Source: Amyelois transitella (Eukaryota; Arthropoda; Insecta; Lepidoptera; Pyralidae). From it: DNA of 64,000 bases. The translations under genes were made by a program, and so were the position numbers. Where the stretch lies: assembly GCF_032362555.1 (NCBI RefSeq), contig NC_083513.1, positions 9,548,001-9,612,000 on the forward strand, given 5' to 3'. Every line of letters starts with the position of its first letter. Within the stretch, counting starts at the first letter, position 1. This document shows positions 1 through 64,000 of the stretch, piece after piece. The notes under the pieces are model-generated. The model was not told the DNA's origin and searched no databases. It saw nothing but the letters and a program-made list of their open reading frames with translations.

Positions 1-436
1 GCCGTAATAAAATGCGCACTGTCGATAACCACGGTAATATACTCCACACGACTCGCTGTGAGGGTCGGAGGACAGCTAAAGGCTAATTTTCCATACTTGT
101 ATCAAAAGAATAGAGGTGAAAAGCCGACGTCATTGTTCGAGGAGATGAGGCGTAGAGTCACGATACCCGACGCGGATGCCGCCGGGGAGATACGATTAGA
201 AAAACAAAAGCCATTGTGTCGCGTGCCGGCCGCATGTGGAGCGTAATACGAGTCTTCATTTTAATTGGAACATTTTTATCTGACACGCAACCTGTCCCGC
301 CGGAGCAACAAAGCGCCATCTCGCCAACTAATTGGCGTGGATGCGCCGCTGACGGGACTGTGAGATAAATGTTATGCCCGTTCAGAAAATTCGCGATGCA
401 TTCATGCCAATTTGATGTTTGTTTTTCTTCTTTTAG
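1..436. other. Upstream sequence of the twin/CNOT6 gene, no exon recognised
   Basis: I see no convincing coding exon here. The leucine-rich repeat part of a CCR4 protein should lie upstream, and this stretch ends in a pyrimidine run and AG acceptor (to 436) that opens the first recognisable exon. An open frame at 58-246 begins without ATG and matches nothing I know. It is probably intron. Confidence 0.5.
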
Positions 437-3400
437 GTATCTTCACAGTGATGTGCTACAACGTTTTGTGCGACAAATATGCAACGAGGCAGATGTACGG
501 CTACTGTCCGAGTTGGGCATTGGAGTGGGACTACCGAAAAAAGGGCATTTTGGATGAGATCAGACATTATTCTGCGGATATCATTAGTTTACAGGTTTGT
601 AGTGTCTTTTTAGAGGCAAACTACATAAATTTTGTAATGTGAGTTTAAATGGACACACAAACATTCAGTACAGCAATTTACAGTTATGTAAATTAGTAAC
701 AATATGAAATTACGCTGAATCGAATTAAAGTTGACAATCTCACTTGTAATAAGAACGTAACAGACATAATCAGTAACTAACCCTAAGGTAATAGTTTAAT
801 ATTTATTACTTTTCTTTCATTTAAATGAAATAAAATGTGTTTATTTCAGGAAGTAGAAACGGATCAGTTCTACAACTTCTTCCTGCCGGAGCTTAAAGGT
901 GACGGCTATGATGGCATCTTCTCGCCGAAATCACGAGCCAAGACCATGTCGGAATCGGAGAGGAAATACGTGGATGGATGCGCCATCTTTTTTAGATCTG
1001 CAAAGTAAGTAATAACATTTTTTTTTGTGTATTTTGATAATAAATAAGTGAGTGACCAAAAGTGTAACTATGATCGATCCAATACGGATTTAGTTTAGTC
1101 AGATGGGAGTCGCTTCGTGTAAGAACCTGACTTATCCAATCCAGGATCCATGGTCAAAGGCATACCCTGGGCTATCTCCAGGGTGTCGGAGGATGCAACC
1201 GGGACTAAAAAACCACGTTCAGCTATTTGGCTTAAAGATAGAATTGAGATGGCCGATTGAGATGGCCTGATTCGACGGCCTCTGTGGCGCAGCGGTAGTA
1301 CGCTTGTCTGTGACACCGGAGGTCCCGGGTTCGAATCCCGGCCAGGGCATGATGAGAAAAGAACTTTTTCTGATTGACCTGGGTCCTGGATGTTTATCTA
1401 TATAAGTACTTATTATAAAATATATTATCGTTGAGTTAGTATCTCGTAACACAAGTCTCGAACTTACTTCGAGGCTAACTCAATCAGTGTAATTTGTCCC
1501 GTATATATTTATTTATATTTATATTTATTTATTCAAATAGTGACAGGTTGTTAGCTCATCGCCTAAAAGAAGAATCCCAAGTATATAAGCCTATCCCTTA
1601 GTCGCCTTTTACGACATCCGTGGAAAGAGATGGAGTGGTCCTATTCTTGCCGGGAACCACACGGCACCATTTTTGTTTCGCTACTTTGAAAATAGCTCAA
1701 TATGCAATTGTCAAGTTTCCAAGTGCGCACACGATCATAAATAATATTAGACCCGATGGCATGGCAGGAAAAAATAGCAGTGACCGAAATAATCGGTGAG
1801 CGCTAACTCTAAATTGCGTTTAGAAATAGTGGCAGGTTGCTAGACCGTGCGATGTAATAGTAGAGGTTTAAGAAATTTCAAGTATCATCTATTTTTTGTT
1901 TTTATTTCGCTACTAAGAATAAAAAAAACCTGCTTTCTAGAAGACAATATATGTATGCCTCTTCTAGAAATTTATAAGCCAATAACTATAATCTAACAAT
2001 GATCAATACGATCTTACTTTTAGTACTTACCGAGTATCTTCAACTGTATCTCCCTTCACTTTATTGTCATTTCAATCTGTTCCAGGTTCTCCTTAGTAAA
2101 AGAGCACCTGATAGAGTTCAACCAACTGGCGATGGCCAACAGCGAGGGTTCTGACAACATGCTGAATCGCGTCATGCCCAAAGACAACATCGGACTGGCA
2201 GCGCTGATCAAAACTAAAGAGGCGGCATGGGAAAATGGTAATACATACATTTATATTTATTCAGTCTGTGGCGACATCTCTACGCCACTCGTCAACAACA
2301 TCAAATCACATAACAACTGTCAATCATCGCGAAGAAATTGACGCGCTCAACCTATAAAAATAGCAGCGAAGTATCTAAGACGCGATTTCAAAGATTTCAC
2401 GGATTGGAGCTATATATACAACCTCCGACACAACATCGTCGGAGCCGCGGTTCCCCAGGCATAACACCTAGCCTGGCGGAAGATTTTCCCTTTGGTGGCG
2501 GTCGAGCCGAATCGAATGTTGTTGACGAGTGGCGTAGAGATGTCGCCACAAGTCTTTTCAAGACTGTTGGCTCTGTCTAGCCCACAAGGGATATAGACGT
2601 GACCATATGTATGTATGTATATTTATGACGCGACTTCGTCCGCGTGGAATAATTCTGGCGGGAACTCCGGTATAAAAAGTAGCCTATATGTTATTCTGGG
2701 TCTTCAACTACCCACATACCAAATTTCATCGTAATCGGTTTAGTAGTTTTTGCGTGAAAGAGTAACAAACATCCATACTGACATTAGTAGGATATAATCT
2801 AGACAATTACATTCGTCCACGGAACGCTTTGGAAACAGCGGGTTAGACAGAGCCAACAGTCTTCAAAATAATGAAAGGTCATCATGGAATTGAGATTCAA
2901 ACTCTGACAGCTTGCTAGCCAACCGCCTTCAAGAGTAATCCTTAAGTTTATTTGCCTTTCTCTTAATCGCCTCTTTGGCATCCATAGAAAAAAAATTGGA
3001 CTGGTCCCATCCTTTAGTGTCGGGAACCACACGGCACTTCATCGTGATGAAAGTAGATGATGATAGAAAATGGTAATTATGCCTGTAATTTATTACCACC
3101 TGCGCCGTGCAGTATGCGAAAGCCATTAGTTATGTTCTCGTTGGGATTATGTATTTATTGTACTTGTTAGTCAACTGTCAGTTGTAGCTTAACTGGTAAG
3201 ATAATGATGTTGTGGTTAGTTCGAATAATCGTTTTTAGGTGTCCCAATTATTTTTTTAAATTCTTTTTTTTTTCTTTTTAGTTTGTTTTGGCACAAACAG
3301 TCAAACAAACATTAATTAGTCGCGAATTAGGCGGACTTTATCTACTTAGTAAAATGCCTGTGTCGGCCAAAGTCCTCTTCTTATATATCGTACAATCTAT

Positions 3401-6400
3401 AAGTGACTCAGGTATCTTATGAACCGTTGTTCGCCTACATTACGTAATATAAAGTTCTTCTAATATGCCGATCTTTTTTTTTTAATAAATAAGTATCAAA
3501 TAAAGTCAAAAAGCTGAACGTGGCTATTCATTCTTTTTAAGACTGTTGGCTCCGTCTAACCCGCAAGGGATATAGACGTGACCGTGTGTATGTAAATATA
3601 ATTTCCTTATTTCGCAGGAATCCCAACCGACTCGTCGATGCTAGGCCAGCCTATACTGGTGTGCACCGCTCACATCCACTGGGACCCTGAGTTTTGTGAC
3701 GTGAAGCTCATACAAACTATGATGCTGAGCAACGAATTGCGCACGATCCTGGACGACTCGGCGAGAACGCTGCGTCTCGCCGGACAGCGGGACAACGTGC
3801 AGCTGTTGCTGTGCGGCGACTTCAACTCGCTGCCCGACAGCGGTGAGTGAGACTTTGTGTAGCAAGCGACAATTTATGTTGCCGTGTGGTTCCCGGTGCT
3901 TTAGTGGAATAGGTCCACTCCGTCTCTTGCCAGCGGATGTCGTAATGGGCTCATACAAACTATGATGCTCAGCAACGATTTGCGCACGATCCTGGACGAC
4001 TCGGCGAGAACGCTGCGTCTCGCCGGACAGCGGGACAACGTGCAGCTGTTGCTGTGCGGCGACTTCAACTCGCTGCCCGACAGCGGTGAGTGAGACTTTG
4101 TGTAGCAAGCGACGATTTATGTTGCCGTGTGGTTCCCGGCGGTTTGATGGAATAGGACCACTCCATCTCTAGCCAGCGGATGTCGTAATGAAGCTCATAC
4201 AAACTATGATGCTGAGCAACGAGCTGCGCACGATCCTGGACGACTCGGCGAGAACCCTGCGTCTCGCCGGACAGCGGGACAACGTGCAGCTGTTGCTGTG
4301 CGGCGACTTCAACTCGCTGCCCGACAGCGGTGAGTGAGATTTTGTGTGGCAAGCGACAATTTATGTTGCCGTGTGGTTCCCGGCGCTTTGATGGAGTAGG
4401 ACCACTCCATCTCTAGCCAGCGGGTGTCGTAATGAAGCTCATACAAACTATGATGCTGAGCAACGAGCTGCGCACGATACTGGACGACTCGGCGAGAACG
4501 CTGCGTCTCGCCGGACAGCGGGACAACGTGCAGCTGTTGCTTTGCGGCGACTTCAACTCGCTGCCCGACAGCGGTGAGTGAGACTTTGTGTGGCAAGCGA
4601 CAATTTATGTTGCCGTGTGGTTCCCGGCGCTTTGATGGAGTAGGACCACTCCATCTCTAGCCAGCGGGTGTCGTAATGAAGCTCATACAAACTATGATGC
4701 TGAGCAACGAGCTGCGCACGATACTGGACGACTCGGCGAGAACGCTGCGTCTCGCCGGACAGCGGGACAACGTGCAGCTGTTGCTGTGCGGCGACTTCAA
4801 CTCGCTGCCCGACAGCGGTGAGTGAGACTTTGTGTGGCAAGCGACAATTTATGTTGCCGTGTGGTTCCCGGCGCTTTGATGGAGTAGGACCACTCCATCT
4901 CTAGCCAGCGGGTGTCGTAATGAAGCTCATACAAACTATGATGCTGAGCAACGAGCTGCGCACGATCCTGGACGACTCGGCGAGAACGCTGCGTCTCGCC
5001 GGACAGCGGGACAACGTGCAGCTGTTGCTGTGCGGCGACTTCAACTCGCTGCCCGACAGCGGTGAGTGAGACTTTGTGTGGCAAGCGACAATTTATGTTG
5101 CCGTGTGGTTCCCGGCGCTTTGATGGAGTAGGACCACTCCATCTCTAGCCAGCGGGTGTCGTAATGAAGCTCATACAAACTATGATGCTGAGCAACGAGC
5201 TGCGCACGATCCTGGACGACTCGGCGAGAACGCTGCGTCTCGCCGGACAGCGGGACAACGTGCAGCTGTTGCTGTGCGGCGACTTCAACTCGCTGCCCGA
5301 CAGCGGTGAGTGAGACTTTGTGTGGCAAGCGACAATTTATGTTGCCGTGTGGTTCCCGGCGCTTTGATGGAATAGGTCCACTCCGTCTCTTGCCAGCGGA
5401 TGTCGTAATGAAGCTCATACAAACTATGATGCTGAGCAACGAGCTGCGCACGATACTGGACGACTCGGCGAGAACGCTGCGTCTCGCCGGACAGCGGGAC
5501 AACGTGCAGCTGTTGCTTTGCGGCGACTTCAACTCGCTGCCCGACAGCGGTGAGTGAGACTTTGTGTAGCAAGCGACAATTTATGTTGCCGTGTGGTTCC
5601 CGGCGCTTTGATGGAGTAGGTCCACTCCGTCTCTTGCCAGCGGATGTCGTAATAAGGGAATGGCTAGCTGGCAAACTTGGGATGCTTCTTGTAGGCGATG
5701 AGCTAGCAACCTGTCATTAATTGAATTTAAATTCCATCACTAAGCCAAATGGTATGATATAGACGTCATTGTATGAATATATATATAATAATAATATATA
5801 TAAATCCTTGCGGGGTAGACAGAGCCAATAGTTTTGAAAAGACTGATAGGCCACGTTCAGGTGTTAGCTGTTTGCCTTAATGAAAAAAATTGAGATTTAA
5901 ATAGTGACAGGTTGCCTTAAAGACGATCCCAAGTTTATAAGCGTATCCTTTAGTCGCCTTTTACGACATCTATGGGAACGAGATGGAGAAGACCTTATTC
6001 TATTGTTTTTTAATGATGCCGTAAACCACACGGCATAGATTCATAATTTTATGTGTTACCTTTGTTTGTTACCGCTTCTTCTGCACTGACGCCTTGGAAG
6101 CGGCACTAAACTTAGTTTTAAGTAATTTATTTGACGTCAACCAATGTTGTTAAACCATACGTTTTGACAATTATTAAGCGATATGAGGTATCCTATATAA
6201 TAATGAATAAAAAATTTGAATTAGAATTTTGTTTATATAATCAGAACAGTATGAAAATAAAAAGCATTTTTTTTTTTTCACAGGAGTAGTAGAGTTCCTG
6301 TCGTCTGGCCGCGTGTCCTCCGAGCACCGCGACTTCAAGGAGCTGGGCTACGCGGCGTCCCTCCGCCGGATGCCGGGCTCCGAGCACGAGTTCACGCACA

Positions 6401-8160
6401 CCTTCAAACTGGCGTCCGCGTACAGCGAGGACATCATGCCCTATACCAATTATACGTGAGTAACATACATACATACATACATACATGTAATCAGGTCTAT
6501 ATCCCTTGCGGGGTAGACAGAGCCAACTGTCTTGAAAAGTCTTATCGGTCACGTTCAGCTATTTGGCTTTAAGATAGAATTGAGATTCAAATAGTGCTAG
6601 GTTGCTAGCCCATCGCCTAAAAGAAGAATCCCAAGTATGTAAGCCTATCCCTTAGTCGCCTTTTACGACATCCATGGGAAAGAGATGGAGTGGTTCCATT
6701 CTTTTTTGTATTAGTGCCAGGAACCACACGGCACTACGTGAGTGAATTACTATAATGAAAAAAGAGATTTAAGACCCGTTCGCCGTGTGGTTCCCGTCAC
6801 AAAATATAGAATAGGACCACTCCAGCTCTTTCCTATGGATGTCGTGAAAGGCGACTAAGGGATAGGCTTACAAACTTGGGATTCTTTTTTAGGCGATGGG
6901 TTAGCAATCTGTCACTATTTGAATCTCAATTCTATCATTAAGCCAAATAGCTGAACGTGGCCATTCAGTCTTTTCAAGACTGTGGGCTCTGTCTACCCCG
7001 CAAGGGATATAGACGTGACCATATGTATGTATGTTTAAGATCCCCTCCATTACTTTCCCATGGATGACGCGTTGCGCTAATCTGCGCTGTCTAACATTAC
7101 CGATGCGACTTATAAATGTGGTAGTACTGTTCACCTTGTGGTGTTTTATACTTAGAAATTAATTTTATAAAAAAACAAGCTGTCCCGGCAAACGTTGTTT
7201 TGCCATATAAATAATTTTTAAGAAATTTCTAGTTTTAAAAAAAGTTAAAAGTGGACATCCCTTATCAATAAAGGGTATGAAAAATAGATGTTAGCCGATT
7301 CTCAGACCTACTGAATATGCATGCAAAATTTGATTAAAATCAGTAAAGCCGTTTCGGAGGTGTACGGAGACAACCATTGTGACACGAGAATTTTATATAT
7401 AAGATTATTTATACGAACTTTGCGAGAAGTATAATTTTTTGTTTGTTTGTAATATGTTTATTGCGCAGAAATTTACACAGTTACAAGAAATAGTACATAT
7501 TTATAAAATAAACAAACTCTTCAGCTTTATTATATTGATATAGATCTATATATAAACTTGTTAATAAATTTGAGTATAATATTGACATTAACACGTTTCA
7601 GGTTCGACTTCAAGGGCATAATCGACTACATCTTTTATAGTAAACAGTCGATGACGCCACTTGGTCTCCTCGGGCCTCTGTCGCAGGACTGGTTCAGGGA
7701 GCACAAGGTGGTTGGTTGCCCACACCCTCACATACCATCAGGTGAGTGGTTCTTTGAAGTAATTATTACGTTGATTGTTCATAAACTCATTAAAGTTATT
7801 TAATTGTTGACAGCTGTCAAAGTGACATCTTATTTTTTTTTTCATTTGTTTTTTTTTTATAATTGGGCTAACACCTTTTGTTTTTATGGATAACTTAGCA
7901 CTTGTTTGACAATATGAAGGTTGGGATCCAGTGAGACTTCATTCGGCAATCGCTCGGGTTTCTCTGTCTTTACCTTTTTTGATCATAGTGGTTGTCCATA
8001 CTTCGACTTCTTCGTTAGTAAACTTTACTCGCGAGCAATAGCTAGTATTGAATAAATAAAACACAATAAATCCTCGACAGATCACTTCCCGCTGCTGGTG
8101 GAGCTGGAGATGTGCCCGAGCACGAGCGGCAACTCCAACGGTCTGATCGGGCGCAGGTAG
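437..8160 (+). CDS. twin: CCR4-NOT complex subunit 6-like deadenylase (twin/CCR4), 5'-partial
   Basis: This encodes the 3'-5' poly(A) exonuclease of the cytoplasmic CCR4-NOT complex, which shortens mRNA tails. Seven exons join in phase: 437-594, 850-1004, 2086-2237, 3618-3842, 6284-6455, 7602-7741 and 8081-8160 (stop TAG). They give about 359 residues covering the whole endonuclease/exonuclease/phosphatase domain. The frame opens with FTVMCYNVLCDKYATRQ, as in CNOT6. Expected active-site residues are visible: Glu in SLQEVE, Asp and Asn in CGDFNSLPDS, Asp in GIIDYIFYS and His in PSDHF. The leucine-rich repeat N-terminus is outside the window. The intron after exon 4 holds seven more tandem copies of the exon 3' part plus two inverted SINE pairs. 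Identity is very secure; only the use of the extra copies is unclear. Confidence 0.95.
1098..1252 (+). mobile_element. LINE 3'-end fragment followed by SINE piece
   Basis: The segment around cttcgtgtaagaacctgac recurs in diverged form at 60425-60500, which marks it as an interspersed repeat. It is followed at 1213-1252 by a piece of the (TATG)n SINE. It lies in twin intron 2. Confidence 0.5.
1277..1525 (+). mobile_element. tRNA-headed SINE
   Basis: The head resembles a tRNA gene, with an A box (TGGCGCAGCGG) and B box (GGTTCGAATCC) and no intron. It is followed by a non-tRNA body and an ATTTATTT-type tail. Further copies lie at 37864 and, on the minus strand, at 53990. The body after the head, shared between copies, shows it is a SINE and not a working tRNA gene. 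Confidence 0.8.
1532..1667 (-). mobile_element. (TATG)n SINE, partial
   Basis: It carries the head half of the commonest SINE of this window. Orientation is set by the gccgtgtggttccc head and the (TATG)n tail; here the complement ends at the head. Confidence 0.8.
2267..2550 (+). mobile_element. Fold-back LTR copy with 34-bp inverted ends
   Basis: The body matches the LTR found at 62863 and 63587, including ttggagctatatata and the CACCTAGCCTGG block. The usual right end is replaced by the exact reverse complement of its own first 34 bases (2267-2300 against 2517-2550). It lies in twin intron 3, right beside a SINE tail. Confidence 0.85.
2551..2620 (+). mobile_element. (TATG)n SINE, 3' part
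   Basis: This is the SINE end from agtcttttcaagactg through gatatagacgtgacc to the ATGT tail. It abuts the fold-back LTR directly. Confidence 0.75.
2626..2797 (+). mobile_element. Non-LTR retrotransposon 3' end
   Basis: It has the arrangement widespread in Lepidoptera: cgacttcgtccgcgtgg near the start, then caaatttcatc and gtttttgcgtgaaagag near the end. No coding part is present. Confidence 0.65.
2836..3037 (-). mobile_element. (TATG)n SINE, diverged
   Basis: The full body is recognisable from gtagacagagcc-like sequence to the ggaaccacacggcac end, with many changes. It is intronic in twin. Confidence 0.75.
3511..3597 (+). mobile_element. (TATG)n SINE, 3' part
   Basis: The tail portion (aagctgaacgtgg to gatatagacgtgacc) lies just before the acceptor of twin exon 4. 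Confidence 0.7.
3702..5652 (+). repeat. 244-bp tandem array, eight copies of exon 4 3' part plus SINE piece
   Basis: The unit runs from inside exon 4 of twin, across its GTGAGT donor, into the 5' part of a SINE. It recurs eight times with the same landmark at 3706, 3949, 4193, 4437, 4681, 4925, 5169 and 5413, so the period is 244 (243 once). Copy 1 belongs to the true exon. Every copy keeps the CGDFNSLPDS coding block and the donor. Copies differ at a few bases (for example atcctgg or atactgg, and ttgctttgc or ttgctgtgc), so it is not a simple assembly echo. The last copy runs on into the rest of the SINE, which shows the SINE was in the intron before the amplification. Confidence 0.95.
5397..5549 (+). 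other. Possible extra exon (copy 8 of the array), 153 nt, phase 1-1
   Basis: A pyrimidine run ending in ccgtctcttgccag, supplied by the SINE, precedes an open stretch up to the normal GTGAGT donor. Its length is 153 nt, and both ends are phase 1, the same as the flanking introns, so inclusion would add 51 residues without shifting frame. Copies 3-7 have the same structure. Copy 2 lacks one base and would meet a stop. Whether any copy is spliced cannot be told from the sequence. Confidence 0.35.
5585..5790 (+). mobile_element. (TATG)n SINE, source of the array's intron part
   Basis: This copy begins inside the last array unit and continues through the SINE body to a degenerate AT tail. It shows where the SINE piece inside the 244-bp unit came from. 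It stands tail to tail with the next copy. Confidence 0.8.
5804..6036 (-). mobile_element. (TATG)n SINE
   Basis: A complement-strand copy running from ccttgcggggtagacagagcc to ccacacggca. Together with the preceding copy it makes an inverted pair. Confidence 0.8.
6062..6232 (+). mobile_element. Interspersed repeat 3' end, also at 49540
   Basis: A near-identical block of about 160 bp, starting at gttaccgcttcttctgcac and ending in an AATAAA and TTGAA-rich tail, recurs at 49540-49713. The tail suggests a non-LTR element or SINE end. Confidence 0.75.
6462..6735 (-). mobile_element. (TATG)n SINE, full length
   Basis: An intact copy, (CATA)n tail first, in the twin intron that begins at 6456. It stands head to head with the copy at 6782. 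Confidence 0.9.
6782..7034 (+). mobile_element. (TATG)n SINE, full length
   Basis: An intact copy from gccgtgtggttccc to (ATGT)n, separated from the inverted copy by only about 46 bp. Confidence 0.9.
7175..7408 (+). mobile_element. Non-LTR retrotransposon 3' end
   Basis: It begins at acaagctgtcccggcaaacg and includes caaaatttgattaaaatcag and gagacaaccattgtgac, a layout typical of lepidopteran LINE tails. No open frame survives. Confidence 0.6.
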
Positions 8161-10532
8161 CAGCCGCGCCGCGACGCCGCCCGCGCGCCCCGCCGCACGC
8201 GCACCCGCGACGCACGCTAACCGGCCAACTCTAACTGCCAACATCTGATTACCATCTCTGATTGGTAAGCTTCGATCAGCATCTCAGTAGGCTAGTTGAC
8301 GGGTATTTTTCAAAGTTGGTCCTAAATAATTAATATTTGTTGAAACTTTAAAAAAATATATGTTTGATTACAATTTTTAAATACCTTCCTGTAAAGGCTC
8401 AAAAATTTATTTAAAATTTTACTATGTAAAAACTAACGAAAACGCTGTCTGTCATGTTAGTATTATAAACAAGCATTTGGCTTGTCATTATGATCAGTGA
8501 CTTGTTTTGTTTACATACAATTTCTTTTGTTTACATTTAGAGTGACGTCAAAAGCACATTTTTGAAATGAGATACCTAAATTAATCTCGCGCTTTTAATT
8601 ATTAAAATTGATATATTTTGATTTTCTGAGCTTAATACAATAGAAAATATTCATTGAATATATGAAATTAATTATGGGTCAAGTAGCCTATTGGGTAAGC
8701 TTCGATGCGTCAATCTGAAATGGGTGAATTATTGTGAATATTAACATCGAAGATGTTAATCTCAAGTGATGTGCTTTGTTTCTCATCTCAAACGGCTGTT
8801 CTTCGACAAATGATATTTTTAATAATATGAGATTACAATCAATTGACATTTCAATTTTACCTGCCGAACATAGAAAAATGTAATATTGGCCTAGGTAAAC
8901 ACGACGAGGGTTTTGCCTAATTTCACACTAGATGTCAGCACTTAAGCATGAAGTGTTGCCATTGTTCGAACTGACATTTCCCACCATTTTTCAAATGGCG
9001 ATGACAACAATACAGTATTGACAATTGGAATAACGCAATCTGGTGGTAGAAATTATAGTAAAAGTCCTTGTTTTGTTTTAATATGGACAAGTGACATTTT
9101 GTAGATACATGTTGAACGCTGACAATTTGTATAATATGATCTTTTAAACCACTTAGTTATATTAAATGGTGGACGACCAACTGCTTTGATTAAGTCTTAC
9201 ACATATACAGTTCAGCTGATCAAATATTTATCTTCCATATTTTTATTGTATCACATTTAATTATTTTCAAAATTGAACATTGAGTTAGCTGTCTGAAATT
9301 GCCTATGTTCAGAATAGTCTATAATAAATCAAACTTATCTCACTCTACTGAGATGTCGCTAGCATCGAAACGATTAAACAAAGCGGTTGTATTTAATTTT
9401 TAGCTGCCAATTCTGATAAATTTGCGATTCTGTGACGTCAAAACGTTCGAAACCTACGCCATTAGCATTAGATATTGTTAATGTATAATTGAATTGAACA
9501 ATATTTCAATGATATGTGATAAATATGTTATGAAAATAAAAAAAAACTTGATAGCTTAATTTTAAGCTAAAGAAAAAAAATAATTTTATTTTTTTTCTAA
9601 TCTTATTATTTACAAATTAACTCTTAATTTTAGGGCGAAATCAAACATATTTGTCACATTTAAATGTCAATATAACAATGTCGGGATGGATAGGTTCTCT
9701 CTTCACTGGATTGAAAAAAATATTTGTGTGTTTTACACAACTTGTTTTGTTAATGTGACTTTTTGACTTGTGTAAATATTATTTTGCTCAAAAGTATTAA
9801 TCTGTGACTATAGTATATGTATGTACTATATGTATATATAGTATAGTTACTTAGCTTTGATTCTGATAATTTTATGACTTGCAATATGTATTTTTGATAT
9901 CCAGTGATCAGGGAACAATTCAAAAGTAATAAAGGGACTTATAAAATATGAACGAGTTATAGTTGTTAGTAAAAAGTGCGTTCCATTAAATATATTTTTA
10001 ACATGGGCCTATAATTAATCAGCGTTCCCAAAACTAATTTAAGTTGATTTAATGAAACGCACTATGGAATGGTATGTAAGACGGCACAAAGATTAATAGA
10101 TGCACATGTTTTTCGGTGACTTTTAATACGATCCTGATTATGTAAAGAAATAAAATCGGTTCAAAAAATTTATGAATGAAAATACATTCTGACCTACGCT
10201 TATTGTGTCAATAACATTTTGATGAATTTGAAATTAAAATCGAGAAAAATATTTTTCCATTCTAGTTTGTCGGCAGATTAAAGTTTAGTTTTTGATGTGT
10301 AGTATACAGTTGAGGAATATCGCATGAGTGAGAATCGACTGCGAAAGTTAGTAATTGTTGCGTGAACGTGATTTTATCGCGGACTCCGTTCCGATTGGTT
10401 AGTACAAATATTTTTTCGGTTTAAAATAAGGTGTATACTAATTGTAAGGTGATGAGTAATGTTGGACATTTTTATCTTTTTGACCCGCTCATAATTGATA
10501 CATGTAAAAATAATAGTCATTTGCCTTATTAG

Positions 10533-10556
10533 ACATTTCGTATATATACGAAATGT
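10533..10556. repeat. Perfect 24-bp palindrome
   Basis: ACATTTCGTATA is followed directly by its reverse complement. It lies in the putative twin 3' UTR. Confidence 0.9.
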
Positions 10557-13500
10557 GATATATATGAAAAGTTCCTTTCTTGTGTTAAACTACCTGTTCG
10601 GACTAAAAATGTGATATTTTATTTTGATTTTTTCGCAGTCGTGGCATCGCTTTATCAGTAAGTATCGAATGTAAAGTTAACGTCCTTGTGTGATGTCAGT
10701 ATGTCAAACGTCCATTTACCAATTAGTTTTAAAGTTCCTCCACTGTATATTATTTAAGATATTTTTAATCTGGGACTACTATGCAATGTTGTGCGGTCAT
10801 TTTAACAGAGTTTGTTCTGCGACTCTTCTGATTGGTCGCTTCGGTGTCGTGTTGAGGATCAGTGAGACAGAAGTTTGTGTGCTCGCCTTCAGTTTTGATA
10901 TTTTATCATATATAGTGCCAAACCTATTCTGACGTTTATTTTTGGTATCTCCCTATAAACAGTGATAGGAATATTAACGCGAACTTGAGTTAAGATTACA
11001 CTGTATAATATGTACGCAAAACTGTACGTCTTTGTACCCACCTTGAGAAAATGTCAAAATTGACGGTTCACCGTTTGACAATTGCACAGCCAATCACGAG
11101 TTAGAATGTTTTGTGATTGGTTGAAAAGTTAACAGCAGGTTGAACGTCAATTTCGATTGCGGGTGGTGCGTGTTCGGTATTCTTTATTAACTTGTGTTGG
11201 TAATTCCTTAGGTTAAATAATACTCTACTAACTCTGAAACAAATTGTTGGATACTGTCTAAAGTGATACAAGTATATCAATATATGTATGGGTACCTACG
11301 GCCGGGTATGTAATATAGCTATTTAAATCTATATCAAATAGATATTTGCATTATTTTTGATATCTAATTCTATTGGTGTTTAAGAACTTTGTTGACGAAC
11401 ACTGCCTATGGAGTGAACATCACCGTTTGTGCAATAAAGTAATTTAGTGTTATTGTAAGTGATATTTGACAGATTTCTTGCAATTAGGCTAATCAATTAT
11501 GCCGTAGCTAGGCTATAGACTATTACAGTTTGTTTAACTGTATCTTCCACGCCGTATTTTGACATCTAGGCATTCATAGGTCGAAATTTCTTAAATTCTG
11601 TAATGTAAATTAACGTGTTGATCGGACATATTGTTTTTATTTGATATATCTCTAAGTTTGGTATAAGATACTATAATGTGTTGCATATTGTATTTTGTTG
11701 CTATTTCTTTCTACCGGTACGATCATGACAATTTTCCGATGGAAATTATTCGCATATTGTTTGTGAAATCATCCTCATGTATCATTAGTGTATTAAAATT
11801 AATGTAAGCCCTTAGAATTATCATTTATTTGAATGCCCCGTCTGGGCTGTCTCACTGATCGGTAAATGATGTGTAGTTGGTGTTAGGTCGGCGTTTCTGA
11901 ACGATGGCGAAAGTGGCGCGGTACTCGGTGTGGCGTGGCGAACAAAATGGCGGGCGCGAGCGAGCCGCCCTTAGGTTAATGTGACATTGTGTTCCAACAA
12001 ACTTTTCAGCGAGACAAGAATCCCCCCCTTCCCTTTTACTCAAACGTGTTTTGCGACGTTTCTAGAAGTTGTGTAGGATAATGTAAGTCTTGAGTTTTTT
12101 TTACGAATGGTTCCCAAACGTGACGTTTCCGCTGGACGCTCCCTTTAAATGTAGGTAGGTTAGAGCGGTCGGGACCCTCCGTCAATAGGGATGTATGCGA
12201 ATAATTTTATTCTATGTTTTTGTTTTCTTATTAGAAGATATTTTGGATGATAAGATGTTTTAAGAATTTGTTTGTATGCATTGGTTTTCAAACAACGTAT
12301 TTTCGTTTTTTATACTGAATATGACCAATAAGTGATGAATACTAAACCAAATTCAAAAATTATTTTTCAATCAAGTACATTATTTTTCATTTTAAACAGA
12401 ATCTCAATTTCATCATACAGCTATAACAGCAGAACGTGGCCTTGCAGTCTTTTCAAGACTGTTGGCTATATATACGTGACTATATGAATGTATATAATAT
12501 GTTTAAACAGAAATCCCCGGAAGACATTTGGCATAAAAAATAATCTATATAATCCAGGAGACATCCCTATTGATTGCAATTCACAAAGCAACGTCTTTCG
12601 TTCGCGTTAGGAACAGTATTCGTACGGTGAGCGGTCCGATCAAAAAATATACGAAAAATTAGTTGCATTTTACTTTTTAGTTTAAGATTCTCGATTGACG
12701 TCGGGAGCGTCCGTCGGCGACGCGCTTTTAGTTAGCGGGTAGCTTACTGCCGTAGTACAAATGTATGTATGTATGTATGTGTGTGTCTGTGTCATCTTGT
12801 GTTATGTCTGAATCCCTATGATTGGTTGTATGCACGTGTATATGACAATATATAAAGGAAACACTCCAAAATTTTTAAAGTTGCAATTACTACTTTAGTT
12901 GGAAGTATCGACCATTTTTTTTGTGACGGTGATTTTATCATTAATTAGTATTTTAGATTTGATTAATTTTTTTTTTAATGTTAATAGGAAAGCCGGTGTT
13001 AAATTAAAAGGAGTACTTATCGTTAATGATTCTTGGAGTGTCCTTCACATATTGTGGTTGTTTATATGTTTGTTTATATTACATCATCTTAAACCAGAAA
13101 ATGGTTCAAGTATATCGTTATGCTGAACTTGTGATGGGCATTATGGAAATCTCTTAGAGATCGATGGCTGACAGGTCCCTGGTTCAAAACTAGGTTTGTC
13201 CTTAATCGTGCATCTTTTCAAGCAAAGTTGGACTTTTTAATCGTTTCTTTAAAGATCAATTTCGCTTGATAAGTACGTTGTATGGGCATAAAATGAACAT
13301 TCTTAAGATACTCTGGATGGATTGTAGCTAGGAGCTCGTTCTTGGTTGCGTCTGCTAGAAGCCCATAAATGTATCCTAGTCACAGGCTGGGGCCAAACGA
13401 TCGCTGTTCTTACTGAAATTGTTACTATTGACAGTGAGTGACAGAAAACTTTCATTTGTGATATAATCTATGGCGCATATAACAAAATGGCGGCCGACTG

Positions 13501-15528
13501 TAACACTATTGGTGAGCGTGTGTGCATGAGGCGTTATAATATATACAGTGGGCCGGTATACTATTGGTGCTTAATTTTGCCGTTAACTCCGTCTACCTTT
13601 TTCTACGTCTATGGGAACAATGTATCAATCCGCGATGTTCTATAAAGATACCAAAACTCTAATTTCCTTAGTGTCGTGAAATTATAGCTTCTGATATTTT
13701 TTTCTTATTGGAAAGAACAGCCAGCGTTGAACCCCAGCCACGGACTTACTGTCCTCGTTGTGAACCTTTAGTTGTCTAATCGCATTTAGTTATATATTTA
13801 CAAACAAAATCATATTAACAAAAATTTGGACCACAGCATTAGTTGTTACTACGCTTATTTTGTCCAACTCCTGAATTATTTATATCGAATAATTGATTTT
13901 GAATATTTTTATTCAGTTTATTGTATTATTAATGTGTAAATCAATCTATAGGTGCTGTATTTAATTTTAATTGTGATAGGGATACGCCTCTCTTGTAATC
14001 TATCGGATGAATTGTGAAAAATTGAGCCAAATCATGTAAAGGGTATATTGACATTACGTTTAGGATAAATAAAGTTAAAATGAAGTTTTATACTAATCAA
14101 ATTTTACTACTGAAACTTTATAATTTTTCTAAGTACAGGTAGATTTTAAAGTCATATCATGTCGATGATCTAGTTCTTGTGTAATGTAGGATTCTAAGAC
14201 TGTTGTTATGTCTGTGTGTCGGTGCTGTTCCGCTTCTGTACTTACAACAAAGCACAAATACAGAGGTTTATACCTGCCAAATGAAGGTATAGATAGCAAG
14301 GAATCATTATTAATATATTTAACTCGCTCATGCTAAACAAATCTTGTTGATTGATACCATAAACCAGTAGTTACACACAGAATAAAATAAAGTAAAAATT
14401 ACAATAGCGCACATTATAATATTTACAATGGCGGAACAACACTAGCTATGACATTTCAACTCGCCTTCATTTCTCTAAATTTAAGTTTGTAACAACTCAA
14501 AATGTTTTCTCGGTGTTTGTATAAAAATAGTAATAGCAACTGTCACATGTTCTTATGATGCATAATATGTATGTCTGGATCCAAACGAAACATTAAGGTA
14601 GTGTGTTAAGAATTATGAATTGGCATTCAGTGCCGGTCGTATTCTGGGTCATACTTACGCTAGCGTCGACAGCACTAACGCTCAAAATTGATAAATTTTA
14701 AAAATTAATTAAATTTCAGTTTGGTTTTCTTTTTGTTCATAAAACATTAAATTTAAAGATTATTAGGAATTTTGTTAGCTTTAATTAGAGTACGTTCACA
14801 GAAATCAGGGAATTGTGTAGAAACAATACACAGTTGCTTATGATTTTTCATTTTCTAAGTAGAAGCGAAGTGTCGTCGGCGCGTTTCGCGAATCCTTATC
14901 CTGTTTTACATAAACAAGTACAGACTAGGTTGACTATTAGATTAACAGTATTGATATAAACCAACAGAACACTACGATGCGTAAGTATCGCTTATGAATA
15001 ATGAGAGCTTTATTGTAACATGTTTATCTTATTTGTAGTAGAACATATATGATCTCTTTATTTTTAATAGAATTTCGATGGACATTTTTACTTAATAGTT
15101 GTAGCGGTGTGTAGTATTGAAATAGCGGGTTTCCGTCGCACTACACGTTTGTGTTGTGCTTCAACGGCGGTTGAAAGGCATCATTTAATATCGGACATAT
15201 TTATGAAACATGCTGTTTATCTAAAATATATGTGAAGTGCTATTGTTTGCCTACTATCCGAGAAAATGTGGACATATTTAATACTATATTGACAGTCTTT
15301 AATATCAAAAATGTTGTAATAAAATCAATATAATAAATTTTAATGATGTTTCGACAGCCGCCGTTGCATTTCAGAATGTTACAAAGCAAGTCTCACACAA
15401 AATTGTCATCTTTTCATCATAATGCATAGTTGAAACTTCTCCAGTATTCTATCATAATTGGCTCAGTTTTTTTCGATGGATCTTCTTCATTATAAAATGC
15501 AATTTAATTTAGTATTATAATATTTCGT

Positions 15529-15722
15529 TGTAAATATCATTTTGTATTATGGTCCATTTCGTGTACGTATGTAAATAATTAATCGATTTCTAAAGAAGTA
15601 AAATGTTTTTGTGACGTGGTATGGGAAGTTTCAACTATATGTGTGCGTTTTTTAATTTTTATAGATTCGAATTTACCAAGAGAAGCCTTCATGTTGTCTG
15701 CTGTGTATTTTATTTGTAAATA
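15529..15722 (+). promoter_or_regulatory. Cluster of three TGTAAATA (Pumilio-type) boxes
   Basis: TGTAAATA occurs at 15529-15536, 15570-15577 and 15715-15722; a single further copy is at 9771. This is the RNA recognition motif of Pumilio proteins, which recruit CCR4-NOT. The boxes count only if the twin transcript reaches this far. Confidence 0.35.
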
Positions 15723-16924
15723 TGTAATTTGGATAACAATTGATGCTAAACAACGAGCGAGCCGTCGCATATTGTCAGCCGTCTGGACTTCTGCGCACAC
15801 TGACAAACATACACGAGAAACAGTTTATTGTTAAGATCTAGAATTAGTAACTTATTTTGAATAATTTCCAGTAACAAAACATTCAGCAAAGATTGTTTGG
15901 TATGGTTTTTTCTTGCAATAGGTATAATGTTTATAATAGTAAAAAAATGAGTGACATAATCACAATAATCTTTTACAAATTGAAAATCATAACTTCTATT
16001 CATAAACGGAAAGTCTAGCTATAACTTAAAAATGTACTTACATACCTACAATTTATGACTTTCAAATGCTGTAATTTTTTGGTGGGAAGTATAAAAAATG
16101 AGTTACTACCTTATGTTGCATCAAACATACATTCCACAGGTCCTATCGAATAAGCTCAATGCAAAAGACTGTTTGAGACTTTAAAACATTATGATATCAT
16201 TGATAATGAGAAAAATATTTTCTGAGGCACCTTGACGACTTTATAAAATGTGTACCTAATGGTGATTTAATGATAAGATCCAATGTTTAACTCACTAGTA
16301 TGTAAGGACAAATGCTTTACGTCACTGTGATAGACAATACAAATTTATCTGAGAGACACCATGGGCATTTATGTGAAATTAAGAAATTGATATATACGGA
16401 CTACATTACTCTCAGCTTGACATGCACCACTGGAGAAACTGAAAAATTTATTCACTGACTTACCGTCATTTGTTTTAAATCTAATTTTTTTTATTGTTGT
16501 CTTTTTTCGCACTCCTGGCTTGTAGTGAAAATATAACCGAGACAAATGCCAGCCGGATAAGGACTTTTCCCAAGATTTGTAATTTTAATATTAATGTAAG
16601 TACGCTAAAGTTGACAATGGAAGTCTTAAGACCTTAATTAAAATTATTAAAAAAATATCAAAGGTTTCACTTGTGGTGTATTGTTAATTTATGTGTAAAA
16701 TCAAGTACAAAGCGTATGTGCAGAAGTTCGAAGGCTCGAACAGTGCTCGAGCGGTGTGTGTGTGTGAGTGCAGGTGTGCGTCTGGCGGCGCGTGTGAGCC
16801 GCGGCCCGCGTCTCGCTGTTCTGTTTGTTGATACATTATGTATATTTGAATAAATCAAATTATAAGAGAATATGAATTTTAAAATTTGTTTTATTTACCT
16901 GAAAAATAATAAACTTTATGCATA

Positions 16925-17130
16925 TAGTTACGTTTATATCTCTTGCGGAGAAGGCAGACCAACAGTCTTGAAGACAGAAAGGCCATGTTCAGCTTAAGAT
17001 GGTATCGAGATAAAAATAGTGACAGGTTGCTAGCCCATCGCCTACAAGAGGAATCCCTAGCCTATCCCCCAGTCTCTTATTACGACATATGTGGAGTGGT
17101 TCAATTCATAAGTGCCGGAAAGAACTCGGC
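16925..17130 (-). mobile_element. (TATG)n SINE, diverged
   Basis: The body is recognisable (aatagtgacaggttgctagc and nearby blocks) with substitutions and deletions. It marks the end of the repeat-poor stretch. Confidence 0.75.
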
Positions 17131-17478
17131 CTAAAAAGAAAACAAGACAGGTTTTCTCCAGGATTTTCTCTTTTAATCCAGGATCATAGTTAGTTCAGGC
17201 GCAATGGACTCTAGTGGTGTAAATAATAATGTAAAATCAAGTACAGAGTGTATGTAACTCAAATCTATAGGACCAATTTTGACGAAATTTGCAACAGATA
17301 GACAAGGCCTTCAGGAGTTTTACCGGAGGAGTAGGCATTTTTTCTGGAATTTTCAATATAAGGGTTTCTCCGCGCAAACGCTAGTATAGCATAAATTCCC
17401 AATTAAACTCTTCTAATTAAGACAATGAATTTAGTATTTACATTTTTATTACATACCTACACAATATAGCTAAAACAT

Positions 17479-18666
17479 CTAAATATATTTGAACACCACA
17501 TCTTTGAAGCTGTCAACTGTCTGCAACTCCAAGGTGACGGGGCATTGCAACCAGTTTGCTAACATTTCCTCAGTGTAGCCTAACAGGAAATACATCTTTG
17601 TTGGAGACACGGCTCTCCTTATGATAGCTGCCACTCTGATGTGGTTGAATTGTCGCTTTATGATGACCTGCAAAGAAAAATATATAATCTGTATGACAAA
17701 AGGGCTACTATAAGACCAAATCATGGTAATAAATAGTAGGGACTCAAATCAGCAACTAACTTTTATCTTCATTTTGTGTTTGGGAGGCTTGTAAGTAAAT
17801 ACATAAAATCATCATTTCTTGGAGACAAAATCACAATCTCCGCATATATCTTTTGTTATCCACAATTGATGTCAGGAAATTAAAATAAGTGTATGTAAAA
17901 ATGAATTGTTCTCAAATTTACCAAGAACCTGTGTATATTAAGTACCTACGCAACAATTAAATGACATACTCTCCAGAGTATTGAGGATATAAAGGGGGCA
18001 AACATCAGGAGGAAGAATTAAATTACTTAAACATACCTCACTACAAACTAAGCCATGCCAGGTTCCAGTCATAAACCGTCTGATAAATTCATCTTCTACA
18101 GTTGTTTCAGACCTGCGAAGGCCGTCTTTCAAGTTAGCTGCAATTTAAAAAATATTTTGCTTTTTGTATATTACATTGCATTGAAGTACTTATAATCAAG
18201 ATAACTCAATTAACAAGTTTTCCTTATCCTGAAGAGGTCCATCTTTGATCAGAATTGGGTAAGTTGTGTTATTACACAGACAAACCCATGTCTTACTTTT
18301 TACACCTATTTTTGAGAAAACTTTTAGGTTAAGTATTTGCTATACTAATATTATCTGGAAACGTACATGTATTCCAAGAGTTCCACGACTTCCTATGAGC
18401 GATATAGTGTGGTGGGTTTGCCATTTCATATGTCAGTGGTCTGTCCCGCTTCTTGGTGATTCTATATTTTCCAGAAACGACTCGACATAATGGAGCTGAC
18501 GTGTGGAGCTGCGATGCTAATATAGGCGACCATTGTGAGCACAGGGACTTCTGAAAGAAAATATGAGCGATACTTTAGTAGTAATTTGATATTGTTTGGT
18601 TATTTTGACGTAGGTATATTAATCAAACTAACTTACCTGGGCTAATTTGATAAGAGAAGTGTTCAT
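17479..18666 (-). CDS. mRpS24: Mitochondrial ribosomal protein S24 (uS3m family)
   Basis: This is a component of the small subunit of the mitochondrial ribosome. Four exons on the minus strand join in phase: 18637-18666 (ATG at 18666), 18367-18550, 18037-18137 and 17479-17667 (stop TAG), giving 167 residues, the usual family length. Family blocks are clear: RPLTYEMANPPHYIAHRKSW, TVEDEFIRRFMTGTW and MYFLLGYTEEML, ending in VVFKYI. The N-terminus is rich in Ser, Leu and Gln without acidic residues, as expected of a mitochondrial presequence. A poly(A) signal reads on the minus strand at 17450-17445, about 30 bases after the stop. It converges tail to tail with twin. Splice sites are standard (GTAAGT, GTACGT, GTATGT). 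Confidence 0.94.
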
Positions 18667-20335
18667 TGTTATTTATCTAATTCTGGTGCTAAACAATTAA
18701 ATGTAGTTCATGTAATTTTATTACCTATTTCCCCAAAAGAAATTTCATTTGTATTTCTACAAATTTAAAAGTTAGGTTATCAAATTTTCAAATAAATTTG
18801 TCATTGTCTTATATAAGTTGACATGACAATGACGTATATTTGAAGTCTGAGACGAAGATATTACGAATGAACTTCATGACCAATATCTCTATATAGTCCC
18901 AAAAAACTGAATTTCAGTGAAATTGTTCAAAATATCATTATAAACAATGTGAAGAAGTTCCCCATTATTCTCGTGTATGGAGATTTTTTTATTCAAGGTC
19001 AAAGGTGAAAAAAAAATGAGTTTTTCGTGATTTTCAGCAAAACGGTAATATTTATCATAAAAATGCCTCAGGCAAAAATTGTAGATCATATAATTATCTA
19101 TAAAAAATTTTTCGTATCAATATTTCTTTACTTACGAGCCAACGTTACTATTAAAAAACTTATAAAAAAAACGAAAATGATTCAAAAGTTATAAAAAAAA
19201 ACCGCTAAGTACTAGTCCTCATAGGTGGTGTGGAAACGTGTGCATATTATGACGATAACAACTTTTATAACTTACTTACTTACTTATAGGGTACCTACTT
19301 CATATGTACCTAACAAATTATCACAACAAAGTTTCTTCCCTCGTCTGTCTCTATGTATGTATGTATGCTTAGATTTTTAAAACTATACAATTTTGCCCGT
19401 ATCTAACCGGAGCGGGTCGCTAGAGACCTACCTATTTTTAAGACTATTGGTTATGCCTACCCCGTACCTAAGGGATAAATACATGATATTAGTACTTATG
19501 TTTAAATAATTCAAATTTATGAAGTAGGTTGTTTGCTAAAATATAAATAGTAGGTACCTTCTCTACAAAAACTCACCTAAAAAGGCGGTGAATTTAAGTA
19601 CACGGCATTCATTCTTCGTATAACTTTGATAAACATTTTATTTTTGGCTATAAAATAGCAGGTAGGTACCACAATCTTTTATAACCTGCATTACGTAAGC
19701 TGATTTTAAGCAAAGCCACATAAATGAGGACTGGAAACGTAGTGCAGATTGTTTTGTGTGACAGATTATCTTATTTTCCGCTTGAAAAGTTGACTAAGTT
19801 TATTATGCTGACGCCAAATGGATAGTTCAAGACTTTTTTGTGAGTCATCTTCATTGTGACGTTTGTTTTATCCCGGTTTTGATTACCCACAAGACGATCA
19901 TGATGAACGTTGCTTAACCAGGACTCATGCATGAGCACGAAAGTCAGTCAGTCACCTGATCTATTATCCTAAGTCATTAATAACCGATAGTTACCTTCTC
20001 CTTTTTAGGTAATTAACGAGTTATTCGGAAAACAGACATTTATCTATGTGAGTAGGTACTAGTCTATACTAGTATAGGTCGCAATTTCGAGATTAAAGAT
20101 TTTCTTATGCTTTATAAGAAGAGATAACAAATTCGTTCTTCATTATTAACCTAGCATTAAAATAGGCCAAATCGAACCAAAGCACATGGGCAATATAAAT
20201 AATTTATGAGATGAATTTTATTATCCAGTACTTAATAGTTAATTAAATAACTACTTCCTTAATCACGCTTTTACAGTATCGCTTACCAATTATTTTCTAT
20301 CGGACCGTGACAGAAACAAATTCAAAGAATAAGAA
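18667..20335. other. Spacer between mRpS24 and the LDLa gene
   Basis: The mRpS24 promoter must lie just above 18667 on the minus strand. A worn SINE tail sits near 19428-19490, with a short TATG run near 19353. I recognise no gene. Confidence 0.5.
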
Positions 20336-23300
20336 ATGAGATTTTGTTATTTGGTATATCATCTACTCTACCTAATATCTTGGTCCTATGGTAAGTTTGT
20401 TCATAATTTGCAAGCCTGAACTAAGTATTTTATAAACATTGAACTAACTTTGTCACAAATATTATAGGTGAGGATGATAACATTAAGAAAAAAATGGCAG
20501 ATGCGATAATACGAAAGTTGTATAATTTAACAACTAATAACATATTCGCCAATGGCACAGTAGAAGAAAGAAATAATGCATGGAACATTTTTGAGGATAG
20601 GCTGAAAGCAGTGTCACAAAAAAGATATGGCCCTGATACAGGCAAATATATTGATTTGATTATGCACGGCATAAAGGCAATGTCATCAAACGTTTCGCCA
20701 CGTTTGGTAGGTGAGCCGCATGTAATGCGAAAAAATGTTAATACTGATAAAAACAATGGTTTTAAGCTACATGAAGGCTATAGCGATAATACTGTTGATG
20801 AAATTGTTAATGCTGCTAACTTTGAAAATAAAAAGGAATCTGTTAGAAGCGTAGCGTTAAAGCTAAAGAACATAGTGGACAGTTATAACGATAAAACTGA
20901 CGATCAAACTATTCATGTTTCTAATACTGAAAATAAACAAGCTGTTGTTAAAAAAATAACGAATAAGCTAAAGACCTTAGCGGAAGGTTTATACGATAAA
21001 AATTTTGACCAAAAACATATAATCGAATCTATAAAACAAAAAGTAATGAATATGATATTAAAGAAACATCCTGCTAGTAAAGGTCAAAGAAATGTAAAAG
21101 AATTGGGTCGCCGTCTATCTAATGTTATAGAAATGGTAGTTCATACCGTCATATCGAATTTCAGTAAAGTACAGGATAACGGGCTAAGATATGATAAATC
21201 GGAGGCAGAATCTTATTTGAATAAAGTAAATGAGGAAAAAGCAAAAGATCGAGATTTGTCCGTAATGGTAATGCGCGATGGAAATAGTTTTATTACAGAT
21301 ATCCCTTTTTATGACGATTTCAAAGGAGTTACAAGTACAGTCAACTGCGATGCACTGACGGATAAAGTTTGCACAGCTTTGAAATTCACGAATAAATTGC
21401 TTTGTCCATTGGATGGTAAAAAAATATCTATAGAACGGCTTTGTGATGGGGTAAACGATTGTGTTGATCGACATGATGAACGAAATTGCATTCGACAAGG
21501 TAGGTATGATTTAAATATTTTTTTAAAGTACTTAGTTATTTTGATGTTTTAAATTAATTTATTGCAGTGATAACTATAGAACATGAATAGTTTTTAATCT
21601 TTGCTAAAAAGATATAGGTACAATTTATGATTTACTATTGTCTAAATTAATTTTCAATTCACAATAATTACATTTTTTCGACCTCTGTTGTGAAGCTTCT
21701 TGCTTAATGATAGTAAAAATACAAACTGTGTTTAGATTGAACTGGGTCTTGGACGTATATTTACGTATCTCTATACTTATTACATTATATTGAATTAGTT
21801 GAGTTAAATATCCCCAACACAATAACACAAGTCTTAACGAACTTACTTTGGGACTCGCTCCATTTATGTAATTTGATGGAATATTTTTAAGCTATCGACA
21901 AAATAAAAGATGCAAGGAGATTAATATCACACGTGGAAGAATCTGTTATTAAGAACTGTGCGAACACGCATGTCGACAACACATTACTAAGCAAGCAGAG
22001 TGATATCTTGGGCGCAGTATTGCAATCAGAACTTAATTTTTTGAAAAGACATGCGGGAAACAATAGTGATGATAATTTTGGAGCTCCTGAAGTGGTTAAA
22101 AAGACTGTCAATGAAGTTGCGATGGTTTTGAGTTCGCTCTCTACTGGTTTAGAAGGGTCCTTATGTCCTCGTTACTATGGTCAGGATGAAGAAGATGTCG
22201 CCGTTGATCAGAAAAATGTTTTATCTCTAACTGGTGGTGATAAAAATGATCCATTCGAAGATCTTAACCCACAGAGCACGCCGGCACGATCGACTTTGGC
22301 AAATAAGTGTGTATGCGATAAAGGTTTTTGTTCTGACATTAACTGTAGCCAAATGTGTCACCTTGTATGTTGGCAAAAACATAGTCTTGGTCATTGGGGG
22401 TGCGTATCGGTAGACGGAAGCACAACTGTATCGCTGAATGTGTTGTGTGATGGTAAAACTGATTGCTATGATCACAGTGACGAAGAAGATTGCTCCGTAG
22501 GTAAACATTTTTTTATTACTAGGTTGTAAGCTTCTACACGATTTAAATTTACCCAGTTACTAGTGTGATTGCTTTATGTTTTATGTTGAAACTGGCACTT
22601 AACTGAGAGATTCTAGTCCTATATGTATTATAACATGTTTTAGGTGATTTATCAAGATTTCAAGCTATCACCATTTACGACGATGTCCTCACAGACTTGG
22701 CGTTGAAAGCTCAAGCTGCTGACATGAAATTTATCCGTAACAACCTACTATCATTGCGCGCCAGCGTTTCTTATTTACAAAAAGTCACCACTCAGGCCAG
22801 ACCGCAACTGGAACATGTAAAAACTGTCCGAGATTTGTGTTTTTCGACGCTAATTTCTACATACAACAAGGTTTTAAGCAAAGGCAATATTCAGAGTTTG
22901 GATGATATACATCATTATTTGTTAACATTAAATCAGAAATTGATTTCGGCGTTGAAGCGCTCTCATACTGGCAATGACAAGATTGTAACTTTGGAAGGGT
23001 GTTATTGCAGTAAGAACCGTTGCACTTTGGCGAAGTGTTCCAAGCAGTGCGAACGAGCATGTGCTGTAGAATCGCGGTTAATCAAATACAGTTGTGACGG
23101 AACTTCCAAGAGCGCCGTCTTCGTGCCTTCTAACGCACTCTGCAATGGAAAGGAGAATTGTCCAAGAGGCGAAGATGAAGTAGACTGCAAGAAAGGTTTG
23201 TATTATAACGGATCATAACTTTACAAGTCATGGATTTCCTCGTTTATAACTTGACTTGTTATTTCAAAAACGTACGATTATAATCGGAGTTTTGTAACAA

Positions 23301-23899
23301 ACTGATTTACTTTTTAGAACTCTATTGAAAGTAAGTACCTACGATGTTAAATATGAATTTGCAGAATCTTGTCGAGCCCACCATCTGGTTGTTTTACGAC
23401 ATGACCTTAACAGAGTTGGTGATAAGGAAAGAGGAACAGCTTTGGGAGCAGTTTTGGATGCTTGGAAAACGAAGGTTTGTTTATCCTATACCTTTAAGAC
23501 ATTTTCTCATATTACCACAAGAATTATTTTCTATCTTTGGATCGCAAGATTTGCTATAGGTATCTGCACAAGGGTGTTTTTCAAGTCCATTAACACACTT
23601 AGTTGCTTCAATGTCCAGAACCCGCTCACCGATATTTTTATTCCTGATAGGTTTTCGCATCTTTATATTTGATTTAATCAATTAATAATGATATTTTCCA
23701 GATGGAAACCACATTGCGTGTAGCGGAAGGCAGTGGTCGTCCGACATTGTCGATGGTTAGAGAAGTCATAGACTCCTTGACCCGAGACTTGGTAGCTACT
23801 TATTCTGCAATACAAAGCAATAAAAATGAGAACGTGGTTTTCAAGACGTTCTTCGATCTGTCGCAGCGTGTGTTAAGAGTATTAAAGACTTGTCAGTAA
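20336..23899 (+). CDS. Secreted multidomain protein with three LDLa modules, function unknown
   Basis: Six exons join in phase: 20336-20390, 20468-21499, 21892-22500, 22644-23195, 23365-23474 and 23702-23899, giving about 851 residues. Exon 1 encodes a signal peptide (MRFCYLVYHLLYLISWSYG). The mature part alternates long charged, helix-prone blocks with LDL-receptor class A modules near residues 310-360, 500-563 and 690-748. Each module ends in a calcium-binding type signature such as CDGVNDCVDRHDERNC or CDGKTDCYDHSDEEDC. Modules 2 and 3 carry extra cysteines in front. Each module closes one exon, and a last Cys-poor block ends in LKTCQ. In block 1 a unit of about 37 residues is repeated (NFENKKESV, then NTENKQAVV). 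There is no protease domain or membrane segment. I do not recognise the family; modular shuffling by phase-1 exons is evident. Confidence 0.85.
21737..21875 (+). mobile_element. tRNA-headed SINE, 3' body only
   Basis: The sequence from actgggtcttgga to the catttatgtaattt-like end matches the body of the element at 1277, heavily mutated. It lies in intron 2 of the LDLa gene. Confidence 0.55.
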
Positions 23900-24420
23900 A
23901 TTTCGGGACTTTTATTTTGCTGAGGGTTTAAATATCACAATAATCCAGCTCGACAGACGACGGAGTAGAATGTAGGTATAAGGGCGTGGTCGGATCTTTA
24001 ACCATTATATTTTAGATATAATGAACTTTCTTCTAGATATGGGTATAAAGAACCTATCGTGTATACCTACCTATGCAATCTTAAATTTTACCAACTATGA
24101 GATACAAGTACACTACAGGAGTATTAAGTGCTCAATTTTGACGTCTAGTTGTAGGAAGATTCCGACAATATTCCCTAAAATATTCTCCTTAAAAAGACAT
24201 TCCTATGAATTGAATTTCTTTGTTTGAAAATCACAGTCTTTCATAATACTTTCAAAGAACGCTATGAACTGAATATGAATAATACCTATACGTGTGTGCG
24301 TTAGTTTCTTTACACCTTTACTCATACATACGTTACTCATACATTGTCAAGATAAGATATAGGTGTTTTCGGTCAGCATTCGCGCCTCACGATTAAAAGA
24401 GTATTTCTATCGACAGGATC
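23900..24420. other. Spacer between the LDLa gene and DM9 gene A
   Basis: I see no gene. The part just before 24421 contains GATA-type motifs (24349-24359) and a TCAG initiator-like site (24373), described separately. Confidence 0.5.
24349..24376 (+). promoter_or_regulatory. GATA-type motif and initiator upstream of DM9 gene A
   Basis: AAGATAAGATA (24349-24359) holds two overlapping WGATAR sites. A TCAG initiator-like site lies at 24373, about 48 bases before the ATG. The arrangement resembles that of the second DM9 gene. Confidence 0.35.
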
Positions 24421-26304
24421 ATGGCTGGTAAGCATTTATTTATTTTAACACTGAGACTATTTAAAAGCCGGGGCTTGGGTATAGTGAAATATTCCAACAG
24501 TTTTGCGGATGCTACCTTCATTATTATTGAATGATTTAATTATTTGTACCTTTGCAATATTTCACACAAATGTATTTGGTGGTTTCTGATAGATTATGTC
24601 CGTGTAATTAGAGATTTGGTTCAATCATGAAAGTAAATGTTAATTTATCAAAATTTGTGTTTGCTAGAAGAAAATTTCACGGATTTAAACTTCTGTTATC
24701 TATTTTTGGTGAAGATAAAAAAAAATAAAACAAAATATCGAACGAAATAGATAAGGATAACAAAAATTGCTTCTGATTTACCAAAGTGCTAAACGGGATT
24801 TGAATATGGTAAATTTAATTTAAAATTATATTTCTTCAACACATAGGTAACTTGTTTCATATTCTATATAAAATATGTTCTGAGGCGTGACTTTCATAGT
24901 AACTTAATGTTTTTCTTTTATGCCTGCCTTCATTGAATTCAGTAAATGTAAACAAGAATGTTGGTAAACAAGAAAAGTACCTATTAAATAGGTCCACAGA
25001 CATGTCGCTGGGTGAAGGCCTGCCTGAGCCAGAACAGCGTGCCCCCCGGAGCCCTGTTAGTGGGCTGCGACGCCGACCATGAAGAAGTGTTCGCGGGCCG
25101 CGCTGAGCACGAGGGCGACATCATGCCAGCCCTTGTCATACCCTCCAAGAACGCCTGCTTCGTGTCCCATGGAGGGGAGGAGGTGGCTGTTGATCGTTTT
25201 GAGGTATTTTATATGCTTTTCTAATACATGTGTACTTATAAATGTTTTTACCTTTCTTAGTCACGTATTTTTCGAGCATGGAGTAAAGTTCTGACTTCTG
25301 AGCGCCACCCACTGACGACGATACTTAATTTGGCCTTGATGTACTCTGTAATTCATAATTTAATGGGTTCAAAATGGAATCAAGCCTTAAAATAGTATTT
25401 TCGCCACGGCAATATTGTTGTAGATGATTTATCCAAAGCAAATCGTGGTCAGACGTCTGTCTACGAAATAAACATGTTAATTAACAACTTACCTTGACTT
25501 GCCTAATAAAGACGGGCAAAATTTTTATCCTTATAAAGTTCTTTGTCATTTTTTCAATGTACGCGGGTCACATATTATGAATAAACTAATAAATCATTAT
25601 ACCCATCGTATCCTTGTCACAATAAGATGAATTTATTTATACACCGCTCCGACTACCCCTCCGAGAAAGAGTCGTGATTATATGTATATTTTAAGAGCAA
25701 AACATGCTTTGAAATAAAGATAATAAAATAGTATACATTTTTTTATAGATACTGGTGCCCGCAAAATTGTGCTGGCAGTTATCTTACGACGGGGCAGTTC
25801 CACCTTCGGCGGTGGAGGCCGGGGTAACGGCAGATGGCGAGAAGGTCTACTTCGGCAGGGTCACACAAGACGGTGTCACCGTTCCTGGAAAGGTGATACT
25901 CTTTTAGTTATTACTTACATTAATGTGACAAGTAGTTTTACTTAGTCATCATTATCATGGCGCTTGTTTTGGTTATGTCCCGTTTTGAAGAGGATCTTGG
26001 AGTCAGCCTTGATTTAGGAGTGGATTAGTCTCGAAATCATAAAAACTTTTTCTGCTTTCTCTCCATGAATCCGTTAACAGGGTTACCTTATTCAACTTCT
26101 TTAGATCATGATTGTGCAACTTCTTGAAAATGCATCCTCAGGTCATCCGTGGAGGAAATTAATTACCGAAAACCACACGGCAGGATAAAATTTAAAGTGT
26201 CTTCCTCGTGATTTCAGATCCAAGCCAGCCTAGGTGCTTGTGTCTACTCAATCGATGGCGAAGAGAGAAGCACCAATGAATACGAATGTCTTGTGTTTGT
26301 ATAA
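24421..26304 (+). CDS. DM9-domain protein A (DUF3421)
   Basis: Four exons join in phase: 24421-24427, 24992-25203, 25749-25892 and 26218-26304, giving 149 residues with two DM9 repeats. The first reads WVKACLSQNSVPPGALLVG and continues to GRAEHEGDIMPALVIPSKNAC. The second reads VPPSAVEAG and continues to YFGRVTQDGVTVPGKI, closing with EYECLVFV. No signal peptide or membrane segment is present, as usual in the family. Exon 1 codes only MAG less one base; the acceptor at 24991 was chosen because it gives the same phase as in the neighbouring paralog. DM9 proteins in other animals bind mannose-type sugars and act in recognition of microbes, and a mosquito member responds to Plasmodium. A similar role is inferred here. 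A poly(A) signal is at 26634. Confidence 0.9.
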
Positions 26305-26772
26305 CAGATGTATGAAACTGAATCGGACAAAGCGGATTTCTCAGTTGCTTTGTGGTCTTATTTTCGTTCAAAAAGTACTTAAAGCATCTTTTTCAGTTCA
26401 CATAGTGTATCTATTTAACTTGTTTTTTTTTTAATTTTACATTCATGAACTCGTCTCCTTAAATTATAGAAAAACTGGTTTGAGAAAATTTTGACTTATT
26501 ACTCCAGTAAATTGGAGTAATTAATTTAAACCATGTTACAACTTAGTTAAGTATTTATACTTAATACATTTATAAATTTACCGGGTTATAAATGTACTAT
26601 TATTAGTGGTTTGGACATCAATGTAATTTGTTGAATAAATTATAGTTTGTTGTTTATATTAATAAATAATATTGTTATAATTTAAATTGTTTTGTTTAAT
26701 TTTTATTAATTGATTTATATTCCTCGTCAATTTTATTGTTTACGTAGTTACTATTTATTTAAAAAGTTCACA

Positions 26773-27028
26773 TACATACATATAATCACGTCAATATCCC
26801 TTACGGGGTAGACAGAGCTAGCAGTCTTAAAAGATTGACAGGCCACGTTTAGCTGTTAGGCTTAATGATAAAATTGAGATTCAAATAGTGACAGGTTGTT
26901 AGACCGACGCCTAAAACAAAGAATCCCAAGTTTATAAGTCTACACCTTAGTCGCCTTTTACTACATCCATAGGAAAAAGATGGAGTGGTCCTATTCTTTT
27001 TTCTTTTGGTGTCGGGAACCACACGGCA
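26773..27028 (-). mobile_element. (TATG)n SINE, full length
   Basis: A well-kept copy with the (CATA)n tail at 26773 and the ggaaccacacggca head end at 27028. Confidence 0.88.
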
Positions 27029-27439
27029 GTCTGGTCTCATGACTATAAACGTGCTACTATATGTCGTAGCAGTTGCTACGCCGTGTGTAGCGAATGAGAT
27101 ACAGTACATTTCTTTAATAATTTGCACTGTAAAAAGTTTCTTTTAATGTAGTAAATAAAGTAAGTTTAGGTTAATAGCATAATCAGTTGTTTGCTTTAAG
27201 TTACCTAAGTTTTGGAAAAAAAAACTACCTAAAAATATAATAGTGATAAAGTAAACTTAAATATGATGTAGAATAGATGCTTATTTAGTGGTATTCCATA
27301 GACCTAAAGATTATCTGACCAAGGTCCGACGAAGCAACATTTACTCCCATGCAAAAGAGTTACACCAAGAACTAAAAGCAACTTTTTAAAGCAATGTTCT
27401 AGCTCTACCAATATTCTTTAACATATTTGATATCTTGAT

Positions 27440-27605
27440 CAAATTAAGGACGTCCTGGTAAAGGGTCAGGTCAAAAGTACCCGAAACCGCCGAGCTTGCA
27501 TGAAGAGAGTTATGAATGTGGATGAAGCGAAGGAACTATGCAGAGATCGTGGCAAGTAGAAAGAAGTGGTCTCTGCCTACCCCTCCGGGATAGAGGCGTG
27601 ATTTT
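27440..27605 (+). pseudogene. Degenerate non-LTR reverse transcriptase C-terminus
   Basis: One frame reads MNVDEAKELCRDRGK, a stop, then KEVVSAYPSGIEA and another stop. This is the common C-terminal end of a LINE polyprotein in insects. Only this end remains. Confidence 0.6.
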
Positions 27606-27818
27606 ATGTAATGTAATATAATGACAATCATACCTTGTTACTGAACGTTTTTCAATATATTATGGCGATCTGTGATCGGGACTATATCATAACAGCCATG
27701 AGGCTTGAATTCTTTAAGTGCTACAATGAGTTACATTAAAAAAATTATGAAAAATGCTTAGGTACATGTATAGTACTTTACCCGCGTCTTTGATAATTTA
27801 GCGCCACCTTTAAAACAA

Positions 27819-27928
27819 CATACATACATACATATAATCACGTCTATGTCCCTTACGGGGTAGATAGAGCCAACAGTCCTGAGCGGACTGATAGGCCACG
27901 TTCAGCTATTTGGCTTTAAGATAGAATA
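27819..27928 (-). mobile_element. (TATG)n SINE, tail half
   Basis: A tail-proximal portion from (CATA)n to ggccacgttcagctatttgg. It is truncated and joined to the LINE tail that follows. Confidence 0.75.
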
Positions 27929-27929
27929 G

Positions 27930-28176
27930 ATAGAACTATAGTTCTACCGGAATGAAATGTAGCCTATGTCCTTCTCAAACTTTTGTAGATTTCTTTGTGA
28001 AATAAAGTTTTATTAAAAAAAATATTTTACAAAAAAAAAATATTGTAAATATTATTCATTATCTGGGACTGGGATCTGCCAGGAAGTATCACATGCGAAA
28101 AGATTGGTTCAGTAGATAACGCATGAAGAGGTGACAAATAAACAAACTTACTTTCACATTTATAATATTAGTTGGG
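27930..28176 (+). mobile_element. Non-LTR retrotransposon 3' end
   Basis: It shares tgtagcctatgtccttctc and the closing ataaacaaacttactttcac-type block with the copy at about 42330-42530. Confidence 0.6.
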
Positions 28177-28300
28177 ATAAGTTTGAATCTAAGAAAAAAT
28201 TTTGAACAGGTAATTATTAGCCAAAACTACTCAAAAATTACAAAAATTTGTAATAAAATCATCAATGACTAAATCCACTTTTCCCATTAACCTGTTACGT

Positions 28301-28366
28301 TTATCATATCAGCGTTATCAGATAATATTTGTACATAAGTGTGGGAGGCAGTGGTGTCGGCTCAGT
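28301..28366 (+). promoter_or_regulatory. GATA motifs and TCAGT initiator upstream of DM9 gene B
   Basis: TTATCA (28301) and the double site TTATCAGATAA (28315-28325) are GATA-factor motifs. TCAGT at 28362-28366 matches the arthropod initiator, 36 bases before the ATG. Confidence 0.4.
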
Positions 28367-28401
28367 GTTGTGTCGGAGCTAGGCCAGGTCACACCGTCGC
28401 C

Positions 28402-31400
28402 ATGAGAGGTGAGTGACTGATAGGAAACCTTCTAGATTAGTCACGTGGTCAGAGATAGATAATGAAATTGGTGATTGAGTGATTTTCGCGCTGGATAAAG
28501 AGACAGTAAATGAAATGAGTTAGATTTGGTTATTGAGAAAAATAGCTTTCAAATAAGTGGTTGAGATCAAATTTACTGGTGTTGTTTTTAATATTGAAAG
28601 ACAATGATAAGATGCAGCAGTAAATTTGGGAGAGTTTGTTGGGGGTTGACATAAAGTAGTATACATCAACAAAACCAGACAATTGTTTGAATACATATAA
28701 ATATCACGATGAAATTACAAGTTCAGTTTTAAATTAATAATGAACAAATGATCTTATTACTTTTTCTATTATTGGTTCTAAAGTTCTTATGACTATTAAA
28801 ATTCGGAAATCGGTACTCAATATTTTTAATAATTAAATTTTCTAGATTAGTCTCTGTAATAACAGACTCGACCATTTGTTTTTCATTATTCAGATTGGTC
28901 AAGTCATTGGCTAAAGATTTCAGCCAGTGTATTGGGACAGCGTATAACGTCACTCCATTCCCCATTGAAGGAGGGAAATAGTTATTGATTAAAAAAGGTA
29001 TTGATTCATAGCCATAGTGAGATTTGTAGGTACTTTGTATTACAAGTGAAATACATGCACCGTTGCTTTATAAAATTCTCGTGTAAGATGTTAGAAGCAT
29101 CACAAAGGCCGTTGGGTTATTAGTAACCTATTATTTAGTTACGGTATACTCGAAATTCAACGTCCGTAAGGATCCAATCAAAATCTCATAGGCATTGCTG
29201 GTTAGTAAAATGATCAGGGATCCGTAGGCAGACTTTCCACTTCTGGATCGTGTTCATAAATAACCCTTCTCGCCTAGGGAGGAAATAACCAGGAAAAACT
29301 CAAGAAGAATGTTCAAAGTGGCCAGCGGCTGTATAAATGTGCAAAAAGGCCTCAAGACAAACAATGACGTTACAGATACTGTGAAACAAATACTTGTCGC
29401 CGCGTATTATCACAAGTGCAATTGTAATGTAAATACTGACGCCATGTTAGGTGCTGTCTTTAAATGACTCACGATATACCTAGATGAAAATGTGTTACCG
29501 ACAGATTAAATTATTTACTTGAACTCAATTGTTTACAAATATCCCATACCAATGAATCCGGCCTATCTTAGTAGAGATGCTAATCTTAATACCACTCTTA
29601 ACGTGTTCAAAACTTCGGAATATTTCTTTTATCACATACTTAAAGGTATTCAAAAAATGAAATGATAATAAAGCCACGACGCTGTTCGATCTTATCATAC
29701 TTATTATATCTGGCTTACCAATAATTGCTTATTATCTGTAAAATATATTTAGGGTAGGTTTAAACAAATAATTGATAAGTTTAGACATACAGTTCAAGGT
29801 GAAACAAGGGATCATATTCCTTTTAGAAGTGAAGAATTATGAAGTGATCAAAGTCAAAAGAAGAAAGAAAAATCTTATGAGATGTATTGCCACTTTTAGA
29901 ACAAGTATAATCGAATAAATAAATGTCTTCACAATTCGAATGAATATAAAGGTATCTACATAAAGAATTCTTCGTTCAGGACGTCCATATTACGGGTACG
30001 GCGGGCCGCCGCCGCCAGCCTATGGCTACCCTTACCCACCCCCTGGTCCAGGCCAGCCCCACACTTACCCCCCTCATCACCCATATCCTGCCGTTTACCC
30101 TGGGGTGTTCTACCCAATTGATCCTGCCTACTTTTATCCTCCCGGCCCTGGGGGAGTCCAAATTGTGGACAATGCAGAGCCTGCAGAGATTGTGCCTGAG
30201 TTGCCTGGAGAAACAGTCGAGTTACCTTGGAGTAAGTGCAGGAGGGAGATAACGCCTTGTATCCTATTTGCTTTCATTATTATCCTGGCATTTGTCCTAG
30301 TTGTGTCTTCACTAGAGACGATATTGTATCATGCTGGCTTCATTAGAATTCATCTTCATCATCATTTCAGCCATAGGATATCCATTGCTAAACACGGGCC
30401 TCTCCCAATGACTTTCACCACGCTCTGTTGGAGACGACCTGAATCCAATGTTTCCCCGCTGACTTCACTAGAACATCTGTCAATCTCGCGGGGGACCGTC
30501 CTGGACCCCCGCGGGGGTCCGTACGTGGTCTCGTGGACTCGAGGATTTTTTGGCCACATCGGCCATAAGCCTTTCGAGATATATGGCCTATCCATTGCCA
30601 CCTCAGTTTGCTGACCCGAGCTGCTATGTCGGTTACTTTCGATCGTCTACGGATCTCCTCATTCATGATGAATCTCACATAGAAATACCAAGCACAGTTC
30701 TTTCCATAGAGGCCCGAGAACAGGATATATGGTTTAACATGAAAATCAAGAAATTGTGTAATCGTTTTTATATTCATCCATTATTTGTTGTGCATTGAGC
30801 CAATTTTGAATGAATCTCTGAATTTCTATAGTTAACTTTCGATAAATTTTTTTATTATAAGCACGTTGCAAAATAAAATAAATTAAAAGCCATTTTGTTT
30901 GCTCGAATTTGTTTTGCTGTTAAAATCCGTATACTTATAAGTCCATGATTAATCATTATTTATCTTATCCGTAATCCACTGACATTCCTGCTATTACTTC
31001 TGTCCAAAGTTTCGTATATTGTAGCAATATAAATAGACGATTCTACTGATATCAGATTTATCAATTTCCTTGAATTTGTTAGGTTGCGTATCATCATTCA
31101 TTTCTATTTCGATGAAAATTTGGTCACGTACATATTTAAAGGCAATAAGAAATTCTACAAAATGTATTTCATTTACATATTTTAAAATCTTTCTTATTTT
31201 GTTTATTGCAATAAAATTCATATCATCAGCTTTCTTGTGTAAGGTGTTATCTCTAAGCTTGATTTTAGTCGGAATATCAAAAAAATTGCATTGTCCATCA
31301 ATTTGGGCCAATCCTCTCTATGGTTGACCCTTCCTTATTCTCCCAACCTTTACTTCTTGTCCTGTACATAATTTAAAAGCGTTCACAATGAAAAATGTGT

Positions 31401-33026
31401 ACCTACCTATTTATTTTACCACCACCTTTAGAACGTAAAAAATAAGAGATAATAGAATTTCTATTTTGTCAGTGTTCGACTGTTTTATACCTTTATAATC
31501 TATGAGATTGATGTAAACCGTATAGAGTTTTGGCCAAATTCACTACAGTTGCGCTACTTGCATGTATTTGGGATTTTTTATATAAGGGGACTGTGGCATC
31601 TTCTGTGATCTATCTCCAAAATAAACACGTCATCTTAAGGTAGAGTTATTTGCCAGTTTTCACCATATCGGCCATAGCGTTCCTAATTTATTCACATCAA
31701 ACGATGCTTACTCGTATTTGTGATCCTGTTTCTTAATCACTACCCTTAAACACTCGAGCTATGAAGAGACTTTCATTAAACACTTTCAGCTTTCTCCACT
31801 TAGACTTCATCGCCGGTGCTAGTTTTCATTACCTCTATGTAAAAGTTGTCATCATCCACACGCTTCTAAAACCTCTACCTAATTGTCTCATTTCAGGTAC
31901 ATACAAGTGGGTGCCAGCTTGTCTGAGCCAGAACAGCATTCCCCCGGGCGCTCTCCTGGTGGGCCGGGATGCGGACGACTCCGAGATCTACGCCGGCAGG
32001 GCTCGCCACGAGGGCGACATCCTCCCTGCTAAGGTCATCCCAGCCAAGAACGCCTGCTACATATGCTATGGAGGAGAAGAGATTTTGAAGGATCAGTTTG
32101 AGGTGATGTTTTGTTTTAATGCATGAGAATCTTAAACTTGTTGCAACAAATTACAAATGAGGCCAAGGAATGAGTACTTAGTTCAGCAATGAAACTGATG
32201 ACTTTTAAATCTTCTTCTTTTGAACTATAAAATGTTGTGAAAGGATTTGGTGAAAGAATTACGGAATGTTTGATGCGTTAGTTGATTTTAATGGCCATCT
32301 ATAACAAAGACGGAGTGGTCATTTCTTCTAAATGCCGAAATCATCTCTTTTGTAAAGTATGTTGTGTTAAAACTGTTTACTCCTCTGTGGTATACTGATT
32401 CTCTGATGTATTCCCATTTCCAGGTCTTAGTACCAGCTATGTTCTCGTGGCAGTTCTCCTCAGACGGCCAAGTGCCCCCCGGCGCCGTGGAGGCTGGAAT
32501 GACAGCTGACGGAGAGAAACTCTACTTCGGCAGGGTCACACATGACGGAGTTACCACTCCTGGGAAAGTACGTAGGATTCCCACATAATAATTAGTTCTG
32601 TAGCTATTTCACTTGAGAAATTGTCTGTTGCAATAATTCTCCTTCTTCCTCCTGGCTTTAATCTGTGTCATCCGTTACCAAAACCCTCTTTTTGTGCACC
32701 CCAAACCACTTATGGAACGTGAGTGTAATTTCAAATTTCACCAACACATCGATATGTATATATACATATATATTAATATATTTAATTTCCATACGAAAAT
32801 TTTTAAAAATTGATGTTTATTTTATTGCTTTTTAGTACTCTATTATTGATAGTGATTCCGACATTTCATAAAGCTAATTGATTCAAAGTCTACCTGTATA
32901 TATAAATATATATATCAGTCGATTGATGTTCTCACCCTCATATATTTAGAATGTAAAGATTTCTTTGCATGCAGTACCTACGTATTGATTTTTACTACGC
33001 TTTTATTAGCTTGGGTTGTATGTATG

Positions 33027-33057
<31 letters not shown>

Positions 33058-34724
33058 CGGAATCTTTGAGCTTAATTTTCACTGATTTCTAAACGTCTGA
33101 TCATCTTGGAACTTTGCACACGTATCAAGGACCGATGACAATGCAATATTTTGATAAGAGTTTCTCATTATCCTTATTAAAACTGCCAGGATTAATAAAT
33201 TCATTTTTAGATGAGAGTAAGAGAGACAGAGATAGCACCAGTGCCAGTAATCTCCATACAAGAAACCAAGAAGTTCTGACGTATAATGAGTCAAAAAGAG
33301 ATGTAATATATTTCCATATAATGTTACTATTAACCTGAGGCTTCTTTATTTCATCGCATTGCTCCATTTAGAATTACCATTAGAAACCATAGTAGAATTA
33401 GTAGAATATTTTAAAACAATAAAAAATATATAAGTAATAAAACAAAAGTAATAAATGAAAATTGAACAACTAAATTTACAAAAATACAAGAATAAAGTTA
33501 CTACCTACAGAACTTTGCGATATTTAATACGTATTTAACATATTAATGCAATTCTTGAATTAACATTAGGTATCTTTTGCCTATTTATAATAGCAACACT
33601 GTAATGCTCGTTTGGCAAATGAGTGACAGTTTTTTATGTCAAATAAGTTTTGCAGTAAGTTTTGATTGAATTCGATTCGAACACCTGTAAACTTTCTTTC
33701 TGTTGTTTTTTACCGGTGCCTGTGTATTTACCTATTTGCACTTTGTTTTGTGCTGATAACTTGTCGTTATTTGGAGTTTGGAATCTTCCGTTGAGTCGAG
33801 CTTTGTTCTTCCGGATATTCGTGTGATTTTATCATCTGAGATTGGACTCTGACTGTGTTTACTGTGTTGTGCAGATATTTTGAGATAGGACTCCTGTAAA
33901 AAGTACCTTATTATTTGAGATAGGAGTCCCAAGTTTGTGTTTGTTTTTGTGAAAGACAGATTTTACAACAAAAGTGCCACGATGTCTTCAGATAAACTTT
34001 GTTGCGTTCCTGGTTGTAAAGACAGTGGAGGTATGTTTGAAATATTTTTGTTCCTGTATCAATCTGCCTCTTAATCTTGTGGTTTGATTCCTGGCAAGGC
34101 CACAATCGAAAATTATTACGTTTGCTGGATAGTCAAAAATATTATTAACAGTGATTTATCACTATAAAATTCTTTTCAACTGGGTTTAACAATCATCATA
34201 CATACATATAATCACGTCTATATCCCTTGCGGGGTAGACAGAGCCAACAGTCTTGTAAAGACTGATAGGCCACGTTCAGCTATTTGGCTCAGCAATTTAA
34301 ATCAGAGTAAAAAGCGTGGGGTGCATTTTACTTCATTTTCATAACTCTCTTGTCATAAATATATGCTAATAGAATGATTTTAATATTTACTACATCAGGC
34401 ACCCCACGCTTTTTACTCAGATTTAAATTGTTTTGTTTATAAATTTAATTTTGTTATAATTTTAATCCGAGGTAATTACTACTACAACTGACTATAACTG
34501 ATTGTTCGACTTGCTACTACTGAATTCCTTTGTCATTAATTTTTATTTTCTATTTTTTAGTTTGATTAGCAATAAAAGCGTAGTTTTTTAGTTTTTTTTA
34601 ATTTAGTTTAATTAATATACAAAAAAAATATTTTCAGGTCCAGCCAAGCCACGGAACGTGCTACTACCCCTTCGATGGAGAAGAGAAGAGTTCTAACGAG
34701 TATGAGTGCCTAGTCCTAATATAA
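28402..34724 (+). CDS. DM9-domain protein B with Pro/Tyr-rich N-terminal extension
   Basis: Five exons join in phase: 28402-28408, 29980-30231, 31897-32102, 32424-32567 and 34638-34724, giving 231 residues. Exons 3-5 match DM9 gene A in position, phase and sequence: WVPACLSQNSIPPGALLVG, then GRARHEGDILPAKVIPAKNAC, then VPPGAVEAGMTADGEKLYFG and EYECLVLI. Exon 2 has no counterpart in gene A. It adds 84 residues rich in Pro, Tyr and Gly, beginning GRPYYGYGGPPPPAYGYPYP, with a PPAY motif that could bind WW domains, then an acidic stretch. There is no signal peptide. Mannose recognition is inferred from the family. The introns hold an RTE fragment, a THAP-like exon, SINEs and a hAT-like MITE. A poly(A) signal is at 34966. 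Confidence 0.9.
30340..30665 (-). pseudogene. RTE-type LINE C-terminal fragment
   Basis: On the minus strand the frame reads NEEIRRRSKVTDIAARVSKL, RWQWIGHISRK and, after a frameshift, QWISYG, ending in TGA-rich triplets. This is the C-terminus and tail of an RTE-like retrotransposon. It sits in intron 2 of DM9 gene B and carries stops and a frameshift. Confidence 0.75.
33014..33056. repeat. (TATG)n microsatellite
   Basis: About ten perfect tetramers are followed by a 100-bp segment (caccgatg-like, cttggaactttgcacacg) that looks like a microsatellite-associated mobile element. Confidence 0.85.
33982..34030 (+). CDS. THAP-like first exon (partial or relict)
   Basis: ATG opens MSSDKLCCVPGCKDSG and stops at a good donor (GTATGT). 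The start C-x-V-P-x-C is the typical beginning of a THAP zinc finger (first two of the C2CH ligands), found in host factors and in P-element-like transposases. Later exons were not found: a SINE and a MITE follow at once and then comes DM9 gene B exon 5. It lies in the last intron of that gene, on the same strand. Confidence 0.4.
34195..34290 (-). mobile_element. (TATG)n SINE, tail half
   Basis: It runs from (CATA)n to cagctatttggct and ends where the MITE target duplication begins. Confidence 0.75.
34303..34420. mobile_element. hAT-like MITE, 118 bp
   Basis: Terminal inverted repeats of 22 bp (CAGAGTAAAAAGCGTGGGG and on, one mismatch) are flanked on both sides by ATTTAAAT (34295-34302 and 34421-34428). 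An 8-bp duplication with T second and A seventh, and termini in CAGAG, fits the hAT superfamily. There is no coding capacity. Confidence 0.8.
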
Positions 34725-36790
34725 ATATACATAGGTTAGTTTGTTTGTATGGTTTGTTTGACAAATTATATATTTTATTTTATTCATAAGTGTTTATTTT
34801 TTTTTTCATTGTATTAGAGATTTTATTAAGTCTGATTATGTTTTGTTTCTGAATGAAGCAATAATTAATAGTACCTAATTTATTTAAGCACGAGATCATA
34901 TGAGAAACATAAAATATTATATTTTGAAATTGTTCTTATTAATTTTATTCTATCCCTAGAAAGATAATAAAGATCGCAGAAAAAAAATTATACTTTTAAC
35001 GGAGAATCATTACATGATGTAGTAAATAAAGGTACGTTTCATCGGTAATTTGGTCAAGAGTTGAAGAGGACTAAGGTAAACTTTTATTTTTAAGAAAAGT
35101 AAGTTTAGAACCTCTTTGAACTACCCAACTTATATATAGACGAATAATAAGTAGAACGAATTTAAAAAGAGTGAAAACGGTTTTATTATTCTACAGAAAT
35201 TATATTTTGAGCCTACTTATGAGCAGTGACTATAATTCAATTGATGTATGATATAATATGCATTAAAGATTTTGAATTGAATTGAAAATTCAGCTAGTCG
35301 CAGTATTATCCCGTTACACTTTACACAATCTTTCTCTCAGCCAAAATTACATAAACAAAAAAAGTTGTGGCGAAATCTATACGCCACAAGTCACAAAAAT
35401 AAAAAATAGAATCACGCGACGCTATCAGTCATAAACAGCGAAAAACCTAAATCGCGCAAGCAAAGATTTCACAGATTGGAGCTATATATACAACCTCCGA
35501 CACAACATCGTGGGAGCCGCCGTTCCCCAGGCATAACACCTAGCCTGGCCGAAGATCTTCCCTTTGGTGGCGGTCGAGCCGAATTATCATTAATAATATT
35601 TGAATTATAATATGTATTCCTAATGAAGGCTGTTCAACTTACAATCATATTACCATCACAAGGTATAATTAACCACACAAAAATTAATAGATTTCTTGTA
35701 TCATGATCACAATACGGGCGGTTGCGACATAGGGCCTTGGTGTCGCTTTCCACAGCATGTTTCTGATAAGGACTATTTGATTTTGTATACCTTTTCGGTT
35801 GATGAAAGACTTTATTATTCCTGCGAAGTGAAGAATATTGACTGGGAATGCTGGAGCGCTTGTAAGACGGAAAGACAGAGAGACAAGAAAATAAATGCAC
35901 ATTCAATGGGTAAGTAACGTTAAATTTATAGCATATTTTTTTTGTCCTATTGGTTTTGACATAAACATAATATACTTACTAATGGTTTTGACATAAACGT
36001 AATGTTACGACTATAGAGTAACATTTTTAGCATAATTTATTTTGTACTAATGGTTTTGGCATAAAATATTTTCGCATAACGGGTCTGAGACATACGAGTA
36101 ATTGATTCTTAACATACGGGTTAATGTGGCATAATTCACTCTTAGGCCAGGTTGGGTTAATTGTTTATGCTAATAGATAGAAACCCGAAGAAAACATCTA
36201 GATAGGTGGGTTTTATGGGTAGTGGGTTTACAAGTTTAATACGAGTAGCTACGGGATCTTACATACCCAAAAAAAAAACAATATCTACCTATGAACACGC
36301 TCCTGAAATACGTAAGTGTTGTAATTACGAAGGGACTCCGTAATCTTAATATCTTCTTTCCTGTTTAAATCATGATTGCTACTTTAGCAAGGTGCTATTT
36401 GGTCGTCTATTACGACATTCATAAAATAACTCTCCTTTCTCGGAGATAGACGAAGACTACAATATTTTCACTTACCACGATTCCTGTACACTTGAAAAAT
36501 ATGAGTAGTCATGTTACAATGCTAAGAACCACACGGAACAAGATCTATCATCGGCTCTCATCTCATAATTTGATAACAAATGTTTACAGAAAAGGTTAAT
36601 TATGCAATGAATCAACAAACAACATTATCGCAACTTGCGCACGCGCAGCACCGCCCACAAAGGCCGCACTGTCATATTCTATCGAACTACAGACAGATCA
36701 ACACGTCTTCATTGTAGATATATACCTATGAGTCATTAAAAAAGTGGTTTTTAATTTAATTGTGAGGAAGTGCTTCAGATTTGTTCGAGC
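34725..36790. other. Spacer between DM9 gene B and the VWC gene
   Basis: It contains the 3' UTR of DM9 gene B, an old LTR copy (35366-35585), and an open Cys-containing stretch with a donor (about 35690-35911). A tandem-like run of TGGTTTTG(A/G)CATAAA follows at about 35948-36065. The promoter of the VWC gene should lie just before 36791. Confidence 0.5.
35366..35585 (+). mobile_element. Solo or partial LTR of the TRIM family, diverged
   Basis: It begins TGTGGCGAAATC and keeps ttggagctatatata and caggcataacacctagcctg, as in the LTRs at 62863. The right end is lost. Confidence 0.85.
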
Positions 36791-39700
36791 ATGAAGGCTG
36801 TATTTTATCTTGTGTTGTTGGGTAAGTAACTGTCATTGAAACTTAAAAATTTTAAGAGTTTATAATATTAAAAAGTTATGCAAACAAATAAGTTAAATAT
36901 AAGAAAAACACTTAGTTAATTGAACTAAATACAATAGATTTTTTAAAGAAATTTTCATATTTATTGAGTACGTACTCGTTGGTAGCTTAAATAATTATAA
37001 TAAAGATTGAGATTGACAATTCCAAAAACCAACATTGTTTAAATAGGTAGGTATGTAAGATCTATTGGTGTTTGGAGTTTGGATCTTTTGGTTCACCTTT
37101 AACCAAAGCTGTTACATTTCGTGAGATATACGACTGTATATAGTCTTATTTAAAAAATAATAGGACCACTCCATCTCTTTCCCATGGATGTCGTAAAAGG
37201 CGACTTAGGGATAGGCTTACAAACTTGAGATTTTTTTTTAGGCGGTGGTCTAGCAACCTGTCACTATTTGAATCTCAATTGTATCACTAAGCCAAACAGC
37301 TGAGCGGGGCCTATCAGTCTTTTCAAGGCTGGTGGCTCTGTCTACCCCGCTAGGGATATAGACGTGATCATATGTATGTATGTATGTAGTTATGTTTAGC
37401 AAAAATATTCCGATGATATCTGATCAGTGGATACGCGAGCCAGAAACCGCAGTATTAATCGTGGAATACATTATAAAGGTCTCTATAATTATATTCTACC
37501 ATTGAATTGTACTCAATATTGAATACAAATCACATCTTTATCATTTACGGGGTAGACTGAGTTAATAGTCCTAAAGAAGACTCGAAGGCCGCGTCCCACT
37601 GGATGGCAATGGTATTAAGAAGCTGATAATGATAGTTTGCCTAAAAGAAGACGTGTGATAAAAGCTATTCTCTTTATTGATTTTTATAATATACACGGAA
37701 AAAGATGATCAGCAGACACAGTTATTATCAAATTACTTATTAATATACATATATGTATATAGATACTATTATAAAATTTTGACAATAGGTCTTTTTTTTG
37801 TTAAGTACCTACCTACAATTTTCTCTTATTCCATAACATATAGAAATCTTTCTACCACCTTACGGCCTCTGTGACGCAGCGGTAATACGCTTGTCTGTGA
37901 CATCGGAGGTCCCGGGTTCGAATCCCGGTCAGGGCATGATGAAAAACGAACTTTCTCTGATTAATCTAAGTCTTGGATTCTTTATCTACATATCTAAGTA
38001 TTTATTATAAAATATAGTATCGTTGAGTTAGTATCTCGTAACACAAGTTTCGAACTTACTTCGAGGCTAACTCAATACATACATATTATCACGTCTATAT
38101 CCCTTACGGGGTAGACAGAGCCAACAGTCTTGTAAAGACTGATAGGCCACGTTCAGCTGTTTGGCTTTAAGATAGAATTGAGATTCAAATAGTGACAGGT
38201 TGCCAGCCCATCGCCTAAAAGTAGAATCAAGTTTGTAAGCCTAGCCCTAACTCAATCTGTGTAATTTCTCCCGTATGTATTTATTTATTATTATTTACCT
38301 AGGGCTCGGAGGTGTGGTGACCGATTTAGCAGGAGAGTGTGACATGGCTGGCTTCTACCTGGAGCTTGGCTGCTCCGCTGTCCCAAAAACAGACAACTCC
38401 ACCATCTGCCCAGACGCCTTCCAGTGTCCTGACTTACATCCGGACCCAACCAAATGTTACTACAAGTGAGAGATCCAAGATTTATTTTGATTATTCGGAA
38501 GTATGGTGAATGACTAACTTCAAAAGGTCTCGAAGTCAGAGAGAGATCCTGATACGAAGTAAAAAAGTAAACCAAAATATTTTTTTATTTTCTAGAGCAC
38601 TTGTCTTTTTTCTGCATATAAAGTCGGTATACCTTGACCCCTTGGGTATATGCTGTCTTTAGTGGACTCTTACGAAGAAGTGAGAGAGAAAGAGACTCTT
38701 TCTCACACAATGAGAAGCATATAAAACTATCGGGTTTTCATTTCATTCTGCTCCATGCTATGAGATATATGCATTGATCATTATAATCAATACATTACAA
38801 TACATTAAACTTACATTATGACATATTCAGCACTATAGGAAGAACCTATATCCTATGACTTATAAGCACGACTACCATATCTAGATCATATCATCATTAT
38901 AAACAACAATAGTAGCATTGGCTGCATCATGCGTGGAATAATGATGAGGTGACTCTGTCTTCAGGGCTTGAATCCTGATTTGAATCTGAACATCTGATTA
39001 TTTACGATCTTTAAGACTTCCCTGGACACGAAGGTTTTCATTTTCTTTGTTGATGATACATTTGATTTTAACGAAATTGCGCTAAAATTACTATATCTAT
39101 CATTTAACCTTCTATTAGTCTTATGATTTCGTTTCTACAATAAAACATAATACAAGGAAATTGATACTCCGAGAACTTCAGATATCATTTCTCCATTTCA
39201 TTGTAATTCTTAATATCGAAGGATGTTATATGCATAAAATTTTGTATATAGATAGATATTTTGATAAGAATGTATCTCTAGATATAATTAGGGCTGATTT
39301 TTGCGTTTACGATTATGTAGTACCAAAGTACTCCGTCATACTAATTTTCATTTACAAAAGCTAACATTAAATAAAATTAAAAAAAATAAAAGCTTTATTC
39401 ATCTCAACGCAATTCACAATTTGATTTCAAAATTAGCTAAGGTAACAATCAGGAATTGTGTTAGAACGATACATAATACGAGTAGGTACTAAGGAGTATC
39501 TCGGAATTTCACTAGAGGACTTGCAAATATTTGATCGGCAACTCTCTATATTCCTGGGTAAATAAGACCTTCTTCAAAGATTTCATTATGTAGACATGTC
39601 AAATATTATTACGGCCATGAACTTCGTGTCTTCGCCCTTCTGAATCACAATAAAACATATGTATTTATCCCATCTCCTAAAATGTATATGAGTAAAAATT

Positions 39701-42700
39701 TACAAAAAAATTCTCGTGAAGTTTTTTGTACTGGTGCCGTGAACCACACGGCACCTGTACAAAAAAGAATAGGATCACTCCATCGCTTTACCATGGATGT
39801 CGTAAAAGGCGACTAAGGGATAGGCTTACAAACTTGGGATTCTTTTTTAGGCGATGGGCTAGCAACCTGTCACTATTTGAATCGCAATTTTACCATTAAG
39901 CCAAATAGCTGAGCGTGGCCTATCAGTCTTTTCAAGACTGTTGGCTCTGTCTAGCCGACAAGGGATATAGACGTGACCATATGTATGTTTCCTCAGTTAC
40001 CATGTCCTATATATTATGTCGTGTAGCACTGAAATCTTTGAAACGAACAAAAAATTTGCTTATTACGAGTTTAAGCTAAATAGTGATTAAAACATACAAA
40101 CATTTACTAATATATATTACTTAATACACACTCATCATAACAGGCTCATGATCTATTACATCATGTATAATCACGCAATGCACTTTCAATGTGGGTAAGT
40201 GAGCAACAAACAGTTCCTTTGGCAAGCACTCGAAATGTTAAATAAATATTATTATCAGACATATTCCTTGCGAAAGTGATTCTGCAAACGCCACTTGACC
40301 TCGTGAAAGATGTGGACTTTTTGCTCGACAAAAAAGATGGAGGCTGCGTCACGACCTCGGCCTCTGACCGCTCGGAAATCCCCCCGCCTTGGCATTGTCT
40401 GTAACTAGTTCAATAAAGGACAGTTTTCTTGATAAGGAAATGAGATTTGCCGATTAAGTTGTTTTGTGTAAAAAAACTTTTGCCCAGCAATTATTGTCAG
40501 CAGAAAAAGGGGTGTTTTAAATTCCGTTCGATTCATAGAAATTAGAATATTAGTCTTAGTTTTTCATTTGATTCCTTTGGTTCCTATTTTCCCGGAGAAA
40601 AGATGAGTTCCTATAAAAAAAAACCTTTTCTCGTCCCAGTTCCTATAAAAGCCCGATTTAGGATTTCATGTCAAATCCAGCTTCATACTCTCTTTTCTTT
40701 TTTATACTTGACTTCATGTAATTTATTTAATAACTCAATTCTTATACTTAATTCAATCTCAATACCATCATTAACCACACAACTGAACGTGGCTTTTCAG
40801 ACTTTTCAAACTGTAAGCTCTGTCTGTCCAAAAAGGGATAAAGACGTGATTATATATGGATTGATAATCACATCTCAATTTCACATATTTCTAGAGGCGT
40901 ACCATACAAGGACCGCTCGAACATCCCCCAGAACATCATCAACAACCCTTGTTCGCAAGCCTGCAGCTGCCAGGTCTCCGGGGGTCCCAGGTTCGAGTGC
41001 GCGGCCGTGGACTGCGTGGAGACCTTCGATGTGGACCTACAGCAGCAGTGCATCAGCACTTACGACCTGGAGTCATGTTGTAGTACTGGAACTGTTTGTG
41101 GTAAAATCTTCCTTCCATCGACCAAATGTTATCATGATATACCTAGATCAGTTAATCCTGATTCTGGTGGTTTGCTTTTCAATGTAATAAAATTTCTTTT
41201 CAGTCTTTTCAAGACTGTTAGCTCTGTCAGCCCCGCAAGGGATATAGACGTGATTATATGTATGTATGTAATAATAATAAATGAATCCGGCCCACTGATG
41301 TTAGCTAGCTTAGACGCGGATTTTCGTCCTTGAAGATGTATTTACTTAAAAAACGTTTTGGAAATAAAATGAAACTATTTCTGAAAACTCATCTTGAGGC
41401 TAATTTAGGTCAAGTAGATCAAAGACGTTATGTGTACTATTATTCGATTTAAGATAAGGTCAGTTACCTAATAATAATGGGTTCATTGGCAGACGAAAAT
41501 GGCAATTCAATCCATTTAAAGCAAGTCCAACTCTTAACAAAATACCTAAAGCCATACTTAGATGTATTTACAATAAAATGTATTTTTTTTTGTGAAGATA
41601 TAGTATGATTTTACAGGGCTATAAGACATTTACGTTCATATGTTTGGGAATCATAATGTTATCATCATCTGAATAATTATTCCCTTCAATCCACAGGAAC
41701 AGATGCTATCGCTGCTTTGAAAACCTGCGAGGTTGACGGCAAAACGTACAGAGTGGGAGAAGCTTTCGAGCCCAAGAATACCAGGAAAACCTGCATCTGC
41801 ACGGGAGAATGGAACGGCTCCACCGAAGGGGCGTACTGCAGGGACATCAGCTGTGGCCTCGAAATCCACTATCAGGACATGGTGGCCCAGAACTGCGCGC
41901 CTGTCTTCGTACGCAATACACGGAGTTGTCCGATTGCTTTCCAATGCCGTGAGTATCTATACATACATACATACATACATATGGTCACGTCTATATCCCT
42001 TGCGGGGTAGACAGAGCCAACAGTCTTGAAAAGACGGAATGGCCACGTTCAGCTATTATTTGGCTTAATGACAGAATTGAGATTCAAATAGTGACAGGTT
42101 GCTAGCCCATCGCCTAAAAAGAATCCCAAGTTTGTAAGCCTATCCCTTAGTCGCCTTTAACGACATCCATGGGAAAGAGATGGAGTGGTTCTATTCTTTT
42201 TGTATTGGTGCCGGGAACCACACGGCACGGTAAGTATCTATCTTTATTTTTATAAGGGTGCAAATATAGTATGTATTCGTGTAAAAATAAGCGACGAAAT
42301 CAACACCACCTACAAAAAGCGATGAATTTAGCGCCAACTTCAAAACATTTCAGTTTTTTCACAAATTCCACGCGAACTTTAGTTTTTACTTCGATGCAAG
42401 GTTCCCTATGTTCTTCTCCAGACTCTTGTTTTATACATACATACGTGGTATTTCAAGAAGATTAATTCATTAGATAACCCTTTAAGCGGTAACAAATAAA
42501 CTTACTTTTGGATTTATAACATTAATTGGGAAGTTGGGATGTGGGTGTGTTTTTGTTTCAAAATTTCGTTCAGTAGGTACGTAGTTTGTGAGCAAAAGGA
42601 TCAACTTATTGTACGAGTATATAATATTTTATTTACTTATATACTCTTTTCGCGGGTTTTCGCTCCCTTGGGAAATGCCAGAAAAACAGCCTATGTTACT

Positions 42701-43315
42701 CCCGAAGTTCTATTATATATGTCTGTCAAATTTCGTGAAAATTAGCGCAGTAATTTTTGTACAAAAAAGATTTTTTCTGTTTATTATTAGTGTGGATGTG
42801 GATAAATAGAAGTATATGAAACAGAGGTATAACTTTGTTTTTGGGCAATTTGCTGTAATTGCCTATGTAAGAACCATTATATTATAAATCATTAAAAAAA
42901 ACAAAACTTGTTATTTGTCATTATGGGACATTTCAGTATCACTTAACAATTGTCATATCTTTTGGTTTCACAAAGTTTCTTTTGGTTTCACACACATTTG
43001 GTTGAAGTCAAAACAATTCTTTAAACCAAATTTACTGCCACTTCCAAAGCGAAGGAACGAGCAGAAGAATCGGTAACAACCTGCACTGCAGCATTTTCTT
43101 TCATTTAGTCAAGATATAATTTTTTCCTTCCAGCTTCGCCCACATCGAAAGTGGTGCGTGGTCTGAACCGGCGCGGGGTCAACTCAGAGTGTTCCTTCGG
43201 GAACATGACCTTGTCTGTGGGAGACGAGGTCACCGTGGGGGAGACCTGCATGCGGTGCTCGTGTGAAGTCCCGCCGTTCGTCACCTGCACTAAGCAGGTC
43301 ACGTGTGATAATTAG
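36791..43315 (+). CDS. Secreted Cys-rich protein with VWC-like modules
   Basis: Five exons join in phase: 36791-36821, 38303-38465, 40895-41100, 41697-41948 and 43134-43315, giving 277 residues. Exon 1 is a signal peptide start (MKAVFYLVLLG). More than twenty cysteines follow. Three stretches look like von Willebrand factor C modules: one around residues 60-110 (NPCSQACSCQ, then CAAVDC), one around 140-185 (CEVDGKTYRVGE, then CICTGEW and CRDISC), and one at the C-terminus (ECSFGNMTLSVGDEVTVGE, then CMRCSCE and KQVTC). Such modules often bind growth factors of the BMP type or matrix proteins, but I do not recognise this gene and claim no ligand. Introns contain SINEs of both families. A poly(A) signal is at 43644. 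It is tail to tail with the collagen gene. Confidence 0.85.
37155..37387 (+). mobile_element. (TATG)n SINE
   Basis: The body from aataggaccactccatctc to (ATGT)n is intact, but the head (gccgtgtgg) is missing. Confidence 0.85.
37864..38290 (+). mobile_element. tRNA-headed SINE interrupted by a second SINE
   Basis: Head, body and tail match the element at 1277. It is split by a (TATG)n SINE insertion at 38077-38246. Confidence 0.85.
38077..38246 (-). mobile_element. (TATG)n SINE, truncated, nested
   Basis: It is inserted in the body of the tRNA-headed SINE and flanked by a 10-bp duplication ctaactcaat (38067-38076 and 38247-38256). The head is missing, as expected of incomplete target-primed copying. 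Confidence 0.85.
39733..39985 (+). mobile_element. (TATG)n SINE
   Basis: A near-full copy. Its head is preceded by a short inverted piece, so that GGTGCCGTG faces CACGGCACC. Confidence 0.85.
40776..40862 (+). mobile_element. (TATG)n SINE, 3' part
   Basis: A diverged tail half ends 32 bases before the acceptor of VWC gene exon 3. A second tail half lies at 41200-41272. Confidence 0.65.
41957..42229 (-). mobile_element. (TATG)n SINE, full length
   Basis: A well-kept copy with a (CATA)n tail, starting nine bases into VWC gene intron 4. Confidence 0.9.
42250..42790 (+). mobile_element. Non-LTR retrotransposon 3' fragments
   Basis: Two pieces are seen: about 42330-42530, related to 27930-28176, and about 42650-42790, with caaatttcgtgaaaattagc. 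Both are LINE-tail-like, without coding sequence. Confidence 0.5.
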
Positions 43316-44784
43316 AATTTTAGGAATTTTATGAAGTCTGAATATGGAAATGGCGGAAACACAAATGTTAGAATGTGTTTAGTGCGCAGAAATTTTAATA
43401 TTTAATATTTTTTCAGATTTCTGTGGAGTAAGTAGTGTTGGTTTTATTTTTATTATTTGTGTCTTTCGACCTATTTTAACTGTACCTAAATGTTGACTTA
43501 TATTGGATATCACTAAGTAACCACACAAGGGTGCAACGTTGCAATTATAAAAAAGCCTGTATTTACAGAAGGTAACAAAATGTAGGGCTTATATAACTTG
43601 TACCTAAGGCCGTAAAAAATTCAACTTTTTCATGAATTGAATGAATAAAGCATTAGGTATTAATGTGAACTTTAGTAAAGTTGTTAATGAGCTGAAGCAT
43701 AAGGCAATGTAGTGAACAAGTTTCAGACTAAAGTATTTTTAACTGTATCACGTATGTACTGTACGTACTCCAATATTTACTGAAAGTGATATTTCTATAT
43801 TGAGAGTATTTTATTTTCTCAAATCATTAATGTTAATAAATAGATTATGTACTTACCTATATTTTTAAATATGCAACATAATAGAAATTAAAAGAGTAAA
43901 TTGGATATAAAATGTTTTATTACTTGAAGCTATGTTTCTTTTAATATTGTCATATATTATATTATCTACGACTTATAACATTTTTTTGGAGACAAACTTA
44001 TTAGGAACATAATATTATGGTACTTATTATATCTTACTTAAAATTATTACTTTTTCGTACTTAGGTATAATTCAGCATTCAAATATCTAGTTAAAGTTAA
44101 AGATATATTTACATTATGTACATATAACACAGCCTTAGACCTTTGTAAATTTATAATAACATTGTGACGACTATTTTTAATTAAGTACTTACTTAAATAC
44201 TAGGTATTAATATTACGTATCAATAGGTAAAATACTTTGCAAGAATTTAGTTGCATTGTTTATTAAAACTTATATCTAAAAAAATGCTTAAAATATAATA
44301 AAATGTTCAAATTTCTAAAATAACCGCTTTATACTTACTTAATATTTTTTTAAAGACATATGATCAGTTAATTGTAAAACACATTATTGCTTAGATAAGT
44401 ACTTATAAGTAAGAATTGAGATACCTCATTGACTTGCTTCAAATCTATCCAAATAATCGAGACTATCCTATAATGATAGCTAGGCGAGAAGCTTCTAAAT
44501 CCACCTTCATTCCTCACCATCGTCCATCTTTCTCCGTTCGATCTGAACCCTCTTGCAAGGCTTCTCACCAGCTTGGTCCATGGTTACACACACATGCACT
44601 TTTTTCTGAATGTGTAACCAATATATGCCCATCTCAATATCGACGCTATGCACAAAACGTTTTCATACTAATTCATTGCATTTTCCATCAACATCATCAT
44701 TCATTAGTTATTGTCATTCAAATATCTTAAGCCTTTTTTCTCATTGGTAATCCTTTGATTTCGTGACATCTCGATTTTATCGCG
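43316..44784. other. Convergent spacer between the VWC and collagen genes
   Basis: Very AT-rich. It holds a poly(A) signal for the VWC gene (43644) and, for the minus strand, AATAAA read from 44264-44259. No gene was recognised. Confidence 0.5.
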
Positions 44785-56328
<11,544 letters not shown>

Positions 56329-58619
56329 ACCTACAGGCAATAAGCATTAATCTATTTCTTCTTCCTCATGAGAGCATCCTTATCAATCTGGTGAGGAGCC
56401 CGGAGTGCGACTTAGACCACGAACCTGGATTAAGTAGGCTAGGCTATAAAAAAGTTACGATTTCAGCAGTAGAAGTGTGTGCAATATGTATCTAGCTATA
56501 TGCAGACTACAGTCAATATGATTGCATCGTCCGTAGGTCACTGGAACGACATAAATCAAACATTGCTCTGCTCCTGACATCTTTAGACGATTGAGAAATT
56601 ATACGTCTTGGTGTCCCCAATAGATTGCCTGCATAACTGGACTCATTTTAGGGCTGATTCATCGCAATCAATGTAACAGGTTCGTGTACATATGAATGTT
56701 GTATAAATATTAGTATTAATTAAGTAAACGTTTTCTTCAGTCACGTTATTTCCTCTTTTCCATAATGTAATTTAGAAATGACGGTACAATAGAAGTGCGC
56801 ATATTATGAAGATGATTAAAATTTCATCGATGTAATTTTGATCTCAACGGGTTTTCAAACAAATTTTCATGGATATATTATAATTGCTATTCGATTTAAT
56901 TTAAAGATCCGACTGACTCGACTTATCTTGGTGTTTCATCCATATTAGTTCGAGTGTTATACCTCATTGAGATCCCAACCTTTTACTCATAACGCACATT
57001 TTAATGGGTATTATGAGAAATGGAACAAATCAAGTGACTCCATAATCGTAAAACCTGTGACGTCATCTCATCAAAGTAGCAGCCAATAAATCACAGACAT
57101 AGATCTAGATAGAACTCGCGAAATCACTTGGCGTACAAAAAGTATATCATTTGTGTTGATGTTTCCTTCGAACTATTGTCATCGTCAACGGAATTAAATA
57201 TAGTCGTTTTATCTTAAAATAAAAAATAAGTAAAATCTACATAAAGTTGATCGAATATATTATGCCTTATTTTACATTTTGTTGTTGCTCACGATGTTTT
57301 CAGTCACCATCATAGGTTTTTAATCAGAGTTTAGACTGGCGGTGTCTAACTGTATCTATGTCTGTGCAATAAATCGTAGACGCCTCTGCGAGAGACACCA
57401 GTCTACGTAGAGCTGACAAGGCTCAATTGCCGACTGTAATAATTATTTTAGCAACGATGCAATGCGTGTGAATGAACCAATTCATTTATTGGACACTGGC
57501 CTGAAATATATTGCGCGCTGGATTGATTTTAATAAGTACTTATTAAAATTTATGAGTTATGAATGAATTATGAGTGATATTTTTATTTTAGCATATTTTT
57601 TTAATATTTATGGAATAAATTGTTTCTATGTACATATTATACTGACTACATTGCTAATGAAAAATATATCAGTAAAGAAATTGAATACCTATAAATCTTG
57701 ATTTAACAATAAAAAAAGTAACAAGTTAAGTGGATTCGGTCTACAAATATTATTAGGTCATTGGCCACTTTCGCTCATTGAAATTTCGGCAACAGTCATC
57801 CTAAATTGGTGCGTTATGCGTTATTGATATTAATAGCATGTTAATGGCAACATTGACGATCTAATAAAATTGATTTTTAACGCGTTTTTATTAGTTTTTT
57901 GACACATACAACTGAGATTTGATGAATCGATATCGTGAAAATAATTGGCTGTGTAAAACACTTCTTCTAAACGTTGTTTTGTTTTCTTATTGAAAATTCA
58001 CTTTATACCGAGGGCGTAAAAAATGTGCCTTCCAATTGGCCAGATTAAAACCTCGGATTTCTATAGAACGCCATTAAATTTAATTTTTTTTTTTTCAATC
58101 TGAAACGAAAATAAACAGCAATCGTCTATCAGTAACTTGCGTACGTATAATGGTAAACTGATATAAATAAATTATTGATCGTACCGACTATCTCGTAAAT
58201 ATTAACGAGAAACATTGGATTTCTAAATTGAACGCCGTATGCATATATTTTTGACAACAACATACATATTTGAGACATAAAAAAATGCGCGGTAACCTCT
58301 TAACGTAAACACAAACACACAACTCATTATTGATTCATTTCACAAAAAACACACGTTATTAGCTCTAAAGTACAATAAGCGGTATTTTCAAAAGAGCGTA
58401 TAAGTATTATATATTTTTTTTAAATAATAGAAAGCTGAACTCTGGTCTAAATATCAATAGTATAGTCAACGAGTCAAACAGAACGCTTCATCGAAGTGGA
58501 TGGAAAAAGTAATAAAAACAAATGGTATTTAGTATTTGTAATTTTTATGAATTTAATATTCATCTCTTATCATATGTTTTGGCAAATAAAATTATCTCGT
58601 CTTAACTCTCTCACCTTTG

Positions 58620-58930
58620 CGTATTCCCAGTTACATCTTCCACTGTAATGCTTCGTTACCGGGACGCTCCTTCTGAATTCGACGAAGTCTCTAAATTTAA
58701 GTCCATTGGCTTATCATCTTTTTCCACGTCTAGCTAGGATTTCTTCGGCCTACCCTTTTTACCTCAGACCAGCAGATGTGGCATGGTCCCACATTGGTTA
58801 CCTAATAGCGTGCAGGCTTTCCGAAAGACATGATCGTACTCGTAGAAGGTTCCTTGAATCACCGTCTGCCATGTGGTGGACATGAAGCCTGCCGTGATAC
58901 GTGGGTTCCTCTCGCGGTCTCTCCGCAAAA
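58620..58930 (-). pseudogene. Degenerate non-LTR reverse transcriptase C-terminus
   Basis: On the minus strand one frame reads GRPKKS, a stop, then LDVEKDDKPMDLNLE, like the GRPKKSW-LDVIKDDM end of insect LINE polyproteins. Stops and drift show it is long dead. Confidence 0.5.
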
Positions 58931-59298
58931 CTCCGCATATCCGGTGTAAAATGATAAGTATTTAGAAAAGCTAAACATGGCCTATCTGTCTTTAAGACTG
59001 TTGGCTATTTGACGTGATTTTGACGTGACGTGATTCAAGAGATTCAATAAGCAATATTTTTCGGGGAATTCCCGCCTAAGCGGTGAATACATAGTATTCT
59101 AGATATTAGAGCAACTTTCACCTCTTTTAAAAATCCGGTATCATTTATTATATACCTATCACTTTTCAGACACTTTAACTACATAAGGTTGCATTGAACA
59201 TTATCTAGTGCGATAATTAGTCATATAATTGGGTAAGCCTCATTATTGCTTTTTAAGGTGATGATGATGAATGATGATGAAGTAACTGTTGAACTGAC

Positions 59299-59345
59299 CT
59301 GCGAGTCCGAATACGATGGGGGTGCGCGGCCGCCCGTGCCGCTCC
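59299..59345 (-). promoter_or_regulatory. Candidate non-coding first exon and promoter of the collagen gene
   Basis: A GC-rich island in AT-rich DNA. On the minus strand a TATTTAAT box (59379-59372) lies about 30 bases before the island, and the island ends in CTCGCAG followed by the donor GTCAGT. The coding start exon has an acceptor (ctgtag, then GTATG) right before its ATG, so an upstream non-coding exon is expected. The exact start is a guess. Confidence 0.35.
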
Positions 59346-60419
59346 GAATGCGCAGGCGTCGCCGGGATACCATTAAATATGCGTGAGCGATGACCCTAAA
59401 GATCTAGGAACGCAGGGGCTACCAACTTTAAACTGCATTGCACTTCTAGTTTGCCGTACTTGTCCATTTTTGTCCAAAATTATCTCTCAACACAATGTAA
59501 AATACTTTTTAAGGCTCTCTTTTTGTCACTACAGCAGAATTACCTACATAATGATGAGATTGCTTTTACAAAAGGTTTACACACACATACATACACTTTA
59601 CAGAAAAACAGATTTAGATAATTATGGGGGAAGATACCCAAAAAGTATGAACTCACTCATATGTAGGTAGACGCCTCAAAGTTATTTTAATTTGGTCAAT
59701 ATTAAAACGAAATTTGATATAGCCCAAAAGTCTTATTCAATATTTTTTTATCAGCTCTGAATGGAGGAGAATTTAATAAAGGCGCAAGGAGGTTTTGAGA
59801 TTACGAGTAAGTACATAGCAAACATTCCATTTGGCAAAGGCCTCGTAGCTCGCTATTGTCAAGGCTTTGTCTTATAATTAACTTCTGAGTAAATGTGATC
59901 CTTTCCGAGAACAAAAAAAATTGCTTGCGTAATTAATTTATAGATCTATATTTCTAAGAATCATTAATTGCTTCATTTTGATCTAATTCCTCTATTTGAT
60001 GTGGTCGTTGTAAAATACATTTTTTTACTAAATAGAGCATTCAATATTTTAATGCCATATTTTAGAAAATACTTTTTCGACTCTGTCACTCCCTACAAAA
60101 ACTGAAATAAACTTTGCGACATTTTTTTATTCGGGCCGCAGCATCTTAAGGTTGGTCAGCCCATTTTCAGCCAATAACTAGGCCGCAATCTAATGTGGTA
60201 TAGCAATCGGCATCATAACGCACCAATTCTTAAAGTAAATGACCACTTTTTAATTGTGTGGGTCAACCGGCGCACGCGCGGTCATTGAGCGGATGCGCCG
60301 TTGGTGACAGGTTTATTTTTAAATTTCAAATCGTTAATAGTATATGGCCAGTATTAAATAACTAATATTAATATTTGCCTATTAATTGTAGTAGTTAGGT
60401 TGCGTTGACCTGCAAAGGT

Positions 60420-60520
60420 TGCGAAGGTCAGACGGTGGAAGCTTCGTGTAAAAACCTGACTTACCCAATACTGGATCATGGTCAACAGGCACACCGGGCT
60501 CGTCTAGAGAAGAGGTGAAG
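60420..60520 (+). mobile_element. LINE 3'-end fragment
   Basis: It matches the element at 1098 around cttcgtgtaaaaacctgact and catggtcaacaggcacacc. Confidence 0.5.
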
Positions 60521-61814
60521 ATGTTACCACGATTTACGCCAGAAGGAAATAAGTATTTGTTTTTGGTCTGTAAGTATTATACTTATTTCTTTAAATTTCC
60601 ATTTCTACGGGTGCTCAAATTTTTAAGCATCTATGAAACATATTACGTCCTCAACAAATAAAACAAAAGTCATAGATAAGTGCTTTTTGTTCTCCTACGA
60701 CATCTACTACAGGAAGAGATATGACGTGATGTCAGAATCTCGTAAACATAACTCGCAATTTTGTCAAACAGGTAATGTCACTTTTCGTTTTTCCCTTCTC
60801 ATTGGAGCCCGGGATCATGAAACGTCCCTATATAATCTGTACACGTTTTTTATATGAAAAAAGCAACACCGAAGGTCCCCGAGCTAATGCAGTGGGTGGT
60901 AAAGGACAGAAATTAAAATTTACATGCAGTTAATTTAAAAATATTTTAAACCGATATAAGTGTGTACCTACAATGATAGACAGTCATCAACCGATTCCCT
61001 CTTTCTACATAAAAGTACAGTAATTTAAGTAGTTACCTACGTCTAGTTTGCACGGTAATATAAATTGATCGACGGTTATCTTATAAAGAAATATAAAGGA
61101 ACTTTTAACGATAGTGGAAAAGCGTCGCTTTCGACGTAACTAAATTAATTACGGTGAAAGCACTTGTTAAGGGAGGGCGCCCGCTATTACTCAATTGTTT
61201 GTCAGGATATTGCTTGACACCCTTATACACTTGTATGAAAATAATATAATAGTCACAGAGACAGCCAACAGACTTCAATTAACAGCTTACAATTTTCGAC
61301 AATACGAGTAGGTTAAAATCACATGGTTCAAATGAGAAACAGACAAGCGTGGTATGGAAGTTTTTCTATTATAATGTGAAGTGGACTGGTTTGCTTTATA
61401 TAGTAAAGGCCCCAAAGTTATGCTTAGTAATTATTAACTTTAGTTGGTATCGATACTTAATATCTTAGATTCACGAAAAGTTAGTTAGGTATACGTCATG
61501 CCTCGGTCGGAAAAATTACCCGAAAAACCCTGGTAATGTTTATTTCTGTCTCAGAAATTTCACTACCAGACAATTGAAAACAACAGACAATATAAGAAAT
61601 CAACAATTGGGACGAAATAAGTCTTAATAAAATTTTCCGTACAGTCTAACGTGACCTTAATAAAAAGAAAAGCTTTATTAGATGTCGTGTCAGTGACGGC
61701 CGCCCTTAGGACTGAGGACATGTGACCAAACTGTCGACTTGAAAAGACATGTACGGAATTCTCTTGCAGTGTGTACAGACTTGTGTTACGGTGAGTGAAA
61801 TTGTACTTTATTTA

Positions 61815-61990
61815 TATACTAGCCTTTGCCCGCGGATTTCGTGAACATTATCGTTTATCGTAAACCCCACGGGAACAGTCTTTTTCCGGGATCAAAGAGA
61901 CATTTTTTTTTTAATACTTAGGACTATATGTGTGCCAATTTTAAGAAGATTGCTCAACCCTAAAGAACGTGGAAAAATAATTTCGCCTCT
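61815..61990 (+). mobile_element. Non-LTR retrotransposon 3' end
   Basis: It begins actagcctttgcccgcgg and includes ccacgggaacag and tgccaattttaagaagattg, a layout shared by many lepidopteran LINE tails. Confidence 0.6.
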
Positions 61991-62342
61991 TACAAAACCA
62001 ATTGAAAAGAGATACTTACAGTGGGATAACGACAAACTATTCAAAATCATCAGGAAATCATACAAACAGATTTAAAAATAAAAGGTACAAAAGTTTCAGT
62101 TACTAAGTCTACAAAGTGTATTCAAACTATTTTAATTAAAAACTGCTAGTCTTACAAATGAACCGACACCACAACATAAATTTTACCCACCCACAAAGTT
62201 TGACCCAAAAAATATTTCGTTTGAGTATTTTATTGTGTGAAAATTGTTTGGTACCTAAATGATTAATTTTGAGTACACTCAGTTAGGTATCTGTTATTTT
62301 AAAACTGAACAGGGATAAGCACTAAGTGACAATTAGGAAGAT

Positions 62343-62560
62343 ACATACAAATGGTCACGTCTATATCCCTTGCGGGGTAGACAGAGCCAACAGTCTTGAA
62401 AAGACTGAATGGCCTCGTTCAGCTATTTGGCTTAATGATAGAATTGAGATTCATATAAAGTGACAGGTTGCAAGCCCATCGCCTAAAAAAAGAATCCCAA
62501 GTTTGTAAGCCTATCCCTTAGTCGCCTTTTATCTATTGGTGCCGGGAACCACACGACACT
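62343..62560 (-). mobile_element. (TATG)n SINE
   Basis: A good copy with a gap near the head (the segment after cgccttttat is missing). Confidence 0.85.
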
Positions 62561-62862
62561 CTTAATGTCCTCTATTTATTTATCTCCTAAATGCTCTCCC
62601 TATCACCGCCTATTTTACGACCGCACATTATATGACACTAACCCAAATACTGAATGCAAATGACCAGCAGGCGTCCTTGGAAGGGCACTAACTCACTTGG
62701 CCCCAATGCGATTCACTGAAGCAATTCACCACTGTCTTCACGTTGATAGATTAATCATACGCTGTGATATGACATCACTATGAATGCAGTGCATACATAC
62801 ATACATAAACTATACAGTTAACATTTTCATCCCTAATGATGAAAGTGAGATTCAGAAAGAGT

Positions 62863-63838
62863 TGTGGCGACATCTCTACGCCACTCGCCACAACATCAAA
62901 TCACACAACTGTCAATCATCTCGAAGAAATCGACGCGCTCAGCCAATAGCAGCGAAGAACCCAAATCGCGATTTCAGAGATTTCATGGATTGGAGCTATA
63001 TATACAACCTCCGACACAACATCGTTGGAGCCGCGGTTCCCCAGGCATAACACCTAGCCTGGCGGAAGATCTTCCCTTTGGTGGCGGTCGAGCCGAATCA
63101 TCGCTCCCGCTACATTGGTGACCCCGACGTGATTGGAAGCAACCTTCTCCATCATCATCAACTCCAATCCTCAGCATCACTCCTCACTCTGCAAGCAGTC
63201 TCACAGCAAGCCAGCAAATGGGTATCGCAGCAGGTCCATCGCAGCCGACTCACCGAGCTTCCTGGTCCTGACTCCACCCGCACTCACTCTAATCGACTTC
63301 AGCGACCGACGCATCGACCGCAGCCCACGCCTGGATCTCTTCGACGGCCGCTCTTCTCTCCAGCGTGGCAGCTCTGCACGACTTCTACCGGCGCCAACAA
63401 GTCGACTTCGCTCTCTACTGTCTCGACTCACCGCAGACTACGAGCAACGCAACGGCTCACTCCTGACTCACTAGGACTTCGAGCAACTTCCGACTCACTG
63501 GAAGACAACTGGCACTTGCAAGCTACTGAAGCACAGATTGCACAGCAAGATCAAGACTTCAGACCTCCGGTCTTGGGGGGGAGTACTGTGGCGACATCTC
63601 TACGCCACTCGCCACAACATCAAATCACACAACTGTCAATCATCTCGAAGAAATCGACGCGCTCAGCCAATAGCAGCGAAGAACCCAAATCGCGATTTCA
63701 GAGATTTCATGGATTGGAGCTATATATACAACCTCCGACACAACATCGTTGGAGCCGCGGTTCCCCAGGCATAACACCTAGCCTGGCGGAAGATCTTCCC
63801 TTTGGTGGCGGTCGAGCCGAATCATCGCTCCCGCTACA
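62863..63838 (+). mobile_element. Non-autonomous LTR retrotransposon (TRIM), Ty3-like
   Basis: Two LTRs of 252 bp (62863-63114 and 63587-63838) appear identical and begin TGTGG and end TACA. Flanks carry the 4-bp duplication GAGT (62859-62862 and 63839-63842). Between them are 472 bp with a primer site TGGTGACCCCGACGTG (63116-63131), complementary to the 3' end of tRNA-Trp. A purine run GGGGGGGAG (63575-63583) lies just before the 3' LTR. No gag or pol is present. Each LTR holds a TATATATA box and a GTGGCG/CGCCAC hairpin at its start. A tRNA-Trp primer is typical of the CsRn1/Kabuki group of Ty3 elements, which may supply the enzymes. Long open frames across it are chance. Confidence 0.9.
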
Positions 63839-64000
63839 GAGTTACTACTTATCGCTTGAACCGAAAAATCCCAAAACGTTTCCATTAGGTACATAACATT
63901 TACAATATACGCGGTAAGATAACCAGCTGGCATACTATACATTTTTTGTACCAGATCAGTAAAGAAATACTTTCATATACTTCGTTGACAATATTTGTTG

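Follow-up and report, generated by a model that had tools for sequence, protein, structure and literature searches.

The CCR4 gene and the repeated part of its exon

Seven coding exons of one gene were located on the forward strand of the window (the whole 64,000-nucleotide stretch of Amyelois transitella DNA that was analyzed), and a tandem array begins within the fourth of them and continues into the intron that follows. The exons and this intron are given below in window positions.

437-594, + strand: CCR4 nuclease-domain exon
850-1004, + strand: CCR4 nuclease-domain exon
2086-2237, + strand: CCR4 nuclease-domain exon
3618-3842, + strand: CCR4 nuclease-domain exon of 225 nt, with a unique 5' part (3618-3702) and the exon part of copy 1 (3703-3842)
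3843-6283, + strand: array-bearing intron of 2441 nt, with copies 2-8 and seven extra donors
6284-6455, + strand: CCR4 nuclease-domain exon, the first after the array
7602-7741, + strand: CCR4 nuclease-domain exon
8081-8160, + strand: last CCR4 coding exon, stop included

When spliced in silico, the seven exons produced an open frame of 359 amino acids followed by a stop codon, with GT-AG boundaries at all six introns. The 359-residue domain matched PF03372 (E 2.1e-23), and residues 1-350 of it matched the structures of CNOT6 and CNOT6L with E of about 1e-143; on the strength of these matches the predicted product identifies the gene as CCR4/twin (CNOT6 type) and the exons as its nuclease domain. 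A protein search of the whole genome returned 15 matches, 14 of which were these exons and the array copies, while the fifteenth was a weak match on contig C1 (E 0.08), and the nuclease domain appears from this search to occupy a single locus. With respect to the leucine-rich N-terminus, a query of human CNOT6 residues 1-157 gave C9:9423204 and C9:9429760 as the best 2 of 43 matches (57% and 60% identity). Both of these leucine-rich-repeat exons precede the window by about 118-125 kb on its own contig and strand; in the 20 kb upstream of the window, no leucine-rich exons were found at E 0.01. As the upstream exons share contig and strand with the nuclease domain, the gene appears complete and long. 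If they belong to it, G000:C9:9423204-9548001 would have to contain either an intron of great length or several additional exons. The nuclease domain together with N-terminal leucine-rich repeats would place the gene among the CCR4/CNOT6 deadenylases, a family with the exonuclease-endonuclease-phosphatase fold, and deadenylase activity is predicted. An earlier note on this DNA, made from the sequence alone, had named the gene CCR4/twin and called it single-copy, and both statements agree with these searches; the exon it numbered 4 is the fourth within the window, with the two leucine-rich-repeat exons further 5'. Elsewhere in the window, 20443-23218 contains three long open frames whose cysteine patterns appear to resemble LDL-receptor class A repeats.

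The array and its copies are located as follows.

3702-5653, + strand: tandem array of eight copies, period 244 (first 243), from TRF and anchored spacing
3947-4085, + strand: exon part of copy 2, 139 nt, with a 1-base deletion at the left junction and GAT (Asp) in place of Glu
4190-4329, + strand: exon part of copy 3 with donor
4434-4573, + strand: exon part of copy 4 with donor
4678-4817, + strand: exon part of copy 5 with donor
4922-5061, + strand: exon part of copy 6 with donor; the whole copy is one column off the consensus
5166-5305, + strand: exon part of copy 7 with donor
5410-5549, + strand: exon part of copy 8 with donor; mosaic

TRF reported this array with a period of 244, 8.0 copies, 97% matches and a score of 3638, and the other five TRF rows in the window had periods of 4 to 24 only. 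When copies were anchored on a 20-mer of the exon, the first spacing was 243 and the six that followed were each 244. Pairwise identity of the copies over columns 1-240 was 94.6-99.6%, corresponding to 1 to 13 differing sites, and 18 of these columns were variable. The array is far beyond chance, and its near-identical head-to-tail units are those of a minisatellite or VNTR.

Each unit combines the 3' 140 nt of the exon (139 in copy 2) and the donor with about 37 bases of the intron and some 67 bases of a repeat element. The repeated exon part, 3703-3842, amounts to 140 of 225 nt, or 62%, and codes for 45 residues which include CGDFNSLPDS and align with CNOT6; the Asp and Asn of this motif correspond to catalytic residues of CNOT6L. 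Read from the CTC codon, LIQTMMLSNELRTILDDSARTLRLAGQRDNVQLLLCGDFNSLPDS is encoded in seven of the eight copies, copy 2 differing by a single E to D replacement. All eight have an identical donor, GCG/GTGAGT. The genuine acceptor and the 85 nt that begin the exon stand before copy 1 alone and are missing from copies 2-8. The eightfold amplification, the repeated 3' two-thirds of the exon, and the presence of both the splice donor and the CGDFNSLPDS motif within the unit had all been described in the earlier note and were recovered here by TRF, anchored spacing and translation. Its period of 244 holds for six spacings and is one base too long for the first. Its phrase "amplification of a catalytic exon" is too strong, since the repeated exon sequence is partial and has no acceptor of its own; copy 1 is the sole candidate for the normal exon.

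The repeat element and divergence among the copies

The part of the unit that derives from an interspersed repeat is placed as follows.

3879-3945, no strand assigned: interspersed-repeat fragment closing copy 1; the same fragment closes every copy
5586-5750, no strand assigned: element sequence, within copy 8 as far as 5653 and beyond the array from there on

A genome search with 40 of 96 candidates scored gave 47 matches. The exon part was found in eight of these, all within the array, and nowhere else; at least 39, a lower bound for the genome, lay outside the array and matched only from unit column 168 on. Another genomic copy or a retrocopy was rejected as the source, since, among the 40 candidates scored, matches to the exon part are confined to the array, and protein matches to one locus apart from that on C1. 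Inverted repeats were likewise rejected as a cause, as the one found, an AT-rich palindrome, lies outside the array.

The element family is very abundant, being present in 20 of 20 sampled 10-kb pieces (160 BLAST pieces). The element runs beyond copy 8 to about 5750, and because its sequence continues past the last copy, its insertion before the amplification is supported, which is the order of events put forward earlier. The "SINE piece" of that account does belong to an interspersed repeat family, and its identity as a SINE, which would carry a Pol III promoter or a tRNA-derived head, is putative. ARAGORN detected one tRNA-like gene in the window (1278-1349), outside the element. This tRNA-His-like gene lies between two CCR4 exons and is probably the head of a tRNA-derived SINE. 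Four element matches of equal score and identity were also observed at G000:C30:2428368, 2441633, 2454904 and 2468175, with spacings of 13,265, 13,271 and 13,271, and are probably a 13.3-kb tandem segmental duplication. When stretches of loci L028, L031, L035 and L043, which hold 5 of the 13 long-period arrays sampled elsewhere, were searched for the family in other tandem arrays, only L035 matched, over 19 bases.

On the right-hand side of the array, about eight bases of the family are absent at its edge or close by (window 5650-5660). Pairwise alignments with five family copies at two gap costs placed eight gap bases at the edge or a few bases from it in nine of ten cases, and exactly at the edge in five of ten; MAFFT instead placed a four-base gap slightly further on. 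This gap at the duplication junction is perhaps the scar of the founding break. By reading, about 1 bp at the founding junction is common to element and exon, so that homology to the element would not have driven the first duplication.

The copies carry traces of reshuffling. Copies 3-6 are the most alike among all 70 possible sets of four, and closer copies tend to be more alike, although marginally so (r 0.37, exact p 0.050). Within the repeat piece, one set of three variants is common to copies 1, 7 and 8 and another to copies 2-6, and copy 8 is a mosaic which combines exon variants of copy 4 with the repeat-piece variants of copies 1 and 7. All four combinations of variants were present at 24 pairs of sites, or at 20 when the four pairs involving column 243 were dropped, copy 8 being already flank at columns 241-243. 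This pattern indicates that copies have recombined or converted one another, or that mutations have recurred, and recombinant copies are what the unequal exchange suggested in the earlier note predicts.

Variable sites were fewer in the exon (6 of 136 columns) than in the rest of the unit (12 of 104), a marginal difference (Fisher p 0.048); with junction columns counted, the figures were 6 of 136 and 15 of 108 (p 0.011). Six of the seven minimal exon changes are synonymous and one is not, for which the neutral chance is 0.0013-0.0046 at a transition bias of 1-4. When the five changes taken as absent from copy 1 were considered, four were synonymous (chance 0.015-0.035). We attribute this bias to turnover through position 1, the site at which the exon is expressed, with the reservation that the numbers are small, at seven changes only, and that translated inner copies would give an identical bias.

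Splice sites and the fate of the inner copies

Candidate acceptors were observed in the repeat piece before each inner copy.

3932-3933, + strand: AG of the putative acceptor CTCTTGCCAG/CGG before copy 2, score 4.97
4177, 4421, 4665, 4909 and 5153: first exon base of equivalent putative acceptors, score 2.20
5397: first exon base of an equivalent putative acceptor, score 4.97

Splice sites were scored using a generic matrix, not fitted to Amyelois transitella. Scores of genuine acceptors ranged from -0.83 to 10.15, with 8.04 at 3618 and 10.15 at 6284, and the matrix separates poorly, as the genuine acceptors at 7602 (1.2) and 8081 (-0.83) fell below array CCAG sites. The donors of the array scored 6.39, second among the six genuine donors in the window, and reading past the donor of copy 1 meets a stop after two residues.

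The reading which we consider probable is that of an intronic, minisatellite-like array of long period which took in the 3' end of an exon, is removed by splicing and leaves the CCR4 enzyme intact. The first duplication would have joined a point in the already inserted repeat to a point in the exon with almost no shared bases, and the 244-bp repeats would then have expanded and been reshuffled through unequal exchange or gene conversion. As the genuine acceptor and the first 85 nt adjoin only copy 1, exon definition would pair the acceptor at 3618 with the donor at 3842; copies 2-8 would leave within the 2.4-kb intron and CCR4 would be made as usual. Copies passing through position 1 would face selection on their exon part, and the nearly complete restriction of exon differences to synonymous ones would follow because exchange exposes copies at that position. 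The acceptors at 3618 and 6284 outscore all candidates in the array, which reach at most 4.97 with the generic matrix, and the strength of the acceptor at 6284, together with exon definition at 3618-3842, would favor skipping of the inner copies. The array is probably variable in copy number. Against this reading, seven extra identical donors and putative in-frame acceptors could disturb splicing.

We consider it unlikely that such disturbance dominates, with the extra donors and putative acceptors cutting the amount of correct CCR4 mRNA in proportion to copy number and the loss being tolerated, as an insect may survive without CCR4. The eight identical, well-scoring donors are consistent with this, as are Drosophila twin nulls, which are viable, though female sterile (PMC4033318), so that a mildly reduced CCR4 function could be retained. 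Female sterility is, however, strongly selected against, exon definition favors the first donor, and the frame is intact across all seven exons.

An assembly error, in which the true locus has one or few copies, is quite improbable. Four of nine contigs (C3, C9, C18 and C21) are sized at exact multiples of 2,500, which hints at scaffold edits, and multiples of this kind suggest edits based on a contact map. The 18 variable columns, the mosaic combinations and the 243/244 spacing are nevertheless unlike repeated copying of one read, long reads, if used, would easily cross a 2-kb array, and neither the 64-kb window nor the other pieces, 220 kb in all, contained a single N.

It is very improbable, in our judgment, that copies 2-8 serve as a bank of cassette exons. 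The acceptor in the repeat piece would then make each of them an includable exon of 153 nt, adding 51 residues and a second catalytic segment, and copy number would tune CCR4 isoforms that are probably inactive. This interpretation draws on an AG with a pyrimidine run that precedes the exon part by 13 nt, and the CTC codon by 17, in six of the seven copies; its phase fits the upstream donor and the exon it would open is free of stops, such that use of CCAG would give in-frame 153-nt exons for copies 3-8. The sites in front of copies 2 and 8, at 4.97, outscore four of the seven genuine acceptors, and the AG is absent from all 14 other family copies aligned, which are partly non-independent (L018 and L019 are alike there, as are L025 and L027). 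Exon changes that are mostly synonymous would also be expected of translated copies. However, the CCAG of copies 3-7 (2.20) competes with an out-of-frame CTAG (2.24) that lies four bases upstream, and use of CCAG in copy 2 is out of frame. The frame would have been fixed once, by the first junction, with a chance of one in three, a second catalytic segment would probably break the fold, and exchange with copy 1 also accounts for the synonymous bias; the acceptor scores themselves come from the generic matrix. We can scarcely credit the extended form of the proposal, in which the bank of in-frame 153-nt exons varies in copy number and became exonic through the locus-specific AG, individuals differ in their extra catalytic segments, and the synonymous bias reflects selection on translated copies.

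Comparison with other tandem arrays

Long-period arrays are ordinary in this genome. Outside the window, 220 kb (20 random 10-kb pieces and the 20 kb upstream) contained 13 arrays with a period of at least 60, two of them with at least three copies of a unit of 100 or longer, and in this comparison the CCR4 array was the longest at 1952 bp, against 661 for the next. Other arrays observed in the sample were L031:4489-5149 (190 bp x 3.5), L043:3915-4519 (111 bp x 5.5) and L035:4461-4939 (62 bp x 7.7). The feature of the CCR4 array that seems uncommon is its capture of part of a conserved exon.

Among known systems, the human IFI6 (6-16) minisatellite is alike in that tandem repeats at an exon-intron boundary bring several donors; its units are short, about 12 bp, and, as Turri reportedly found in 1995, it provides multiple splice donors. 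Every CCR4 unit likewise holds a donor (8 of 8 copies), whereas the unit measures 244 bp, of which 140 nt are coding and a further part comes from a mobile repeat, and use of its extra donors is putative. Downstream repeat units of IFI6 are described as serving as donors (PMC4526556).

The human LPA kringle IV type 2 VNTR is also an exon-bearing tandem array in one gene. Its units are 5.6 kb long and protein-coding, and make up as much as 70% of the coding sequence (PMC11462820 and PMC11201333). The exon piece in CCR4, in contrast to LPA, is partial, without an acceptor of its own and probably intronic. LPA units contain complete exons.

Mutually exclusive exons of the Dscam type resemble the CCR4 array in that tandem exon copies lie between two constant exons. 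Such exons are complete and diverged, whereas the CCR4 copies are near identical and partial, and a complete exon with acceptor and donor in every copy was not found. One and only one exon of a mutually exclusive array is included (PMC6071210). Tandem arrays which grow from transposable-element sequence have been reviewed (PMC6947457 and PMC9659126); a mobile-repeat fragment lies within the CCR4 unit too, and over half of the unit is host exon. The CCR4 case therefore combines traits of IFI6, LPA, mutually exclusive and transposable-element arrays, and differs in its partial exon without acceptor. No tandem array of a CCR4 exon was present among the literature matches listed, which is weak evidence of its absence from print.

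The array by itself leaves knowledge of CCR4 unchanged. If it is real and polymorphic, it would provide a natural test of how exon definition chooses one of eight identical donors, and would show how selection at one expressed position shapes a whole array.
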